A DNA stretch of 64,000 nucleotides from Anaerobaca lacustris (lineage in GTDB: Bacteria > Planctomycetota > Phycisphaerae > Sedimentisphaerales > Anaerobacaceae), in assembly GCF_030012215.1 (NCBI RefSeq), contig NZ_JASCXX010000023.1:41180-105179 (forward strand). The letters run 5' to 3'. A model generated the notes under the pieces. It was not told the origin of the DNA, made no database searches, and saw only the letters and a program-made list of their open reading frames with translations. Below, one piece after another: positions 1 to 64,000 of the stretch (position 1 is the first letter of the stretch; each line of letters starts with the position of its first letter). The translations under genes and the position numbers were made by a program.

Positions 1-662
1 GCGTGGACGGCCGGCCGCACCTGGCACAGGCCAGGCCGGTGATCGCTGCGAAGAAGCCCCTCTTCATCGACAAGCCCATGGCCGGCAGTCTGGCCGACGT
101 GATCGAGATCTTCCGGCTGGCCAAAGAGAACAATGTCCCCTGCTGGTCCAGTTCGTCGCTGCGGTTCGGGCCCGGCGTGCTCGGCATGCGGAACAACGAC
201 CAGATCGGCGAGGTTCGCGGCTGCGACGCGTTCAGTCCATGCAGCCTCGAAGAGCATCACCCCGACCTCTACTGGTACGGCGTTCACGGCGTCGAGATTC
301 TGTTCACGATCATGGGGCCCGGCTGCGAGTCCGTCCAGCGCCTCCAGACCGACGGCTATGAATTCGTCGTCGGCAAGTGGAAGGACGGGCGGATCGGCAC
401 CTATCGCGGGCTCAAGAGCCCCAAGCAGGACTACGGTGCGATGGTTTTCGGGAGCAAGGGCATCGCCCGCAGCGGCGGATACGAAGGCTACGGGCACCTG
501 GTCAAGGAGATCGTGAGGTTCTTCGAGACGGGCCACATCCCCGTGTCCGCCGAGGAGACCATCGAAATCTTCGCCTTCATGACCGCCGCCGACGAATCCA
601 ACGCTCAGGGCGGCTGCCCCGTCACCCTCGCCTCCGTCCTCGAAAAAGCCAGGAAGAGGTAG
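1..662 (+). CDS. Gfo/Idh/MocA family oxidoreductase, C-terminal part
   Basis: The reading frame is open from the window edge, so the N-terminal Rossmann fold is missing and about 219 residues remain. The segment KPLFIDKPMAGSLADV is the family's conserved EKP-type strand and turn after the nucleotide-binding domain, and the rest matches the alpha/beta substrate domain. Members are NAD(P)-dependent sugar or inositol dehydrogenases or related lyases; the substrate cannot be read here. The TAG stop at 660-662 lies inside a palindromic repeat (659-680), so the last residues may have been set by a repeat insertion. Confidence 0.85.
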   Translation, partial: VDGRPHLAQARPVIAAKKPLFIDKPMAGSLADVIEIFRLAKENNVPCWSSSSLRFGPGVLGMRNNDQIGEVRGCDAFSPCSLEEHHPDLYWYGVHGVEILFTIMGPGCESVQRLQTDGYEFVVGKWKDGRIGTYRGLKSPKQDYGAMVFGSKGIARSGGYEGYGHLVKEIVRFFETGHIPVSAEETIEIFAFMTAADESNAQGGCPVTLASVLEKARKR

Positions 663-680
663 GGTGGGCTGTGCCCACCA
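659..680. repeat. Palindromic repeat, family B (copy 1)
   Basis: This is a 22-nt imperfect palindrome whose arms GGGTGGGC and GCCCACCA surround a 3-nt loop. The reverse complement of 5991-6012 matches it at 20 of 22 positions, with both differences in the centre. Its leading GTAGGG supplies the TAG stop of the upstream gene. Confidence 0.7.
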
Positions 681-710
681 CGCAGTTGCCGTGAGTATGC
701 GGAGCGTATC

Positions 711-2090
711 CTATGGGATGGGCATAGTCTCCATCGGTCTTGAGGTCCTGCGCGTGAGTAGTTCAACGACGTCCGTGTGGCGGCGACCCGTGGCAAGGCT
801 CAAGGGGGTCTGGCCGGAGGCTGCCTCGGCTTGGCTATCTGCGCCGTTGTCCAGTAGCGTTGCGACGGTTTCGGCAGAACCCTCTCGCGCCGCGTAGTGC
901 AACGGAGTCCAGCCCAACGGGGTCTGGGCGTTGACATCGGCGCCCTTGCCGACGAGCAAGCAGACCAGAGCATTCCGCGCAGGTGACTCCGGAATCAAGA
1001 CGGCGTAATGCAGAGCCGCCTTGCCCGTCGCGTCCGTCGCGTCAAGATCGGCGCCGCTATCGACGAGTCGAGTGGCCACCGGTGTATCACCAATCGTCGC
1101 TGCAATGTGTAGCGGGGTCTTGCCTTGATCATCCTTGGCATTGACATCGGCGCCGTGGTCGATCAGGAGCTGCGCCTGATGGACCACGCCCCAGCCTGCG
1201 GTTTCGTGTAGTGGCGTCCGACCCAGCGCGTCCTTCGCGTTGGGGTCGGCACCCTTGGCCAGAAGCAACTCAACCACTGCGTCGCCATCCGGTCGGACCG
1301 CGTTATGGAGCGGTGTGACGTCACGCCATCCTCTGGCATTGATGTCGGCACCGTGGGCTACGAGAATCCGAGCCACTTCTCCATGACCTTCGAGTGCCGC
1401 CCAGTGGAGAGGCGTCCAATCGCTGTCAGGCTCTGCATTGACATCGGCGCCATTCGCAATCAGCAGCTCAACGATGTCCGGCTCACCAGCCTTGACAGCG
1501 CTGGTTAAGGGGGTGTTCCCAGAGTTGGCCCCAGCATTGCAGTCGGCGCCCTTGGCGATCAGGAGTTCGACAATCACTTTGTCGTGGCAGAAAGGTGCGC
1601 GGCACAGCGGTGTCGCACCAATACTGTCCTTTGCGTTGACGTCGCAGCCGTGAGCTACAAGCACCCTTGCCACATCGACGTGGTCGTAGTTAAGGGCATA
1701 GTGCAAAGGCATCCAGCCAAGACCCGACATGGCATCGAGTTCTGCGCCCGCTGCAATCAATCGCTCGGCCAAGCGGAGAAGGCCCTTCTCGGCTGCCATG
1801 TGCAATGCCCCTATGCCGTTTTGAGTAGATGCGTTGACGTCTGCCCCCTCGGTAATGAGAAGCTCCGCCACGTCCGCCTGTCCTTCGACTATGGCCAACA
1901 TCAGGGGAGTGTACGGCCCCTTGACCGCTGCGTTGATATCGGTGCCCTTAGCAAGCAGCACGCTCACTCGATCGAGATCGCCTGCCTCAATGGCTTCCCG
2001 AAGTGTCATTTCGCTCTGACCCGCGTCCCGCCTGCATCCGTCGACGAAGACCGGGGCCATGCAGATCAGCAAACCCGCCGCGTATCGCAT
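711..2090 (-). CDS. Ankyrin-repeat lipoprotein or secreted protein
   Basis: The 459-residue protein consists almost entirely of about 13 ankyrin repeats of roughly 33 residues each, with TPLH-x-A and LL-x-xGAD-x-NA cores. Ankyrin arrays are protein-binding scaffolds; the partner is unknown. I start at the ATG at 2090 because a GGGAGGAA ribosome site lies about 12 nt upstream and the N-terminus then reads as an export signal ending VFVDGC. A Cys at position 19 suggests lipidation, although Asp before Gly makes the lipobox non-canonical. A longer in-frame start at 2234 would add 48 basic residues with no resemblance to a signal. It lies 159 nt beyond thiF on the same strand and may be the last gene of that transcript. 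Confidence 0.85.
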   Translation of the reverse strand: MRYAAGLLICMAPVFVDGCRRDAGQSEMTLREAIEAGDLDRVSVLLAKGTDINAAVKGPYTPLMLAIVEGQADVAELLITEGADVNASTQNGIGALHMAAEKGLLRLAERLIAAGAELDAMSGLGWMPLHYALNYDHVDVARVLVAHGCDVNAKDSIGATPLCRAPFCHDKVIVELLIAKGADCNAGANSGNTPLTSAVKAGEPDIVELLIANGADVNAEPDSDWTPLHWAALEGHGEVARILVAHGADINARGWRDVTPLHNAVRPDGDAVVELLLAKGADPNAKDALGRTPLHETAGWGVVHQAQLLIDHGADVNAKDDQGKTPLHIAATIGDTPVATRLVDSGADLDATDATGKAALHYAVLIPESPARNALVCLLVGKGADVNAQTPLGWTPLHYAAREGSAETVATLLDNGADSQAEAASGQTPLSLATGRRHTDVVELLTRRTSRPMETMPIP

Positions 2091-2249
2091 GATCTCTCGA
2101 TTCCTCCCGCTGCGCGCCAGGCTCGGGAGAGACCGAATCCAGTCCCTGCCCCGCGCTGGTGTGCCTGCTCGCCAAGTTGCCGAAGGCTCTCCAACCATAG
2201 CTCCCTTTCGCATGTTACGCCCGGAGTGTACCACAGGGCCAGGGCGTCG

Positions 2250-3020
2250 TCAATCCGGTACGAGCGGACCGCACGCCGGGCAGTGGGGGTTGCGGGGGAC
2301 GGGGACTTTGCGGAAGTGCATCGTCAGGGCGTCGTAGGTCAGCAGGCAATCGGTCAGCAGATCGCCGAGGCCGAGGAGGGTCTTGATGGCTTCGGTAGCC
2401 TGGAGCGTTCCAATGACGCCGGGAACGACGCCGAGGACACCCGCCCGGCTTGGCGAGGGCGACGCATGCGTTGCCCCTACGGAAGGTGGTCCGCCGAAGA
2501 CGCAGCGACAGCAGGCGGTCTTGCCCGGCAGGACTGTCATCAGTTGCCCTTCGAATTCCAGGATGCCCGCGTGGCAGAAGGGCACCCGCCGGGCGCAACA
2601 GGCGTCGTTGATCAGGAATTTGGTCGCGGGATCGTCCACCGCGTCGATGGCGAAATCGTAACCCTCGATAATCTCGGCGAGGCTCTCGGCGGTCGCCCAT
2701 CGGTCGTAGGTCCGCACGGTCACGTCCGGATTGATCGCCGCAATCGCCTCGCGGGCCGAGACGACCTTTCTGGTGCCCACGTCGGCGGTGCCGTGAGCGA
2801 TCTGCCTCTGGAGGTTGCTCAGATCCACCGCGTCGCCGTCGAGCAGGCCGATCGTTCCGACGCCGGCGGCCGCCAGGTACAGGGCCGCCGGCGAGCCAAG
2901 CCCGCCGACCCCGACGATCAGCACGCGGCAAGCGAGCAATTTCTCTTGGCCGGCCCGCCCGATCGGCTCGAGCCGGATGTTGCGAGCGTAGCGTTCGAGT
3001 TGCGATTCGGTCAGTGACAC
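2250..3020 (-). CDS. thiF: ThiF/MoeB/HesA-family ThiS adenylyltransferase
   Basis: This E1-like enzyme would adenylate the C-terminal Gly-Gly of ThiS in thiazole synthesis. Visible features are the nucleotide-binding GVGGLGS (37-43), the LDGDAVDLSNLQRQ segment, a zinc-ligand CxxC at 171-174 and a second CPAC near the C-terminus. The start is GTG with GGGGGA five bases upstream. Residues 182-190 read VGATHASPS and are encoded by a palindromic repeat (2453-2480). In relatives this stretch normally reads like PSCAEAGVLG, so the insertion seems to have replaced the conserved Cys that in E. coli ThiF forms the sulfur-transfer linkage with ThiS. The gene follows thiH at a 56-nt gap that holds another repeat copy. 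MoeB-like activity is an alternative, but the neighbours favour ThiF. Confidence 0.9.
   Translation of the reverse strand: MSLTESQLERYARNIRLEPIGRAGQEKLLACRVLIVGVGGLGSPAALYLAAAGVGTIGLLDGDAVDLSNLQRQIAHGTADVGTRKVVSAREAIAAINPDVTVRTYDRWATAESLAEIIEGYDFAIDAVDDPATKFLINDACCARRVPFCHAGILEFEGQLMTVLPGKTACCRCVFGGPPSVGATHASPSPSRAGVLGVVPGVIGTLQATEAIKTLLGLGDLLTDCLLTYDALTMHFRKVPVPRNPHCPACGPLVPD
2453..2480. repeat. Palindromic repeat, family A, inside thiF
   Basis: A 28-nt imperfect copy of the family A palindrome (half-site GTAGGGGCGAGGCA and its complement), centred on GCATGC. It lies in-frame within thiF, where the minus strand reads GTA GGG GCA ACG CAT GCG TCG CCC, giving VGATHASP. It has more mismatches than the copies at 3032, 4266 and 5061, so it may be older. 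Confidence 0.75.
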
Positions 3021-3031
3021 AGCAATCCCCC

Positions 3032-3059
3032 GTGAGGGCGAGGCATGCCTCGCCCCTAC
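3032..3059. repeat. Palindromic repeat, family A, thiH-thiF gap
   Basis: A 28-nt near-perfect palindrome with half-site GTGAGGGCGAGGCA and TGCCTCGCCCCTAC. It sits just upstream of the thiF GTG start and fills about half of the gap after thiH. It could form a hairpin in the operon mRNA between the two genes. Confidence 0.75.
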
Positions 3060-3076
3060 AGCCTCCAGCCTGCAGC

Positions 3077-4246
3077 CTACGGCCTATTCGTATCGAGAAA
3101 GGCGCGGTCCCAGTCCTTCCAGACGGGTTCGAGTCCATGCCGGGCGAGCATGTCGGCGACCTCGCGCGGGCTGCGGCGGTCGCTGACCTCGAACTGGCCC
3201 TCGCCGCGATCGGCTTGCGAATAGCCTCCGGGATTGGTCCGGCTGCCGGCGCTGATCCGCGTCGGGCCCAGCGCGACCACGTGATCGCGGAACGGCGCCG
3301 CTTCGCGCGTCGAGAGAACCAGCCCTGCATCGGCAAAGCACAGCCGAAGCGCCAGCATCATCTGGACGAGGTTCCGATCCGTCAGCAAATGCGGGAACTC
3401 GTCGCGCGGCACGCCGCAGGCCGGCCGCAGCCGGGGAAACGAAAACGACACGTGCGAGCGCCAGTACCGCCGGATCAGATACGATGCGTGCTCGCCCAGC
3501 GCCAGCGTCTCGATCCGCCAGTCGGCCAGTCCCAGCAGCACGCCGAGCCCGATCTCGCGCATGCCCGCCTGCGCCATGTCGTCGGGCCCTCGCAGCCGGA
3601 GATCGTAGTCCGCCTTCGGGCCGCCCGGATGCTGGCGAGCGTACTCCTGGCGGTCGTAGGTCTCCTGATACAGCGTCACGCCTTCGATGCCCGCCTCGAA
3701 GAGCCGACGGTACTCGCCGGCCGACATCTGATAGATCTCGATTCCGATGAAGCTGAACCGCTCGCGCAACCGCGCCGCCAACTCGGCGAGGTAATCGCTT
3801 GTGATGAACGTCCGGTCCTCGCTGCTGACCAGCAGAATGTCACGGAACCCTTCGCGGGCGATCCGCTCGGCATCGGCCAGCGCCTCGTCGATGGTCAGGC
3901 GGGTGCGTTCGAAGCGGTTCTCGACGTTGAAGCCGCAGTAGCGGCAGCGGTTCACACAGAAGCTCGACAGATAGAGCGGCGCGTAGAGCTTGATCGTCCG
4001 CCCGAAGCGCTGCCGCGTCAGCGTCTGGGACTGCCGTGCCATTTCTTCGAGGCAGGCCTCGGCCGCGGGCGAGACCAGTGCGAGCAGTTTGTCGAGCCGA
4101 TAGGAGCCGGGCCGGGTCGCCAGGACCGCCTCCACATCGCGCGTGGTGACGTCGCGCAGGCGCTGCCGCCAGCGATCGCGGTCCGCATCGAGATGCCGCT
4201 TGGCGAGTATGTCGCCGATCGAATTGTCGGTGTGCGTCTGGACCAT
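3077..4246 (-). CDS. thiH: 2-iminoacetate synthase ThiH
   Basis: This radical-SAM tyrosine lyase makes dehydroglycine for the thiazole ring of thiamine. The diagnostic cluster motif CVNRCRYC (C-x3-C-x2-C, residues 97-104) is intact, and the length (389 residues) fits ThiH. The ATG at 4246 gives MVQTHTDNS, which looks like a genuine N-terminus. An upstream ATG at 4279 lies in the palindromic repeat and would add MPRPTAHAVRS, partly repeat-encoded; that repeat places GGGGCGAGG just before the ATG, so use of this start cannot be excluded. Using ThiH rather than glycine oxidase ThiO suggests anaerobic or microaerobic thiamine synthesis. Confidence 0.95.
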   Translation of the reverse strand: MVQTHTDNSIGDILAKRHLDADRDRWRQRLRDVTTRDVEAVLATRPGSYRLDKLLALVSPAAEACLEEMARQSQTLTRQRFGRTIKLYAPLYLSSFCVNRCRYCGFNVENRFERTRLTIDEALADAERIAREGFRDILLVSSEDRTFITSDYLAELAARLRERFSFIGIEIYQMSAGEYRRLFEAGIEGVTLYQETYDRQEYARQHPGGPKADYDLRLRGPDDMAQAGMREIGLGVLLGLADWRIETLALGEHASYLIRRYWRSHVSFSFPRLRPACGVPRDEFPHLLTDRNLVQMMLALRLCFADAGLVLSTREAAPFRDHVVALGPTRISAGSRTNPGGYSQADRGEGQFEVSDRRSPREVADMLARHGLEPVWKDWDRAFLDTNRP

Positions 4247-4265
4247 TGATCTAACCGCATGGGCC

Positions 4266-4292
4266 GTAGGGCGAGGCATGCCTCGCCCCTAC
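4266..4292. repeat. Palindromic repeat, family A, thiG-thiH gap
   Basis: A 27-nt copy, one G shorter in the left arm, lying between thiG and thiH. On the minus strand it supplies a GGGGCGAGG purine run followed at once by an ATG (4277-4279) in frame with thiH. Confidence 0.75.
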
Positions 4293-4302
4293 GAATCGCA
4301 AG

Positions 4303-5118
4303 CTAATCGCGCAGGAATCCGGTCAGGGGGCTCGATGCCTGGGCGAGCCGGACGGCGGTGCGCGGTCCGGCGAGGTAGGCCGTGCGTCCGGCCTCGACCG
4401 CCAGCTTGAACGCCGTCGCCATCGCGAGCGGGTCCTCGGCAGTGGCGATAGCGGTGTTGACCAGGACCGCATCGGCGCCCATCTCCATCGCCTCGGCGGC
4501 GTGCGAAGGCAGCCCCAGTCCGGCGTCCACCACCACCGGCACGTTGCTCTGCTCGATGATGATCTCCAGCGCCGCCCGCGTCTGAATGCCCTGGTTCGAT
4601 CCGATCGGGCTGCCCAGCGGCATGACCGTCGCTGTGCCGCAGTCCTCCAGTCGTTTGGCGAGGACGGGGTCGGCGTTGATATACGGAAGCACCACGAAAC
4701 CCTCGGCCACCAGCGTCTCGGCGGCCTTGAGCGTCTCGATGGGGTCGGGCAGCAGATAGTACGGATCGGGCGTCACTTCCAGCTTGACCCACTCGATGCC
4801 CGTGGCCGCCCGCGCCAGGCGCGCCAGGCGGACCGCCTCGTCGCCCGTGCGGGCCCCCGACGTATTGGGCAGAAGCTGATACCGATCGCGGTCGATCGCG
4901 GCCAGCGTATCGTCATTCGGATTGTCGATGTCCACCCGCCGCAACGCCACCGTCACGATCTCGGCGCCCGAGGCGGCCAGCGCCCGCGCCATCACCTGCG
5001 GCGAGGCGAATTTGCCCGTCCCGACCAGCAGACGCGAAGCGAACGACCGCCCGCCAATCCGTAGGGGCGAGGCATGCCTCGCCCCTACATGCGTCGCCTG
5101 TTTCCCGTCCGAGGCCAT
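4303..5118 (-). CDS. thiG: Thiazole synthase ThiG
   Basis: ThiG condenses deoxyxylulose phosphate, dehydroglycine and ThiS-thiocarboxylate into the thiamine thiazole. The TIM-barrel signature is clear: [26 protein letters not shown] with the Schiff-base lysine at about 112, [32 protein letters not shown] and [11 protein letters not shown]. The protein has 271 residues. Homologues begin close to [12 protein letters not shown]; the extra N-terminal residues [11 protein letters not shown] are encoded by a perfect family A palindrome at 5061-5088, inserted in-frame. The ATG overlaps the thiS stop as ATGA, so translation is probably coupled. Confidence 0.97.
5061..5088. repeat. Palindromic repeat, family A, inside thiG
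   Basis: A perfect 28-nt palindrome (half-site GTAGGGGCGAGGCA) within codons 11-20 of thiG. The minus strand reads GTA GGG GCG AGG CAT GCC TCG CCC CTA, encoding VGARHASPL, in the same frame as the copy in thiF. It is the reference copy for the family in this window. Confidence 0.8.
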
Positions 5119-5330
5119 CAGCCGCCTCCCATGAATTTGATCAGCTCGATGCTCTGTCCATCCCGCAGTTCCGTCGTGCCGAACCGCTCGGGCCCGACGA
5201 TCGCGCCGTCCACCTCGGCCACGACCGTGGCGGGCGCCACGCCCAGCACGTCAAGCAGCTTGGCCAGCGTCCCGGGCATGGCCTCGGCCGCGAACGGCCG
5301 GCGGACCCCGTTGACTGTCAGTGATTTCAT
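5118..5330 (-). CDS. thiS: Sulfur carrier protein ThiS
   Basis: A 70-residue ubiquitin-fold protein ending in GGG, the C-terminal Gly-Gly that is adenylated and thiocarboxylated as sulfur donor for the thiazole. The body VTVNG-like start, [10 protein letters not shown] and [16 protein letters not shown] match ThiS. The ATG at 5330 gives [11 protein letters not shown] and lies about 16 nt after the riboswitch terminator. Upstream in-frame ATGs lie within the riboswitch and are not real starts. First gene of the thiSGHF operon; the stop overlaps thiG. Confidence 0.95.
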
Positions 5331-5345
5331 CGGCCTTACGTCCCA

Positions 5346-5376
5346 ACAAAAAAAGCACCCCACGAGAGGGGTGCTT
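5346..5376 (-). terminator. Intrinsic terminator of the thi riboswitch
   Basis: On the minus strand a 9-bp stem (AAGCACCCC with GGGGTGCTT, loop CTCG-like) is followed directly by seven Us. It sits between the TPP aptamer and the thiS start, as expected for an expression platform that ends transcription when TPP is bound. Confidence 0.9.
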
Positions 5377-5392
5377 GGGCACGGCAACAAGC

Positions 5393-5498
5393 CTCCCTTC
5401 GCAGGTGTTACCCTGATCAGGTTCCAAGGGTCATCGCCGCGAAGCGATTTCTCAGCCTGCCCATCCCGACGTTCATCGGGATGCATCGGCTCCCCTGA
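5393..5498 (-). promoter_or_regulatory. TPP riboswitch (THI element)
   Basis: Read on the minus strand, the segment contains the conserved THI-box strings in order: GGGGAGCC, then an extended hairpin (CATCCCGA with TCGGGATG), GGCTGAGA, GACCCTTGGAACCTGATC and GGGTAACACCTGCGAAGGGA. These are the pyrimidine- and pyrophosphate-sensor helices of the thiamine pyrophosphate aptamer. The intrinsic terminator follows within 20 nt and then thiS, so high TPP should switch the whole thiSGHF operon off at the transcriptional level. Confidence 0.95.
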
Positions 5499-5536
5499 CT
5501 TTGTTCGAAAACGATGGTATGGTACCATGGCTCGCC

Positions 5537-5938
5537 ATGAAAGACAAGCGATTCGTCATCCAAGAACACCAGACGCCCGAAGGCGTGCACTGGGACCTCA
5601 TGCTGGAGCAGGACGATGTCCTGATAACGTTCCGCCTGCCCGCAGGGCGAGCGTCCCCGCTCGCCTTGTCGTGCGAGGACGCACGACCTACCCGCGCTGA
5701 GAAGATCTTCGACCACCCGCTGCGATTCCTCTGGTACGAAGGTCCCGTGCAGAACGGGACGGGCCGGGTCCGCATCGTCGACCGGGGCGCCTGGCGGCTG
5801 GACGACCGCCGGGACGAGTGCCTGACCTTCCACCTGCACGGCCAGGTCCTCCACGGCGCCTTTGCCCTGGTCCGAACCGGCCCGGGCGAATGGCGCTTCG
5901 AGTGCTGCGGCCGCAATGGCCGTAGGGGCGAATCATGA
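5537..5938 (+). CDS. LigD-type 3'-phosphoesterase domain protein
   Basis: This 133-residue protein matches the N-terminal phosphoesterase domain of bacterial LigD: RFVIQEHQTPEGVHWDLMLE near the start carries the conserved H-x-D pair, and LRFLWYEGPV and TFHLHGQVLHGAFALV match later strands. The domain removes 3'-phosphates or ribonucleotides at DNA ends. No ligase or polymerase domain is attached. ATG 5537 gives MKDKRFVIQEH; ATG 5519 or TTG 5501 are possible earlier starts. Residues of about 37-51 (GRASPLALSCEDARP) derive from two adjacent hairpins at 5646-5687 inserted in a surface loop, and the TGA stop lies in a family A palindrome. It diverges from the thi operon. Confidence 0.8.
   Translation: MKDKRFVIQEHQTPEGVHWDLMLEQDDVLITFRLPAGRASPLALSCEDARPTRAEKIFDHPLRFLWYEGPVQNGTGRVRIVDRGAWRLDDRRDECLTFHLHGQVLHGAFALVRTGPGEWRFECCGRNGRRGES
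5646..5687. repeat. Double hairpin (family C) inside the LigD-like gene
   Basis: There are two perfect 8-bp inverted repeats side by side: GGCGAGCG-TCCC-CGCTCGCC (5646-5665) and GTCGTGCG-AGGA-CGCACGAC (5668-5687). They are translated in-frame as GRASPLALSCEDARP between two conserved blocks of the protein, where relatives have a short loop. Confidence 0.6.
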
Positions 5939-5949
5939 TTCGCCCCCAG
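5922..5949. repeat. Palindromic repeat, family A variant
   Basis: A palindrome with the family A ends GTAGGGGCGA but AATCATGATT in place of AGGCATGCCT in the centre. The TGA in the centre (5936-5938) is the stop codon of the LigD-like gene. It lies at the convergent junction with gspD. Confidence 0.65.
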
Positions 5950-5990
5950 CAGCGGTAGGGGGTGCCCCGCACACCGATCCAAAGGGCAAA

Positions 5991-6012
5991 TGGTGGGCAT
6001 GGCCCACCCTAC
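5991..6012. repeat. Palindromic repeat, family B (copy 2)
   Basis: Arms TGGTGGGC and GCCCACCC surround a 3-nt loop. In reverse complement it matches 659-680 at 20 of 22 bases. Its GTAGGG end supplies the TAG stop of gspD on the minus strand, exactly as the first copy does for the gene ending at 662. A weaker GTAGGGGGTGCCCC element lies at 5955-5968. Together these may act as a bidirectional terminator at this convergent junction. Confidence 0.65.
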
Positions 6013-8753
6013 GGCTCGTTTCGCCTGGCAGGGTCTTCTTCCATGGCCTCGATGTGTTCGCGGAACAGGTCGGCCGATCTGCGGTCGCTCTGGAAATTCG
6101 TGCGGGCCCGCACGGCATCGGAGATCGGCGACAACGCCAGGGCGTCCGGCGCGACGTGCGGGGTCAGGAAGATCAGCAGCTCGGTCTTGGCCTTGGTCTT
6201 CTCGGTCCGCTTGAACAGGTGTCCGGCGATCGGGATGTCGCCCAGCAGCGGGACCTTCTTGATCGTGTCACGGATCTCGTCCTGGATGAGCCCGCCGATG
6301 ACGATGGTCTGGCCGTCGCGCACGGCGACCTTGGTCTCGCTCGACCGCGTCGCGAAGACCGGGAGATTCAGCTTTTCGGAGATCTGGATCGTCTCACCCG
6401 TGGTGGACGAAATCTCCGGACGCACCGTCATGTTGACGAGCCCTTCGGGGTTGATCGAGGGCGTCACCACCAGGATGATGCCGATGTCCCGGTACTCGGT
6501 GGTCGTCTGCGTTCCCACGTTGCTGGTGGTCTCGCCCGTGGCGAACGGGACCTGGGAGCCGACCGTGATCGTGGCGGCCTGGTTGTTGCTGGTCAGGATG
6601 TACGGTCGCGACAGGATGTTCAGCTTGCCGGCCTCCTGCAGGGCATGGAGCGTGATGTCCAGATCGCCGGTGATGCTGTTGACGAACAAGCCCTGACTGG
6701 GCTCGCCGAAGAGCGTGCTGGTCCGGGTGCTGTCCCCGTTGCTGCGCAGGTTCAGCATGGAGAACTCCGTACCGATGTCCAGCTTGTCGCTGTAGGTGAT
6801 CTCGGCGAACAGGACCTTGATCAGCACCTGTCCGACGGGCTTGTCGAGTTCCTCGATGATCGGGCGGACTCTCTCGTAGTTCTTCGTCGAGGTCAGAATG
6901 AGCAGCGAATTGGTCTCCGTCTCGGCCTCGAAGTAGGTCTCTTCGGACAGATCGTTGGTGCTACTGCTGTTGGTGCTCGTTGTTGTGCCGGTGGCCTGGG
7001 GCGCCGCCTGCTGCCGCCCGGCACCCTGGAACTGCTGACCGGTCCCTGTGGTGGCCTGGTTCAAGGCCTGGATCTCGGCGAAGAGGCTGTTCAGAACGTC
7101 TTTCAGGTTCGTGGCGTTGGCGTTCTTGAGCGCGTAGACGAAGATCCGTCGTTCCTGCTTGGGGTCCTGGTCCAACTCTTTGATGATCTGGCTGACGATC
7201 TCCAGTGTCGTCGGCGGCCCGCTGACGACTACGGCGTTGGTGCGCGAGTCGGCGGCCGCGACCACGGATACATCGGAAGGGCTGCCGCCTTGGGTGGTCT
7301 GCTGCTGGGCGCCGGGGAATCCGCCCCTCTGGAACTGGACCTGCTGGGCCTGTTGGGTGCGGGTTGTCGTCCTTCGTGCCGCCGTGCCGGTGTCGCCGAA
7401 CACGTCGTTGATCAGGTCGGCCGTATCGCGCGCGTCGGCATATTCCAGGTGGAACACCTTCACATCCGCGACGTTGGGCACCTGGGCGTCGAGACTCTTG
7501 ACCACCTCGGCCACCACTTCAAGGATGGCGTCCGGACCGGTCACCACGACGGTGTTGGTCTGGCTGTCGGCGGCGGCGACGACCTGCGAGGTGCCGCTTC
7601 CGCTGTCCTGCTGCGTCTCCGGCATGCCGCCGCGACCCCCCGGGCCCCGGAACATCATGGGGCCACCTTGTCCGGTCTGCGTCGTACTCTGACCGTCTCC
7701 GAACAGTTTGTTGATGACGTCGGCGGTGTTCATGGCATCGGCGTAGCGAAGCTGAAAGACCTTGATGCCGGCGACCTTGGCCGTCCGATCGTCCAGGGCC
7801 GCGATCATGCCGCTGACGATCTCCAGGGCGTCGGCGGGCCCGCGCACCACTACGGCGTTGGTCCGATCGTCGGCGGCGGCGACGACCTGCACGTTCACCG
7901 TCGCGCCGGCGGTCTGTCCGTCGCCGTCCCGCTCTCCCCCTCGTCCGCCGAACCCGCCTCGACCGCCCGGACCGCCTCGCATCTGCATCATCATCTCGAT
8001 GGGGTTGCGGGCGCCCGTCCGGGTGCCGGTGGTGGCGTTCTGCTGCTGAAAGATCGTGTTGATCAGGGTCGCCGTGCTGGTCGCATCGGCATTGACCAGA
8101 CGGAAGACCCGGATCTCCGCGACGTTCGACATGTGGGTGTCCAGCGCCTGGATGATCTCCATCAGACGTCGGATGTTGGCGGCGGTGTCGGTGATGATCA
8201 GCGCGTTGCCGTCCTCGTTGGCCTCAATGCTGGCGTAGGCAGGGACGAGGACCGAGAGGTTTTGTCTCAGCGCCGCCGCGGTGACGTGACTGACGGGCAC
8301 AACGTACGTGATGATGTCGTCGCTGGGTACCACAGCCTTCGGGTCGCGTCCGGTCCGCACCGGAATGGTCTCCTGCTTGGCATTGGCGAGCGTGACCACC
8401 TTGAGGGTCCTGCCGACCAGCACCGTGGTCAGACCTCGCTCTTTCAGGATCGAGTTGATCAAGGACACGGCGTGGTCCAGCGAGATCGGCTGGCGGCTGA
8501 TCACCGTCATGCGACCGTCGGAAATCGGTGCATCCGAAATCACCGTCAGCCCGGCCTTCTCCGACAGGTATTCCAGGACGGCCTGGAGAGGCGTGTCCTG
8601 GAAGTTGAGCTTGAGCTTCACGTCGCCGTTGCCTTCGACGACTTCGACCGGTTCGGTCGCACCGGATGCCGGCTGCGCCCCACTATGACTGGGAGTCAAA
8701 AGGACAGCGCCGGCCAGCATCGCGCCAACGAGAATTGTCTTTAGAATCTGCAT
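6009..8753 (-). CDS. gspD: Type II secretion outer-membrane secretin GspD
   Basis: GspD forms the outer-membrane channel of the type II secretion system. A signal peptide (first 26 residues) precedes the N0-type domain (LNFQDTPLQAVLEYLSEKAGL) and then five secretin_N-type repeats. These repeats carry units such as VKVFHLEYADARDTADLIN and VVAAADSRTNAVVVSGP. The C-terminal third is the secretin pore with VLIKVLFAEITYSD, VGSQVPF and the end block ELLIFLTPHV. At 914 residues it is longer than the usual 650-750, because of the extra N-repeats and Gly/Arg-rich inserts such as GGPGGRGGFGGRGG. It is the last gene of the operon, and its TAG stop comes from a family B repeat. Confidence 0.95.
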   Translation of the reverse strand: MQILKTILVGAMLAGAVLLTPSHSGAQPASGATEPVEVVEGNGDVKLKLNFQDTPLQAVLEYLSEKAGLTVISDAPISDGRMTVISRQPISLDHAVSLINSILKERGLTTVLVGRTLKVVTLANAKQETIPVRTGRDPKAVVPSDDIITYVVPVSHVTAAALRQNLSVLVPAYASIEANEDGNALIITDTAANIRRLMEIIQALDTHMSNVAEIRVFRLVNADATSTATLINTIFQQQNATTGTRTGARNPIEMMMQMRGGPGGRGGFGGRGGERDGDGQTAGATVNVQVVAAADDRTNAVVVRGPADALEIVSGMIAALDDRTAKVAGIKVFQLRYADAMNTADVINKLFGDGQSTTQTGQGGPMMFRGPGGRGGMPETQQDSGSGTSQVVAAADSQTNTVVVTGPDAILEVVAEVVKSLDAQVPNVADVKVFHLEYADARDTADLINDVFGDTGTAARRTTTRTQQAQQVQFQRGGFPGAQQQTTQGGSPSDVSVVAAADSRTNAVVVSGPPTTLEIVSQIIKELDQDPKQERRIFVYALKNANATNLKDVLNSLFAEIQALNQATTGTGQQFQGAGRQQAAPQATGTTTSTNSSSTNDLSEETYFEAETETNSLLILTSTKNYERVRPIIEELDKPVGQVLIKVLFAEITYSDKLDIGTEFSMLNLRSNGDSTRTSTLFGEPSQGLFVNSITGDLDITLHALQEAGKLNILSRPYILTSNNQAATITVGSQVPFATGETTSNVGTQTTTEYRDIGIILVVTPSINPEGLVNMTVRPEISSTTGETIQISEKLNLPVFATRSSETKVAVRDGQTIVIGGLIQDEIRDTIKKVPLLGDIPIAGHLFKRTEKTKAKTELLIFLTPHVAPDALALSPISDAVRARTNFQSDRRSADLFREHIEAMEEDPARRNEP

Positions 8754-8807
8754 TGCTATGGTCTCCTTCGAGTTCGGATGCGTTCCGACACGTCGTTCAT
8801 CGGCGTC

Positions 8808-9392
8808 TTATCGGCCAAGTTCCTGCTTTCGTCGCTCCAGAAGCTGCCGGAGGATGTCCGCTTCATTCCCGGTCGGCGGCGCCGGCACGGTCTGCGGGGC
8901 GGACGTCGATGTGGGGGTCCACTCCAGCAGTTCCGTCATCGTCACGGCGCCGCGGCCGCCCAGGAGGTCCTGCCCGATGACCACGGAGATCGTGCGGTCT
9001 TCAAGTCGATACACGATGGAATCGAGGTCGAGCGATTCGATCGACCCCCGTGCGACGGCGTCGCCCTGACGCAGTTTGAGTGTTTCACCACTTCGCGTGT
9101 CTTCCACGAACGCAACAAACGTGCCGTTTTCCTGGGCGATCCCTCGGAGCCGGTGATAGGATTCGGGGTCAGGGATCGTGACGACGCGTTCTTCTGTCCT
9201 GCGCTGCCGGCGCTCGGCGGCGCCGCGCTGCCGAGAGAACATGTTGCGATCGACGATGACCTTGTATGCGGACCACACGTCGGGTTTCTGCTCCGATTCG
9301 GCGGCGCGCCCCACGGCAGGCCACAGGACGGCGAGCCAGAGGGCACCAATCGCCACGGCACAAGCGATGAGTCTGTTAGATGTCGTATCCAT
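8808..9392 (-). CDS. GspC-like inner-membrane protein of type II secretion
   Basis: The 194-residue protein has one N-terminal membrane segment (LIACAVAIGALWLAVLWPAVG), then VIVDRNMFS and a beta domain (LRGIAQENGTFVAFVED, LRQGDAVARGSIESLDLDSIVYRLED) resembling the HR domain through which GspC contacts the GspD N0 domain. No PDZ domain follows; the C-terminus is Pro/Thr-rich and then helical. ATG 9392 has GGAGG seven bases upstream and overlaps the preceding gene by 17 nt. Assignment rests on the domain and on its place between the GspM-like gene and gspD. Confidence 0.75.
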   Translation of the reverse strand: MDTTSNRLIACAVAIGALWLAVLWPAVGRAAESEQKPDVWSAYKVIVDRNMFSRQRGAAERRQRRTEERVVTIPDPESYHRLRGIAQENGTFVAFVEDTRSGETLKLRQGDAVARGSIESLDLDSIVYRLEDRTISVVIGQDLLGGRGAVTMTELLEWTPTSTSAPQTVPAPPTGNEADILRQLLERRKQELGR

Positions 9393-9951
9393 AATCGACC
9401 TCCGGTTGCTTCGCGTCGGACGATCTTTCCGGCGTACCCAGATAGAGCGCCGACAGATGAAGCTGCAATGACATGGTGCCTTCGGATTCACTGCCCGAGC
9501 CCAGTTGAATGTCCCTGACCTTGACGGGCAGGGCGGCGGTCTCGATCTGCCAGAGGAACCGCGAGACCGATTCGAGCGTTCCCTTCCCGGCCACGGTGAA
9601 GATCATCTCCTGCAATCCCTTGTCGCTGGCGATGCGATCCGGCTTGATCGAGCTGAGCGCCAGACCGGCGTTGCCCGACCATTCCCGAAGGGCGGTGAGC
9701 ACCTTGCTCTCGGCCTCCGCATCGCTTCGCAGACCGTCGGAGACCAGGGCTCTCCATTTCCGCTGCATCGCGCCGTGGTTGGCCAGCAGGAACTGCGCCT
9801 CTTCGAGCTCGTCCTGGAGCTGCTGACGTTGTGTTTCCATCTCATCAAGCCTGGCCAGCACCGGATCGACGACGAACTCGCTGATGATCAGAAGTCCGAC
9901 GCAGACCAGTGTGACGGCGAAGATGATCCGCTCTCGTTTCGAAAGAACCAT
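9376..9951 (-). CDS. GspM/PilO-like type II secretion protein
   Basis: The 191-residue bitopic protein has a membrane helix (IIFAVTLVCVGLLIISEFVV), a coiled coil (residues of about 32-60, rich in E, Q and L) and a ferredoxin-like periplasmic domain (LQEMIFTVAGKGTLESVSRFLWQIE). This is the layout of GspM and PilO, which assemble with GspL or PilMN in the inner-membrane platform. It starts 1 nt after the GspL-like gene and overlaps the GspC-like gene. Confidence 0.8.
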   Translation of the reverse strand: MVLSKRERIIFAVTLVCVGLLIISEFVVDPVLARLDEMETQRQQLQDELEEAQFLLANHGAMQRKWRALVSDGLRSDAEAESKVLTALREWSGNAGLALSSIKPDRIASDKGLQEMIFTVAGKGTLESVSRFLWQIETAALPVKVRDIQLGSGSESEGTMSLQLHLSALYLGTPERSSDAKQPEVDYGYDI

Positions 9952-9952
9952 A

Positions 9953-11377
9953 TTATTTCACGCCTTGGAATTTGAACGTTACGGCAAATGTTTTTTCCTG
10001 GGCGCTTCCTCCGGCGTCCCGCAAGTACATCATCATCACATCGGAGAACGCCGCGTTGCCCTTGATATTGTTAAGCACCTCGTAAAAGCTCTGCTCGTCC
10101 ACGGCCCGGCCGACCAGTGAGCCTTCAGCCGTCTCGCTCAGGGCCAGGCTCGTGGCCCAGACGCGAGGGGATTCGGGAAATGCCAGCGTCAATTGAAGCA
10201 GGCATTCGAGGAATCGCGGGTCCCGGCTGGTCCAACTGCCTGCATAGGTGAGGCGGTCTCTCACGTCCCGCGCGACCGCGACGTCGTCGGCGATCAGCTC
10301 CAACTGTTCGTTGTACGAGGCGATGTCCGCCCGCTTGCTCTGCCACTCGGCAATGACGGCGCCGACCGCTCCGAGAAGGATGACGCCGGCGATGATTCCC
10401 CAGGTGACCACGCGTTTTCGCGGCGACGTCTTCTTGCGCCCGATGCGCGGGTTGAGGAAGTCGACGGCCGGTTTTTCGGTCGCGGTGGCCGCCATCGCGA
10501 CGGCGGCCGCGGCGATGGCCGCCGAAGATTCGTCTCGTTCGGTCGAAAGCAGTCCGGCCGCGACCAGAGTCGCGTTGCCGTCCGTGACCGTCACCCGAGG
10601 ACCAAGCTGTGTGCGGAGATGGTCGATGACCCCGTCGGACAGATGGGAATCGTCGTATACGGTCACTTCGTACGGTGCGGCCTGATCCTGTGGCGCTGAG
10701 ATCATCATCAGTTGCTGAATCGCCGACGTCAGCCGTTTGGCCTGGTCACTCGGTTCGCCGTTCGTCGCCGGCATCGCCACGTGCTTGATCGACCTCGGAG
10801 CGCCGTCCACCTGGCTCCAGAACTCGCAGTAGGTCGGGCGGGTGTAGACTCCGTACCGTTGTTCCATCGCATCGGACGACGCAACGCTTCCGAAGGCCAG
10901 CGCCGAGACCGTGACGGACTGCACGTGCAGGCCGGCCGATGCGGCCAGATCCTTGATCTGATCGACCATCTGGCGTCGAGCGGCCAGCAGCATGACCTTG
11001 CTGCTCTGGGATGTGCTCGTGCGACCGCAGTAATCGAAGATCAATTCGCCGGCGTTGAGCGAGAACGTCCGCTCGGCCTCGATCCCCAGCAGACCGGCCA
11101 TGGCGTCGGCGCCGGCCGGCGGCGCCGTGATCTCTTTGGCCACCACCCACTTCGTCGGGATTCCGACGGCGGCGTTCTTCAGCGAGAAGTGGTTCGCCCG
11201 GAGGAACTGCCGGAGCGTCTGTCCCAGCGCCTTGCCGTTGTGGGCGCCGAGCTTTTCCTCGAAGACGCACTGGCCGACGCGCCGCACTTCCGGACGTCCT
11301 GAGCGAACACCGATTTCGGCTACGCCGACCCCGAACTCGTCGACGGCAAGTCCCAGTATGGTCCGAGTTCCTAACAT
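9953..11377 (-). CDS. GspL-like protein (PilM-PilN fusion)
   Basis: The N-terminal 300 residues have an actin-like fold of the PilM or cytoplasmic GspL type (ILGLAVDEFGVGVAEI, VGIPTKWVVAKEI, MLLAARRQMVDQIKDLAASAGL). After a linker, a membrane helix near residue 330 (VTWGIIAGVILLGAVGAVIAEW) leads into a coiled coil and a PilN-type periplasmic domain. It should couple the GspE ATPase to the platform and pair with the GspM-like protein encoded next to it. The 474-residue length agrees with a complete GspL. Confidence 0.85.
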   Translation of the reverse strand: MLGTRTILGLAVDEFGVGVAEIGVRSGRPEVRRVGQCVFEEKLGAHNGKALGQTLRQFLRANHFSLKNAAVGIPTKWVVAKEITAPPAGADAMAGLLGIEAERTFSLNAGELIFDYCGRTSTSQSSKVMLLAARRQMVDQIKDLAASAGLHVQSVTVSALAFGSVASSDAMEQRYGVYTRPTYCEFWSQVDGAPRSIKHVAMPATNGEPSDQAKRLTSAIQQLMMISAPQDQAAPYEVTVYDDSHLSDGVIDHLRTQLGPRVTVTDGNATLVAAGLLSTERDESSAAIAAAAVAMAATATEKPAVDFLNPRIGRKKTSPRKRVVTWGIIAGVILLGAVGAVIAEWQSKRADIASYNEQLELIADDVAVARDVRDRLTYAGSWTSRDPRFLECLLQLTLAFPESPRVWATSLALSETAEGSLVGRAVDEQSFYEVLNNIKGNAAFSDVMMMYLRDAGGSAQEKTFAVTFKFQGVK

Positions 11378-11390
11378 GATCCTCGTCCAA

Positions 11391-12695
11391 TCATCTCATA
11401 CCAACCCTAGCTTCAGTGATGGGGCGGCCCTTCCGCAGGGTCGCCACGATATCTTCTTCCAGGGGCCAGCCGAACCGGGTCAGTGACTTCCAGTACACGA
11501 CCGCCGGCTGCCCTGCCTGTGTGTCGAAAACCGCTTTGTAGCGTTTGTACGCGCGTCCGTTGCCCGACAGACAAATGATGTCGGCCGAGTATTGGGACGA
11601 GCGGACCGTGATGTGCGGGCCGATGGCCGTGGCCTTCTCGCGGTCGAGGACCTTCGCCACCCAAGCCACGGAGTCGAGACTGTTGTTCGATTGCCGATAC
11701 GACACCAACGCCTCGACGTCCGCTTCCTCCAGCTCCGGCAGGCACAGCAGGACCTCCTTCGGGGCTGTATTGACGTTGACCAGCCCGGGCAGCGTTTCAT
11801 CGTCGCTGACGGTCAGTTGGTCCGCGATCTGCTCGAACTCCTCGATCGTCAGGCGCGCCCCGAAGTAGAAGTCCATCACGCTGGCGTACGACGGACTGAT
11901 AGGGATGTTGTTCAGGATCTCGAACACCCGCTCCTCTTTGGCCACTTCCTGCAACGCGCTCTGCAGCGTCGCACGAGCGTTGGCGTCGCTCAGGTTGATG
12001 CGTTCATTGCCCTCGCTGTCGGTGTTGGCTTCGACGCTATAGACGGTGATGTAATCGTAGAAGCCTCCTGTAAGCCGTCCATCGCGATTGGTGTCTTCTC
12101 CGTAGAGCAGCTCTTCCGAGGCCCCTTTGACCAGGAGGATCTCGTCGACGGTCTCGAAGGGCGCATTCTTGCAGTTGTACGGTTCCGGCAGCAGGAGATA
12201 GTACTCGTCTTCGGCCCCGCCGGTCGTCACGTCGCCGTCCTCGTCGCGCCAGTCGATGACCGAGGCGGCCAGTTCCGACGACATGCCCGGCAGCTTCAAC
12301 AGCATCTCCAGCGAGGCGGAGTTGAGGTTGATCTTGCCGGCCTCATCGGTCAGACCGAACTCGAACTCCTGATTGCTCTTCAGAGTGGGGCGCAACACCC
12401 AGAAGTACCCTTGCCCGACTTGCAGCGCCTCCCACGGCGCGTTCTCGTTCAGGGCATCGGAATCCGTCGCGTTGGCGACGAGCTGCGCGATGATGTACTG
12501 ACAGGCCCCGGACGCGATCCACTCCGCTTCGAGCGAGGCCACCTGATTTGCCGAGACGATGGCCGCCACCCGCATCGACCGGGCGAAGACCAGCGCCAGT
12601 CCGGCCAGGACCAGGACCACCCAGATCGTCACGATCAGGATCGTCCCATCGGCTCGGTGAGAACCAACGAATTGTCTGTGCATCGTCGTTCTCAT
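11391..12695 (-). CDS. gspK: Type II secretion minor pseudopilin GspK
   Basis: GspK is the large minor pseudopilin at the pseudopilus tip. After the leader comes a hydrophobic stretch (GTILIVTIWVVLVLAGLALVFARSM), and the globular part contains the helix-hairpin-helix-like LPGLVNVNTAPKEVLLCLP and KINLNSASLEMLLKLPG motifs typical of GspK. The ATG at 12695 overlaps the gspJ stop as ATGA, so translation is coupled; upstream in-frame sequence up to 12932 belongs to gspJ in another frame. Length 434 residues is normal to slightly long. Confidence 0.9.
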   Translation of the reverse strand: MRTTMHRQFVGSHRADGTILIVTIWVVLVLAGLALVFARSMRVAAIVSANQVASLEAEWIASGACQYIIAQLVANATDSDALNENAPWEALQVGQGYFWVLRPTLKSNQEFEFGLTDEAGKINLNSASLEMLLKLPGMSSELAASVIDWRDEDGDVTTGGAEDEYYLLLPEPYNCKNAPFETVDEILLVKGASEELLYGEDTNRDGRLTGGFYDYITVYSVEANTDSEGNERINLSDANARATLQSALQEVAKEERVFEILNNIPISPSYASVMDFYFGARLTIEEFEQIADQLTVSDDETLPGLVNVNTAPKEVLLCLPELEEADVEALVSYRQSNNSLDSVAWVAKVLDREKATAIGPHITVRSSQYSADIICLSGNGRAYKRYKAVFDTQAGQPAVVYWKSLTRFGWPLEEDIVATLRKGRPITEARVGMR

Positions 12696-13456
12696 CGTCC
12701 TGTCTGGCCTCCGGGCTGCGTGGTCATTCCTCCGGTGGCGCCCGTGGCGGACGCGGCGGTCGATTCGGTCGCCTCTTCGGCCGGCTGGGCCGACAGCCCA
12801 CAGGGCACCGCAAAACTCTGAACGAGCCGGCGCTTTTCCATGCTGCCGTTCGAGATGCGAATGTTGTTGGCGAGCTCGATGTCGATCTCCACGGCCTTGG
12901 GAAGGCTGTTCGCGTCGGCCGTCGAATCCCACTCATCCAGCCAGCGGTCACCGTCGAAATACCGAAGATTCAGCGACATCACGTTGCGACAGAGGACCTG
13001 CTCGTCGGGATCGACGGATCGGGGCGACAGCAGGTTCGTGGTCACTCTGCGAACCAGACGATAGCCAACGGGGTTGCGGCTTCTGTCGTCGTCCTCCAGG
13101 GCCAGCACGACCTTGCCGATGCCGCCCGTCGGCCGGCCCGTGCTTCCATAGACCTGGGTGGTGTGGAACTCGATGGTGTCCGCCGCAGCGCCCTTGCTGC
13201 TGCGGGAGTTGCTGCCGACAAACGGACCGGCCAGCACCCCCGTCGGAGGGAGAACGCCGTAGATGTCCTGCTTGAGCAGCTCGATGGCGTTGAGCGCCTG
13301 ACTGGTGGGCTCGATGGCCGCCAGGGCGCTTTGTCGCGATTTGAAGCCGGTGTAAAGGGCCGTATAGAGGCAGGACGCCGTGACCACCATCAGCGTCATG
13401 GCGACGAGCAGTTCGAGAAGCGTGAAACCCCTGATGTCTGTCTGGCCGCGAGTCAT
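12692..13456 (-). CDS. gspJ: Type II secretion minor pseudopilin GspJ
   Basis: This is a prepilin with the processing site RGFTLLELLVAMTLMVV (Gly at -1, Glu at +5) and a 254-residue length in the GspJ range. LNAIELLKQDIYG and the later KAVEIDIELAN are consistent with GspJ, as is its place between gspI and gspK. The Thr/Ala/Gly-rich C-terminal tail (about 35 residues) is unusual. Confidence 0.85.
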   Translation of the reverse strand: MTRGQTDIRGFTLLELLVAMTLMVVTASCLYTALYTGFKSRQSALAAIEPTSQALNAIELLKQDIYGVLPPTGVLAGPFVGSNSRSSKGAAADTIEFHTTQVYGSTGRPTGGIGKVVLALEDDDRSRNPVGYRLVRRVTTNLLSPRSVDPDEQVLCRNVMSLNLRYFDGDRWLDEWDSTADANSLPKAVEIDIELANNIRISNGSMEKRRLVQSFAVPCGLSAQPAEEATESTAASATGATGGMTTQPGGQTGR

Positions 13457-13457
13457 C

Positions 13458-13862
13458 TCATTTTGCCTCCGGATAGACCAGGGTGCTCAGTGTGAGTTGG
13501 CGCTGCCGGCCCTGAGACGTCCAGAACACCTGCACGTCGAGTTGACGAACCGTCGATTCGGTCCAGCTCGACACCTCGGCGCTCCATTCATAGCCCGGCC
13601 AGTCCGCGCCAAAGTCGCCGGCCTTGCCGCCCGTCGCCCAGTCCTTCGATGCGACCAGCTCGGCCAGCTTGGTGCTCGCCAGCGAGACCGCCTCGATCTC
13701 TCGGCGCGATTGCCCTGCCAGCCGCGTGCAGAGCGCAATGGTCCGCATGGCCACGGGCATGATGGTGCCGATCAGCACCACCGTCGCCAACAGCTCGACG
13801 AAGGTGAAGCCCCCCGAGCGGGCGCTCCTTCTGACCAGATTATCTCGACGCTTGTTTCGCAT
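13458..13862 (-). CDS. gspI: Type II secretion minor pseudopilin GspI
   Basis: The prepilin leader ends in SGGFTFVELLATVVLIGTIMPVAM, with Gly at -1 and Glu at +5. The short globular part contains EAVSLASTKLAELVAS, the helix conserved in GspI. I use ATG 13862 instead of TTG 13880; both overlap the end of gspH. The protein has 134 residues and lies 1 nt before gspJ. Confidence 0.85.
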   Translation of the reverse strand: MRNKRRDNLVRRSARSGGFTFVELLATVVLIGTIMPVAMRTIALCTRLAGQSRREIEAVSLASTKLAELVASKDWATGGKAGDFGADWPGYEWSAEVSSWTESTVRQLDVQVFWTSQGRQRQLTLSTLVYPEAK

Positions 13863-14364
13863 ACGTTCGTTCGCTCTCAACGATGGAGAACGACTCCGTG
13901 ACCGTTGGGCACGTCACCTCCAGGCCGCGTCCCCCGCGATCGATCAGTCGGATCGTGGCGGCGGTGACAGTGCCCTGAGGCGTGAACTCGATAAACGGCT
14001 TTCCATCCTCCTTGTCTGCGTCCTCCAACTCCATGATCATGTCCCTGGGGAGCGTAAAAACCTGCCCGAACTCTGTTTCGAGCTCTTTGAACAGACCGGA
14101 CTTCCAGGCGGTCAGCCAGTAGACGCGGTCCTTCGTGTCGAAATTGAGCCGATAGATCACCCCTTCGCTGATCGCCTGGGAGCGGGCGAACTGGGTCAGG
14201 GCGAGGATCTGCGCCGCGGCGTCCTGCGACTGACGCGAGCCGAAGAAACCACGCAGCGACGGGGCCGCCATCGCCAGGACGGTCGAGAGGATGAGCATCA
14301 CCAGGATCAGCTCCAGGAGGGTGAAGCCCGCACCTCTGTCGTATTGTTTTGTGCCCGCGCTCAT
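13840..14364 (-). CDS. gspH: Type II secretion pseudopilin GspH
   Basis: The N-terminus GAGFTLLELILVMLILSTVLAM is a class III prepilin signal. The downstream AAQILALTQFARSQAISEGVIYRLNFD is the typical GspH helix and first strand (FimT/GspH fold). 174 residues. GspH is a minor pseudopilin in the GspH-I-J-K tip complex. Confidence 0.88.
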   Translation of the reverse strand: MSAGTKQYDRGAGFTLLELILVMLILSTVLAMAAPSLRGFFGSRQSQDAAAQILALTQFARSQAISEGVIYRLNFDTKDRVYWLTAWKSGLFKELETEFGQVFTLPRDMIMELEDADKEDGKPFIEFTPQGTVTAATIRLIDRGGRGLEVTCPTVTESFSIVESERTYAKQASR

Positions 14365-14433
14365 GGTATATCCACGTTCGCCGCCTCGCGCGCCACCGGG
14401 GTCGTGTGCTGATCCGGCGGTGCATCCAATCGG

Positions 14434-14907
14434 CTACCGTCTGTCCTTCGACCAGTTCGTGATGTCGTCGTCGCCGCCCATCTTGCCGTCCGGGCCGAAG
14501 GAATACAGATCGTAACCCTCCTGATTGTAGGTGCCCGGATAGCGGTACTGATAGTCGTTGCCCCACGGGTCCTTGGGGACGTCCCGCCGCAGATAGGGCT
14601 GGGTCCAGCCGTCGGAATCCGTGGTCGGCTTTTTCGTCAGGGCCAGGAGACCTTCGCTGGTCGTCGGATAGCGACCGAGATCGATCTCAAAGGCGTCCAG
14701 AGCCACCTCGATCTGGGCGATCTGCGTTCCGGCAGCCGTGATCTTGGCCTCTCTCGAACGGCCGGTCAGCTTGGGCAGTACGATTGCCGACAGGGTCGCC
14801 AGAATGACCAGCACCAGCATCAGCTCGATCAGGGTGAAACCGCGAGGGCCCATAGTCCGTTGCCGACGAGAGGCGCATTCGTTCGTGTTGTAAGGTTGTG
14901 ATTTCAT
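14434..14907 (-). CDS. gspG: Type II secretion major pseudopilin GspG
   Basis: This is the major pseudopilin: processing site RGFTLIELMLVLVILATLSAIV, then DLGRYPTTSEGLLALTKKP, YLRRDVPKDPWGNDYQY, and YDLYSFGPDGKMGGDDDITNW. The last segment is the calcium-binding loop of GspG, with its acidic residues intact. 157 residues, of which about 22 precede cleavage. It lies between gspF and gspH. Confidence 0.97.
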   Translation of the reverse strand: MKSQPYNTNECASRRQRTMGPRGFTLIELMLVLVILATLSAIVLPKLTGRSREAKITAAGTQIAQIEVALDAFEIDLGRYPTTSEGLLALTKKPTTDSDGWTQPYLRRDVPKDPWGNDYQYRYPGTYNQEGYDLYSFGPDGKMGGDDDITNWSKDRR

Positions 14908-14977
14908 GTCCGTTCCCAGCTCAACAGGTTGCCACTTCGGTTGTATGTCACTCGGATGACGTCCAACGCATCCGTTC

Positions 14978-16189
14978 TCAGCGAATCAACTCCTGGAGAT
15001 TGAAGATCGGCAGGAGCATTCCAATCACCACCGTCCCGACCAGGACCGCCATGAGGAACAACAGTGCCGGCTCGATCAGGGTCACCATCATCTTCAGGTA
15101 ACGGTCCAATTCCGCCTCGTAGGCGCCGGCCAGGCGGACCAGTTCCTGATCGAGTCGCCCGCTCTCTTCGGCGACGGAGACCATTTCGATGACCGCCGGC
15201 GGAAACAGCACCCGGCACCCTTCCAGGCTGCGGGCCAGCGGGTGGCCTTTCTGGACGTTCTCGATCGCATTGCTGACCGTATCGGCCAGCACCTGATTGC
15301 CGATGGCTTCCTTGGCCACGCGCAACGAGGCGATCAGGGGCACGCCGGCTCCGACGAGCGTCCCGAGCATCCGGCAGAACCGCACCAGCGCGAACCGCGC
15401 CACTCCCGTGCCGAACAGAGGAACTCGGAGCAGCAGCCCCTCCATCGTGCGCCGCCCCTCCTCTTTCGTCACCATGCGCTGTACGCCGAAGACGATCAGG
15501 ACGATGCCGATGACCAGGATGAACCAGTACTTCACGAGAACGTCGCTGGCAGTGACAATGTATCGCGTCAGCGTCGGCAGCGAACCGCCGAACTCCTCGA
15601 ACATCTGCGAAAAACGCGGAATGAAGAACGTCAGCAGGAAGACCATGATCCCGGCCGAGAGCACGGCCAGAATGATCGGATAGACCAATGCGCCTTTGAC
15701 GCGACCCTTGAGTTCCGCCTCGCGGGCTCGGAATGTGGCGATCTGATCGAGCACGATATCGAGGAACCCGCCCGTTTCGCCGGCCCGCACCATCGCCACG
15801 TAGATCGGCGAGAACGCGGCTGGATGCAGGCTCAGCGCGTCGGCCAGAGCCATGCCCCCGGCGACCTGATCGTGCACCGTCGCCCAGAGCTTTTTGGACG
15901 CCGTTCGCGAGGCTTCGCGGCTGAGGATTCCCAGGGCGCGGCTCATGGGCACGCCGGCGGCCAGGAGATTGCCCAGTTGACGGGTGAAGGCGTCGATCTC
16001 ACGCTTGGAGACCCCGCCGATCCCTGCGAACACCCCTCCCGGCCGGGCCTCTTCGGCTTTCTCCACCGAGACCGGACAAAGCTGACGACCGTAGATCATG
16101 TCGATGGCGGCGGCCCGGTCGGCCGCAACGAGCTTGTCGACCGTTTCCCGGCCGGCGGAGTCTATCGCTTTGTATGTGAATGTTGCCAT
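14978..16189 (-). CDS. gspF: Type II secretion inner-membrane platform protein GspF
   Basis: A 403-residue polytopic protein with two T2SSF domains: FTRQLGNLLAAGVPMSRALGIL in the first and FALVRFCRMLGTLVGAGVPLIASL in the second. Membrane segments lie near residues 170-190 (IILAVLSAGIMVFLLTFFIP), 220-240 and at the C-terminus (PALLFLMAVLVGTVVIGMLLP). It sits at the base of the pseudopilus and contacts GspE. The gap to gspE is 9 nt. Confidence 0.96.
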   Translation of the reverse strand: MATFTYKAIDSAGRETVDKLVAADRAAAIDMIYGRQLCPVSVEKAEEARPGGVFAGIGGVSKREIDAFTRQLGNLLAAGVPMSRALGILSREASRTASKKLWATVHDQVAGGMALADALSLHPAAFSPIYVAMVRAGETGGFLDIVLDQIATFRAREAELKGRVKGALVYPIILAVLSAGIMVFLLTFFIPRFSQMFEEFGGSLPTLTRYIVTASDVLVKYWFILVIGIVLIVFGVQRMVTKEEGRRTMEGLLLRVPLFGTGVARFALVRFCRMLGTLVGAGVPLIASLRVAKEAIGNQVLADTVSNAIENVQKGHPLARSLEGCRVLFPPAVIEMVSVAEESGRLDQELVRLAGAYEAELDRYLKMMVTLIEPALLFLMAVLVGTVVIGMLLPIFNLQELIR

Positions 16190-16198
16190 CGTTCGCTC

Positions 16199-17935
16199 TT
16201 ACCGTTCTTGCGATGCGTCCGCCACGTCCATCGGCTCGAACATATCGTCCTTGGTGACTCTCAGGATTTCCTCTACCGTGGTCTTGCCCGCGTGTAGATG
16301 GCGGAAGCCGTCGTCGCGCAGGCTGGTCATTCCCTGTTTGGCCGAGGCCGTGCGAAGATCGCGAGGCGACGCGTTGTCGAGGATCAGAGACCGAACCTCA
16401 TCGGTGACCACCATCATCTCGAAGATGCCCATTCGGCCGCGATACCCTGTGCCTTGGCAATTCCGACAGCCGCGGCCCCGGTAGAGGACGGCGGGCAGCC
16501 TGTCGCCGAACCTTCGGCGAAGCGGCGCCATCTCGTGGTCCGGCAGCTTCTCTTTGCACTCAGGGCAGATCACACGTACCAGGCGCTGGGCGACCACCGC
16601 CTCCAGCGACGAGGCCACGAGGTAGGGTTCGATCCCCATATCCACCAGACGCGTCAGCGCCGTCGGGGCATCGTTGGTGTGCAGCGTCGAGAACACCAGG
16701 TGGCCGGTCAGCGACGCCTGGATGGCGATCTCGGCCGTCTCGACGTCTCGGATTTCGCCGACGAGCACCACGTCGGGGTCGTGTCGCAGGATCGAACGCA
16801 GACCGCTGGCAAACGTCAGTCCGGCCTTTCGCGAGACCTGGATCTGATTGATGCCGTGAAGCTGGTATTCGATCGGGTCCTCGATCGTGATGATCTTGCG
16901 CTGAATGTCGTTGATTTGCGAGAGCCCGGCATAGAGTGTGGTCGTCTTGCCGCTGCCGGTCGGTCCGGTCACGAGGATAATGCCATGCGGCCGTTCCAGG
17001 ATCATCTTCGTGACCCTCAGGTCGCGATCGGACATGCCGAGCTTGTTGAGTCCGAGCAGCACGCTGGATCGGTCGAGCAGACGGAGCACCACCGCTTCTC
17101 CATACAGCATCGGGATCACCGAGACGCGCACGTCGATCTCATGGTCGGCGATGCGAATCTTGATGCGCCCGTCCTGGGGGACCCGCTTCTCCGCAATGTC
17201 GAGTTTGCTGAGAATCTTCAGACGCGAAACGATAGCCGCCTGGAATTGCTTGACCTCCGGCGCCACGGACGCTTCCTGAAGCACGCCGTCGATGCGGTAC
17301 CGCACACGCAGCGTCTCCTCAAACGGCTCGATGTGCACGTCGGTGGCCCGCATCTCAATGGCTTCGGTGAGGATTTGGTTGACGAAACGGATGATCGAGG
17401 CGCCCTCGGCGGCGTCGGTCAGGTCCATGTCGTCGTCTGAATCGGTGTCGATCACCTGCAGACCGTTGCCGCCGGCCTCTGAGAGCATCGACTGGACGGT
17501 GTCAGCCCCGACCCCGAGGTGCAGCTTGATGCATCGGTCGATCTCCGCCAGCGGCGCCAGCGCGACCTGGAAGTCCTGCCCGGTGGCCAGACGCAACTCA
17601 TCGATTGCCGAGGTGTCGAACGGATTGTTCGTGACTACGAGCACCCGGCCGTCGCCGTCCTCGACGGGCATCACGTGTTTGTCCAGGAGGACCCGCGCGG
17701 GAAACTGCGAGAGGAACTCCTTGGAGAAGGTGTACTTATCCATCTCCACGTACGGGCAGTCGAACTGACGACTCCAGAAGCGAAGCAGCGGCTCTTCGGC
17801 CAATCCACAAGCCGCGAAGGCCCGGGTGGGCGGCTCGCCGGCAGCGAGCAACCCGTGAATTCCCCGGGCCGCGGATTCGTCGATCAGCCCCTGTTCAACC
17901 ATCTTGTCCACAAGTGCGTTCATGGGGCCTACCAT
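16199..17935 (-). CDS. gspE: Type II secretion ATPase GspE
   Basis: A hexameric ATPase that powers the pseudopilus. Walker A is GPTGSGKTTT (324-333), the Asp box is ITIEDPIEYQL, Walker B is LRHDPDVVLVGEIRD, and the His box is STLHTNDAPTALTRL. A zinc-binding CPEC...CRNC unit follows near residues 470-505. The N-terminal 150 residues contain an MshEN/GspE-N-type domain. ATG 17923 (MNALVDKM) is an alternative start. It follows the exported-protein gene by 6 nt. Confidence 0.96.
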   Translation of the reverse strand: MVGPMNALVDKMVEQGLIDESAARGIHGLLAAGEPPTRAFAACGLAEEPLLRFWSRQFDCPYVEMDKYTFSKEFLSQFPARVLLDKHVMPVEDGDGRVLVVTNNPFDTSAIDELRLATGQDFQVALAPLAEIDRCIKLHLGVGADTVQSMLSEAGGNGLQVIDTDSDDDMDLTDAAEGASIIRFVNQILTEAIEMRATDVHIEPFEETLRVRYRIDGVLQEASVAPEVKQFQAAIVSRLKILSKLDIAEKRVPQDGRIKIRIADHEIDVRVSVIPMLYGEAVVLRLLDRSSVLLGLNKLGMSDRDLRVTKMILERPHGIILVTGPTGSGKTTTLYAGLSQINDIQRKIITIEDPIEYQLHGINQIQVSRKAGLTFASGLRSILRHDPDVVLVGEIRDVETAEIAIQASLTGHLVFSTLHTNDAPTALTRLVDMGIEPYLVASSLEAVVAQRLVRVICPECKEKLPDHEMAPLRRRFGDRLPAVLYRGRGCRNCQGTGYRGRMGIFEMMVVTDEVRSLILDNASPRDLRTASAKQGMTSLRDDGFRHLHAGKTTVEEILRVTKDDMFEPMDVADASQER

Positions 17936-17941
17936 TCCATC

Positions 17942-18556
17942 TTACTTCAACAAGCCCATCAACACGAGTTGGGCTTCCTGTCGCAGCGTCAGGACCTGTT
18001 TGAGTTCCTGCTGGGCCGTTGCCAGTTCCTGTGTTGCCTTCTCTCGAGCCGTACGTAGCGTGGTGAGCTTGGTCCTGATCTCGTCCGGCGTGGCGGCGGT
18101 GTTCTCCAGTGTGGTCTGGAGCGCCTCGCTGGCCGTATCCACGGCTGTCGGTTCGCCCTGAGCGAAAGGACCGCGAGCGCCACGTCCGCCCGGACCAGCC
18201 TGATCGCCCTCCGGCCCGCCGCGACGCCCGGCGCCCGGCGCCATCATGCCCATGCGCATCCCGCCCGCGCCGGCACCGGTCTGACGGCTCAGGTTCATCA
18301 CCTTCGTCAATCGCGGACCGATGACCGTCCACTCCTCAGCGGTTGCGCCCAGTTGCTCTTGCATTCGCTGCTGCATCATCTGCTGCATGCGCTGGGGGTC
18401 GAAGTCGCCCCGCATGGGCCGCTCGCCGCCCGGACCCTGGCCCTGGCCCTGGGGTCGCTCCCGTTGCTGTCCCCGCTGTTGCGCGACGGCCAGACCTGCC
18501 ACAACCAGGGCGATGAGACAGGCAACAGTTCCGATGCTAATCGCTTTTCTTACCAT
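17942..18556 (-). CDS. Exported Gln/Gly-rich protein, first gene of the secretion operon
   Basis: I do not recognise a family. ATG 18556 has AAAGGAG seven bases upstream and begins a signal peptide (MVRKAISIGTVACLIALVVAGLAVA). The mature part has a Gln/Arg/Gly-rich stretch, a Met/Gln-rich helix (FDPQRMQQMMQQRMQEQLG), and a Gly-rich middle. A C-terminal coiled-coil segment (EIRTKLTTLRTAREKATQELATAQQELKQVL) follows, reminiscent of Spy/CpxP-like periplasmic proteins. It ends 6 nt before gspE, so it is cotranscribed and may be a periplasmic accessory or substrate of the system. 204 residues. Confidence 0.75.
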   Translation of the reverse strand: MVRKAISIGTVACLIALVVAGLAVAQQRGQQRERPQGQGQGPGGERPMRGDFDPQRMQQMMQQRMQEQLGATAEEWTVIGPRLTKVMNLSRQTGAGAGGMRMGMMAPGAGRRGGPEGDQAGPGGRGARGPFAQGEPTAVDTASEALQTTLENTAATPDEIRTKLTTLRTAREKATQELATAQQELKQVLTLRQEAQLVLMGLLK

Positions 18557-19047
18557 GTTCGTGCTCCTTTCAATGGGTCTGTTTCGCCTCAATTCCTGAG
18601 ACACCTTGGCGAGCTCGACTCAAGCTCGTCTGCCACCCTCTTTGCCAACACATGAGGTAAGTGGCAGGCGGACAGCCCCGGTTACACGGAATCGACATTT
18701 TCCAAAGGCTTGGCGCCGGTGTCCCAACTCCTGCGCAACAGAAGACGCGGGCTGGCGGATGGATATTCCACGTTTTCGGGCGATCCGACTTGCCCTTTGA
18801 CGCGGGTGCCCACCACGGGAGGATCGGTTTGTCCCCGCTTGCCCGATGCCCTGTGCCTCTGGCCCATCTCCGCGGCCATCCCTGTCCGCATGATCGGCTT
18901 GCCAGCGTACCGTGGCTTGGGCGATCGTGCAAAGGTTATCCTCGGCTTGCCGCGATTCGAGCGGCCTTCGCGAACCTGCCGGTGGCGATCTTTGACGGTG
19001 TGAGGGTTTCTTGGGCTTGTGGCGCGCGGCAACGTGCGCGCCAGGAC
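18557..19047. other. Intergenic region without a convincing gene
   Basis: This 491-nt gap should hold the promoter of the secretion operon (minus strand). A 116-residue minus-strand frame (18682-19032) is basic, has no recognisable motif or clear ribosome site, and is not called. A hairpin lies next to the c-di-GMP gene's stop (19020-19043). I see no good -35/-10 pair. Confidence 0.5.
19020..19043 (-). other. GC-rich hairpin downstream of the c-di-GMP gene
   Basis: The arms TGGCGCGC and GCGCGCCA (8 bp, perfect) enclose an 8-nt loop and begin 5 nt after the stop of the gene on the minus strand. There is no U-tract, so it may be a weak or Rho-assisted terminator. Confidence 0.35.
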
Positions 19048-21273
19048 TTAGCAGGGGGCGTCGGGAGACTCCGGATCGGGGTCTATGTCGCCGCATCCGA
19101 GAGCGACCATGACGGGGCGGTGTTTCGGCTCAGTGGAAGGGCTCGCCGTCGCATCGGTCTGCAGCTCGGTGCAGGACCGATCCGGCCGTGGGCCGCGAGG
19201 CCATCGCAGCAGGTCCTCCAAAACGAGTTCTGGCAGAGACTTACCGCATTGCTGGGCGATGTTCTCAAACCAGGTTACCGCCGCTGCGACCACGTCGGGG
19301 TCCAGTTCATATCCCGCGGAATCCGTCAGGATTCCCAGGGCCTCAGCGACCGACCGCGCCGCGTGGTAGGCCCGCGTGGCGGTCAGGGCGTCGAACATGT
19401 CCGCTGTGCCGATGATGCGGGCGCCCAGCGGGATAGCCGTCTTGGCCAGACCGTCTGGATAGCCCTGACCGTTCCACTTCTCATGGTGATGGCGGACGAT
19501 CATGACCTCCCGCTCCAGGAAGCTCATCTTCTCCAGAATCCGGACGGCGATCATCGGATGCTGCTCGACCATCGCCCGTTCGTGGGGCGTCAGCTCGTCA
19601 GGCTTGCAGAGAATGGCGTCGGGGATTCCGATCTTGCCGATATCGTGAATCATCGCCGCCCGACGGATCAGGTCCACGTGTTTCGGGCCGAGATCCATCG
19701 TCTGGGCGATGCCCACCGAATAGTGCATGACATTCTCCGTGTGCGTCTTGGCGTAGGCGTCTTTGGCCTCGAGGGCCTGGACCAGGCCCCAGATGCTCTC
19801 CATGAACATCTTTTCGGCCTTCTCCGAGAGGCCGGCCACTCGGCGTTGAAGGGTCTTGATCCGGTCGATCTCGATGTCGTTGGCGTTGAGGAGCTGGGCC
19901 ATGGTCGCGTCCCAGATCCGCACGCAGTTTCGGCCGCCGTTCTTGGCGTCGTAAAGCGCCAGGTCCGCCCGCCGCATCACGTCGCGAGGATCGTTGTGCT
20001 CCAGATCGCACTCGGCCACGCCGCAACTGATGGATACGGAGGTGTCCTGAGGCAGACGAATCGTCTGGGCCTTGGCCCGAACTCGCTCCAACAGGACCTT
20101 GGCGTCCGTGGCCTTCGTCTCCGGCATGAGGATGACGAACTCATCCCCGCCATAGCGGGCCAGTACGTCCGGGACGCGCTTCTCGGCCTTCATGCAGGCC
20201 GCCAGCCGGCGGATTGCCTCGTCGCCCGTGGCGTGGCCCAGGACGTCGTTGATCATCTTGAAATGGTCGAAATCGATGATGGCCACCGAAAACGGACGCT
20301 TGTACCGCTCGGCGCGGGCGCATTCGGCCTGGAGTTTGTCTTCCAGCAGCTTGCGAGACCCCACGCCCGTCAGCGCATCGGTCAGCGAGCTGAGCCGGGC
20401 CTGCTGATACCGCGTGGCGTTGGTCAGATGGGCCGTCAGGATCTCCCGGGTGAGCTTGGCCTTGTAGCTGATGAGCTCGCGATCCGATGCGACGGCCGGG
20501 TCCAGGTCACACATGCAAAGGTAGCCGGACAAGCGTTTTTCCTTGCCGATTCCGGCCTCCCTGAGCCCGACCACCTCCAGAGGAATGACCACCCGAGGGG
20601 GCTTGCCTCCACAGCTCTCACACTCCGGGGAGATCTCGTCGGTGCAATACCCGTCCTCCGTGGACTGTTGTGCGATTGCCTCGGCCTCATCCATGTGCCC
20701 CCCGAGGCAGGGGCAGCGGTTGGAACTGAGCAACTCGGGGGCCCCGTCCTGGCGGCCGTCGCGATACAGACAGAGGATGCAATTGCCGGCGCCGAACAGC
20801 TTGGGGACCTCGGCTGCGGCGATTTCCACGGCTTCGTTGAGGTCGATGCTCTTGAGGCAGTTCGACAGCATGGCCACTTCCTCGGCCGCCGCGCGATCCT
20901 CGATGAGCTGCTGGCCCATGATGTCCCTGGCCGAAAGGATGCCCGTAACGACACCGTTTTCGATGAGTGGGAGGTGCCGGATGCGATGGGCGGCCATGAT
21001 CTTGCGGACCTGGCTGGCGGGGGTGCCCGGGGCGCAAGAGATGATCTGGTCGGTCATGATCCGATCGACGCGGGCCGAATTGCGGTCTTCGGAGGCGTCG
21101 GCGATGAAGTGGGCGATATCCCGCTCGGTCACAAGGCCGATATACTTGCCGTTCTCGTCATTGACGATCAGGCAGCCGACGTTGTGGGTGAGCATCTTGG
21201 CAGCAGCCTGCTTGATACTGTCATTGCGGCCGATGGTGACTATCCCGGCCGGACAATCGCCAGATTCGAGCAT
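19048..21273 (-). CDS. CBS-GAF-GGDEF-HD-GYP c-di-GMP turnover protein
   Basis: This is a cytoplasmic multidomain protein of 741 residues. Two CBS domains (about 10-125) bind adenosine nucleotides. A GAF-like domain (about 135-290) is rich in Cys (CILC, CPC, YC, CESC, CMC). A GGDEF domain (295-450) has an intact GGDEF active site at 375-379 and an RVPD inhibitory site five residues before it. An HD-GYP phosphodiesterase domain (490-680) has HDIGK (543-547) and HHEKWNGQGYP (596-606). It should make and degrade c-di-GMP in response to nucleotide charge and perhaps redox state. I start at ATG 21273, which has AAGGA upstream. The gene lies directly upstream of the secretion operon on the same strand. 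Confidence 0.92.
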   Translation of the reverse strand: MLESGDCPAGIVTIGRNDSIKQAAAKMLTHNVGCLIVNDENGKYIGLVTERDIAHFIADASEDRNSARVDRIMTDQIISCAPGTPASQVRKIMAAHRIRHLPLIENGVVTGILSARDIMGQQLIEDRAAAEEVAMLSNCLKSIDLNEAVEIAAAEVPKLFGAGNCILCLYRDGRQDGAPELLSSNRCPCLGGHMDEAEAIAQQSTEDGYCTDEISPECESCGGKPPRVVIPLEVVGLREAGIGKEKRLSGYLCMCDLDPAVASDRELISYKAKLTREILTAHLTNATRYQQARLSSLTDALTGVGSRKLLEDKLQAECARAERYKRPFSVAIIDFDHFKMINDVLGHATGDEAIRRLAACMKAEKRVPDVLARYGGDEFVILMPETKATDAKVLLERVRAKAQTIRLPQDTSVSISCGVAECDLEHNDPRDVMRRADLALYDAKNGGRNCVRIWDATMAQLLNANDIEIDRIKTLQRRVAGLSEKAEKMFMESIWGLVQALEAKDAYAKTHTENVMHYSVGIAQTMDLGPKHVDLIRRAAMIHDIGKIGIPDAILCKPDELTPHERAMVEQHPMIAVRILEKMSFLEREVMIVRHHHEKWNGQGYPDGLAKTAIPLGARIIGTADMFDALTATRAYHAARSVAEALGILTDSAGYELDPDVVAAAVTWFENIAQQCGKSLPELVLEDLLRWPRGPRPDRSCTELQTDATASPSTEPKHRPVMVALGCGDIDPDPESPDAPC

Positions 21274-21551
21274 TTCAGGTCCTTCGCAAGGTCGATCCGT
21301 GTTCACATCCTGTTCGGCGCTCCTGTCCCCCTTCAGGACAGGTGTATCGGCCCGACGGCAGGGGCACTTTAGCCTGCAAATCGCCTCCCCGGCATTGTAT
21401 CGGCCAGTCGCGACAACAGGAGGGCTGAACGGCGAACGGCGTGGACGATCCGGCGGGAGCCGACGGAAGGCCAAATCCCCAGTTGGATGGGGTGATCCTG
21501 CCGCTGCACCCGGAAAAGCGGCCCGGAAAGAAAAAAAACGTTACGCGACTC
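21274..21551. other. Divergent intergenic region
   Basis: This is the gap between the minus-strand c-di-GMP gene and the plus-strand sigma factor. It must carry the c-di-GMP gene's promoter, although I cannot point to a clear one. An A-tract (21531-21538) precedes the sigma-factor promoter. Confidence 0.45.
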
Positions 21552-21560
21552 TGCTATAAT
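21552..21560 (+). promoter_or_regulatory. Extended -10 promoter of the ECF sigma factor gene
   Basis: TGCTATAAT is a perfect TATAAT with an extended TGN. No good -35 lies at 17 nt; an A-rich tract is there instead, perhaps acting as an UP-like element. The expected transcript start near 21567 leaves a 40-nt leader to the ATG at 21608. Confidence 0.5.
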
Positions 21561-21607
21561 GGCACTTGATACTGGAAAACGAATTGGACAGGGTTGGGTA
21601 CCCCCGA

Positions 21608-23491
21608 ATGGAGATGCAGGCGAATTACATCGAGTTGGTCGAGAAGGCCCGCCGAGGCGACAGACAGAGCCTCAATCAACTGGCGGCCGTGGCCAGGGAA
21701 CGCCTGCGCGTGTATGTCTACCGCTTGACCCTGAAAGAGGATCTGACGCAAGAAATTGTTCAGGAGAGCTTGTTAGAAATGTGCAGAGTACTGGGCAAAC
21801 TCAAGCAGACCGATCGCTTCTGGTCCTGGCTGTACGGCATCGCCACCAACAAGCTGCACCGCCACCATCGAACGGAGAGGGCGCTGAAGAAGGCTGCGGC
21901 CTCGGAGGAACGGCGTCGTGGACCTCTGCGGGAGCGTCAGGGGGGGCTGGAGAACCTGGTCAGCCAGGAGCTCAAACAGATCGTATCGAAGGCCATGCAG
22001 AAGCTGCGGACCCGCCACAAGGCCGTGCTGGTGATGCGGTGTTACGATGGTATGTCCTATGCGGAAATTGCCGATTCGATGGGTTGTAGCGAATTCAGCA
22101 CTCGGATGCTCTTCGTGCGAGCCAAGAAGTCGCTGCAAAAGGAGCTTTCCCGCAACGGGTTCGGCAAGGGGTCCCTGCTGGCGGCCCTGGTCGTTTTTGG
22201 CAAGATGACGGCTCCCAGCGAGGCGGCCGCGGCTCAGTTGACGATCCCCGTCGCCGCCACTCAGGTCGGCGTTCTGGCCGGTCTGGCCGGGATGGCGACG
22301 ACCAAAACCGCCATCGTCACCGCGGCGGCCGTCGGCGCGGTGGCCATCGGGACCGCAACCACGACTTCGTATTTGGGCCAGGACGCGCGTGTGGATAATC
22401 CGCCTGTGGTCGCCACCGTGGGGGGCCATGTCGCCACGCCCCTGGGCGCCCCAAGCGCCGCCCACGAGAAATTCTGGTACTTTTTCCCCGAGGGCCCCGA
22501 TGGGCCGGTAATGCTTCGAGCCGAACTGCGGGGTGCGGCCGGGACGGCGTCTCAACAGCAGCGTCTCCAGGACGATCGGGCCAACTACTGCTATCAGGAT
22601 GATTCGGTCAGCATCAACAACCACCGCATGTGGTTGAGCGACCTGAGCGTGATGAGACTACCGACGGACAGCCGTGCGATGACGAGCTTCCTGTCGCGGT
22701 TCGACGGCAAGTTGAATGACGTCCAGCCGGTCTCGGGTCGAGGCCGAGGACTGCTCGTGATCGTCGAGCGGCAGGAGCAGGACGGACAGGTCCGCGCCAC
22801 TCGCCCGCTGACGGTGCGCCACAGCAATGTGCTGGAGGAAGACTATTTCCAGAGCGACTGGTCGGCGGGCACCACGATGGTGGACAACCGGGATGCGATG
22901 CACGCCCGTGAATGGACGTATCTGCGAATTCATGGCCGGATCAGCGGTCGGGATGTGGCCGGGTCCGGGCGGATTCCCTTCACGTATGCGGCCAGCCGCG
23001 AGCAGGGCCCGTGGCTCCGATTGACCGTTGCCGATGGGACGACCTTGGTGGACGGCCCGTCCGGTGCGATCGTCCAGGACCCCAACGGATCGGCCACGGC
23101 CAGATATCCCCAGGGAACCTTCCTGAGGGGCATGAACCGGCCCTGGATGGGGCTGCATGTAATGGATACTGTCCGGCGCGACGCCGCCGAGCAGCGCGCC
23201 GCTTTCAGGACGGAGTTGATGGGCAACGGACGCGACGTCCGGGTCACGGTCGTCCACGAGAAGATGGAACTGATCTATACGATCGACCTGGAGGCGGATC
23301 TGATTCGGAGGATCGAGCTGCTCAACGCCGGAACGCCGGCAGGACATCTGGATTTTGAGTACCTCCAGGATCTCGGCGGTGACCTCGATGAGTTCGACGC
23401 CCCCGCGCGGACCAGCGAGCGGACCTCGCTGAGACAGAGCGAGGGTCTGTTGTGGCTGGTCCAACTGGCCAACGGGGCCCTGGGCAGGTGA
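21608..23491 (+). CDS. ECF sigma factor with membrane-anchored C-terminal domain
   Basis: The N-terminal 185 residues are a sigma-70 family ECF factor: region 2 at about 32-88 (LTQEIVQESLLEMCRVLGKL, FWSWLYGIATNKLHRHHR) and region 4 at about 128-180 (RTRHKAVLVMRCYDGMSYAE with the helix-turn-helix IADSMGCSEFSTRMLFVRAKK). An Ala-rich stretch and a hydrophobic helix near 234-252 follow, then about 370 residues probably outside the membrane, with no family I recognise. ATG 21608 fits the promoter; an upstream TTG would add 14 residues. A sigma factor tied to the membrane with a sensor-like domain is a planctomycete type; it might be released by proteolysis or act with no separate anti-sigma factor, which is inference. 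Confidence 0.88.
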   Translation: MEMQANYIELVEKARRGDRQSLNQLAAVARERLRVYVYRLTLKEDLTQEIVQESLLEMCRVLGKLKQTDRFWSWLYGIATNKLHRHHRTERALKKAAASEERRRGPLRERQGGLENLVSQELKQIVSKAMQKLRTRHKAVLVMRCYDGMSYAEIADSMGCSEFSTRMLFVRAKKSLQKELSRNGFGKGSLLAALVVFGKMTAPSEAAAAQLTIPVAATQVGVLAGLAGMATTKTAIVTAAAVGAVAIGTATTTSYLGQDARVDNPPVVATVGGHVATPLGAPSAAHEKFWYFFPEGPDGPVMLRAELRGAAGTASQQQRLQDDRANYCYQDDSVSINNHRMWLSDLSVMRLPTDSRAMTSFLSRFDGKLNDVQPVSGRGRGLLVIVERQEQDGQVRATRPLTVRHSNVLEEDYFQSDWSAGTTMVDNRDAMHAREWTYLRIHGRISGRDVAGSGRIPFTYAASREQGPWLRLTVADGTTLVDGPSGAIVQDPNGSATARYPQGTFLRGMNRPWMGLHVMDTVRRDAAEQRAAFRTELMGNGRDVRVTVVHEKMELIYTIDLEADLIRRIELLNAGTPAGHLDFEYLQDLGGDLDEFDAPARTSERTSLRQSEGLLWLVQLANGALGR

Positions 23492-24132
23492 GAACCGGGT
23501 GAGCCGAAGATGTGCTAAGGGTGATGATGTTTCTTTCCGATAGAAGTAGATCGAAGCACATTGCGAATACTTCTGTCGGAATAAGGATGACGTTCGGAAC
23601 AAGGGGGTAGGTCATGTGGAGGAAACGGTTGATGGCATCGAGAGCCGACGGGCATCGATGGCTGATGGCAGCCGGATGGAGAATCGCCGGCCGGCAGGGA
23701 TCTGCCGCGGGCGTTCGTTCCGGCCGTCCGTTTCCCGTTCCGTATTTTGCAGTGGCTTCGCCGAGGGCTCACCGTATTACCGCCTCATTCTTGGACGGCT
23801 CGCTTGTCCATCTGGGGATTGGGGCGATCGAACGATTACCGCGTGCGACGGCGACGGGCCGTGTCCTGGCCGGATCACGCGAGGTCTTCATGCCGCATCC
23901 TGAAACCGAGGATGCATGGCCGAATCGTGCGTATGGATCGTCGGGAGAACAACAGCCACGTCAGGGAGGTCGACGAAGCACGGACGCACCCGACGACGGT
24001 GCCGATGGACCCTGGGGGGATGTCTTCTTCGTGAGGGAAGACGCACTCGACTGCACGGCAAGGAACGCAACTGAAGGAGTCCCTTGCCGACGGTCGACCA
24101 TGGGTGATGACGAAACGCACGATATCCCACGA
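23492..24132. other. Long intergenic region, possible leader or untranslated RNA
   Basis: About 640 nt lie between the sigma-factor gene and a strong terminator at 24133. Open frames of 81-195 codons exist on both strands but show no motif or ribosome site I would trust. A long imperfect hairpin lies at 23536-23580. The stretch may be the sigma gene's 3' tail or a separate RNA. Confidence 0.45.
23536..23580 (+). other. 13-bp hairpin downstream of the sigma-factor gene
   Basis: TCCGATAGAAGTA pairs with TACTTCTGTCGGA (12 of 13, the exception a wobble) around a 19-nt loop. No T-run follows on either strand, so it is not a standard terminator. It lies 44 nt after the stop codon, in locally AT-rich sequence. 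Confidence 0.45.
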
Positions 24133-24173
24133 GGCTCCGGGGACGGCGCTTTCGCTGTCCCCGGAGTCTTTTT
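24133..24173 (+). terminator. Intrinsic terminator upstream of the beta-helix gene
   Basis: The stem CTCCGGGGACGGCG pairs with CGCTGTCCCCGGAG around a short TTTC loop and is followed by TCTTTTT. It ends 28 nt before the next gene. Either it ends the preceding transcript or it is an attenuator in the leader of the beta-helix gene. Confidence 0.8.
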
Positions 24174-24200
24174 GGAGACCCCGAGCCGACGCTGGAATTG

Positions 24201-26798
24201 ATGACTCTTATGAAACCGATCGCACGTGTGCCATACGGAGTTTTGTACGTTCTCATCGCGATCTTCGCGACGGGCGCTGCACGTGCCGACTGGACATACA
24301 CGTATACGGACGACTTTGAGACGAACAAGGCCGAGACGGACAGTTGCCTTCACTCGGTCTTCCGGACAGAAGATGTCACGCCTCTGCCCGGGCCGTACCT
24401 GTATTACCTCTCCGGCAACCAGGGCAGAGGATTGGGCTTCGTCGATGATCAGGACCGGCCGGCCGAACTGGGCTATTGCTTTCCGATCGACCCGACCCAG
24501 AGCCAGCGGGTGGTCAAAGGAACGCTTGAGATCGACGTGTCGTTCCCCAGCAACGCCACCATGTCGCAGTGGGAGCCGGGCTTCTTGTCGTACAGAATCT
24601 CCAGCAACGGCATGACGTGGTCCGATCCGGTCTCGCTGGGTTCCGGGCGTCACAGCCTGCCCGTCTCTTCGCCCGAAGGCACGTGCTACATTACGTTCTC
24701 GGGCGCGCGGGCGGTCATCGACAATCTCAGGGTTTCCCTTCACTCACCCGCGGCCACGATACGTGTCCCCGCCAGTTTCGCGACGATCCAGGCCGCGATC
24801 GATGCCGCCGGCCACGGGGACGTCATCGAGGTCTCGCCGGGAACGTACTCGGGTCCGGGCAATCGCGACATCGACTTTCGAGGCAAAGCCATCACCGTTC
24901 GCAGCACGAACGGCGCCGCCGGCACCATCATCGACTGCGGTCCGACCTCGGCGGCGACGCGGGACGGGCACCGAGGGTTCTACTTCCACTCCGGAGAAGG
25001 ATACGATTCGGTGCTGTCGGGTTTCACCATCCGCACCGGACGCATCTTTGGAACGCAGGTTCCGTCCAGCGCGTCGAACTGGACGCGCAGCGCGAGCCAT
25101 CCGATCGGCGGCGGCATCTATTGCGAGTTCAGCAGTCCCACCATTGCCGATTGTGTCATCGTCGATTGCGGCGCTGAGATCGGCGGCGGGATCGGCATCG
25201 TCGGCGGGGCCCCGACCCTCTCGAACTGCACGATTCGCGACTGCGTCGCCGGTGGGTTCGGGACCACCGCCACCGGCGGTCGAGGCGGCGGCATCGGCCT
25301 GCTCGGACAGTCCGACGCCACGATCGTCAACTGCACGATCGAGGGCAACGCCGCCTACTACGACAGTCTCGGCGGGGGCCTCTACTGCTGGGAGAGCGTT
25401 GCGACCGTTGCCGGGACGCGCATCAGCGGCAACGTCGCCCCGGGCAGCTTGATCGGCGGCGGCGCGTACTGCGGCGGGAGCGGCGCGGATGTCACCTTCC
25501 GGAATTGCGTCTTCTCCACGAACGCAGCCAGCGCCGGGGCCGGCCTTTTCGCCGAGTGGAAGTCGTCGTTCGGGCCGTCGTCGCGCCGCACGAGAGTCAC
25601 AGTGGTTAATTGCACGATTGCCGGCAACCAGCTCTCCGGTGCTTCCGGGTCGTCCGCCGGCGGCATCCAGTCCAGTGGCGTCGATATCCTGGTTCGTTCG
25701 AGCATTGTCTGGGGCAACAGCGGCGCGGCGCTGACGATGGTCGATCCGGTCTTGAGAGATCCGGTCGCCTATTCGAACGTCCAGGGCGGCTATTCCGGCG
25801 AAGGCAATACCAATCAAGACCCGTTGTTTGCGAACGAATGGGGCGAGGACTATCGCCTGCAATCCCAGTACGGCCGGTACAATCCGACAAGTCGTGCGTG
25901 GGTCAGCGACGGCCGGCAAAGCCCTTGCATCGATGCAGGCGATCCGTCCGAGTCCGTCGGCGACGAGCCGCTTCCGAATGGCGGGCGGATCAACATGGGC
26001 GCCTACGGCGGGACCCGGCAGGCCAGCAAGAGCCCCGAGTACGCCGTCTATCACGTCGACGGGGCCACCGGCCGCGACTGGAACAACGGATTGAGCCGGA
26101 CCTACGCCTTCAGGACCATACAGGCGGCCGTCAATGCGGCAAGAAATGGGGACACGGTCCTCGTCTGGCCCGGCGTCTACACGCTCAGTCCCGCCGAGGA
26201 GGTGACTTTCAACAGGAAGGCCATCACCGTTCAAAGCGCCGCCGATGCCGCCGTCATTGTCGCGACCAAGGGATATGCCTTCTCGTTCTGGGGGGCCGAG
26301 AGTTCTCGAAGCGTGGTGGCCAATTTCGTGATCACTGGAAGCGGCCAGGGCGCGATCTTCTGCGACCAGGGGGCCTCGCCCACGCTGAGAAATCTGACCA
26401 TCGTTCGAAACGACCACGGCATCGCCGCCTATGGCGGCGCCGATCCGGATATCGTCAATTGTATCCTGTGGGAGAACAGCACGGGAGACCTGTTCGGGTG
26501 CAAGGCACGCTACAGTTGTGTGCAGCAGGGCACCGGCGACAAGAATGCGGGCAACATCAGCGTCGATCCGCTGTTCGCCGACTTGGACAACGGCGATTTC
26601 CACCTGAAGTCCCGATACGGACGGTACGTCGCGGAGTGGGACGAATGGGTGACCGACTCGGTATTGAGCCCCTGCATCGACGCCGGGGATCCCGACCACT
26701 CTCCGCGGGCCGAACGCACGCCGAACGGCAACCGGATCAACATGGGAGCCTACGGCGGAACGCCCTATGCCAGCCTCAGCGGGTGGCCTCCCTTTTAG
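24201..26798 (+). CDS. Secreted right-handed beta-helix surface protein
   Basis: The 865-residue exported protein has a signal peptide (IARVPYGVLYVLIAIFATGAARA) and an N-terminal beta-sandwich of about 150 residues. Two parallel beta-helix regions then follow, each opened by IQAAI/VNAA-x-GD-x-x-x-V-x-PG-x-Y and rich in NCTI-x-x-N coils. Each helix ends with a matching block of about 60 residues: YGRY, SPCIDAGDP and NG-x-RINMGAYGGT. This architecture is typical of planctomycete surface or polysaccharide-binding proteins; enzymatic activity is not evident. I chose ATG 24201 over TTG 24198; ATG 24210 is also possible. Confidence 0.85.
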   Translation: MTLMKPIARVPYGVLYVLIAIFATGAARADWTYTYTDDFETNKAETDSCLHSVFRTEDVTPLPGPYLYYLSGNQGRGLGFVDDQDRPAELGYCFPIDPTQSQRVVKGTLEIDVSFPSNATMSQWEPGFLSYRISSNGMTWSDPVSLGSGRHSLPVSSPEGTCYITFSGARAVIDNLRVSLHSPAATIRVPASFATIQAAIDAAGHGDVIEVSPGTYSGPGNRDIDFRGKAITVRSTNGAAGTIIDCGPTSAATRDGHRGFYFHSGEGYDSVLSGFTIRTGRIFGTQVPSSASNWTRSASHPIGGGIYCEFSSPTIADCVIVDCGAEIGGGIGIVGGAPTLSNCTIRDCVAGGFGTTATGGRGGGIGLLGQSDATIVNCTIEGNAAYYDSLGGGLYCWESVATVAGTRISGNVAPGSLIGGGAYCGGSGADVTFRNCVFSTNAASAGAGLFAEWKSSFGPSSRRTRVTVVNCTIAGNQLSGASGSSAGGIQSSGVDILVRSSIVWGNSGAALTMVDPVLRDPVAYSNVQGGYSGEGNTNQDPLFANEWGEDYRLQSQYGRYNPTSRAWVSDGRQSPCIDAGDPSESVGDEPLPNGGRINMGAYGGTRQASKSPEYAVYHVDGATGRDWNNGLSRTYAFRTIQAAVNAARNGDTVLVWPGVYTLSPAEEVTFNRKAITVQSAADAAVIVATKGYAFSFWGAESSRSVVANFVITGSGQGAIFCDQGASPTLRNLTIVRNDHGIAAYGGADPDIVNCILWENSTGDLFGCKARYSCVQQGTGDKNAGNISVDPLFADLDNGDFHLKSRYGRYVAEWDEWVTDSVLSPCIDAGDPDHSPRAERTPNGNRINMGAYGGTPYASLSGWPPF

Positions 26799-27192
26799 TG
26801 ACTTGGTGTGCGGCGGCCTCGCCGCAGCAACGTATGGAAACGTTACAGACACAAGAACGATCATGGCTTCGGATTGTCGCGGGGTGATTGTCTTCGGTCA
26901 GGAGCAGCTCGGGCGCGCCTGCGAGTTCGAGCGAGGTGGTGAGAATCCGAGCGGCCGGTGTCGATGCCGGCGAGGGTCGATGGAGAGCAGTGCAAGGCTG
27001 CCAGTGCCGATTCGGGGTCTTACATCTGCTCTCCTTCGACCGCTTTGTGGCGCGATGTTTGCCTGTTTGACAGGGCCGTATCGATGCGCAGGCACAAGAT
27101 ATAGGATTGCTCTGCTTTGCCGGTACAATATGTAGGTTCTGCAAAAAATGTCGCACGTTTGCTCAAATCGCGCCGTAGAACGTCTATTACGC
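26799..27192. other. Intergenic region, AT-rich towards its end
   Basis: No gene is supported here. A small hairpin (TGCGGCG-GCCT-CGCCGCA, 26809-26826) follows the beta-helix gene but lacks a T-tract. The last 100 nt turn AT-rich and lead into the promoter at 27193. Confidence 0.45.
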
Positions 27193-27221
27193 TTGTAAAG
27201 GGTGTAGTGGGGTCTTATAAT
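27193..27221 (+). promoter_or_regulatory. Sigma-70-type promoter of the pseudopilin gene
   Basis: TTGTAA (27193-27198, 4 of 6 to consensus) and TATAAT (27216-27221, perfect) are separated by exactly 17 nt. The expected transcript start is near 27228, upstream of the pseudopilin frame. Confidence 0.65.
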
Positions 27222-27295
27222 AGGCAATCGGGCAGGTATGTAGAAAAATTGCCCAGAATCCGGAGGGTCCTGAGATCAACAGGAGATGCCGTGAC

Positions 27296-28168
27296 ATCTC
27301 TGTAGGAGCCGGTAAGGCCAGGGCATTTACGCTGGTGGAGATGATCGTGGTCATCTCCATCATCTCGGTGCTGATGGCCATTCTCGTCCCGGCGGTCAAT
27401 CTCGTGAGGCGGCAGGCTCGCGCGTTCCTTGGAATGTACAACCAGAGAGAGATCAGCAATGCGCTCAATCTCTTCTCGATGGACAACAACGACCGCTACC
27501 CCCAGTCGGTGGCGACGGTCGGAACCGGCGACGAATGGAGCTGGTCGGATCCCACGAAGATGGTTGGTATCACGGAACGAAGTCCGCAGCTCCACCGCTC
27601 GATGAGCGCCTATCTCGCCGACTACATCTCCGATGCCAAGACAATGTTCTGCCCCAGCGCCCCCCAGCGGTACAAGTATCTCCAGGAAGCCTGGGATGCG
27701 GGCAACGCGTGGGACAATCCGGAGACGTCCCGCCGGACCGATCCTCTCAGCGGCACGTACTGTTTCTACTGGAACTACATCGGTTATCTCTCCGAGTCGA
27801 AAACGCTGTTCCGTGGCCCGACCGGCCCGGCCAGCATGGGCCGCTACAACCAACTCCTTGTCACCGATTACTTCGGCTACGACCACTGGCGCAGTCCCGG
27901 TGCGTTCGGCAGTTGCGAGAGACTCAAGGGGGCCGAGGTTGTGGATGAGACGCAGTTGCTCTCATCGTACTGGGCCGTCGGGGGCGATCCCGATTGGGCT
28001 ATGCCCGAGGTCAAGCTCCGTGCCGCCTATACGGACGGCCACGTCGAAACCTACTCGTCGTCGGATGTGGTGCCGATGAAGATCTCTGCGACCCCCGAGG
28101 GCGCCCCGCCCTATCCGGACGGCTCGGCGGGCGGAACGTTCTTCGTCCCGAAGAGCATCCTTCCTTGA
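27296..28168 (+). CDS. Pseudopilin-like protein with an unusual or broken start
   Basis: The N-terminus reads KARAFTLVEMIVVISIISVLMAILVPA, a class III prepilin helix with Glu at +5, though Ala replaces Gly before the cleavage point. The C-terminal AYTDGHVETYSS recalls the H-x9-DG family of planctomycete pseudopilins. Between the in-frame stop at 27221 and GTG 27335, which lies within the helix and is too late, there is no ATG, GTG or TTG. Candidates are ATC 27296 (10 nt after AGGAG) or ATG 27286, which would join the frame only if one C of CC at 27289-27290 were removed. The start given is the ATC. It may be a non-standard start, a frameshifted gene or a sequencing error. Confidence 0.7.
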   Translation: MSVGAGKARAFTLVEMIVVISIISVLMAILVPAVNLVRRQARAFLGMYNQREISNALNLFSMDNNDRYPQSVATVGTGDEWSWSDPTKMVGITERSPQLHRSMSAYLADYISDAKTMFCPSAPQRYKYLQEAWDAGNAWDNPETSRRTDPLSGTYCFYWNYIGYLSESKTLFRGPTGPASMGRYNQLLVTDYFGYDHWRSPGAFGSCERLKGAEVVDETQLLSSYWAVGGDPDWAMPEVKLRAAYTDGHVETYSSSDVVPMKISATPEGAPPYPDGSAGGTFFVPKSILP

Positions 28169-28328
28169 GTCCTGCGGGACTGCGTCCTGCGGACGGATGG
28201 ATTTAGGGCAATTCTCACAGAACGCTCATCCATTCCTAATGGCTTTCTCCTACGATCACGTCCGACCATCGTCTGCGAAGCGTTTTCCACGTTCTTCGCC
28301 CGACGCGACAACCATTTAGGATGCCGCC

Positions 28329-28862
28329 ATGATGAAGACCGACGACATCTGCAGGTCCCGCGGATCGTCTGCCGCCTTGGAAGCGGAATACGCTCCGCTG
28401 CTGATTACATTTGTTCTGTCGCGGGAAGACGGTGCTCGGCGCGTGCGATGCCGCGGGTGTCGCGAGATTCTGCCCCCATCGAGCTCGACGCCGGAGCACA
28501 TCAGGGGGACGATCGAGCTGGACGGACAGCCGGTCCCGATTGTCGATGCCAACGTCTGGGTCCATGCGGAGCAGACCCGGATCGATCCCGATACGTGCAT
28601 TCTGACCGCCGACCACCGATGGAACTCGAAGCGGTTTCGCGGCGGCGTTCTTATTCCCGATATCGAGCAGGTGATGCAGCTTGCTGCGGGAAGCTTCGAT
28701 TCCACCGGTCGGGCCGAAGCGGGCGTGAATATGCGTCTGCTGCTGGCGATGGACGAGGACTGTCCTACCGATCTGGTCGATGCGTGTCAGTGGCCGGAGC
28801 GTTGCAGCGACGAATGGTTGCAGCTTCTCGGCCACACCTTTTGCCGCGGAGTCTATGCATAG
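28329..28862 (+). CDS. CheW-like domain protein
   Basis: The 177-residue cytoplasmic protein has no membrane helix. The order of blocks resembles a CheW fold: REILPPSSSTPEHIRGTIEL, then DGQPVPIVDANVWV, CILTADH and GVLIPDIEQVMQL, as in the adaptor that links receptors to the CheA kinase. The match is from pattern only and weak. AGGA lies 8 nt before the ATG. It is adjacent to a STAS protein on the other strand, which supports a signalling role. Confidence 0.55.
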   Translation: MMKTDDICRSRGSSAALEAEYAPLLITFVLSREDGARRVRCRGCREILPPSSSTPEHIRGTIELDGQPVPIVDANVWVHAEQTRIDPDTCILTADHRWNSKRFRGGVLIPDIEQVMQLAAGSFDSTGRAEAGVNMRLLLAMDEDCPTDLVDACQWPERCSDEWLQLLGHTFCRGVYA

Positions 28863-28891
28863 ATGATACCCGGACGGACCGGGGCCTGGCG

Positions 28892-29218
28892 TCACGCGAT
28901 GTCGAAGACCTTGGTCAGTTGGGTGATCTCGAAGACCTTCCGGATCTTGGGGTCGAGGTTGAACAATTGCAGGTGGCCTCCGTTGTCGATCACCCGCTTG
29001 TGGACCTTCACCAACAATCCCAGGAAGGCTGACGACATGAAGCGGACGTTCTCGAAGTTCAGAACGAGCTTCTTGTGCAGGTTCTCCTTGATCACCGGAC
29101 GCAGGGCCTGCTCGAGCTTCTTGATCTGCTGTTCGTCGAGAATATTCTCATCTCCGAAGGTCACGATGCTGACCTCGGTCCCGTATTCGACTTTGATCTT
29201 CGGTTCTGTGGATTCCAT
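28892..29218 (-). CDS. STAS-domain anti-sigma factor antagonist
   Basis: A single STAS domain of 108 residues (SpoIIAA-like). KKLVLNFENVRFMSSAFLGLLVKVHKRV contains the motif D/N-x-x-x-x-x-SSAFLGLL, where the serine (MSSAF) is the residue phosphorylated by an anti-sigma kinase. The protein should release a sigma factor or regulator from an anti-sigma kinase in a partner switch. No kinase or phosphatase gene lies beside it. ATG 29218 was chosen because upstream in-frame sequence belongs to the next gene in another frame. Confidence 0.9.
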   Translation of the reverse strand: MESTEPKIKVEYGTEVSIVTFGDENILDEQQIKKLEQALRPVIKENLHKKLVLNFENVRFMSSAFLGLLVKVHKRVIDNGGHLQLFNLDPKIRKVFEITQLTKVFDIA

Positions 29219-29379
29219 GGATACCTCAGTGCTGAGTCCTGTTCTGCGGGAGCCGGGAAACCATCCGACTCCTCGCTGCCGTATGGGCTGTATTGTAGCC
29301 ATCGGGGCCGTCTTGGCGAGCAAAAAACCACAGAAACTCACCGCCGGGCTCCTGGATCGTCCCGTCCCGGAGGACTCGC

Positions 29380-30252
29380 CTACGCCGGCCCGGATTCGAC
29401 CAGGGCGCCGAGGATGGAGATTCCGTTGAACATCGCGTGCATGAAGACGGGCCGAAAGAGCGATCCACTCTTCTCGTAGGCATAGCCAAGTCCGATCGAC
29501 AGCGCGAACAGCGCCGGCCAGTGCGCCATGTCTTTGTGGATCGCGGCGAACAGGACCGACGTCAGGCCGATGGCCAGCCACGGCCGGCCCAGATACGAGC
29601 GGACCATCGACTGGAACAGGCCCCGGAAGATCGTCTCCTCCACGAGCGGGGCGACCACCACCGCCAGGAAGACCAACAGCACCGTCAGAGTGATATTCGA
29701 ATGCTGCGTCATCATCTCGAGGGCCTCGTGCTGCGGTATCTGGAAGTCGCGGCCGGAGAGTCGCTGGCTGACCCATTGCCCGATCCGCATGGTGGCGACA
29801 AACATCGCCAGCACCAGAGGCCAGACTGCCAGGAGATGGACGAACGCCGCCACCAGGTCCTTGGGGACCGTCCGGATTCGGAGGCCGAAACCCTTCAGGC
29901 CCCGTGCGAAGTGGAACGAAGCCAGAGGAAGAACCAGACCGAAGACCGTCAGGAGTGCGACGACGCAAAAGACCAACTGATCCTGGAAGATCCTCTGGAG
30001 GCCATCGACCGGGCGGACGAACGAGACGACCAGCGACTGGACAACAAACGTGCCCAGCAGCCACAGGAAGAAGGGGATGAAGGGCACATGAGGCAGCATA
30101 TTGTTGCGGCGGGCCGGGCAATGGGTCAAAGACTTGCGTCCCAGTGAGGTTCGAGCCAGCCAGACGGAGAAGACGCCGATGCCGATCAGAGTGGAGACGT
30201 GGTCGATGGTGACCGATTCCGTCAGTTGCTTGAACGTCTCAGGAGCCGTCAT
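29380..30252 (-). CDS. CPBP family intramembrane metalloprotease
   Basis: A 290-residue polytopic membrane protein with about seven hydrophobic segments. The catalytic motifs of CPBP (Abi/CAAX-type) proteases are present: EETIFRG (205-211), SVLFAAIH (His 239) and HAMFN (His 272). Such proteins cleave within the membrane or act in prenyl-protein-like processing; the substrate is unknown. ATG 30252 follows a short AGAGG. It precedes the STAS gene on the same strand by about 160 nt. Confidence 0.9.
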   Translation of the reverse strand: MTAPETFKQLTESVTIDHVSTLIGIGVFSVWLARTSLGRKSLTHCPARRNNMLPHVPFIPFFLWLLGTFVVQSLVVSFVRPVDGLQRIFQDQLVFCVVALLTVFGLVLPLASFHFARGLKGFGLRIRTVPKDLVAAFVHLLAVWPLVLAMFVATMRIGQWVSQRLSGRDFQIPQHEALEMMTQHSNITLTVLLVFLAVVVAPLVEETIFRGLFQSMVRSYLGRPWLAIGLTSVLFAAIHKDMAHWPALFALSIGLGYAYEKSGSLFRPVFMHAMFNGISILGALVESGPA

Positions 30253-30393
30253 GGACCTCTGTTTTCGCAGAACACCTCGGGGCAATCCCCAAGTGGGTTG
30301 AAAACCGCAACCCGTTGCACTACACTACGCCGATGGGGTCCGGATCGTGCGAAGTATGGCAGAGACGGCCCGCGTTATCAAGGGAAATAGACC

Positions 30394-31671
30394 ATGGATG
30401 TATTTCGGATTGAAGGACCGGTCCGTCTCTCGGGTCGGGTCGCCGTAAACGGCTCGAAGAACGCTGCCCTGCCGATCATGGCGGCGGCCATCCTGGCCGA
30501 GGGGCGATCCTCGTTGGCGGGCGTTCCGAGGCTGTCCGACGTGAGGGTGTTCGGGGATCTGCTGCAAACGCTGGGTTGCCGTGTGGAGCGAGACGCCGAT
30601 GGCCGTCTGGAAATCGACGCGACGGTGATCGACAACCCGGTAGGTGACTATGAAATCGTTCGGAAGATGCGGGCGAGCGTGTGCATTCTGGGCCCGCTGT
30701 TGGCCCGTTATGGCCGGGCGGAGGTCTCAATGCCCGGCGGCTGCGCCATCGGCGACCGCCCCATCAACCTGCACGTGCGAGGCCTGCAAGAACTCGGTGC
30801 CACGATTCATCTCAAGAACGGATATGTCATCGCCGAGGCCCCCGACGGATTGAGAGGCGCCAGCATCTTCCTGGGCGGCTCGTTCGGCTCGACCGTTCTC
30901 GGTACAGCCAACATCATGATGGCCGCGACCCTGGCCAAGGGCCGCACCGTCATCGAGTCGGCCGCGTGCGAGCCGGAGATCAGCGACCTGGCCAACTGCC
31001 TCAACGAAATGGGCGCCCGGATCAGCGGGATCGGGTCGCCGCGACTGGCCATCGAGGGAGTGCCGCGCCTGCACCCGGTACGGTACGAGGTGATCCCCGA
31101 CCGCATCGAGGCCGGCACGTTCATGGTTGCCGCCGCCATCACGCGGGGCGAGTTGAAGCTCGTCAACTGCCGCCTCGACGACATGATGGCCGTTGTGGAC
31201 AAGCTTCGCAGCGTCGGCGTCGCCGTCGAGCCGGATGAAAGCGGCTGCACCGTTGCCGGTGCCGAGCACATCAGGCCCACCGATGTGACCACGCAGCCCT
31301 ATCCGGGTTTCCCGACGGACTTGCAGGCCCAGCTTATGGCGTTGCTGGCCCTGGCCGAGGGCAACAGCGTGGTCATCGAGAAGATCTTTCCCGACCGCTT
31401 CATGCACGTGGCCGAGCTGAACCGAATGGCCGCCGATCTGCGGAAAGAGGGCCCGGCCGTGATCGTCGCGGGGGTGAAGAACCTGGTGGCCGCTCCCGTG
31501 ATGGCGTCCGACCTGCGGGCTTCGGCGGCGCTGGTCCTGGCGGGCATGGCGGCCGAAGGAACGACCATCATCAATCGCGTTTACCACATCGACCGGGGAT
31601 ACGAGCGAATCGAAGAGCGGCTCAATCCACTCGGCGCGAAGATCTATCGCGAAGACACCCCGGCTCCATGA
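30394..31671 (+). CDS. murA: UDP-N-acetylglucosamine 1-carboxyvinyltransferase
   Basis: MurA transfers enolpyruvate from PEP to UDP-GlcNAc, the first committed step of peptidoglycan synthesis. The 425 residues match the family along the length. SKN at 21-23 binds the substrate, MPGGCAIGDRPINLH carries the catalytic Cys (117, the residue fosfomycin modifies), and GTFMVAAAITRGE, PGFPTDLQAQ and DLRASAALVLAGMAA are all present. With Cys present, the enzyme should be fosfomycin-sensitive. The murE-F-mraY cluster lies about 14.5 kb away. Confidence 0.97.
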   Translation: MDVFRIEGPVRLSGRVAVNGSKNAALPIMAAAILAEGRSSLAGVPRLSDVRVFGDLLQTLGCRVERDADGRLEIDATVIDNPVGDYEIVRKMRASVCILGPLLARYGRAEVSMPGGCAIGDRPINLHVRGLQELGATIHLKNGYVIAEAPDGLRGASIFLGGSFGSTVLGTANIMMAATLAKGRTVIESAACEPEISDLANCLNEMGARISGIGSPRLAIEGVPRLHPVRYEVIPDRIEAGTFMVAAAITRGELKLVNCRLDDMMAVVDKLRSVGVAVEPDESGCTVAGAEHIRPTDVTTQPYPGFPTDLQAQLMALLALAEGNSVVIEKIFPDRFMHVAELNRMAADLRKEGPAVIVAGVKNLVAAPVMASDLRASAALVLAGMAAEGTTIINRVYHIDRGYERIEERLNPLGAKIYREDTPAP

Positions 31672-31725
31672 ATTAGGAAACGTTTAGCGCATTGGGTTTC
31701 GCCGATCTTCTCTGAGAGAGTCTCC

Positions 31726-32532
31726 ATGCGTAAGCCGTTCAAGTCCGTCGTCCTGGTTCTCGTGGTGGTTGTCTTCGCGGCCATCGTCGGCATCGACTTC
31801 CTTGCCGACAGTGCCGTGCGGACGGCGATTCGTCGTGCCGGCACCAGGGCTCTTAAGGTCCCCGTGGACGTCGAGAAGGCCAGGCTGTCGATCTTCGGCG
31901 GGACGTTGGGCCTGGAGTCGCTCACGGTGGCCAGTCCGCCCGGCTATGACCAGACGACGCTGCTCGATCTGAGCCGGGGCGCCATCGAGGTCGACACGAG
32001 ATCGCTGCTGAGCGACGAGGTGCGCATCCGGGACGTTCGGCTCGACGGGATGACCGTCTTTGTCGAGCAGAAGGGCCTCGACAACAACCTGCATGAGGTC
32101 ATCAGGTCGCTGCCCCGAGACGAACGGGCATCCGGGAAGAAGCTGGTCATCGACCATCTGGAGATCACAAACGTCACGGTGAACGTCAAGCTGCTTTCCG
32201 TCCCGGGACAACCCGACACGGTGGCGTTCAAGCTCGCCCCGATTCGAATGACCGATCTCGGACGCAACGAGCGACTGGACGTCGCGACCCTCACCAGCAG
32301 GGTTCTCCTGGCGGTGGCGCTGGGCATTGCCGAGCAGGGGGGCGGCGTCCTGCCCAAGGAGATGGTCTCCGGGCTCAGCGGCGTGCTGGACAAGGCCATC
32401 GACCTCGGCCGCATCATCTTCGGCGGCGGTCAGGACGGCGCGTCGAGTCTCCAGAAAGGCGCCGGGGAGATCGGCCGGGGGATCACCGAAGGACTCAAAG
32501 GCATCGTCAAGCCGAAGGGCCAGGAAGAGTAG
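31726..32532 (+). CDS. AsmA-like membrane-anchored protein
   Basis: A hydrophobic N-terminal anchor (VVLVLVVVVFAAIVGIDFLA) precedes a domain with the AsmA/DUF748-type opening: DSAVRTAIRRAGTRALKVPVDVEKARLSIFGGTLGLESLTV and later VRIRDVRLDGMTVFVEQKG. AsmA-family proteins line or bridge the envelope and are linked to lipid transport. At 268 residues this is one of the short forms. The C-terminus is Gly-rich with no second helix. It lies 54 nt after murA and may be cotranscribed. Confidence 0.65.
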   Translation: MRKPFKSVVLVLVVVVFAAIVGIDFLADSAVRTAIRRAGTRALKVPVDVEKARLSIFGGTLGLESLTVASPPGYDQTTLLDLSRGAIEVDTRSLLSDEVRIRDVRLDGMTVFVEQKGLDNNLHEVIRSLPRDERASGKKLVIDHLEITNVTVNVKLLSVPGQPDTVAFKLAPIRMTDLGRNERLDVATLTSRVLLAVALGIAEQGGGVLPKEMVSGLSGVLDKAIDLGRIIFGGGQDGASSLQKGAGEIGRGITEGLKGIVKPKGQEE

Positions 32533-32580
32533 TCGTTCGTCATGTGGACAACCGGGAACTCTTATCGAGGGAGTGCTGTC

Positions 32581-33588
32581 ATGCGAAAGCCCATCATTGC
32601 CGCAACGATCGTGTGCCTGCTTTGTGTCGGGACGTCATTCGCGCAGAAGACGCCAACGGGCAACCCAAGCGACTTCAAGATCAAGACCTGCCTGCATTCG
32701 GTCAGCTACGCGGGCTTCTGGCGGGGGCAGGCCCGGCTGACCGTCGACGAATTTCTTCTGAAGGCCAAAGAACTGGGCTACGACGGCGTGATGCTCATGG
32801 CCAAGCGCCCGCACGTCTCGCCGCTGGACTACGACGCCGAGGCGCGACGGGCGCTGAAGCGACGAATTGAAGGGCTCGGCCTCGAACTGGTCTGCCTGGC
32901 CGGCTACACTGACTTCACCGGCGGCAGCGACAAGGTGGGCATCCCCAACGTCGAGATCCAGGCGGCCTATGTGGGCGAGCTGGCCAGGCTCGCTCGCGAT
33001 CTGGGCACGGACGTGGTTCGCATTTTCACCGGCTACGAGCGGCCCGGCATCCCGTACGACCGGCAGTACGCGCTCGTGCTGGAGGGCTTGCGTCTGGCGG
33101 GCAAGGAAGCTGCCAAGTACGGTGTCACACTGGCCGTCCAGAACCACCACGACATCGGGTCGCACCACGACACGATGTTCTGGCTGCTCGAAGAGGTGAA
33201 CCTGCCCAACGTCAAGGCCGCGTACGATCCGTGGACGCCCACGCTCCAGGGGTTCAGTTCCGCCGAGCTGCGGGCGTCGGTCCTGAAGATGAAGCCATAC
33301 ATGATCCACACGACCGCCGCCGATTACGTTCGCCACCCGCGATACCTCTACGACGGCAGCTTGACCAACTTCATCGCGCAGGACACGGTGCTGCGGGCCG
33401 TCCCTGTCGGCGAAGGGATCATCGACTATGAGACCTTCTTCAAAGCCCTCAAGGAGATCGGCTACCAGGGCTACATCGCGTACGAAATGTGTGAGGTTCT
33501 CGACGGGGGCGGCGACCTGGAAAACCTCGACCGCACCGCTGCGAAGTTTGTCACTTACATGAGAGATTTCGAGCGGCGCAGCCGATAG
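32581..33588 (+). CDS. Exported sugar phosphate isomerase/epimerase-like protein
   Basis: An N-terminal signal peptide (AATIVCLLCVGTSFAQ) precedes a TIM-barrel domain of the xylose-isomerase-like AP2 family. LVCLAGYTDFTGG, DVVRIFTGYERPG, VTLAVQNHHDIGSHHD and VKAAYDPWTP carry the metal-binding His, Glu/Asp and Asn residues at the usual strand ends. The substrate is unknown; in planctomycetes these proteins often sit in sugar-breakdown clusters. ATG 32581 has GAGGGAG upstream. 335 residues. Confidence 0.85.
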   Translation: MRKPIIAATIVCLLCVGTSFAQKTPTGNPSDFKIKTCLHSVSYAGFWRGQARLTVDEFLLKAKELGYDGVMLMAKRPHVSPLDYDAEARRALKRRIEGLGLELVCLAGYTDFTGGSDKVGIPNVEIQAAYVGELARLARDLGTDVVRIFTGYERPGIPYDRQYALVLEGLRLAGKEAAKYGVTLAVQNHHDIGSHHDTMFWLLEEVNLPNVKAAYDPWTPTLQGFSSAELRASVLKMKPYMIHTTAADYVRHPRYLYDGSLTNFIAQDTVLRAVPVGEGIIDYETFFKALKEIGYQGYIAYEMCEVLDGGGDLENLDRTAAKFVTYMRDFERRSR

Positions 33589-33611
33589 CCCGGATCGGTG
33601 CGCTTCTGTGT

Positions 33612-35093
33612 CTATCGAGGTTTGTCGGCGAGGTCGTCGTTGATGGCGGCCGCAGCGATGCGGCCCTGGCCCATCGCCAGAATGACGGTGGCCGCGCCGA
33701 GCACGATGTCGCCTCCGGCATAGACGCCCGGCATCGAGGTCCGGCAGTTCTCATCGACGACGAGGTTGCCCCACTTGTTGAACTCGAGGCCCGTTGTGGT
33801 CTGTCGGATCAGCGGATTGGCCTGGTTGCCGATGGCGATGATGACGGTATCGACGTCGATCAGGAACTCCGATCCGGCGATGGCCACGGGCCGCCTGCGC
33901 CCGGAGTCGTCCGGCTCGCCCAGCTCGTAGCGCAGGCACTCGATGGCCGTTGCGCGGCTGTTCTGGTCGCCCACGATCCGCTTGGGGCTCTGCAGCAGGT
34001 GGAATTCGATGCCCTCCTGTTTGGCGTGATGGACCTCTTCGACGCGGGCGGGCATCTCCTTCTCGGTTCGGCGGTAGATCAGATACACCTTCTCGGCGCC
34101 GACGCGCACCGCCGTACGGGCTGCATCCATTGCGACGTTGCCGCCGCCGACGACCGCGACTCTCTTCGACGCGGCGATGGGGGTGTCGGCGCCCGAGCCG
34201 AAGTCGTAGGCTTTCATCAGGTTGGCCCGGGTCAGGTATTCATTGGCGCTGTAGACGCCGACGAGCGACTCGCCTTCGATACCCATGAAGCTGGGCAGGC
34301 CCGCGCCGACGCCGATATAGACGGCGTCGAAGCCATCTTCGGTCATGAGCTGTTCGATGGTCCGCGTGCGTCCGACGATGAAGTTCGTCACGATCCGCAC
34401 GCCCATTTTCTTCAGCGTCTCGATCTCGTCATGAACGATGGCCTTGGGCAGCCGGAACTCCGGGATGCCATAGACCATGACACCGCCGGGCTTGTGAAAG
34501 GCCTCGAAGACCGTGACGTCGTGGCCGGCCCTTCGCGTGTCGGCCGCCGCCACGATGCCGCCGGGGCCCGATCCGACGATGGCGACCTTTTTGCCCGTCA
34601 GCGACGCAACGGATGGGATGGCGGCGCCATTGCAGTCGAGATCCGCGACGAATCGTTCGAGCCGCCCGATGGAGACGGCCCTCGAAACATCCTTGAACTT
34701 GAGTCCGACGGTGCACGTCTCCTGGCACTGCACTTCCTGCGGGCAGACGCGTCCGCAGACCGCCGGCAGCAGCGAGTTCTCCTTGATGATATCGAGGGCC
34801 CGATCACAGTGGCCGTCCGCGATGGCGGCGATGAAATCCTTGATCCGAATGCCAACCGGGCAGCCTTGTACGCACGGGGCGGTCTTGCACTGGAGGCACC
34901 GCATCGCTTCGAGGCGAGCCTGCATCTCCGTATAGCCCAGCGCGACCTCACTGACGTTGCGGCGTCGCGCTGCGGCGTCCTGCTCGGGCATGTTCTGCGG
35001 CGGAATGTCAAACCGATCCCTGGGCTTCAGTGTGCCGGCCTTCTGTTTGGCCAGCAGGCTCTCCAACAGTTCCTGTCTCTCTTCGTGCGTCAC
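33612..35093 (-). CDS. NfnB/GltD-like flavoprotein oxidoreductase large subunit
   Basis: The N-terminus holds eight cysteines in the GltD-type [4Fe-4S] arrangement (CLQCKTAPCVQGCPVGI, then CGRVCPQEVQCQETC). An FAD motif (VAIVGSGPGGIVAAADTRRAG) and an NAD(P)H motif (VAVVGGGNVAMDAARTA) follow. It is 493 residues and begins with GTG. On its own it would be called glutamate synthase small subunit, but it is directly preceded by an NfnA-like subunit. The pair therefore looks like NADH-dependent ferredoxin:NADP oxidoreductase (NfnAB), a bifurcating complex. Sulfide dehydrogenase SudAB is closely related and cannot be excluded. Confidence 0.85.
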   Translation of the reverse strand: MTHEERQELLESLLAKQKAGTLKPRDRFDIPPQNMPEQDAAARRRNVSEVALGYTEMQARLEAMRCLQCKTAPCVQGCPVGIRIKDFIAAIADGHCDRALDIIKENSLLPAVCGRVCPQEVQCQETCTVGLKFKDVSRAVSIGRLERFVADLDCNGAAIPSVASLTGKKVAIVGSGPGGIVAAADTRRAGHDVTVFEAFHKPGGVMVYGIPEFRLPKAIVHDEIETLKKMGVRIVTNFIVGRTRTIEQLMTEDGFDAVYIGVGAGLPSFMGIEGESLVGVYSANEYLTRANLMKAYDFGSGADTPIAASKRVAVVGGGNVAMDAARTAVRVGAEKVYLIYRRTEKEMPARVEEVHHAKQEGIEFHLLQSPKRIVGDQNSRATAIECLRYELGEPDDSGRRRPVAIAGSEFLIDVDTVIIAIGNQANPLIRQTTTGLEFNKWGNLVVDENCRTSMPGVYAGGDIVLGAATVILAMGQGRIAAAAINDDLADKPR

Positions 35094-35131
35094 AATGGGG
35101 ATTCCTGGTCAAGGCGCTGCGGCGGTTGCGG

Positions 35132-35986
35132 TCATTCATCCAGGCCGATCTTGCATCGGTGCTGCTCGTATTGCTCGTGCGCCTGTCGTTCCTGCGGCTT
35201 GTAGGCGTTCATGCGTTTGATCATCAGATCGAAGTTGACCCGGTGCCCGTCGAATTCGGGCCCGTCGACGCAGACGAACTTGGGCTTGCCGTCGACCTCG
35301 ACGCGGCACCCGCCACACATACCGGTCCCATCGATCATGATCGTGTTCAGCGAGACCTGGGTCGGCACGTCGAATTGCCGGGTCACATCGCAGCAGAACT
35401 TCATCATGATCGTCGGGCCGATAATAAAGGCATGGCCTGGTCTGGGATCGCGGCCGCATGCCTCTGCGAGCGGCTCGGTGACGAGCGCCTTGCGGCCGTA
35501 GGAGCCGTCGTCGGTCGTGACGACGAGTTCGTCGCTGATTGCGGCGAAGTCGCGCTCGAGAATGAGCCGGTCCTTCGAGCGGAAGCCGAGGATGCTGACG
35601 AGGCGGTTGCCCGCGTTCTTCAGGGCGGTTGCGATCGGCAGCAGGGGGGCGGCTCCGATCCCGCCTCCGACGCAGACGACGGTCCCGAAATTCTCGATGT
35701 GCGTGGGCGTACCGAGCGGCCCCGAGATGTTGGCAATTTCGTCACCCTCGGCCAGGTTCGCCATCTCGGCCGTCGTCTTGCCGACGCGCTGCCAGATCAG
35801 CTCGATCGTGCCGGCCGAGGGATCGGCCCCGGCAATGGTCAGGGGGATCCGTTCGGAGTAGTCGTTGTTGATGCTGAGAATGATGAACTGGCCCGGCTGC
35901 CGGGCCTGTGCGATCAAAGGAGCTTCGATGCGCGCCCAGAAGACGTCCGTGCCCAGCTCTTTCTTGCCTACGATTCGATGGGACAT
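35132..35986 (-). CDS. NfnA/SudB-like FAD/NAD-binding subunit
   Basis: The 284-residue member of the ferredoxin-NADP reductase family has an FAD-binding region (PGQFIILSINNDYSERIPLTIAG) and an NAD-binding Rossmann segment (VVCVGGGIGAAPLLPIATAL). A C-terminal [2Fe-2S] cluster motif is IDGTGMCGGCRVEVDG with a further Cys in KFVCVDGP. It lies 38 nt before the large subunit. Its presence is what points to an Nfn-type bifurcating pair and away from ordinary glutamate synthase. Confidence 0.87.
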   Translation of the reverse strand: MSHRIVGKKELGTDVFWARIEAPLIAQARQPGQFIILSINNDYSERIPLTIAGADPSAGTIELIWQRVGKTTAEMANLAEGDEIANISGPLGTPTHIENFGTVVCVGGGIGAAPLLPIATALKNAGNRLVSILGFRSKDRLILERDFAAISDELVVTTDDGSYGRKALVTEPLAEACGRDPRPGHAFIIGPTIMMKFCCDVTRQFDVPTQVSLNTIMIDGTGMCGGCRVEVDGKPKFVCVDGPEFDGHRVNFDLMIKRMNAYKPQERQAHEQYEQHRCKIGLDE

Positions 35987-36087
35987 TCGGCCGATGGTTT
36001 CCTCCGAAGATCTGTGGTCCGTATTGCCGCGAGCCGCGCCTTACGAGACAGCATGGGCAACGAAGGCGCATCTATCAGCTCATCATC

Positions 36088-36414
36088 TTACAGCAGACTG
36101 TCGATCGCTTCGGCGAGGTCCTTCTTGCCCGTCAGGCCGACCCATTTCTTCTGGACCTGTCCCTCTTTGAACAGGATGATCGTCGGGATGGCGCTGATGC
36201 CGAACTCGACCGCACTGTCGCGGGCGTCATCGGTATTCAGCTTGCAGATCTTGGCTTTCCCGGCATATTCGTTGGCAAGCTCTTCGATGACCGGACCGAT
36301 CATCTTGCAGGGCCCGCACCACGGCGCCCAGAAGTCCACCAGGACCGGGCCCTCGGAATTGTGCACTACCTCATCGAAAGTGGCATCCGTCAGTTCGATT
36401 ACGTTGCCTGCCAT
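36088..36414 (-). CDS. trxA: Thioredoxin
   Basis: Thiol-disulfide reductant of 108 residues: PVLVDFWAPWCGPCKMIGPVIEEL with active site WCGPC at 32-36, and the cis-proline in FGISAIPTIILF. Start ATG 36414 has AAGGA seven bases upstream; the longer frame to 36513 is not needed. It precedes the NfnAB genes on the same strand, consistent with a redox cluster. Confidence 0.96.
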   Translation of the reverse strand: MAGNVIELTDATFDEVVHNSEGPVLVDFWAPWCGPCKMIGPVIEELANEYAGKAKICKLNTDDARDSAVEFGISAIPTIILFKEGQVQKKWVGLTGKKDLAEAIDSLL

Positions 36415-36564
36415 GATCGTATCCTTCCTGTGTTTGCCCCGATGTCCAAGTCCCGCTGCCGGCACGTTCCACCGACAGGCGACCGCCCCTGGTGTGCGCT
36501 CGGTGGGCCTCATTCGGTCCGAGAAACGGCAGCTATTCTAAGGGTGGGGCAGGGGATTGTCAAT

Positions 36565-37629
36565 TCACAAACGGTCGGCGGGCGAAGGCGGCTGGGTTTC
36601 GACCGTTGGGGCCTCCTGGGGCCGCTCGGCCGGCGGGTCCTTTCTGGCGGGCAGTTCCAGGACGGGAATCGGCAATTCGGCGGCGGACTCGCCCGCTGCC
36701 TGCTCTGCGGCTTGCAGCGTGTCGGGGTCCTCCGGCTGGAGGGCAGGCCGGTTCGGCCTGGCGGGCAATTCCTCAATCGGGATCGCGGGTTTGCGGGGCG
36801 GCTCGCTGTCCGATGGGGCCAGGCTTTCATCGGGTGTTTCGGGCTCCTCTTCTGCAACGGAGAGGATGGCCCTCTGCACAGCCTGTTCGGCAGGCTCATC
36901 CGTCAGGGCCCGCAGGTAGATCTGATTGGCGGCGGTTTCGCTCTGCTCGGCCCAGATCAGCTTGTCGCGAATCAGTTCGAGCAGGGCCAGGAACAACCCG
37001 ACCATGACGAGGCGGTTCGGACGGGTGTCGAAAACACGCTCGAACGTCATCGGGCCTTCAGTCTGGAGGCGGTGCAGGATCTCGATCTGGTACAGGTCGA
37101 TCGGGGTATCGTCCTTGATATGGCCCGTATAGACGGTGTTGCCGATGGCCTTGCAGACCGTGTCGAAGGCTTCGAGCAGGTCCCAGATACTGACCTGGTC
37201 CATGTCCACTTCGGGCTCAGCGTCCGGCGCCAGTCGGTCGATCAGGCTGGTCGGACGCCCGTATCGTTCCTGATGTTGCTCGGCGGCCGCATCGAGAAGA
37301 TTGGCGGCGTCTTTGAACTTCTTGTATTCGAGGAGCTGACGGATCAGTTCGGCCCGCGGATCGCTGGCCTCCTCTGCGGTCATCTCTTCCGGCGCCGCCT
37401 TCGGCAGCAGCATGGCCGACTTGATCTCCATTAGCGTCGCGGCCATGACCAGAAAATCGCCGGCCAGGTCGATGTCGAACTGCTTGAGGATCTCGACATA
37501 GCGCAGGTACTGATCCGTGATCTTCGCCAGAGGGATGTCGTAGATATCGACCTCCTCCTTGCGGACCAGGTACAGCAGCAGGTCGAGCGGGCCGGCGAAG
37601 ATCTCCAGATTGACGCGGTAATCAGCCAG
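36565..37629 (-). CDS. scpA: Segregation and condensation protein A (CTG start)
   Basis: The kleisin of the Smc-ScpAB condensin. The N-terminal block is DYRVNLEIFAGPLDLLLYLV followed by RKEEVDIYDIPLAKITDQYL, then DLAGDFLVMAATLMEIKSAMLLP and the C-terminal winged-helix region before a Pro/Glu-rich tail of about 100 residues. The first ATG in frame (37446) lies deep inside this conserved block and cannot be the start. Upstream there is no ATG, GTG or TTG before the stop at 37642-37644 region; a CTG at 37629-37627 stands 6 nt after AGGAG and gives LADYRVNLE. I take CTG as the start; 354 residues. It follows the DUF2007 gene by 12 nt. Confidence 0.9.
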   Translation of the reverse strand: MADYRVNLEIFAGPLDLLLYLVRKEEVDIYDIPLAKITDQYLRYVEILKQFDIDLAGDFLVMAATLMEIKSAMLLPKAAPEEMTAEEASDPRAELIRQLLEYKKFKDAANLLDAAAEQHQERYGRPTSLIDRLAPDAEPEVDMDQVSIWDLLEAFDTVCKAIGNTVYTGHIKDDTPIDLYQIEILHRLQTEGPMTFERVFDTRPNRLVMVGLFLALLELIRDKLIWAEQSETAANQIYLRALTDEPAEQAVQRAILSVAEEEPETPDESLAPSDSEPPRKPAIPIEELPARPNRPALQPEDPDTLQAAEQAAGESAAELPIPVLELPARKDPPAERPQEAPTVETQPPSPADRL

Positions 37630-37641
37630 GGGACGCTCCTG

Positions 37642-37857
37642 TCAGTCCTGCTCTTGGAGGATCTTCTGGGCCTTCTCGGCGTCGCACTCGAACGTCTGGA
37701 GTTCGATATCCTGTACGACGGGCGCGCCGGCGTAGATGTTGCCGACGTTCTCGCCCATGACGACCGCCTTGATGCCGTTGTCGTCCAGTTGCTGTCGGGC
37801 CAGTTCGGCCTCGATGTAGTTCTCGAATCGAGCGACGGTTACGAGTCTGTCTTCCAT
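37642..37857 (-). CDS. DUF2007 family small protein
   Basis: A 71-residue protein with VTVARFENYIEAELARQQLD and GIKAVVMGENVGN blocks that match DUF2007, a ferredoxin-like fold often called a putative signal-transducing domain. ATG 37857 has AGGAG seven bases upstream. It overlaps the trpS stop region and precedes scpA, so the three are probably one transcript. Function unknown. Confidence 0.85.
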   Translation of the reverse strand: MEDRLVTVARFENYIEAELARQQLDDNGIKAVVMGENVGNIYAGAPVVQDIELQTFECDAEKAQKILQEQD

Positions 37858-37859
37858 GG

Positions 37860-38837
37860 TCACGCTCCTAACCCGACGGCCCTTCGGGCCTCGATCAGGG
37901 TTTGTGCGGCGACGGCCTTCGCGCGGGCGGCACCGCGTTCGAGCATCTTGCGAACGTCGCCGGCATTGTTTTCGAGCTCGGCTCGCTTCTGGCGGTACGG
38001 CTGGAAGTAGTCGATCATCAACTCGGCCAGCCGCTTCTTGGCTTCACCATAGCCCATGCCTCCGTTGCGGTACCGGGCATCCCATTCGGCCAGCTCCTGC
38101 GGCGAGGCGACCAGCTTCAGCAGGGCAAAGACGTTGCATGTGGCCGGGTCCTTGGGCTCCTCCACGGGGGTCGAGTCCGTGACGATCTTCATGATCTTCT
38201 TCTTGACGCTCTTCTCCGGCTCGAAGATCTCGATCGTATTGCCGTAGCTCTTGCTCATCTTGCGTCCGTCCGTGCCCGGCACGACGGCAACGGATTCGAT
38301 GATATGTTCCTCGGGGATCGTGAAGACCTCCCCATAGGCGTTGTTGAACCGCATGGCGATGTCGCGGGTCACCTCGATATGCTGCTTCTGGTCGGCCCCG
38401 ACGGGCACGAGGTTCGATTGGAAGATCAGGATGTCGGCCGCCTGAAGGACGGGATAGGCGAAGAGTCCGTGGTTCGGTGTGAGCCCCTGGGCGACCTTGT
38501 CCTTGTAGCTGACGCACCGTTGAAGCAGGCCCAGCGGGGTGACGCAGCTCAGCAGCCAGGTCAGTTCGGTCACTTCGGGCACGTCCGATTGCCGCCAGAA
38601 CACCGTCTTTTCCGTATCGAGTCCCAGGGCGATGTAGTCCATCGCGACGTCGAGGGTATGCCGGGCCAGGGCCTCCGGCGACGGATTGCTCGTCAGGGCG
38701 TGGTAATCCGCGATGAAATAGAAGCCCTCATGCTCGGCCTGCAACTCGAGATGCTGTCGCATCGCACCGAAATAGTTGCCGACGTGCAGCCGCCCCGAGG
38801 GCTGAATGCCTGATAAGACTCTCAACGGCGCCTCCAA
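37860..38837 (-). CDS. trpS: Tryptophanyl-tRNA synthetase
   Basis: Class I aminoacyl-tRNA synthetase of 325 residues. The HIGH-like motif is GRLHVGNYFGA (15-25) and the KMSKS motif is KMSKSYGN; GIQPSGRLHVGNYFGAM and LVPVGADQKQHIEVTRDIAMRFN are characteristic of TrpS. The protein charges tRNA-Trp. First gene of the trpS-DUF2007-scpA group. Confidence 0.97.
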   Translation of the reverse strand: MEAPLRVLSGIQPSGRLHVGNYFGAMRQHLELQAEHEGFYFIADYHALTSNPSPEALARHTLDVAMDYIALGLDTEKTVFWRQSDVPEVTELTWLLSCVTPLGLLQRCVSYKDKVAQGLTPNHGLFAYPVLQAADILIFQSNLVPVGADQKQHIEVTRDIAMRFNNAYGEVFTIPEEHIIESVAVVPGTDGRKMSKSYGNTIEIFEPEKSVKKKIMKIVTDSTPVEEPKDPATCNVFALLKLVASPQELAEWDARYRNGGMGYGEAKKRLAELMIDYFQPYRQKRAELENNAGDVRKMLERGAARAKAVAAQTLIEARRAVGLGA

Positions 38838-39163
38838 AAAGCAAGAACAGAAACGAACAAGGTAGATCCGGGCACCAGAAGAGCATACTCGCGAGGAGAG
38901 TCAGCGTCAAGGTTTTTGGGGTCTGCCCGATGCGCCGGCTGGATGGTCCCTGCCTCCTGGCCCCGATGGATCGAGCATAGACCTCCCCTGCGGCGTCCCC
39001 TTCCATCGAGCCACGAATGGAGAACTGAGGCCCCGTGATCGGCGGACGGCTTCGGCCCTGCTCGCCGAGACCACCGCTCCCGGAGGCGCTGACACACCCG
39101 ATGTGACCGTTGCCCCGAGGAGCACGGCTCACACCAGCGCGATCGCACGAGCCGAATCGGTCG
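38838..39163. other. Intergenic region, nothing supported
   Basis: No gene, terminator or promoter is convincing in these 326 nt. Several overlapping frames of about 70-130 codons show no motif. It should contain the trpS promoter on the minus strand. Confidence 0.45.
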
Positions 39164-39358
39164 CTACGATCTTCCCAGCGACTTCATGTACCTCTTGTTC
39201 TTCTTGAGTCCCATCCGGGAAGCCTTCTTCTTGACCGCTTCCGTCGGGCGACCCAAGTTCGAGGCCACTTCAGCCGTGGCGTGATCCGGGAAGAGTTTTC
39301 GGAGTTGCTTGATGTCGTCCTTTGACCACATCCCCTTGACAAGTGTCTTCCTTGCCAT
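39164..39358 (-). CDS. Small SANT/Myb-like DNA-binding protein
   Basis: A 64-residue basic protein: WSKDDIKQLRKLFPDHATAEVASNLGRPTEAVKKKASRMGLKK looks like a SANT/Myb-type helix-turn-helix, with a W at the first position and a final helix carrying R/K. A strong AGGAGG lies 7 nt before ATG 39358. It could be a transcription or nucleoid-associated factor; there is no partner in view. Identification of the fold is by eye. Confidence 0.7.
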   Translation of the reverse strand: MARKTLVKGMWSKDDIKQLRKLFPDHATAEVASNLGRPTEAVKKKASRMGLKKNKRYMKSLGRS

Positions 39359-39448
39359 TTGGCGCCTCCTTTCGACGCACCTAACACCGTAGGTTAAGAC
39401 ATGCAACTGGATTCTATGGCGCTTCTGACGTCACAATCAAGGACTTTT

Positions 39449-39476
39449 CCACACGAAGAACCAAAAATTCGTGTGG
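39449..39476. other. Perfect 9-bp hairpin
   Basis: CCACACGAA and TTCGTGTGG pair around a 10-nt A-rich loop, in the gap between the SANT-like gene and the peroxiredoxin. No T-run follows on either strand; it may be a weak terminator or a protein site. Confidence 0.35.
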
Positions 39477-39621
39477 CCCAGCCAGGGACTTCGCCCGTCA
39501 CAATCCCCTACGAGACAACTGCCGACGGGTTCGCCACGTCGTCGGGAGGTGCTTGAGGACCTTGGTTCCGAATGTCGCGACGGTGTCGGGTTCGAGTCGC
39601 GACATCGTGCACCGGCTTTCT

Positions 39622-40083
39622 TCAGCCGAGCGTCCTGCGAGCGTTCGGCACGGTGTCCTGGGGCTTGACCTTGTATGAGGCCTGGAGAATCCTGCCGGTC
39701 TCGTCGATCAGAAAGGACGAACGGATGATCCCCTGGTAGGTCTTGCCGTACATGGATTTCTCCCCCCACGCGCCGTAGGCTTGAGCGACGGCGTGGTCGG
39801 GGTCGCTCAGCAGCGGGAAACCCAGTCCGTACGTGTCGTCGAACTTCTTCTGCCTGGCCGGCTGATCGGGACTGATCCCGACCGCGACGGCTCCCGCCTC
39901 CGCCAATTCCTCCATGGCGTCGCGGACGCTACAGGCCTGGGTCGTGCAGCCCGGGGTGTCCGCCTTGGGGTAGAAGTAGAGAAGGAGCTTTCTGGCCTTG
40001 AAATCGGCCAGCGAGACTTCGCGGCCGTCCTGGTCCTTCAATGTGAATGCCGGTGCCCGATCCCCTGCCTTGAGTTGTGCCAT
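39622..40083 (-). CDS. bcp: Thioredoxin-dependent peroxiredoxin (Bcp/PrxQ type)
   Basis: 153 residues. The block YFYPKADTPGCTTQACSVRD contains the peroxidatic Cys 46 and a resolving Cys 51, five residues apart, as in PrxQ. DDTYGLGFPLLSDPD and SSFLIDETGRI follow. It reduces hydroperoxides with electrons from thioredoxin; trxA is about 3 kb away. Confidence 0.93.
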   Translation of the reverse strand: MAQLKAGDRAPAFTLKDQDGREVSLADFKARKLLLYFYPKADTPGCTTQACSVRDAMEELAEAGAVAVGISPDQPARQKKFDDTYGLGFPLLSDPDHAVAQAYGAWGEKSMYGKTYQGIIRSSFLIDETGRILQASYKVKPQDTVPNARRTLG

Positions 40084-40267
40084 TGCGATCTCCTTCGTTT
40101 AGCGAGACATGATCGGTCGGCCGGACCGAGTCTCCAGGCCCGGGATGTCACGATCGCCTGAAGATACGCGGAAACCGCATGGGTGTTCTCCCGGCCGGCT
40201 CATTCCCGCCAAAAAAACCGGACTTTGGCTGCGGGCGCGGCGTGAGACCGTCGTCAGAGGGCCTTTT

Positions 40268-41263
40268 TCATCGTCTGTCCGCGATTCGGAGAGTGTCGCC
40301 GGAGTCGATCAGCTCGAACAGGCAGGCCCGCTCCTTCGGGCTGCGATTGGGGCTGTGCAGCAGGAGCATCAGCTTTCCGTCGAAGGCTGTGAAGATCATC
40401 CCATGTCCGCCGTCCTCTCGGAAGAGAGGCTCCGGCATGTGGACCCAGGGGCCCAGGACCCGGCCCGACTGGGAGGCGGCAATGCCCGTCGTGTATCCGG
40501 TTTCGGTGAAGCTGGACCAGATCATCAGCAGCCTTCCCGTCCGGGTCCGGTAGAGAAAGGGTCCATCGGTGACGCACCGGTCCCGGCCCTCAGGGGTCCA
40601 AGGTGCGTCGCTGGCCTTGAACAGCGTCACCGGCGGCCCCGCGACATCGGACAGGTCGTCCTTCAGCCGGACCAAGGCGATCGTGCCGTCTTTGATCTGG
40701 ACCCATTCGTGGCAATACACCATATACGGAACCCCATCCTCGACCCACAGGGTCCCATCCAGGGCCATGATGTTGGGATCGGTGTGCGACCGATTGTGGA
40801 ACGGTTGAAACGGGCCCATCGGCGAATCGGCAACGAGCACCTGTGTGCCTCGCGCGGTTTTCTCGGGCCAGTCGGGCCAGGGCTCGTCGGACAGCCGCTG
40901 GCTGCCGTTCATGGTGGCGAACAGGTAGTATCTGCCCTTGTAGCAGTGCATTTCGGGCGCCCAGATGTGTCCCTGGGCCCAGAAGTCGGGTCCGATCTCG
41001 AATACCAGGTACGGCCCGGTCCACGTCCGCAGGTCCTTGCTCGTCAGCACCGATACCGCGTTGGTTTGTGTGCCGGCCGGCCGCACGGAGGACGTGACGA
41101 GGTAATACGTCTGTGTCGCCTGGTCCGCGAGGATGAACGGATCGCGCAATCGCGTCTCGGCCAGTGTGAAGGTACGCATCTCCTGAGCCAATGAAGGGGT
41201 CAGGCAGCACAAAATCAGAACGGTATGAAGGGCTGTTCGCATCATCATATACCCATCTGTCAT
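40268..41263 (-). CDS. Secreted glycoside hydrolase family 43-like enzyme
   Basis: The signal peptide (MRTALHTVLILCCLTPSLAQ) precedes a five-bladed beta-propeller. RLRDPFILAD carries the catalytic-base Asp of GH43, IWAPEMHCYKGRYYLFATM is a family marker, and DDGHGMIF-like and TLWVEDGVPYMVYCHEW (possible catalytic Glu) follow. Likely activities are arabinan or xylan side-chain hydrolysis; the exact substrate is not readable. ATG 41263 or one of the three ATGs at 41242-41248 is the start. 331 residues. Confidence 0.82.
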   Translation of the reverse strand: MTDGYMMMRTALHTVLILCCLTPSLAQEMRTFTLAETRLRDPFILADQATQTYYLVTSSVRPAGTQTNAVSVLTSKDLRTWTGPYLVFEIGPDFWAQGHIWAPEMHCYKGRYYLFATMNGSQRLSDEPWPDWPEKTARGTQVLVADSPMGPFQPFHNRSHTDPNIMALDGTLWVEDGVPYMVYCHEWVQIKDGTIALVRLKDDLSDVAGPPVTLFKASDAPWTPEGRDRCVTDGPFLYRTRTGRLLMIWSSFTETGYTTGIAASQSGRVLGPWVHMPEPLFREDGGHGMIFTAFDGKLMLLLHSPNRSPKERACLFELIDSGDTLRIADRR

Positions 41264-41461
41264 TCGGGAGGCGGTACGTGCCTTCGATAGGGCGAGGATA
41301 CCTGCGGTTCATAGGGGATTCAAGTGTTTTCGCCCCGCGGCGTTGGGAGGGGGCTGAGACCTGTACAGCCGCGGTTTTTTCGTTTCCGTCGCGCTTATCC
41401 GACCCGCCTGGAATGCCGATGAACAGTTCATATGGTCCCGATGTTTTGGAGGTGGACAGCC

Positions 41462-42010
41462 ATGATCCATCACAGTCTGATCGCTCCGAGGCTCGAGGAG
41501 AGCACGTCCCGCCGGGCGAGGCCGAACCGCTCGGCGCTCGTGGTTTGTGCCCTGTTCGTTGCCTTGATTCTCGGACTGACCACCAGCTTCAGCCCGGCCC
41601 AGACCTCGATGGAGCTGACGCGCTGGAGAGAATTCTCCTATGCCAAGGAGACCCGGATGGTCGGCGGTCGCATGGCGGCCCTCGAAGCGGTGCACCGGAC
41701 CGGCTTCGTGGTCGTCGGCGACGGCGAGTTCGCCAGACTCAATGGCTGGGTCGTCCACACCGCCTCGCCCGACGGCAAGGAGTACCATCAGGGCTTCGTC
41801 ATGTACGATTTCCAGGATGGATCGAGCATTCTGGCCAAGGTCGACGCCTCGGGCCAGCCCGGGACCAAGCAGATGGGGACCATCGTCTTCGTCGAAGGGA
41901 CGAAGCGATTCAAGGGCATCACCGGCCGCGGGACGATCTCCGCGTGGATGCCGGTCAAGTGGGACATGTACACCGAGGTCGACGCCAGTTTCAGCGTCTC
42001 CCCGAACTGA
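41462..42010 (+). CDS. Secreted small beta-barrel-like protein
   Basis: ATG 41462 follows GGAGG at nine bases. A hydrophobic helix near residues 35-52 (LVVCALFVALILGLTTSFSP) is an export signal or anchor with an unusually long basic lead. The rest contains GFVVVGDGEFARLNGWVVHT, HQGFVMYDFQDGSSI and GTKRFKGITGRGTISAWMP, a strand pattern like the allene-oxide-cyclase-type barrel. Function unknown. 182 residues. Confidence 0.75.
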   Translation: MIHHSLIAPRLEESTSRRARPNRSALVVCALFVALILGLTTSFSPAQTSMELTRWREFSYAKETRMVGGRMAALEAVHRTGFVVVGDGEFARLNGWVVHTASPDGKEYHQGFVMYDFQDGSSILAKVDASGQPGTKQMGTIVFVEGTKRFKGITGRGTISAWMPVKWDMYTEVDASFSVSPN

Positions 42011-42071
42011 AGCTTCGCCGCATGTCCCGGATCTCTCCATCCATCACCGAAAGGGCGATGGATCGAACGCT

Positions 42072-43241
42072 CTACCGGAACAGTTGCGGCGCGAACTCGT
42101 TGAGGTAGTTCCGCCAGTTCGTCCACGTGTGCGCGCCGTCGGTCTCCTTGTAGACGACGTCCAGTCCATGCTTCTTGAGCATCTCGACCGTCGCGCGCGA
42201 GGTCTGGACCAGAAAGTCATCCTTGCCCGTGGCGAACCAGACGAGTTTGAGGTCCTTCTTCAGTTCCGCGCCGTCGAGGATGTCCTTCTGCTGCTCTTCC
42301 CATGACGGTGCGTTCGGAGCGATGCCGAAACCCCCGCCCGCAATGCCGAAAATGCCCGAGCTGAAGACGCCCACATAGCCGAACTTGTCTGGATGGGGAA
42401 TCGCGATATTGAGCGTCTGCGCTCCGCCCATGGATAGCCCCGCGATGGCGCGGTGGGCCTTGTCGGTGTAGACGCGGTAGTGCTTCTCAGTATAAGGCAT
42501 GATGTCTTCGATGAAATCCTTCGTGAATTCGACGAAATCCTTGGTCAGTTCATCGATGCCCGCCCGCCTGCCGAAATTGAGGGGCCCCACATGTCCGGCG
42601 GGCATGACCACGACCATCGGCTTGGCCTTGCCGGCCGCGATCAGGTTGTCCAGGATGAAACCGGCCCGGCCGACCGACGTCCACGATTCGTCGCAGTCGA
42701 ACGCGCCGTGCAGCAGATAGAAGACCGGGTACGTGCCCTGGCCCGACTCGTAGCCCGGCGGGGTGTAGACGTGCATCCGGCGAAAGCGCCCCAGCGACGT
42801 GGACCAGTATGTCACCTTCGCCACGGCGCCGTGCGGCACGTTCCTGGTGTCCATGAAGTCCGAGCCCGGAACGTACACGAGGCTCCAGGTGTTCGCGTTG
42901 GATTCGCTGGTGGCCGGGTTGCGCGGGTCGATCACTGAGATGCCGTCCACGTTGAAGTTGTAGCGGTACGCCCCCGGATCGATCGGACCCAACGTCACTT
43001 CCCAGACGCCGTTCGGGTCCTTCTTCATCTGTGCCCCTTGACCGAGGTCCGGGATGTCGCTGCCGGCCAGCAGCACGGTCTCCGCCTTCGGCGCCAGGAT
43101 GCGGAACGTCACGTGTCGGCTGGCGGCCACTTCAGGCGACGTCACCTGTGGACCCTGCCGGCCGAACTGGGCCTGCAACGGGCACGCAAATACCAGTGCC
43201 ATAACGGCTGCCAGCGGGATCGTTGTTCTCGGCGTGTTCAT
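42072..43241 (-). CDS. Secreted esterase (CE1/Fes-like) with N-terminal E-set domain
   Basis: 389 residues with a signal peptide (TTIPLAAVMALVFACPLQAQ). An N-terminal CBM48-like fold (VTFRILAPKAETVLLAG, GVWEVTLGPIDPGAYRYNF) is followed by an alpha/beta-hydrolase of the CE1 or Fes family: YPVFYLLHGAFDCDESWT, GLSMGGAQTLN with nucleophile Ser 270, Asp near 341 and His 371 in GAHTWTNWR. Feruloyl or acetyl esters of plant polysaccharides are the likely substrates. The start overlaps the marR stop as ATGA, and AGGAG precedes it, so the two form an operon. Confidence 0.9.
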   Translation of the reverse strand: MNTPRTTIPLAAVMALVFACPLQAQFGRQGPQVTSPEVAASRHVTFRILAPKAETVLLAGSDIPDLGQGAQMKKDPNGVWEVTLGPIDPGAYRYNFNVDGISVIDPRNPATSESNANTWSLVYVPGSDFMDTRNVPHGAVAKVTYWSTSLGRFRRMHVYTPPGYESGQGTYPVFYLLHGAFDCDESWTSVGRAGFILDNLIAAGKAKPMVVVMPAGHVGPLNFGRRAGIDELTKDFVEFTKDFIEDIMPYTEKHYRVYTDKAHRAIAGLSMGGAQTLNIAIPHPDKFGYVGVFSSGIFGIAGGGFGIAPNAPSWEEQQKDILDGAELKKDLKLVWFATGKDDFLVQTSRATVEMLKKHGLDVVYKETDGAHTWTNWRNYLNEFAPQLFR

Positions 43242-43717
43242 CGTCTTTCTCCTTTCAGGACTCGCTTGGTTTCTGGGGCGGTGGGGCCGCCGTTCTCCTG
43301 GGCCATGGCTTGGGAGATGCGCCGGAGGAAATCGACCAGCAGGTCGGCCTCCGTCGGGGTCAATGCAGATACCATGCGTTGCCGTACTGGCTCGCTGTCG
43401 GTCCACAATTGGTCGAGCGCTCGCCGGCCCCTGTGCGTCAGGGTGACTTGGCGGGCACGGCGGTCGGTGGGATGGGGTTCGCGGGCGACCAAGCCGCCGT
43501 CTTCCAGGAGCACGAGCATCGCCCGGACCGTATTGGCGTCGGAAGAGGCCCGACGGACGAGTTCCTGCTGCGTGATCCCGTCCTGCTCGGCCAACAGGGC
43601 CAGGAGCACGAACTGATCGATCGTCACGCCGCGCCCGGCCACAGACATGTTGCTCTGGCGATGCATCCTCGCATACGCGGCTCGCAAACCCATCGCAATG
43701 TCGTGCCCGGTGGCCAT
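43238..43717 (-). CDS. MarR family transcriptional regulator
   Basis: 159 residues. The winged helix-turn-helix is visible: ITQQELVRRASSDANTVRAMLVLLEDGGLVAREPHPTDRRARQVTLT, with the D-x-R wing motif in TDRRARQV. ATG 43717 has GGAGG five bases upstream. It is translationally coupled to the esterase. A palindrome 15 nt before the gene is a probable operator, so it likely represses its own operon and responds to a small aromatic or sugar-derived ligand. Confidence 0.93.
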   Translation of the reverse strand: MATGHDIAMGLRAAYARMHRQSNMSVAGRGVTIDQFVLLALLAEQDGITQQELVRRASSDANTVRAMLVLLEDGGLVAREPHPTDRRARQVTLTHRGRRALDQLWTDSEPVRQRMVSALTPTEADLLVDFLRRISQAMAQENGGPTAPETKRVLKGERR

Positions 43718-43731
43718 CGCGACCTCCACAA

Positions 43732-43751
43732 ATCATACGTGTACGTACGAT
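43732..43751. promoter_or_regulatory. Probable MarR operator
   Basis: A 20-bp imperfect palindrome, ATCA-TACGT-GT-ACGTA-CGAT, with perfect TACGT/ACGTA arms. It lies 15 nt upstream of the marR ATG, the usual place for a MarR-family autorepression site. Confidence 0.7.
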
Positions 43752-43862
43752 GCGACCGCGATGAACCTACCCTGCCTCTGGCCCGAAGTCAACAGGAAAG
43801 CAGACGCCGGTTCAGGGGGCCAGGGTCTTGCCCCATGCACCACTGTCGACCCTACAGGCGGT

Positions 43863-44534
43863 TCAATCGAAGTAATTGACGAACTGGATGTCTTCGGCGA
43901 CGCGTAGAAACCATGCGCGGTCCGGGTCGAGGTCGGTGACCTCACCGGTGGTTGCCACCTGGAATCCCCAATGGCCCACCAGGGGTGAGCCCCACGTCAG
44001 CTCGACCAATCCTTCGCGGGCGATGACAGTGCCCGTTGCGAAGTTCCAGTTGAGGAAGGGGTACCGCGAGACGAGATCGTTCCATTGCTCGATCTGCTCG
44101 GGGGATCCGGCTTTGAGCCTGTCGGGCCTGATCAGGATTCCCTCGGAGTCCACCAGAGGGTGGTGGCGGGATACCTCCTCAGCGAACTGACGCATCCGCG
44201 CGTAGCCGACCTTGCTGACGAAGCGGTCCCTGAGGCCATGGAGGTATCCCGGCGAATGTGGAGCAGCGAGCCGGAAGGCACCGGTTGCCGCGATGACGAC
44301 CGCCAGGACGCCAAGGGTCCAGCGTCGGTCTCTGCGCGCGATGAGGGACCGGACAACTGCGCCCAAGAGGAAGACGCCTGCGACGAATCCGATTCCCAAG
44401 GGCACAACCTGTGCCGGCAGGAAAGGTGGGACCCACAGGGGCATGCAGACGCGGCCACCAATGTACCCAATGGAGGGCAGTGCCAGGAGACAGAGCAGGA
44501 AAACAACGCCGCACACGATACTGGTTCGCTTCAT
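43863..44534 (-). CDS. Membrane protein of unknown function
   Basis: Three hydrophobic segments lie in the first 90 residues (TSIVCGVVFLLCLLALPSIG, PLGIGFVAGVFLLGAVVRSL, WTLGVLAVVIAATGAF), followed by a soluble domain of about 130 residues with no family I recognise (LVSRYPFLNWNFATGTVIAREGLVELTWG). It is beside the transglutaminase gene on the same strand. 223 residues. Confidence 0.7.
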   Translation of the reverse strand: MKRTSIVCGVVFLLCLLALPSIGYIGGRVCMPLWVPPFLPAQVVPLGIGFVAGVFLLGAVVRSLIARRDRRWTLGVLAVVIAATGAFRLAAPHSPGYLHGLRDRFVSKVGYARMRQFAEEVSRHHPLVDSEGILIRPDRLKAGSPEQIEQWNDLVSRYPFLNWNFATGTVIAREGLVELTWGSPLVGHWGFQVATTGEVTDLDPDRAWFLRVAEDIQFVNYFD

Positions 44535-44585
44535 GTTCCGTTTCTCGCAACATTCGCCGCACGATGTGAATCGGATCTCGGAGAC

Positions 44586-46049
44586 CTATTCCACTTCGAG
44601 CTTTTCAACCTTGAAGCGGCCGAGGGCGCCGGCCATGTTGAAGAAGTCGGCCGGGTCGCCGTTGCCGGCGGCCAGGGCGATGTGTCCGGGGCCGTAGCCG
44701 CCGCGACCGCTGCTCTTGAACGCCGCATCCAGGCCGATCCATCGGCCCGCAATGTACGCCTGCGCCCAGGCGTGGCCTCCGAAGCCCTGATGGCCGGCGA
44801 AATCGTCGACGTAGGCCACCCCGACAACGACCTGTGCGGGGATGCCCACGGCCCGGCACAGCGCCGCCGTCAGGACGGCGAACTCCGAGCAGTCGCCCTG
44901 GCGGCTGGCCGCGACTTCGGCCGCCGACGCATAGCCCACCGACAGGCTCTTGTCGTCGATGTAATCGGCGACGAACGCCTCGATTCGCGAGGCCGCCTCG
45001 GCGGCGTCTCTCGTATCGCCGACCGCCTTCCGTGCGAGTTTGACGATCTCCTCGCGGTCGCTCTGAAGGAACCGCGTCGGGGCCACCGCATCGAGCAACG
45101 CCCGATCATCGCCTTCGCAGGGGAACGTCCCGCCGGCCGAGGCCGTGACGGGTCGAACGACGAGCTTGATTCCTCCGCCATCGAGCCGCTCGGCCTGCTG
45201 GTTGTCCATCGTCGGGATGCTGAAGTCCTCGGCGCCCGTGGGCGTCAGCCAGTAGGTGATCGCCGAGGCCGAGCGCGGATTGCGCAGCGGCGTCGGGCTG
45301 TCGATGAACATCGCGCCGATCATCTCGAGCACGTCGTTGTCGCCCAGCGCGAATTCCCTGGCGCAGGAGATCATATCGACCTCGATCCCCGCAATGAGCA
45401 TGTTGTTCTTGAGCGCCCGCATGTCATCGTCAACGTAGCTGGTGCTGGAAATGCGGCCCGCGCCGGGCATGGCCAGCGTGCTGGTGACCTCGGTGAGGTT
45501 CACCACCCGGCCGAGCAGGTCCACCTCCTGTTTCGCACCGATGGACACGACCACGTCGATGGCCTGCATGACCCCGGCGTTGAATATTCGCGCGCGGTAC
45601 TCGGCGCCCGGCGTGAGTCCTTTTTCGAGGGTCAGCCGGCGCAGACCCTCCGCCATAACGGCGCCCTCGGGCCAGTCCATCGTGTTGTTCTGCTGCATCC
45701 CCATAGAGGAATTGGTCACCTCGACGACGCCGTCATTGCGGACCGTCCCGGAGACGGTCATCTTCATGGCCCCGAGGAACTGGACCGATTCGAAACTCAG
45801 AGGCTTGCCCGCCGTGGTCTCCACGCTGGTCTCGGTCATCCGGACCGTTACCGGGATGCCGATGCGGCTGATGGTGATGCTCACCTCCTCGCTCGTCGTC
45901 ACCTTGTCGCCCTCAACGGCCCGCGTGTGGATCGCATGGCCGACCTTCTTGCCCTGCATGAAGACCGCGAAGTACTCGGCCTCCTGCGCCGCCCAGGCCG
46001 GCGCGTACCCCGTCGCCAACAACACGATGATGCTCAGCACTTTTCTCAT
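44586..46049 (-). CDS. Exported transglutaminase-like protein
   Basis: A signal peptide (VLSIIVLLATGYAPAWA) precedes a beta-rich N-terminal domain of about 340 residues and a transglutaminase core. The catalytic triad is Cys 387 in GDCSEFAVLTAALC, His 426 in GGHAWAQ and Asp 441 in WIGLDAAF. Such proteins act as cysteine proteases or crosslinking enzymes outside the cytoplasm. The gene diverges from murE. 487 residues. Confidence 0.9.
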   Translation of the reverse strand: MRKVLSIIVLLATGYAPAWAAQEAEYFAVFMQGKKVGHAIHTRAVEGDKVTTSEEVSITISRIGIPVTVRMTETSVETTAGKPLSFESVQFLGAMKMTVSGTVRNDGVVEVTNSSMGMQQNNTMDWPEGAVMAEGLRRLTLEKGLTPGAEYRARIFNAGVMQAIDVVVSIGAKQEVDLLGRVVNLTEVTSTLAMPGAGRISSTSYVDDDMRALKNNMLIAGIEVDMISCAREFALGDNDVLEMIGAMFIDSPTPLRNPRSASAITYWLTPTGAEDFSIPTMDNQQAERLDGGGIKLVVRPVTASAGGTFPCEGDDRALLDAVAPTRFLQSDREEIVKLARKAVGDTRDAAEAASRIEAFVADYIDDKSLSVGYASAAEVAASRQGDCSEFAVLTAALCRAVGIPAQVVVGVAYVDDFAGHQGFGGHAWAQAYIAGRWIGLDAAFKSSGRGGYGPGHIALAAGNGDPADFFNMAGALGRFKVEKLEVE

Positions 46050-46215
46050 GGTCGTCGTGTCCCTCCCGATACGTCGTCGGCGACGTTCAAGATTGTCGTT
46101 TGATTCGCTATTCCATACCGATTACACCGGGGCCTGTTCGCCCCGCAACGCCGATTGTACGTGCAGTGGTCCCGTTTTTCATCCCAAATCGCCCCGATTG
46201 CCGATACATACAACC

Positions 46216-47649
46216 ATGACGTTCGATGATCTGCTGGCAGTGGTTTCTTCCGACGCCTCGCCGGAGGTGCGCACCGACTCCCGGCTCGTCCGGCAGGGCG
46301 ATATCTTCGTCGCCATTGCAGGAAATGCCACCGACGGCCACAGATTCATCGAGCAGGCCGTCGCCAACGGCGCCCGGTATGTCGTGTGCCAGGATCGCGA
46401 CCACGCATCGGCTTCGGCTGTGACAGTGGTTGTGGAGAACTCGGCTCGGGCAGCGGGGCTCCTGGCCCAGGCGAGCAGGGGCCGGCCGGCCTCGAAGCTG
46501 ACCAACCTCGCGGTGACGGGAACCAACGGCAAGACGACCGTCGCCTTTCTCGTCCACGCCTGCATTACGCACGCCGGCAGACGCTGCGGCCTGATGGGAA
46601 CCGTCGTCTACGACACCGGTACGGGCGTCACTCCCGCCTCCCTGACGACGCCCGACGCGCTGACCATCGCCGAGATGCAGCACAGCATGGTCGAGGGGGG
46701 CGCCGAGTACATGGTGATCGAGGCCAGCAGCCACGCTCTGGCTCAGGACCGCCTGGCGGGCATCGACTTCCGAGCGGCTGCGTTCACCAATCTCTCAGGC
46801 GACCACCTCGACTACCACAAGACCGAAGAGAGCTACCTCGCCGCCAAGGCGCGTCTGTTCACCTCGCTGAGGCCGGACGCGACGGCCGTCCTGAACAGGC
46901 ACGCGCCGCAATCCGAGACCATCGCCAGGCAGACCCGGGCCCGGCTCTGCTGGTATGCGGTGGATGAGCCGGCGGACATCACGGCGCACGTTGAATCCAT
47001 GACTGTCGCCGGCGCCCGATTCACGCTCGAACACGACGGCCGCCGGGCCGAAGTGGTCACGCCTCTGCTCGGCGCCTACAACGTCGCCAATCACCTGGCG
47101 GCTGCCGGGCTTTGTCTGGCCGCCGGTTTCGATCTGGCCACCGTCGCAGCGGGGCTTTCGTCACTGAAAGCCATCCCCGGCCGCCTGGAGAAAGCCGGCG
47201 GAGAGGAGTTCTCCGTCCTCATCGATTACGCCCACACCGACGACGCCCTTCAGAACGTCCTGGCAACGCTCAAGCCGCTCTGCAAGGGCAGGCTGATCGT
47301 TGTCTTCGGCTGCGGTGGCGACCGCGACAAGACCAAACGGCCTCGAATGGCCGACGTCGCCCAACGCTTGGCCGATATGGTGATCGTCACGAGCGACAAC
47401 CCACGCACCGAGAGACCCGAAGCAATCATCGAAGACATCGTCGCCGGCTTCCGCAATGGCACGTCGGAAACGATCGAGGTCGAAGCAGATCGCAGGAAAG
47501 CCATTGAGCGGGCCATTCAGAAAGCCCGCAAAGACGATGTCATCCTGATCGCAGGCAAAGGCCACGAAACGTACCAGATCATCGGCGCCGAGAAGATCCA
47601 CTTCAGCGACAAAGAGGTCGCCCAGCAGTGCCTCAGAGGACGCCGATGA
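46216..47649 (+). CDS. murE: UDP-MurNAc-tripeptide ligase (meso-DAP adding)
   Basis: 477 residues. P-loop GTNGKTT (102-108), MVIEASSHALAQDRLAGIDF, the carbamylated-Lys region YHKTEESYLAAKARLF, and VTSDNPRTERP near 394. The DNPR motif is that of enzymes that add meso-diaminopimelate, not lysine, so the peptidoglycan is probably DAP-type. The ATG at 46216 is used; the longer in-frame extension is antisense to the transglutaminase gene. murF starts four bases before the end (ATGA). Confidence 0.97.
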   Translation: MTFDDLLAVVSSDASPEVRTDSRLVRQGDIFVAIAGNATDGHRFIEQAVANGARYVVCQDRDHASASAVTVVVENSARAAGLLAQASRGRPASKLTNLAVTGTNGKTTVAFLVHACITHAGRRCGLMGTVVYDTGTGVTPASLTTPDALTIAEMQHSMVEGGAEYMVIEASSHALAQDRLAGIDFRAAAFTNLSGDHLDYHKTEESYLAAKARLFTSLRPDATAVLNRHAPQSETIARQTRARLCWYAVDEPADITAHVESMTVAGARFTLEHDGRRAEVVTPLLGAYNVANHLAAAGLCLAAGFDLATVAAGLSSLKAIPGRLEKAGGEEFSVLIDYAHTDDALQNVLATLKPLCKGRLIVVFGCGGDRDKTKRPRMADVAQRLADMVIVTSDNPRTERPEAIIEDIVAGFRNGTSETIEVEADRRKAIERAIQKARKDDVILIAGKGHETYQIIGAEKIHFSDKEVAQQCLRGRR

Positions 47650-49028
47650 AAGAGCTCTCGATCGAAGCCCTGGGCCATATCCTGAACGCGGAAATTGCGC
47701 ACGGGAACTCGGGTCATCTATCCGTCACGGGAATCAGCACGGACTCGCGGACGGTGAAGGCGGGGGATTGCTTTTTTGCGATTGCGGGTGAGCGATTCGA
47801 CGGGCACGACCACGTGGTCGATGCGTTCGGCAGGGGTGCGGCCTGCGCCGTGGTCGGTCGCGATGTGCGGGCCGCCGGGCCTGTGCTGAAGGTCGAGGAC
47901 ACGATCGTCGCCCTGGGCGATCTGGCGCGAGAGCATCGCAGGGCCGGCGGCTACAAGGTGGTCGCCATCACCGGCTCGGTCGGCAAGACCACCACCCGGC
48001 AAATCGTCCACCACGTCCTGAGCGGACACTTCAAGGCACACCAGGCGCAGAAGAACTTCAACAACACGATCGGTCTGCCGCTGACGCTGCTGGACGCGGA
48101 GCCCGACGACGAAGTCATCGTCGCCGAGCTGGGCGCCAACCAGTTGGGCGAGATCGCGTATCTGACGCGGATCGCCCAGCCGGACGTGGCGGTTGTGACC
48201 AACGTCCACCCCGCGCACTTGGCCGGCTTCGGCGACATCGAAGCTATCGTCCGAGAAAAGACGTCGATTGCCCAGGGTCTCGCGGAGGACGGTGTCTTCG
48301 TCGTCAATGGGGATATCGACATCCTGACGGCTGCCTGTCGCCGTCTCGGCAGGCCGTTTCGCACCGTTGGCAAATCGTCAGAAGTCGATTACCGCGCCGA
48401 GGACGTTGTCTATCACGGGCTGAGAAGCCGTTTCCGTATCCGTGGTACGCCGGTCGAACTGCCATTGCCGGGGCCGGGCAATGTGGACAACGCCCTGGCG
48501 GCCTGGGTGGTGTGCGAGACGCTTGGCCTGACCATCGAGCAGTTCGCATGCAGAATCCGGACGCTGCCCGGCGTGGCGATGCGCGCCGAGCCGTTGCAGA
48601 TCGGCACGCTGACCGTGCTGAACGACTGCTACAACGCCAATCCCGCCTCGATGAAGAACGCTTTGGCGATCCTTGCCGGGTTGCGACCGAAGGCGGAGGG
48701 GGGGGCGAAACGCCGCACGGTCTTCGTCTGTGGCCACATGGCCGAACTTGGAGCACAGAGCGAAGCGTTGCACGCCGAACTCGGACGTAACATCGCGCAC
48801 GCAGGCGTGGACTTGCTGATTGGCGTCGGCGAGGCGGCGAAGACCACCGTTGCCGCCGCCCGCGAGGCATCGAAACATGATCTGCAGACAGTTTGTTTTG
48901 ACGACACGGCCGCTCTCTGTGATAATCTGGGGAGGCTCGTAAGGGAATACGACATACTACTGGTCAAGGGCTCACGTGCGGCCCGGCTGGAGAGCGTGGT
49001 CCAGGAATTGATGAAGGATTATGGATGA
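47646..49028 (+). CDS. murF: UDP-MurNAc-tripeptide:D-Ala-D-Ala ligase
   Basis: 460 residues. TGSVGKTTTRQIVHHVL is the P-loop; FNNTIGLPLTLL, VVAELGANQLGEIAYLTRIAQPD and NDCYNANPASMKNAL are family markers. It adds D-Ala-D-Ala to UDP-MurNAc-tripeptide. ATGA overlap with murE indicates coupled translation. An AGAGGACG site precedes the ATG. Confidence 0.97.
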   Translation: MKELSIEALGHILNAEIAHGNSGHLSVTGISTDSRTVKAGDCFFAIAGERFDGHDHVVDAFGRGAACAVVGRDVRAAGPVLKVEDTIVALGDLAREHRRAGGYKVVAITGSVGKTTTRQIVHHVLSGHFKAHQAQKNFNNTIGLPLTLLDAEPDDEVIVAELGANQLGEIAYLTRIAQPDVAVVTNVHPAHLAGFGDIEAIVREKTSIAQGLAEDGVFVVNGDIDILTAACRRLGRPFRTVGKSSEVDYRAEDVVYHGLRSRFRIRGTPVELPLPGPGNVDNALAAWVVCETLGLTIEQFACRIRTLPGVAMRAEPLQIGTLTVLNDCYNANPASMKNALAILAGLRPKAEGGAKRRTVFVCGHMAELGAQSEALHAELGRNIAHAGVDLLIGVGEAAKTTVAAAREASKHDLQTVCFDDTAALCDNLGRLVREYDILLVKGSRAARLESVVQELMKDYG

Positions 49029-49079
49029 TCGATTGTCGTTAGCGCAGTCCAACAATCAACCCCCATCCATCGACGGCAC

Positions 49080-50219
49080 ATGATCTACCATCTGCTTCGT
49101 TATTTCAGCAATTTCCTGAGCGAGACGCTGCATTTCTATGCGTATCAGTACGTCATGTTCCGCGCGGTCATGGCGATCCTGACGTCCCTGGCGATCGCGT
49201 TGGTGATCGGCCCGCGGATCATCCGCTGGCTGATGCGCAAGAAGATCGGCGATCGACCCGAGTTCCATCACGCCGCCTTGAACGAGCTGACCAAAGAGAA
49301 GGCCAATACCCCCACGATGGGCGGGCTGATCATTCTCTGCTCGGCATCCCTGTCCACGCTGATGTGGGCCGAGCTTGGCAACCCGTTCGTTCAAAAAGCG
49401 CTGTTCGTCCTGCTCTGGTTCGGCATCCTCGGCGGGATCGACGATTGGCTCAAGCTGACGGCCACGGCTCGCCAGCGCGGTCGCGACGGTCTCCACGCCT
49501 GGGAGAAGCTGATCTTCCAGATCGCCGGCGCGGTGCTGATCGCCTCGTTTCTGTACTTCGACTTCGAGAACATCCCCGACGCCAAGCTGCTGTGGGTGCC
49601 CTTCTACAAGAAGGGCCTGATGCTGGCCAACTGGACGTTCATTTTCATCGCCATCTTCTACATCTCGGCCACGAGCAACGCGGTGAATCTCGCCGACGGC
49701 ATGGATGGGCTGGCCGCCGGCTGCGTGGCGATCATGAGCCTCGTGCTGGCCTTCCTCTGCTACGTCGCGTCGGAGACGATGGCGCGGACCACGCCCGTGA
49801 CGTGGGCGAGCTACCTGCTGCTGCCCCACATCCCGGCCGCAGGCGAACTGAGCATCTTCTTCGCGGCGATTCTGGGAGCGGTATTGGGCTTTCTGTGGTT
49901 CAACTGCTATCCGGCGCAGACCTTCATGGGCGACGTCGGCTCGCTGCCCCTTGGCGCGGCGATGGGCTACGGCGCCCTGGTGACGCGCAACGAGTTGCTG
50001 CTGCTGGTCATCGGGGGGGTGTTCGTCATCGAGCTGATGAGCGTGGTGCTCCAGGTGGGCTACTTCAAATACACGCGGGGCAAGCGTCTGTTCCGCTGCG
50101 CGCCGCTGCATCACCACTTCCACCTGGCCGGCTGGAGCGAGCCGCAGGTGGTCGTCCGCTTCTGGCTGATGGCCGCCGCCTTCGCCGCCCTGGCCTTGGC
50201 CACCCTGAAGCTCCGCTGA
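49080..50219 (+). CDS. mraY: Phospho-MurNAc-pentapeptide translocase MraY
   Basis: A polytopic membrane enzyme of 379 residues with about ten helices that makes lipid I. NTPTMGGLIIL, GGIDDWLKLT, SNAVNLADGMDGLAAGC, FLWFNCYPAQTFMGDVGSLPLGAAMG and HHHFHLAGWSEPQVVVRFW carry the conserved catalytic Asp and His residues. It follows murF by 51 nt in the usual murE-murF-mraY order. Confidence 0.97.
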   Translation: MIYHLLRYFSNFLSETLHFYAYQYVMFRAVMAILTSLAIALVIGPRIIRWLMRKKIGDRPEFHHAALNELTKEKANTPTMGGLIILCSASLSTLMWAELGNPFVQKALFVLLWFGILGGIDDWLKLTATARQRGRDGLHAWEKLIFQIAGAVLIASFLYFDFENIPDAKLLWVPFYKKGLMLANWTFIFIAIFYISATSNAVNLADGMDGLAAGCVAIMSLVLAFLCYVASETMARTTPVTWASYLLLPHIPAAGELSIFFAAILGAVLGFLWFNCYPAQTFMGDVGSLPLGAAMGYGALVTRNELLLLVIGGVFVIELMSVVLQVGYFKYTRGKRLFRCAPLHHHFHLAGWSEPQVVVRFWLMAAAFAALALATLKLR

Positions 50220-50239
50220 TCCCTCAATCCGTCAAGAAT

Positions 50240-51271
50240 TCATCGCCGTGGTTCATAGCCGGCCTGGAGCTGGCCGCAGGCGGCCTGGATGTGGTGGCCA
50301 AGCTTGAAACGGGTGACGGTCTCGACGCCGGCGTCTTTGAGGACTGAGGCGAATCGGGCGATTCGGTCGCGGCTGCTGCCGGCCAGCGCGCAGCCCGGGT
50401 AGGGATTGTGCTCGATCAGGTTGACGTTGCACGAGAAGCCCCGCAAGAGCATGACGAACTGGCGGGCGTGGGCGGTCGAGTCATTGAGTCGGTCGATCAG
50501 GACGTATTCGAACGTCACACGCTGCTGCGTCCGCGCCTGGTAGGCTCGTATCGCTTCGAGCAACTCCGCCAGGGGGTACTTCCGAGCGACCGGCATGATC
50601 CGGGTTCGGAGCGAATCGCTGGGCGCGTTGAGCGAGATCGCCAGCCGGGGATGGACGTCCTCTTTCGCCAGTCGTGCAATCGCCGGTGCCATTCCGCAGG
50701 TGCTGATCGTAATGTGCCTGATACCGATGTTCTTACCGGACGCATCGTTCAGGATGCGGACGGACTTCAGCACCGCCTCGTAGTTCTCGAACGGCTCGCC
50801 CATGCCCATATAGACCACATTGTGGATTTTGCCCGCGTCGGCCTCGGCCTGGTTGACCTGATCGGCGATCTCGCCGGCGGTCAGGTTGCGGCGCAGCTCG
50901 ATCCGGCCTGTGGCGCAGAACGCGCAGCCCATCGCACAGCCGACCTGCGTCGAGACGCATAGCGTCCGACGGTCGCCGTCGCGCAGCAGCACTGCCTCGA
51001 TCCGCTCGCCGTCGGCCAGTTCGAAGAGGTACTTCCTCGACCCGTCCGGGTCGGCCGGGCAATCGAGCGTCTTGAGCTGTGAGACGAAATAACCCTGGCC
51101 GCCCAGCTTCTCGCGAAACGCCTTGCTCAGCGGTGTGATGTCGGCGATCGTCCGGGCGTTCTTTGTGTGGAGGAAGCTGAAGATGTACCTGGCCAGATAG
51201 TTCTTCTGTCCCAGGTCCATCACGAGCCGTTCCAACTCGTCGAGCGTCTTGTCTTTGAGGTCCTTGTTCAT
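50240..51271 (-). CDS. rlmN: 23S rRNA (adenine-C2) methyltransferase RlmN
   Basis: Radical-SAM enzyme of 343 residues that methylates A2503 of 23S rRNA and A37 of some tRNAs. The cluster motif is C112-x3-C116-x2-C119 (CAMGCAFC) and the methyl-carrying Cys 332 lies in HHIQAACGQLQAG. VVYMGMGEPFENYEAVLKSV is the family's GEPL-like block. It converges on mraY with 20 nt between the stops. Confidence 0.96.
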   Translation of the reverse strand: MNKDLKDKTLDELERLVMDLGQKNYLARYIFSFLHTKNARTIADITPLSKAFREKLGGQGYFVSQLKTLDCPADPDGSRKYLFELADGERIEAVLLRDGDRRTLCVSTQVGCAMGCAFCATGRIELRRNLTAGEIADQVNQAEADAGKIHNVVYMGMGEPFENYEAVLKSVRILNDASGKNIGIRHITISTCGMAPAIARLAKEDVHPRLAISLNAPSDSLRTRIMPVARKYPLAELLEAIRAYQARTQQRVTFEYVLIDRLNDSTAHARQFVMLLRGFSCNVNLIEHNPYPGCALAGSSRDRIARFASVLKDAGVETVTRFKLGHHIQAACGQLQAGYEPRR

Positions 51272-51403
51272 CGCTCCATTCTACCACGCCGGCGCGCAAC
51301 CGTCGAATCCGGCCGTCGGCAAAGCCGTTTGCGTTGTCTTGCCGGGAGGCAGCGATCAGGCTACAATGCGGCTCATTCCTAACCGCTATCGAAGGAGTCT
51401 GCC

Positions 51404-52753
51404 ATGAATGCTTCGCATCGCGTCAGGTCAACGTCTCGCAGGGAATTCCTGAAACTGTCCGGCCGGATGGCCACTTCGGCGGCCCTTGTGGCGGGAGTTG
51501 TTCCTCGCATGTACGCCGGCGAAGCCGGGCCCATCAAGCTGGCCCTCGTCGGTTGCGGGGGCCGAGGCACCGGGGCCGTCGCCGACGCCTTCACGACGAC
51601 CGGCGGGCCGGTGAAGCTCTATGCCGTCGCGGACCTGTTCGAAGACCGGGTACAAGCCAGCCTGAAGAACCTCAACGAGATCCATGCCGACAAGGTGGAC
51701 GTCCCGCCGGAACGACGATTCGTCGGATTCGACGCGTACAAGCAGGCCATCGACTGCCTGAGCCCAGGCGATGTGGCCATCCTGGCGACGCACGCTGCCT
51801 TTCGCCCGATGCACTTCGAGTATGCGGTTCGCAGGGGAGTGCACATCTTCGCGGAAAAGTCCTTTGCCGCGGATGCCCCCGCCGCACGCCGCTGGCTCAA
51901 GGCGGCCGAACAATCGGAACAGAAGGGCCTGAAGGTCGGCGTTGGGTTCATGTGGCGTCACTCCCAGGCCCGGCAGGAGACGATCCAGCGGATCCACGAG
52001 GGGGCCATCGGCGACGTGCACACCCTGCGGATTTATCGCGTGCACGGGCCGGTCCAGTGCCCGCCGCTGCCTGAGGGCACGAACGAGCTGGTCTTTCAAC
52101 TTCGCTATCCGAACAGCTTCACGTGGGTCTCGTCCGGGTTCTACATCGACTGGCATTGCCACAACATCGACATCGCCTGCTGGACGAAAGGCGCCTGGCC
52201 CGTCTCGGCCCAGGGCATGGGCGGGCGGTGCTTCGAAGAGGCGGGCAGCCAGTTCGATCACTACACGGTCGAGTACACCTTCGCCGACGGCACGAAACTG
52301 TTCACCTTCTCGCGACACATGCACAACTGCTGGGAGACGTATGCCGATTACGCGCATGGCTCGAAGGGCTCGGCCGTGCTGATGGCGACCTTGGGCGAGC
52401 CGAGGCCGAAGATCTACAGAGGCCACGACATGACGGCGGAGAACCTGATCTGGGGCTTTGCAGGTCGCGATCCGAATCCCTACGTGGTCGAGTGGCAGCG
52501 TCTGCTGGACGCGATTCGCCAGGACAAGCCGCACAATGAAGCCCGCCGGGCCGGAGAGGCGGACGTCGTCGCACTGATGGGGCGCATGGCCACGCATTCG
52601 GGCCAGTTCATCACGTGGGACCAGGCGATGAACTCCCAGTTCCAGTTTGTGGCCGATATCGACCGCATGAACTTCGACACGCCCGCCCCGATCCACGCCG
52701 GTCCTGATGGCCTGTACGTGCCGCCGCAGCCCGGCATTACCAGAGAGCACTGA
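51404..52753 (+). CDS. Tat-exported Gfo/Idh/MocA oxidoreductase
   Basis: 449 residues. The twin-arginine motif STSRREFLKLSG near the start marks export in a folded state, with AGGAG before the ATG. The Rossmann motif ALVGCGGRGTGAVADAF and the EKS (IFAEKSFAADAPAARRWL) follow, then the C-terminal beta-sheet domain (IDWHCHNIDIACW). Such periplasmic dehydrogenase-like proteins are widespread in planctomycetes; substrate unknown. Confidence 0.9.
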   Translation: MNASHRVRSTSRREFLKLSGRMATSAALVAGVVPRMYAGEAGPIKLALVGCGGRGTGAVADAFTTTGGPVKLYAVADLFEDRVQASLKNLNEIHADKVDVPPERRFVGFDAYKQAIDCLSPGDVAILATHAAFRPMHFEYAVRRGVHIFAEKSFAADAPAARRWLKAAEQSEQKGLKVGVGFMWRHSQARQETIQRIHEGAIGDVHTLRIYRVHGPVQCPPLPEGTNELVFQLRYPNSFTWVSSGFYIDWHCHNIDIACWTKGAWPVSAQGMGGRCFEEAGSQFDHYTVEYTFADGTKLFTFSRHMHNCWETYADYAHGSKGSAVLMATLGEPRPKIYRGHDMTAENLIWGFAGRDPNPYVVEWQRLLDAIRQDKPHNEARRAGEADVVALMGRMATHSGQFITWDQAMNSQFQFVADIDRMNFDTPAPIHAGPDGLYVPPQPGITREH

Positions 52754-52781
52754 TCTCCAGAGGCGACACGGGGCTGTGCCT

Positions 52782-54782
52782 CTACCTGGGACCGTCTGCA
52801 TCGGGCAGAGCGACGAGTCTCTCCGAGGCATCCGCCGAGGCGTAGATCTGCGCGACCTTCCGCAACGCCTCATTATCGAAGCCCTCGAGGGTAAGGGGGC
52901 GTGGCGCGAGCATGCCAAGGGCGTCCGGGACGTCGCAGACCCGCAGCACGTTCAGGAACTGAGGGGCATCGGCGTCCATGTGCGAGGTGGGCGGGTTCAC
53001 GGCGATCGCGCCGGCGATCTCGGGCTCCAGCAGGGCGGCGTAGACGGCCAGGACGGCCGCCGGGCCTTGCCCCGCCACATGCACAGGCAGGCCCTGTTTG
53101 CGCAAGGCGCGGGCGGTGGCGATGATGTCCCAGACCCGCCCGGTATCGACTGTGCGACCCAGCAGGACGTGCGATCGCTCGACGTAGTTCGGCGGGTTCT
53201 TCTGCGTCCATCGGGTCCGGTCCACACCGCGAGGCGAGCAGACATACACGCGGTCGCCCGGCTTGCCGATCCGGCGCACCAGTGTCGAGACATCCTCATT
53301 CGGATCGGAATTCCGCACAACCATCACGACACGAGCCGAACCCTCGGCAATTCGTTCGAGGTGAACTTTGATTCCTTCCTCTGAGGCAAACCATTGCCCT
53401 GTCGGTTCCGGCCGGGCCGGCGGGACTCGTTCGGACAGCGACCCGAACGAAACGCGGCGAAGCTCGGCGAGAATCGCCGTCCGCCATGCGTCGTAGTGTC
53501 CCTTCTGTGGCGGCTCGACCCTGGCCATCGGCACGAAATGTCGGTCGATCGTGGTGTTCAGCTCATCGGCGGGAATATCCGAATCCGTGGGAAAGACGCG
53601 CAATTTTTCCTGATCGATGGCATACTCGCGCTGGTTGCGCGGACCGGTCGGGATATCCACCTCGCTGTCGTCGACCACGCGCGGGTCGTTCTTCAGGTGT
53701 GTGTTGATGAAGCGATAGGCCGCCTGACGGATGTCCTGGCGGTAGGCGTGGCCGCCGATGCTGACGAACGCATCGACGAAGTCGCTCGCTCCGTAGAGGC
53801 TGTAGAGCCGTTCGAGTCGGTTGATGACCCGCTCGTTGGCGTCCATCGGGAAGATCGGGTCCGCATCGCTGTTGGCAAACAGCATCGCGCGCGGCGCGAT
53901 CAGGGCCGCGATGCGGGCCCACGGCCATTGGAACGTGTTGTAGAGGAACATGCAGTCGCAGTGCCCGTTGATCACGCGATTGGAGACGTAGGACGGCAGG
54001 TCGGCCATGCCGCTGACCGGCACCGCCACCTTCACCCGCTCATCGGCGGCCGCGATCCAGAACGTTGCGGCCCCACCCCCACTGATGCCTGTGACCGCGA
54101 TCCGCTGCGGGTCCACGTCGGGCCGGGCGATCAGGTAGTCGATGCCCCGGATGCCGTTGAGGCACTCGACGCCCGCTGAGGTGTAGCCGCGTGAATGCCA
54201 CCACCAGCGCCCTTCGCGATACGTACCGTGATGGATCGCGGCGATCTCGCCCAATTGCAGCGTGTCGAGGACCAGGCAGACATAGCCGTGGCGGGCAAAC
54301 CAGATGCCGTGTGACTGGTAGGCGGTCTTATTGCCGTTGCGCCCGCAGAAGGAGTGGCCGCAGACATAGAGCACGGCAGGCAACCGCTGACCTGCTGGAA
54401 CCTGCGAGGGCCGATACAGATTCCCAGTGACGTACAGTCCCGGCATGCTCTGGTAGTGCAACATCTCGACCGTGTATCCGTCGCCTTCGAGCGTCCCAGT
54501 GACGGTCGCGCGAAGCGGCGTCTTCTCGGGCATCGGCCACAGGCCCAGCATGTGAAGGTATTCCTGCTTGTACGCCGGCCGAAGCCTCTCCCAGGTCTCC
54601 GGAGACTCGATATCGCCTGCGAACTTCTGATGGATTCGCTCGGCCTCGCGCCGGAGGTGCTGCTGGATCATCTCGTCACCGGGCTGCTCCCGGTCCGGCG
54701 TGCCGTATTCCTGGCCCGACCCCGAGGAGGCGATCAGAGCGCCAACGACGAACAGCAGGACGATCACTCGCATCGGTTGCAT
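52782..54782 (-). CDS. Large secreted alpha/beta-hydrolase, acetylxylan-esterase-like
   Basis: 666 residues with a signal peptide (VIVLLFVVGALIASSGS). Two hydrolase-like regions: in the first, LPAVLYVCGHSFCGRNGNK and GISGGG (232-237) with nucleophile Ser 234, and Asp in LFANSDADPIFP. The second (about 470-640) resembles another hydrolase fold, with QGPAAVLAVYAALLEPEIAGAIAV but a weak nucleophile elbow, so it may be inactive. Members deacetylate xylan or cleave other esters. No domain for surface attachment is seen. Confidence 0.8.
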   Translation of the reverse strand: MQPMRVIVLLFVVGALIASSGSGQEYGTPDREQPGDEMIQQHLRREAERIHQKFAGDIESPETWERLRPAYKQEYLHMLGLWPMPEKTPLRATVTGTLEGDGYTVEMLHYQSMPGLYVTGNLYRPSQVPAGQRLPAVLYVCGHSFCGRNGNKTAYQSHGIWFARHGYVCLVLDTLQLGEIAAIHHGTYREGRWWWHSRGYTSAGVECLNGIRGIDYLIARPDVDPQRIAVTGISGGGAATFWIAAADERVKVAVPVSGMADLPSYVSNRVINGHCDCMFLYNTFQWPWARIAALIAPRAMLFANSDADPIFPMDANERVINRLERLYSLYGASDFVDAFVSIGGHAYRQDIRQAAYRFINTHLKNDPRVVDDSEVDIPTGPRNQREYAIDQEKLRVFPTDSDIPADELNTTIDRHFVPMARVEPPQKGHYDAWRTAILAELRRVSFGSLSERVPPARPEPTGQWFASEEGIKVHLERIAEGSARVVMVVRNSDPNEDVSTLVRRIGKPGDRVYVCSPRGVDRTRWTQKNPPNYVERSHVLLGRTVDTGRVWDIIATARALRKQGLPVHVAGQGPAAVLAVYAALLEPEIAGAIAVNPPTSHMDADAPQFLNVLRVCDVPDALGMLAPRPLTLEGFDNEALRKVAQIYASADASERLVALPDADGPR

Positions 54783-54814
54783 GGGCTGACCCTTTCCATG
54801 TCGTCGAAGCCTTC

Positions 54815-55777
54815 TCAGATGGCTTCGAGCGTTGAGGGGGGCTTTGAACTGATATTGTAGGTCACGCTGACCACACCGGGCACGTCGCGATGGATCTGCT
54901 CGGCAAGGGCCTGGAGAACCTCGAACGACAGCCGGGTCGGGGTCGCTGTGCGGGCGTCGACGCTGTCCCAGCAGCGTACCTCGATCTGAAAGCCGAAATC
55001 ACGCTTGCCGTCCCGCATTCCGGTGACGCGATCCTCGTGCAGAATCGCCATGTACTGAAATGCCCCCGTGCCTTTCAGCAGGCGTTCGACGACGGTGGTC
55101 GCTCCACGCACGGTCGCAATGCGTTGCGGCGTCACCTCGCCGATCACTCGAGCCGCCAGCGCCGGCCCGGGGAACGGAATGCGATCGAACAGTTCGCTCT
55201 GGAGCCCCAGCGCCTTGCCGACCTTGCGGACACCGTCCTTGCGGAGCTGGATCAGGGGCTCGATGATGCGATAGCCGAAGGCCTCTTGCGGATCGATTCC
55301 GAGTTGCTCGAAGACATTGTGCTGCCGCTTGATTCCTGCGACGGTCTCATCGATGTCGGTCAGGATCGTACCCTGCAACAGGCATTTGGCTCGGCTTTCC
55401 CTGACGAGGCGTCCGAACACGTTGCGATAGAACGTCTGGGTAATCGCCTCACGTTTTTCCTCCGGGTCGGTCACTCCCTTGAGTGCCGCGAAGAACTCCT
55501 CGCGTGCATCGACCACCTCCACGGTCACGCCGAGAGCGCGGAAGAAGTTGACGACCTGCTCGGCCTCTCCCTCTCGCATCAGGCCGTTTTCGACAAAGAC
55601 AGTCCTCAGACGGTCGCCGAGGGCCCGGTGTCCGAGCATCGTGACGGCCGACGAATCGACGCCTCCCGACAGCGCATTGATCGCCGTTTCATTTCCGACC
55701 GCCTCCTGGATCTCTGCGACTTTGTCCGTGATGAACTGTTTGGTGTCAAGCGTCTGTGCGGGAATCTCTCTAGTCAC
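54815..55777 (-). CDS. guaA: Stand-alone GMP synthetase ATP-pyrophosphatase subunit
   Basis: 320 residues, the C-terminal half of GMP synthase only. The PP-loop ALSGGVDSSAVTMLGHRALG (37-43 core), RTVFVENGLMREGE, and CLLQGTILTDIDE are present, and the dimerisation end VSVTYNISSKPPSTLEAI closes the protein. The N-terminal glutamine amidotransferase with its catalytic Cys is absent and no such gene is in the window. It could use ammonia or a separate amidase encoded elsewhere, as in archaea. The start is GTG with AAGGAG upstream. Confidence 0.85.
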   Translation of the reverse strand: MTREIPAQTLDTKQFITDKVAEIQEAVGNETAINALSGGVDSSAVTMLGHRALGDRLRTVFVENGLMREGEAEQVVNFFRALGVTVEVVDAREEFFAALKGVTDPEEKREAITQTFYRNVFGRLVRESRAKCLLQGTILTDIDETVAGIKRQHNVFEQLGIDPQEAFGYRIIEPLIQLRKDGVRKVGKALGLQSELFDRIPFPGPALAARVIGEVTPQRIATVRGATTVVERLLKGTGAFQYMAILHEDRVTGMRDGKRDFGFQIEVRCWDSVDARTATPTRLSFEVLQALAEQIHRDVPGVVSVTYNISSKPPSTLEAI

Positions 55778-55967
55778 GTAGTCTTCTCCTTAGTGTCTTA
55801 TGGCCTGGACTTCTGCCGAGCAGCGTACGTTCCTGAGGCACCGCGCCACGGATGGCCCCGGGCAATCCGAACGAACCTCTGCCGCGTCCGTCGCATGGTA
55901 CCGCCCAAGGAGCGGCTGGGCAATCGGTGTCTTCGTGGTATTTCGGCAATCGAGCCGTGTCGAGCCG

Positions 55968-57326
55968 TCAGAGATACTGGCGGGGGAACGTCCACGGCGC
56001 CCGATATCGCGGAACTGCCAGGCGGGCGGCCTCGTCGTCGAGGATCTTTTCCGTCGTCGGGTCGAAGCGGATGGCCCGGCCCAGTTGCATCGAGAGATTG
56101 GCCAGGCAGATCGGCACGTCGATCCTGCAGTGATAGTCGGCGTTGCAACTCGGCTGCTTGCGGCTGCGGATGCAGTCGAGCCACTCCTGCTCGTGACCGG
56201 GCGATGACGGAATCGACTTCTCCGGCGGCTGCGCGTCTGCCAGCATATCCCCTTCCGGGACGATCTCGTGCCGGCCGTAGTCGGAGTACAGCGTCCCATT
56301 GAGACCGTGGAAGTAGATCCCCAGTCTTCGAGCGGGGCTGCCGCGACCGAAGTCGAAAGCAAAGCTGTTGACCAGCGACATCATCCAGGTCATCGTGAAG
56401 TTCGGGTATTGCCACACGATCTCCTGCACGTCGGGGGCGTCGCCGACGTCGCGAACGACGTAGCGACCGCCGGAGCAGTAGGTGCTCTGCGGATAGCCCA
56501 ATTCCAGCGCCCAGACCGGCAGATCGATGATGTGCGGCGCCATGCCGGGGGTCCAGCCGCCGCTGTAGGCCATGAAGGAGCAGTTGTAGTAGGCGTCTCT
56601 GACGATCAGCGGGTTGAACGGCTGCATCGGGCCGGGACCAACCCACTGGTCCCAGTCGATCTCGGCCGGCGGAGCGCTGTTGGGCGTGTCGCCGACGCCG
56701 TTGGGGCCCTGGTTCATCACGTTGAACGTCCGGGCGACGCTGATCGGCCCGAGCTTGCCCGAGCGAATGAACTCCACGACGCGCCGGTAGTTCTCCGAGG
56801 CGTGGATCTGCGTGCCGACCTGGCAGATCCGCCGATGGCGGCGCACGGCGTTGCGAACGGCGAAGCTCTCGCCGACATGGAGCGTCATGGGCTTCTGCAG
56901 GTAGAGGTCCTTGCCGGCCTCGCAGGCATCGACCGCCATACGGCAGTGCCAGTGGGGTGGCGATGCGATGATGACGGCGTCGATGTCTTTGGCCCCCAAC
57001 ATCTCGCGGTAGTCATGGTATGGCCTGGCGGTGCCCTGGAATTGGGCCACCACCGCGTCGCTTCGAGGCTTCCACACATCACACGCGCCGGTGACGACCA
57101 CATCGGCTCGGCTCGCGCAGGCGTTCAGATTGGCCCGGCCCATGCCGCCGCAACCGATCAGACCCACTCCGATCCGATCGTTGGCGCTGGGCTGGCCCGC
57201 CTGCCCCAGGGCGCCGGCGGGAACGTAGTAGGGGACTGCTATGCCGGCCAGGCCGGTCGTCGTGGCCTGGCGAATGAAGCTGCGTCGTGATACGTGCCGG
57301 GTCTCGGACATTTTCGTCTTCTCCAT
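55968..57326 (-). CDS. Tat-exported Gfo/Idh/MocA oxidoreductase
   Basis: 452 residues with twin-arginine signal HVSRRSFIRQATTTGLAG. Rossmann motif GVGLIGCGGMGRANLNAC, the E/QKP block LYLQKPMTLHVGE, and VGTQIHASENYRRVVEFIRSGKLGP, a subfamily marker of planctomycete proteins. Last gene of a minus-strand operon with URO-D, DUF6807, another Gfo/Idh and a pseudopilin. AAGGAA lies before ATG 57326. Confidence 0.92.
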   Translation of the reverse strand: MEKTKMSETRHVSRRSFIRQATTTGLAGIAVPYYVPAGALGQAGQPSANDRIGVGLIGCGGMGRANLNACASRADVVVTGACDVWKPRSDAVVAQFQGTARPYHDYREMLGAKDIDAVIIASPPHWHCRMAVDACEAGKDLYLQKPMTLHVGESFAVRNAVRRHRRICQVGTQIHASENYRRVVEFIRSGKLGPISVARTFNVMNQGPNGVGDTPNSAPPAEIDWDQWVGPGPMQPFNPLIVRDAYYNCSFMAYSGGWTPGMAPHIIDLPVWALELGYPQSTYCSGGRYVVRDVGDAPDVQEIVWQYPNFTMTWMMSLVNSFAFDFGRGSPARRLGIYFHGLNGTLYSDYGRHEIVPEGDMLADAQPPEKSIPSSPGHEQEWLDCIRSRKQPSCNADYHCRIDVPICLANLSMQLGRAIRFDPTTEKILDDEAARLAVPRYRAPWTFPRQYL

Positions 57327-57375
57327 ATCTTGGATTTCCTTGTATGCGCCGGGCCTCTTTCATGTGTGTGGCGGA

Positions 57376-58200
57376 CTACCATGCGGTCATCCAGCGGAGG
57401 TTGTCCCCGACATCCACCGGTTGCGATTGCCGATTCCACCGGAGCGTCCACAAGTCTTCGGCCCGTACGTATCGGACGCTCGCATCGCCGAAGCAGATGT
57501 TGAGGCCGGCTCTGTGGCGCCGCATGGCATAGCATACCATGCGCGACCAGTTGCCGATATGGAACATCTGCTCCTCGGTTGCCACATCGCCCGGCACAGG
57601 ATCGCTGGAGTCGGGCCAGGCGTTGTTCCACCTCGCATCGCCGATGAAAGGAACATCCTTGATGCCCTTGACGTCGATAGCCGCCCACGTCAGGTCCGTC
57701 TGCAGCCGGTTGCCGCCGGCGTCCATCGAATTCCGCAGCCAGGAATTCTCTCCGAAACTGCCGATGCCCCAGTCGGTGTCGGCCATCCATTCGGCCTGCG
57801 CCACGTCGATCTGCCAGGCATTGCGGGTATACCCGAAGAAACTCTGGGCTTGCGCGCCGGTCGGGTTTCCCGTGGCAACCTGCGTTGCCGATGGACAGGT
57901 CCGCATCTTGTTGATGTCGGCGTAGTAGGGTCGCAGCGAGTCCATGTACGTAGTCTGGTGGGTGCCCCCGATAAAGACGGGAAGCTTCGACTCGTGGTCC
58001 TGGGCATAGAGGTGATAGCACAGACCCCACTGCTTCAATGCCGCCATGCAGACCGTGCCTCGCACCTGCTTGCGGGCCATGTTCAACGTCGGGATCAGGA
58101 TCGCCATGAGCAGGGCGATGATGGCGATGACCACAAGCAACTCGATCAACGTGAAGCCTTTGCGGCATCTCGTTCCGCTCGGAAGAAGGACCTTCGTCAT
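57376..58200 (-). CDS. Pseudopilin-like protein (H-x9-DG family)
   Basis: 274 residues. RKGFTLIELLVVIAIIALLMAILIPTLNMARK is a complete class III prepilin signal with Gly at -1 and Glu at +5. The C-terminal RHRAGLNICFGDASVRYV is the H-x9-D[GA] signature of these planctomycete pseudopilin-like proteins. ATG 58200 follows AGAGG at six bases. It is placed inside a sugar-catabolic operon, suggesting that it helps display or move material at the surface; that is inference. Processing would rely on a prepilin peptidase outside the window. Confidence 0.9.
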   Translation of the reverse strand: MTKVLLPSGTRCRKGFTLIELLVVIAIIALLMAILIPTLNMARKQVRGTVCMAALKQWGLCYHLYAQDHESKLPVFIGGTHQTTYMDSLRPYYADINKMRTCPSATQVATGNPTGAQAQSFFGYTRNAWQIDVAQAEWMADTDWGIGSFGENSWLRNSMDAGGNRLQTDLTWAAIDVKGIKDVPFIGDARWNNAWPDSSDPVPGDVATEEQMFHIGNWSRMVCYAMRRHRAGLNICFGDASVRYVRAEDLWTLRWNRQSQPVDVGDNLRWMTAW

Positions 58201-58269
58201 GACAGACCTCTCGATCGCGCACTGAACTCCAGAGTCCATCACACAAATCTCCTCATGGCTGAGTCGTGG

Positions 58270-59370
58270 TCAGGCGTCGTCCCGCAGGGGCAGGGACACC
58301 GGACGACGGCTTTGGTAGCACTGCTGGGCCGCGAAGACCACCTCGTGGGTCTTGACGGCGTCGTCGAGATTGCAGTGGGATTCCACGTCGCTTTGCAGGC
58401 ACCCGATGAAGTGATCGATCTGGCCCTGGAACGGGTGGTGGGATACGTCGCTGGAGTCCGGGCAGATGGTGGGGACCTCGATCCAGTCTTTCTGTCCGGG
58501 GAAGGCGGCCGACCAGAGGCGGTTGTTCCTGATCGAGCCGCGATCGCCGAAGACCTCGATGGGAAAGGTGTACGGCTGAACGCACTCGAAGTTGACCGAG
58601 ACCTTGCCGAGGGTCCCGTTGGCGAAGCGCACGAGGGCCATCTCCAGGCCGTCGTACTCCATCGGCGCATAGTCCTGCCACGTGTTGGTTATGGGATTGT
58701 ACTGATGCGTCTTGCCCTTGCGTCGGCCTCCCGCATAGGCGAAGACCTCGACCGGATCGGCGGCCTCGAACTCATCCGGCGCCGCAAACCAGCGCAGGGC
58801 ATCGATGGCATGACAACCCGCCACGGCCATTGCACTGACGGCGGTCGCCTTCTTGCGGCCGTCCTCCCAGCCACCCCACCAGGCGCCGTTGTACGACTGA
58901 TAGTCCGTCTCGACGCAATAGACCTGCCCCAGGGCGCCGGTGGCGATGAGCCGCTTGATCGTCTGAAAGAGCGGATTCCAGCGCAGCACGAAGCTGACAA
59001 CAGTCTTGACGCCCGCCTTCCGCACCGCGTCCTGCATCGCGTACAACTCTTCGAGTGAGTTGGCCGCAGGCTTCTCAATCACGATGTGCTTGCCGGCCGC
59101 CGCCGCGGCCAGGACATTCTCGCAGTGCACGTGCTGAGGGGTGCACACGCAGACGATGTCCACACTGTCGTGTTTCAGAGCGGCGTCCAGACTGTCATAG
59201 CAGACGGCCCCGCTCAGCCCATATTGGTCGGCCAGACACTGTGCGCTGGCCAGGCGCCGACTGGAGATGGCCACCACGTCGGCGTGGGGGTTGTTCAGGA
59301 ACGCCTGGACATGCTGGGTCGCTACCCAACCCGCTCCGTGCACCAGGACTCCATAGTGTCGCTTCGTCAT
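58270..59370 (-). CDS. Gfo/Idh/MocA family oxidoreductase (cytoplasmic)
   Basis: 366 residues without a Tat or signal sequence. VLVHGAGWVATQHVQAFLNN is the Rossmann start, VIEKPAANSLEELYAMQDAV holds the EKP motif with the catalytic Lys, and VAGCHAIDALRWF matches the histidine-bearing segment. ATG 59370 overlaps the DUF6807 stop as ATGA, so the two are coupled. Likely a sugar dehydrogenase in the same pathway. Confidence 0.9.
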   Translation of the reverse strand: MTKRHYGVLVHGAGWVATQHVQAFLNNPHADVVAISSRRLASAQCLADQYGLSGAVCYDSLDAALKHDSVDIVCVCTPQHVHCENVLAAAAAGKHIVIEKPAANSLEELYAMQDAVRKAGVKTVVSFVLRWNPLFQTIKRLIATGALGQVYCVETDYQSYNGAWWGGWEDGRKKATAVSAMAVAGCHAIDALRWFAAPDEFEAADPVEVFAYAGGRRKGKTHQYNPITNTWQDYAPMEYDGLEMALVRFANGTLGKVSVNFECVQPYTFPIEVFGDRGSIRNNRLWSAAFPGQKDWIEVPTICPDSSDVSHHPFQGQIDHFIGCLQSDVESHCNLDDAVKTHEVVFAAQQCYQSRRPVSLPLRDDA

Positions 59371-60374
59371 GGCCGCATTCTCCCACTCGTTGGTTTGGGG
59401 GTGTCGTTGAAGAGTTCCCACTGCCTTGTGTACATCGTTTCGCTCGTCTGGCCGCCCGGCCGAATCCACAGCCGGTATTGGAGCGTGAGTGTCTTGCCCT
59501 TTGTCAGTACATAGCGCGTGCCTTGGGCGGGAAACGTGGGCTGGAACCACGGCAGATCGGGATACTCGATGTAATCGCCGGGGTAGTCGGGATTGCTGGC
59601 CTTCTCGAACACGGCCAGGCCGACCGACCGATTGCCCTCTTGGCGGATGCCGAGACTGTCCGACCAGGCCCGACGCGGGTCGGCCCCGGCTCGATCGGCA
59701 TGGTGGACCAGTCGCATCTGCTGAATCGGCGATAGACGGATGTTCAGCCCGCCGTAGGCATCCGTGCCGCGACGCGCCAGCGCCACATCGTCGGCCAGGG
59801 CCTCGAAGTGAAAGGCCAGATCGATATGCCGGCCTTCCGCCCCTGCCCGATGCACGCAGATGACAGCCACCTCACGCACGATGGGTGTCTGGTCCTCCCA
59901 CAGCCACAGGCTCTCGGCCTCGATCCGAGCGTGCTCGGCGCCGCTGCGGAGTTTAACGTTAGCCGTCGGACGGGCGATGACGGTCTGAAGGGCATGGAGG
60001 TCGCCCCGTTGTCCGCGCCAGTCCACCTCGGGCCACGCCCAGTAGATGCCCCGATGATGGGGATGGTCCACCGACCAATCCTGCGTCAAGACCTCGCCGT
60101 CCGGCCCGTACAAAGGGTGGATGTAGTTGCTCCGGGCCCTGGCATAGCGGCGATTGCCTTCGGCGATCGACTCGACATAACCCGCCGGAGGCTGGACTGT
60201 CAGGTAGTTATACTGCAAGACGGGCCGACCGGCCTCCGTGACGACGACCTGGCCCGTGTGCGGGTCTCTGGCCGCCCGAACGAGCGGCGCGTCCGCCTCT
60301 CCAGCTACAGAGACAGGCGACAGGCCACAGACGACAACGAGAGTACCGATGAGAACTGCTCTGACGAGGAACAT
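59367..60374 (-). CDS. DUF6807 (PmoA-like) secreted protein
   Basis: 335 residues. ATG 60374 gives a signal peptide MFLVRAVLIGTLVVVCGLSP; GGGAG lies about 11 bases upstream. RPVLQYNYLTVQPPAG, NYIHPLYGPDGEVLTQDWSVDHPHHRGIYWAW and the later GGLNIRLSP match DUF6807, a beta-rich family common in planctomycetes and Bacteroidetes sugar loci. The conserved DHPHHRG block contains possible catalytic or metal-binding His residues. Exact function unknown. Confidence 0.85.
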   Translation of the reverse strand: MFLVRAVLIGTLVVVCGLSPVSVAGEADAPLVRAARDPHTGQVVVTEAGRPVLQYNYLTVQPPAGYVESIAEGNRRYARARSNYIHPLYGPDGEVLTQDWSVDHPHHRGIYWAWPEVDWRGQRGDLHALQTVIARPTANVKLRSGAEHARIEAESLWLWEDQTPIVREVAVICVHRAGAEGRHIDLAFHFEALADDVALARRGTDAYGGLNIRLSPIQQMRLVHHADRAGADPRRAWSDSLGIRQEGNRSVGLAVFEKASNPDYPGDYIEYPDLPWFQPTFPAQGTRYVLTKGKTLTLQYRLWIRPGGQTSETMYTRQWELFNDTPKPTSGRMRP

Positions 60375-60404
60375 AGTATCTGCGTCTCCCATAAGTGACA
60401 TTCT

Positions 60405-61580
60405 TCATGCGTGGAAGCCGGCATATCGCTCCATGGCATCCATCAGGGCCTTGACGTTTTCCAGCGGCACTCCGGGGTACAGTCCATAGATCATCATCAG
60501 CCCTCCCTCTTTCGATCCCAGTTTGGTCACTTCTTCCCGGACAAGGGCGTCGATCTGCTCCGGCGTGCCGGCCGGTGTGACCGTCTGACGATCGATGTCG
60601 AGATCGATACACACGCGCCCCGCCAGCTTGTCCTTGATCCAGTCGATGCCGTTGACCAGGTCCTGCAGGTTGACGACGTCCACGCCGCCGTCGATGAGAT
60701 CGTCCAGCAGATCGCGAATCCGGCCGTCGGAGTGCATGTGAATGATGCAGCCGGCGTCGCGGGCCGGCTGCATCAGGCGTTCGTAACTGGGCTTGATGAA
60801 CGAACGGAACATCTCGGGCGAGAGCATCGGACCGGTCTGCATGCCAAGGTCTTCCGGATAGCACATCCATTCGACGCTGAGATAGAGATATCGCCGCACG
60901 ATCGCGGCGTTGAACTGCTCGACCATCTCAATCAGACGTGTCAGGCGCGGATCGTGATCCACCATGTCGAACAGGAGGTTCTCATACCCGCGAATGTCCA
61001 CCAGTGTCTGGAACGTATGCCCGTGGCGCAGCCCCCCCATCGTCAGCTCTCCGCAGGATCGCGACCGCTCGATGTTTCGCGCGATCTGCACCCAGTCGAT
61101 CGGCCCCTTGCCGGAATCGGCCTGCGGGTCGGGGGCTGCATACCCTTCGAACGCCGCCCAGCTTGCCAGAGGATGATCCGTGACCGTACCGACCATGCCT
61201 TCCAGGGTGGTCTCCCACCGGCAGCCCCAGCCGTCTACAAACGGTCGGCTGGGGCGTTCGATGATCGGATAGTCCAGCTCGGTCCGGCCGGTACCCGCCC
61301 CGGCGAAATCCGGAAACAGGAAGGGATGCGACTCCATCAACTCTTCCAAAGCTGCGGCCGGGTAATGGTGCCAACAGGCCTCGTTGATGTGAAAGTGCAT
61401 GGGGATGTAATCGGGGCGACCCCATCGGACCGTACGCAGAACGTTTTGCCGCCTCTCGGTCGAGAATCTGCTGCCCGGCCGAGCGTCGCCCCGCAGTCCG
61501 GAAGTCCGAGCCGGCGTCGTCTCGTCTGCAGCGAGATGCTTGTCGCCGCCTGAGCGGGATACGGTTCTCTTGCGTTCCAT
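60405..61580 (-). CDS. URO-D family (uroporphyrinogen decarboxylase-like) protein
   Basis: 391 residues. MHFHINEACWHHYP, then DLGMQTGPMLSPEMFRSFIKPSYERLMQPARDAGCIIHMHSDGRIRDLLDDLIDGGVDVVNLQD match the URO-D/MtaA superfamily. The residues that decarboxylate uroporphyrinogen are not evident, and the neighbours are sugar genes, so a methyltransferase or other role is more likely than heme synthesis. ATG 61580 is chosen; the extension to 61679 is low-complexity basic. First gene of the operon going left. Confidence 0.8.
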   Translation of the reverse strand: MERKRTVSRSGGDKHLAADETTPARTSGLRGDARPGSRFSTERRQNVLRTVRWGRPDYIPMHFHINEACWHHYPAAALEELMESHPFLFPDFAGAGTGRTELDYPIIERPSRPFVDGWGCRWETTLEGMVGTVTDHPLASWAAFEGYAAPDPQADSGKGPIDWVQIARNIERSRSCGELTMGGLRHGHTFQTLVDIRGYENLLFDMVDHDPRLTRLIEMVEQFNAAIVRRYLYLSVEWMCYPEDLGMQTGPMLSPEMFRSFIKPSYERLMQPARDAGCIIHMHSDGRIRDLLDDLIDGGVDVVNLQDLVNGIDWIKDKLAGRVCIDLDIDRQTVTPAGTPEQIDALVREEVTKLGSKEGGLMMIYGLYPGVPLENVKALMDAMERYAGFHA

Positions 61581-62137
61581 AACGAGTCCCAAGGGCCCAC
61601 AGCCCAGACCATAGACCTCTTCGTGGCCGCCGACAGTGTACTGAACCCTCGGACGAGGGCGTTCGATACACCGCGACAAGATACCAGACTTCGGCCATCA
61701 TATCGAGAGATTGGTCTTACTGGGTCGCCGATGGACGGCACTTGCCCCACGCGGAGGACCGAAACGCCGGGTCGCCGCCGGTCTGACCGATCCGGGCATG
61801 AGGCTTTCGGAGACTCCCCCTGGAATACCGAATACCGACAGTGAATTGACGATAACCACGCATTGGGCGGTTGCGTGCCACCTGCCGTTTCCGGTAGAAT
61901 GAAAGGTATGATGCGTGGGTCCGGGCGGGGCGGATGGAGACGCCGGCCACGAGGCTGCCGAACCCTGCGTCGGGTTGCATATCGGGTCAGGATCGGAGGC
62001 TTAGGTGCGATGCGGTGGACTGGGCGAGCCGCAGGGGCAGGGTACACAACACTCGGTCGGGTACGAGGTTTCCACGGTTTCAGCGTTGGCGTGGACTGGA
62101 ATGCCGTCATACAACGATTCTGTAGGAGGACCATCTC
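61581..62137. other. Divergent intergenic region
   Basis: Between the URO-D operon (minus) and the LamG gene (plus), 557 nt without a supported gene. It should hold promoters in both directions; one candidate for the plus strand is at 61871-61900. That would leave a leader of about 230 nt before the LamG ATG. Confidence 0.5.
61871..61900 (+). promoter_or_regulatory. Candidate promoter of the LamG gene
   Basis: TTGCGT (61871-61876, 4 of 6) and TAGAAT (61895-61900, 5 of 6) are 18 nt apart. This is a modest match in a GC-rich setting and is offered with low certainty. Confidence 0.3.
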
Positions 62138-64000
62138 ATGCATACGAAGATCTGTCGTGCAATCGCCCTCGTCTTGGTGTTGAGTCTGGCGGGCGGGGCC
62201 TGGGCCGGCCTCATCGCACACTGGAGACTCGACGAGGACAGCGGAACCGTGGCAAAGGATTCGAGTGGGAATGGGAACGATGGGACCCTGGACGGCGGCC
62301 CGACTGTCGTACAGGGGCAATATGGAAACGCGCTGGCACTTGCCAACAGTCGTGTCATCATCCCCGCCTCGGATACGTTGACCGCCGATTTCTTTCAAGA
62401 ACCATTTACGCTGGTGGCCTGGATCAACCCGGCGCGAACCGGCAACACGTGGCAGCAGGTCTTTCGGTCGGTTCGAGCAGATGGCACCACGAACGACACG
62501 CTGTTCATCAACAACAATGGGACGCTTTCATGGCGCGGCCGCGTCAACACGGCCTGGGCGGGAGGCATGTGTGAGACAGCCGCCGATGTTGTTCCTGCCA
62601 ACCAATGGACGCATGCCGCCGTGGTAGGCAATGGGACGACCTTTCGCATCTACGTCAACGGGATCCTCTCACAGGAATCACCGTTCCAGAGAACCGATGG
62701 GATGAACGTCACCTATTACATTGGAGGCAATCCTGAAGCGGCCAATGAGTCGTATACCGGCATGGCCGACGACGTTGCCATTTTTGACCACGCCTTGACC
62801 GAGCGAGAAGTCCAGAAGGCCATGGCGGGCATCGCCCCCGCCGAGCTGGCCGCGGATCCCCATCCGGAGGATGAGGCCGTCGATGTGCCCCGCGATGTGG
62901 TCCTCAGTTGGACGGCCGGCGAGTTCGCCGCGACGCACGATGTGTACTTCGGACCGTCGTTCGACGACGTCAATGCCGCGAACCGAGCCAGTTCGATGGG
63001 TGTTCTGGTCAGCCAGGGGCAGATCGCCACGGCCTATGATCCGGCCGGTGCGCTCGGCTTCGAGACGACCTATTACTGGCGCGTCGATGAGGTCAATGCC
63101 GCCCCGGACAACACGATCTTCAGGGGCAATGTCTGGAGCTTCACGACCGAATCCTTCGCCTATGCGATCGGGGCCGTCACCGCCGCGACCAACGGAATCT
63201 CGGAGGCCGGCGCCGGACCGGAGAACACGGTCAATGGGTCCGGCCTCAGTGCCGAGGATCGGCACTCGGTCACCAGCACGGATATGTGGCTGGCCAGACC
63301 GCCGGCCGACGAGGCGCTGTACATTCAGTATGAGTTCGACCGCATCTACAAAGTCCATGAAATGCTGGTCTGGAACTACAACGTGCAGTTCGAGCTGATG
63401 CTTGGCTTTGGGATCAAGGACGTGACGGTCGAATACTCCACAGATGGCGCCGACTGGGTGAGCCTAGGCGATGTCCAGTTGAATCAGGCGACGGCGGCGG
63501 CCACATACATCTACAATACGACGGTGGATCTGCAAGGAGTCGCGGCCCGTTTCGTCCGCCTGACGGTCAACAGTGGCTTCGGAATGCTCGGCCAGTTCGG
63601 CCTCAGCGAGGTGCGCTTCACGCACGTTCCCGCTCACGCCCGTGAACCGCAGCCGGCGGATGGCGCGACGGACATGGGCGTCGATGCGACCCTCGGCTGG
63701 CGCGCCGGTCGTGAGGCCGTTACACACGAGGTGATCTTCGGCACCGATCCCGACGCCCTTGTCGTAATTGACGCCGTGGCCGAAAGTTCATATGATCCCG
63801 GCTCGCTGAACCTGGGAACGACGTATTACTGGCAGGTCAACGAAGTCAACGAAGCGGAGGCGATCAGCGTCTGGCAGGGCGATCTGTGGAGCTTCTCCAC
63901 GCAGCAGTTCATCGTCGTCGACGACTTCGAGAGCTACACCGACAACATCGAGGCCGGCGAGGCGATCTTCGACACCTGGATCGACGGCTGGGTCAACAAT
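62138..64000 (+). CDS. LamG-domain secreted protein, runs past the window
   Basis: The frame is open from ATG 62138 to the window end (621 codons). AGGAGG stands 8 nt before the ATG, and a signal peptide (AIALVLVLSLAGGAWA) follows. Domains in order: a LamG concanavalin-like domain (about 20-220; HWRLDEDSG, GNALALANSRV, WTHAAVVGNGTTFRIYVNG, GMADDVAIFDHAL), a first domain of the form VPRDVVLSWTAGEFAATHDVYFG ending in TYYWRVDEVN, a discoidin (F5/8C)-like region (about 335-500; ADEALYIQYEFDRIYKVHEM), a second TYYWQVNEVN repeat, and the start of a VDDFESYTD domain. A surface carbohydrate-binding protein typical of planctomycetes. Confidence 0.9.
   Translation, partial: MHTKICRAIALVLVLSLAGGAWAGLIAHWRLDEDSGTVAKDSSGNGNDGTLDGGPTVVQGQYGNALALANSRVIIPASDTLTADFFQEPFTLVAWINPARTGNTWQQVFRSVRADGTTNDTLFINNNGTLSWRGRVNTAWAGGMCETAADVVPANQWTHAAVVGNGTTFRIYVNGILSQESPFQRTDGMNVTYYIGGNPEAANESYTGMADDVAIFDHALTEREVQKAMAGIAPAELAADPHPEDEAVDVPRDVVLSWTAGEFAATHDVYFGPSFDDVNAANRASSMGVLVSQGQIATAYDPAGALGFETTYYWRVDEVNAAPDNTIFRGNVWSFTTESFAYAIGAVTAATNGISEAGAGPENTVNGSGLSAEDRHSVTSTDMWLARPPADEALYIQYEFDRIYKVHEMLVWNYNVQFELMLGFGIKDVTVEYSTDGADWVSLGDVQLNQATAAATYIYNTTVDLQGVAARFVRLTVNSGFGMLGQFGLSEVRFTHVPAHAREPQPADGATDMGVDATLGWRAGREAVTHEVIFGTDPDALVVIDAVAESSYDPGSLNLGTTYYWQVNEVNEAEAISVWQGDLWSFSTQQFIVVDDFESYTDNIEAGEAIFDTWIDGWVNN

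Follow-up and report, generated by a model that had tools for sequence, protein, structure and literature searches.

A GTAG-footed palindromic repeat within and around thiamine biosynthesis genes, likely spread by a RAYT that carries the same repeat

Introduction

The closest described arrangement is that of TnpA_REP subclass 2.4, where the gene is flanked by REPs and also contains one, in frame, in the stretch that separates the HUH and Tyr motifs (PMC6006769, Quentin et al. 2018). In the article by Di Nocera et al. (2013; PMC3733652), the GTAG-tagged REP super-family comprises palindromes of 20-40 bp with GTAG at one end, present in many copies, some of them in frame in genes; in most of its families GTAG is found in over 90% of the members. 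The same article states that the Rickettsia-type palindromic elements (RPE) end in CGTC, and that CGTC REPs are reported without a dedicated transposase.

We analyzed a repeat from a 64,000-nucleotide stretch of DNA (the window), in which an earlier note had described five copies of a 28-nt palindrome in and near thi genes. That note had called the genome planctomycete-like. Such an origin is indeed likely, judging from an 88% identical ThiG (P0125) named Phycisphaerae, and from a Phycisphaerae MAG (L035) that shares the place and score of its Y1 match with one member of the genus (G002). Throughout, G000 is the genome under study, G001 to G005 are other genus members, and L-numbers are sequence stretches fetched for comparison.

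Results

Five copies of one palindromic repeat were found at window positions 2457-5945 (cores 2457-2476, 3036-3055, 4269-4288, 5065-5084 and 5926-5945), at all five places named in the earlier note. On the minus strand, a TPP riboswitch (5377..5506; RF00059, 64.5 bits, gathering 54.3) stands upstream of a thiS-thiG-thiH-thiF run. The thiazole synthase gene thiG (4303..5118, minus strand; PF05690, 366.6 bits), whose ATG shares bases with the thiS-like ORF's stop codon, contains the copy rightly described as perfect, a 28-bp palindrome with a double foot (5061..5088), read in frame as VGARHASPL at residues about 11-19. The copy in the thiH-thiG gap (4269..4292, minus strand) has at its centre the ATG that opens the longest ORF of thiH (2-iminoacetate synthase, 3077..4279, minus strand; TIGR02351, 439.5 bits); the true start is probably a Met 11 codons downstream, beyond the repeat. 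In the copy of the thiF-thiH gap (3036..3059, minus strand) the second foot is decayed (GTGA). The thiF/moeB-type adenylyltransferase gene (2250..3020, minus strand; PF00899, 256.8 bits; best solved chains MoeB and ThiF) harbors a copy at 2457..2480 on the minus strand, with the GTAG foot at 2477-2480 and CG arms with one arm mismatch; it is read as VGATHASP (residues about 181-188) in the same codon phase as in thiG, as had been claimed. The fifth copy (5922..5945, plus strand) has AT arms (GAATCATGATTC) and terminates a LigD 3'-phosphoesterase-type ORF (5501..5938, plus strand; PF13298, 55.7 bits), its TGA at 5936-5938 being the stop codon of that ORF. Four of the 83 genomic copies lie within 2.65 kb, and such a cluster occurred anywhere in 2 of 5000 uniform draws, in a test made after the cluster had been seen.

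The LigD-type ORF also contains, in frame, a hairpin pair of another REP family (5641..5691). Among the matches listed, this repeat of about 50 nt is present at many places in G000 to G005; at the LigD-type ORF site the pair is absent in G001, G002 and G005. A GTCGTGCG hairpin adjoins a RAYT gene in G004 (L163).

The 28-nt palindrome of the earlier note is a real repeat, but its unit is better described as a GTAG foot followed by a 20-bp hairpin, GGGCGA-N8-TCGCCC, that is, a REP of the GTAG type; the arms differ in the copy at 5926, and the thiF copy has one mismatch. The half-site, offered as a marker of the repeat, was not above chance when searched alone in the window with three mismatches (10 found versus 7.93 expected). 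The whole palindrome, in contrast, was found 83 times genome-wide with at most three mismatches, versus once for the reversed control, so that random occurrence in GC-rich DNA, a possibility raised at the outset, does not apply. Within 715 kb of this genome, made up of stretches picked for containing copies, plus the window and its neighbours, 73 palindromic copies were counted; GTAG is exact at at least one end in 63 of them and at both ends in 5, and the foot matches at least three of the four bases in 70. Next to the foot, the stem base shows three G-C pairs in a row (GTAG-GGG...CCC). The arms are complementary: 52 of 101 pattern matches, picked without requiring inner pairing, pair at all four inner positions and 21 at three, and two arm classes recur (GGCATGCC and ATNATNAT). 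The core was detected at no more than one mismatch in five of the six genus genomes and in none of 55 relatives beyond the genus. A simple home-made codon model, which overlooked both the RAYT and thiG, called neither flank coding for 36 of 61 copies; the majority of copies appear to lie outside genes. One of the five 'inframe' assignments of this model (L291:8546) is a chance match with unpaired inner bases, and L214:17827 was labelled 'diffframe' although its ORF stays open through the repeat. No paper with the letters of the repeat or its peptides was found in the literature search, and the consulted part of PMC3733652 mentions no family of this sequence.

The earlier note had no candidate for what moves the repeat. 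A likely one is now the product, 190 aa long, of a RAYT gene (REP-associated tyrosine transposase, TnpA_REP) at G000:C7:13111-13680 (L205:8112-8681), which was found by searching with a RAYT that has no repeat. REP cores lie on both sides of the gene (L205:8081 and L205:8701); an internal core (L205:8388) is in frame and reads RARHASPL at residues about 92-99, between the HUH motif MPNHVH and the Tyr motif YYEH. The G002 ortholog (84% identity) has the same internal copy. The reading as an orphan family without a RAYT is rejected in view of this gene, with its copies on both sides and inside. The predicted fold has a mean pLDDT of 84.7, and the repeat-coded residues 95-98 fall below 50. No sequence match to the protein was found in the PDB; a fold search returned 30 PDB chains at E ≤0.001, all of IS200/IS605 type or RAYT, with the highest TMq (0.54) for 4er8, a RAYT with REP hairpin. 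The protein is thus predicted to adopt the HUH/Tyr fold.

This RAYT scores below the cut-offs of both profiles used (NF047646, 53.8 bits versus 80; PF01797, 17.5 bits versus 23). Both PF01797 searches covering G000 missed it, and the three Y1 genes that PF01797 gave in this genome do not carry this REP. In 17 of 49 genomes reached via exact 28-mer loci PF01797 gave no match, a count that says little because a RAYT with an internal REP scores below the profile cut-off. At the DNA level, no match to the RAYT was found at E 1e-25 (40 candidates scored per genome) in G001 and G005, which nevertheless have 13 and 22 copies; six genomes are too few to correlate RAYT with copies. Thirty RAYT loci were fetched from the phylum, 12 of which were not parsed; among the 18 full ORFs, a palindrome with an arm of at least 8 was observed between HUH and Tyr in 9 (this RAYT counted) and elsewhere in the ORF in 4. 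The repeat peptide was present in 17 of 120 RAYT homologues (kept from 848 matches), a count biased because the query contained the repeat. In a second RAYT of this type in G000, the corresponding loop contains, as judged by eye, another hairpin (GTAGGGGC). Another RAYT lies with its own REPs in frame inside valS.

Comparison of orthologous sites revealed filled sites, empty sites and sites with another variant. The thiG site is empty in G001 and G005 and holds an AT-arm copy in G002. Since the repeat is absent from thiG of G001, G003, G004 and G005, the suggestion that the segment belongs to normal ThiF or ThiG does not apply. The ThiF loop lacks the copy in G003 and G004 and has other palindromes in G005 and G002. 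The thiF-thiH gap copy is half deleted in G005 and has an AT-arm counterpart in G002, while the thiH-thiG gap copy has AT-arm counterparts in G005 and G002 and is decayed in G001; at the LigD-type ORF end the identical variant occupies the identical site in G001. Other palindromes were also seen in the ValS loop of other species. At L214:17827, in a ParB-like gene, the arms are GC in G000 and G002 and AT in G005; these three species agree closely over the left flank and the ten initial bases of the element, and 6 of the 8 inner bases differ in one.

The net length change at coding sites was not constant (thiG +24 for G002 versus G001 and G005; L212 about +15; L213 about -3), and therefore does not support a fixed insertion unit. 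A constant 24-bp unit inserted behind a pre-existing GTAG fits only thiG of G002 and disagrees with L212 and L213; the empty sites are too diverged to reveal the exact target. Candidate variant change in place was retained at the DNA level at 3 sites after a filter that kept 27 of 65 comparisons and favoured outer identity by construction because it demanded 11 of 12 outer bases; in 7 of the 27 the gap is well off 20, and some of these may pair neighbouring copies.

Such sites could also arise without replacement if the RAYT prefers certain GTAG-like targets, so that variants arrive separately at the same hot sites in each species. The empty thiG sites of G001 and G005 alongside different variants in G000 and G002, and the other palindromes in the ThiF and ValS loops, are consistent with such independent hits, to which we attribute an appreciable, though minority, probability. 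The agreement of flank and first ten bases at L214:17827 argues against them, since separate insertions would have had to strike exactly the same base pair of a coding gene. It is improbable that the arms drift in place with the transposase no longer acting, while quasipalindrome correction, in which the hairpin templates mutations during replication, keeps them palindromic. The arms do remain complementary, and copies persist in genomes with no DNA match to the RAYT; however, the arms switch wholesale between the two recurrent classes, 6 of 8 inner bases together, and not stepwise.

All eight in-ORF copies listed share one codon phase, those of thiF and thiG among them, the eight including related genes (three in L214). 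Their hosts are unrelated proteins: ThiF, ThiG, the RAYT, a beta-lactamase-fold protein and a ParB-like protein. The ThiG peptide precedes the part that aligns with solved ThiG chains, which begins at residue 20 for the best match and at residues 10-20 across the six ThiG-like chains. In ThiF, close homologues show GATHASP, RANDDSPL, GAMHASP and GANHHSP in the loop, and repeat-like peptides are kept in many of the closest ones (a strict regex flagged 4 of 119 parsed loops, further variants being judged by eye). The peptides occupy a variable loop of ThiF and the N-terminal tail of ThiG. The common phase and the retention in ThiF would be expected if the peptide were a selected protein feature for which the palindrome is kept, but we regard this as very unlikely and reject it as the main cause: the hosts are unrelated, over half of the scored copies have neither flank called coding by the simple codon model, RAYTs of other phyla use the other open phase (RGEACLAP), and in 106 of 120 ThiG homologues the N-terminus is 10 residues long and lacks the peptide. 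The ThiF and ThiG peptides are probably tolerated, and not useful or selected.

Discussion

We consider it highly probable that the palindrome is a GTAG-footed REP spread by the RAYT at G000:C7:13111-13680, which is flanked by the same REP and carries it. This layout has already been published as TnpA_REP subclass 2.4, and the kind of the element is therefore known; the placement follows the listed features and not the tree of Quentin et al. Shared with that subclass (PMC6006769) are the GTAG foot, the GGG/CCC stem base, the flanking REPs and the in-frame internal REP, here in a loop of low predicted confidence; the perfect double-foot copy in thiG resembles its canonical long / double-foot REPs. 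Unlike in that subclass, the host is likely a Phycisphaerae-type planctomycete, 5 of 73 copies have a double foot, copies reside in the core enzymes ThiF and ThiG, and variants switch at fixed coding sites. Palindrome size, GTAG at one end, high copy number and in-frame cases are also those of the GTAG-tagged super-family (PMC3733652). The predicted HUH/Tyr fold and a hairpin with a guide tetranucleotide are common to IS200/IS605 transposons such as IS608 and ISDra2 (PMC6006769); unlike these complete IS, the repeat studied here does not encode its own transposase. The resemblance to Rickettsia elements noted earlier holds for behavior, since both are palindromic, repeated and in frame within unrelated proteins, but membership of the RPE is scarcely credible, given their CGTC end (PMC3733652), the GTAG at 63 of 73 copies here, and the RAYT that has copies on both sides and inside its gene.

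By analogy with related enzymes, the RAYT would act as a single-strand HUH/Tyr transposase that binds single-stranded DNA at the GTAG foot of the hairpin, cleaves the hairpin and rejoins it elsewhere; the expected substrate would be a single-stranded GTAG-GGGCGAGGCATGCCTCGCCC hairpin. Coding copies would persist where the frame is kept and the segment is disordered or variable, as in the ThiF loop, the ThiG N-terminal tail and the RAYT's own loop. Resident copies may moreover be swapped in place for other variants, and such replacement would explain why the arms at a given coding site differ between species. Extending this, we tentatively propose a REP cassette exchange, in which the RAYT would swap resident hairpins at the same foot without frameshift and so repeatedly rewrite fixed enzyme loops such as that of ThiF, and in which whole RAYT-REP cassettes could be inserted in frame into the essential gene valS; this proposal is more doubtful than the link to the RAYT. 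In the literature, as far as the sources were available, nothing was found on a RAYT within valS or on REP replacement. If this is true, REPs would be a system for diversifying protein loops, and not inert extragenic repeats.

An in-frame palindrome in metabolic enzymes is here tied to a RAYT carrying the same palindrome. Since the repeat is linked to one RAYT, a single protein and a single oligonucleotide would suffice to test what moves such repeats. RAYTs that contain a REP can escape a generic Y1 transposase profile, and absence counts from such profiles are therefore unsafe. The thiF, thiG, valS and ParB-like sites may serve as natural experiments on the uptake of mobile hairpins into coding sequence and on whether residents are exchanged in place.

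Form of the repeat

On re-reading of the sequence, the five palindromes that the earlier note had claimed in the window were present as described: two occupy gaps between neighbouring thi genes, those within thiF and thiG are indeed in frame, and the fifth, at the end of the LigD-type ORF, supplies its TGA. The whole 20-bp core (GGGCGA-N8-TCGCCC) exceeds chance, occurring at up to 3 mismatches at 83 places in the 5.73-Mb genome versus 1 for the reversed pattern, but the half-site alone does not, being found 10 times in 64 kb at 3 mismatches against 7.93 expected.

The form was analyzed in 715 kb of the same genome (G000), in stretches picked mostly for holding copies, by requiring at least 11 of the 12 outer bases and leaving the inner bases free. 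This pattern occurred at 101 places versus 4 in the reversed sequence; all four inner positions pair in 52 of them and three in 21. Exact GTAG stands directly at one end or more in 63 of these 73 copies and at both ends in 5; where a copy has a single foot, the tetranucleotide at its other end is most often TTGC (10 of 60 cases). The most frequent inner sequences are GGCATGCC (35), CGCATGCG (11) and ATCATCAT (7). The repeat has the form of a GTAG REP, with a GTAG foot and three G-C pairs at the stem base.

Other REP families lie nearby. Two hairpins of one are in frame in the LigD-type ORF (window:5641-5691); a GTCGTGCG hairpin flanks a RAYT (REP-associated tyrosine transposase) of another genome of the genus (L163 of G004). 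A further GTAG family is represented by palindromes (GTAGGGTGGGC..GCCCACC) at window:659-680 and 5991-6014, and GTAGGGTGTGC..GCACACC hairpins stand on both sides of the Y1 (PF01797-type) transposase genes L156 (G001) and L166 (G005).

A RAYT as the likely mobiliser

The question of what moves the palindrome, raised by the earlier note, found a likely answer in a RAYT of the same genome (G000:C7:13111-13680, equivalent to L205:8112-8681), detected by a search with a repeat-free RAYT. Copies flank it at L205:8081 and L205:8701 with GTAG facing outward, and an internal copy at L205:8388 is read RARHASPL between MPNHVH and YYEH; the G002 ortholog also carries this internal copy. Fold prediction (mean pLDDT 84.7) gave a model that matches IS200/IS605-type transposases and, with a TMq of 0.54, the RAYT-REP complex 4er8; residues 91-100 are its least certain block ahead of the C-terminus. 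Contig C48 of the genome encodes a second RAYT of this type, in which the same loop holds, as judged by eye, a GTAGGGGC hairpin instead.

PF01797 searches of the genus yielded no Y1 gene carrying the window's REP. A RAYT with an internal REP, such as L205:8112-8681, can score under the PF01797 cut-off, probably because the REP splits the profile, so that PF01797 surveys may undercount such RAYTs.

Of 106 Y1 loci, 25 lie between matching hairpins, which mostly belong to other families; three loci are close to the window's REP family. The RAYT L359 (FCPU426 bacterium) carries the 28-mer, the perfect double-foot palindrome, in frame behind its HUH motif, and related palindromes lie to either side of it; in L191 (Marinimicrobia) the in-frame 28-mer is nearer the Tyr motif. 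In the third (L360:457-1224, Trichlorobacter MAG), a C-terminal RAYT fragment with a 28-mer at each end is in frame inside another ORF and has the look of a composite unit mobilised by two REPs. The search that detected the RAYT of G000 covered 392 genomes of the phylum and matched 56; 30 RAYT loci fetched from the phylum gave 18 full ORFs, 9 with a palindrome between HUH and Tyr and 4 with one elsewhere in the ORF.

Distribution and relation to known systems

At up to 1 mismatch, the core was found in five of the six genus genomes (38, 13, 33, 1, 0 and 22 copies in G000-G005, respectively) and in none of 55 other relatives of the family or order. The exact 28-mer occurs in at least 119 genome stretches (124 copies) of many phyla, including, among the matches listed, Chloroflexi, Bacteroidales, Cyanobacteria, Tectomicrobia, Poribacteria, Gemmatimonadetes and Proteobacteria. 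These stretches (813 kb) hold 69 further perfect palindromes (arm at least 11), 17 of which have GTAGGG or CCCTAC ends with other arms, indicating that the 28-mer is a member of a wide class. Across loci L023-L141 it is identical over many phyla, and single genomes hold several copies; this identity may reflect horizontal spread or convergence inside a constrained class.

The repeat and its RAYT are already known in kind. In TnpA_REP subclass 2.4, as described in PMC6006769, the REP foot is GT[AG]G, doubled in some REPs, and REPs also occur in frame in the RAYT gene, generally between the HuH and Y motifs; we place the present pair there by anatomy. Parts of PMC3733652 describe GTAG and CGTC REPs, including copies in genes, and give the Rickettsia elements CGTC ends.

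Copies inside genes

At least eight copies lie within ORFs, including thiF, thiG, the RAYT and a beta-lactamase-fold protein; another is in a large protein whose DUF4175 match is under the cut-off, and locus L214 holds three, in two ORFs with a ParB_N match and a third that is a paralogue by eye. All eight in-ORF copies examined share one codon phase, and the RAYTs elsewhere (L359, L191) read the repeat in the other open phase. In ThiG the repeat peptide precedes the region aligned to the best solved chain, and in ThiF it falls between CxxC and AGVLG, where alignments to MoeB/ThiF structures are gapped. The N-terminus is of 10 residues in 106 of the 120 ThiG homologues kept, and ANHDSPL peptides occur there in 4 of the 120. 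These data speak for tolerated passengers. One ThiG homologue (P0122) has a second repeat-like peptide, VRATHASPL, within the barrel, replacing IDRDRYQ.

Another RAYT of G000, with hairpins beside it, is in frame inside valS (L017:1-2709, contig C13, minus strand) as an insert of about 240 residues. It scores 84.6 bits with NF047646 (cut-off 80) over profile positions 25-145 of 146. The insert is absent from G002-G005, and valS of G001 has one in-frame hairpin of similar sort at the same spot.

Switching of variants at fixed sites

Two classes of inner bases recur, GC arms and AT arms. At three sites of the thi locus (two gaps and thiG), G000 has GC arms whereas G002 has AT arms; the thiG site is empty in G001 and G005. 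In the ParB-like gene at L214:17827, GC arms are common to G000 and G002, and G005, which by flank identity is the closer relative, carries AT arms, left boundary and spacing being unchanged. In the 27 of 65 filled-site comparisons retained after filtering, 48 of 216 inner positions and 8 of 324 outer positions differ, an outer agreement that the filter itself favours; four class switches were seen, at three sites. The same ThiF loop reads GATHASP, RANDDSPL, GAMHASP and GANHHSP in close homologues. No clean target sequence was found at three coding sites, whose net length changes amount to +24, about +15 and about -3.

The arm variants at one site could result from repeated insertions into a hot site or from exchange by the RAYT. 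Drift cannot easily produce them.

Taken as a whole, the repeat is real, non-random and of mobile type, and its own genome encodes a likely mobiliser. What merits experiment is the switching of its variants at fixed coding sites.
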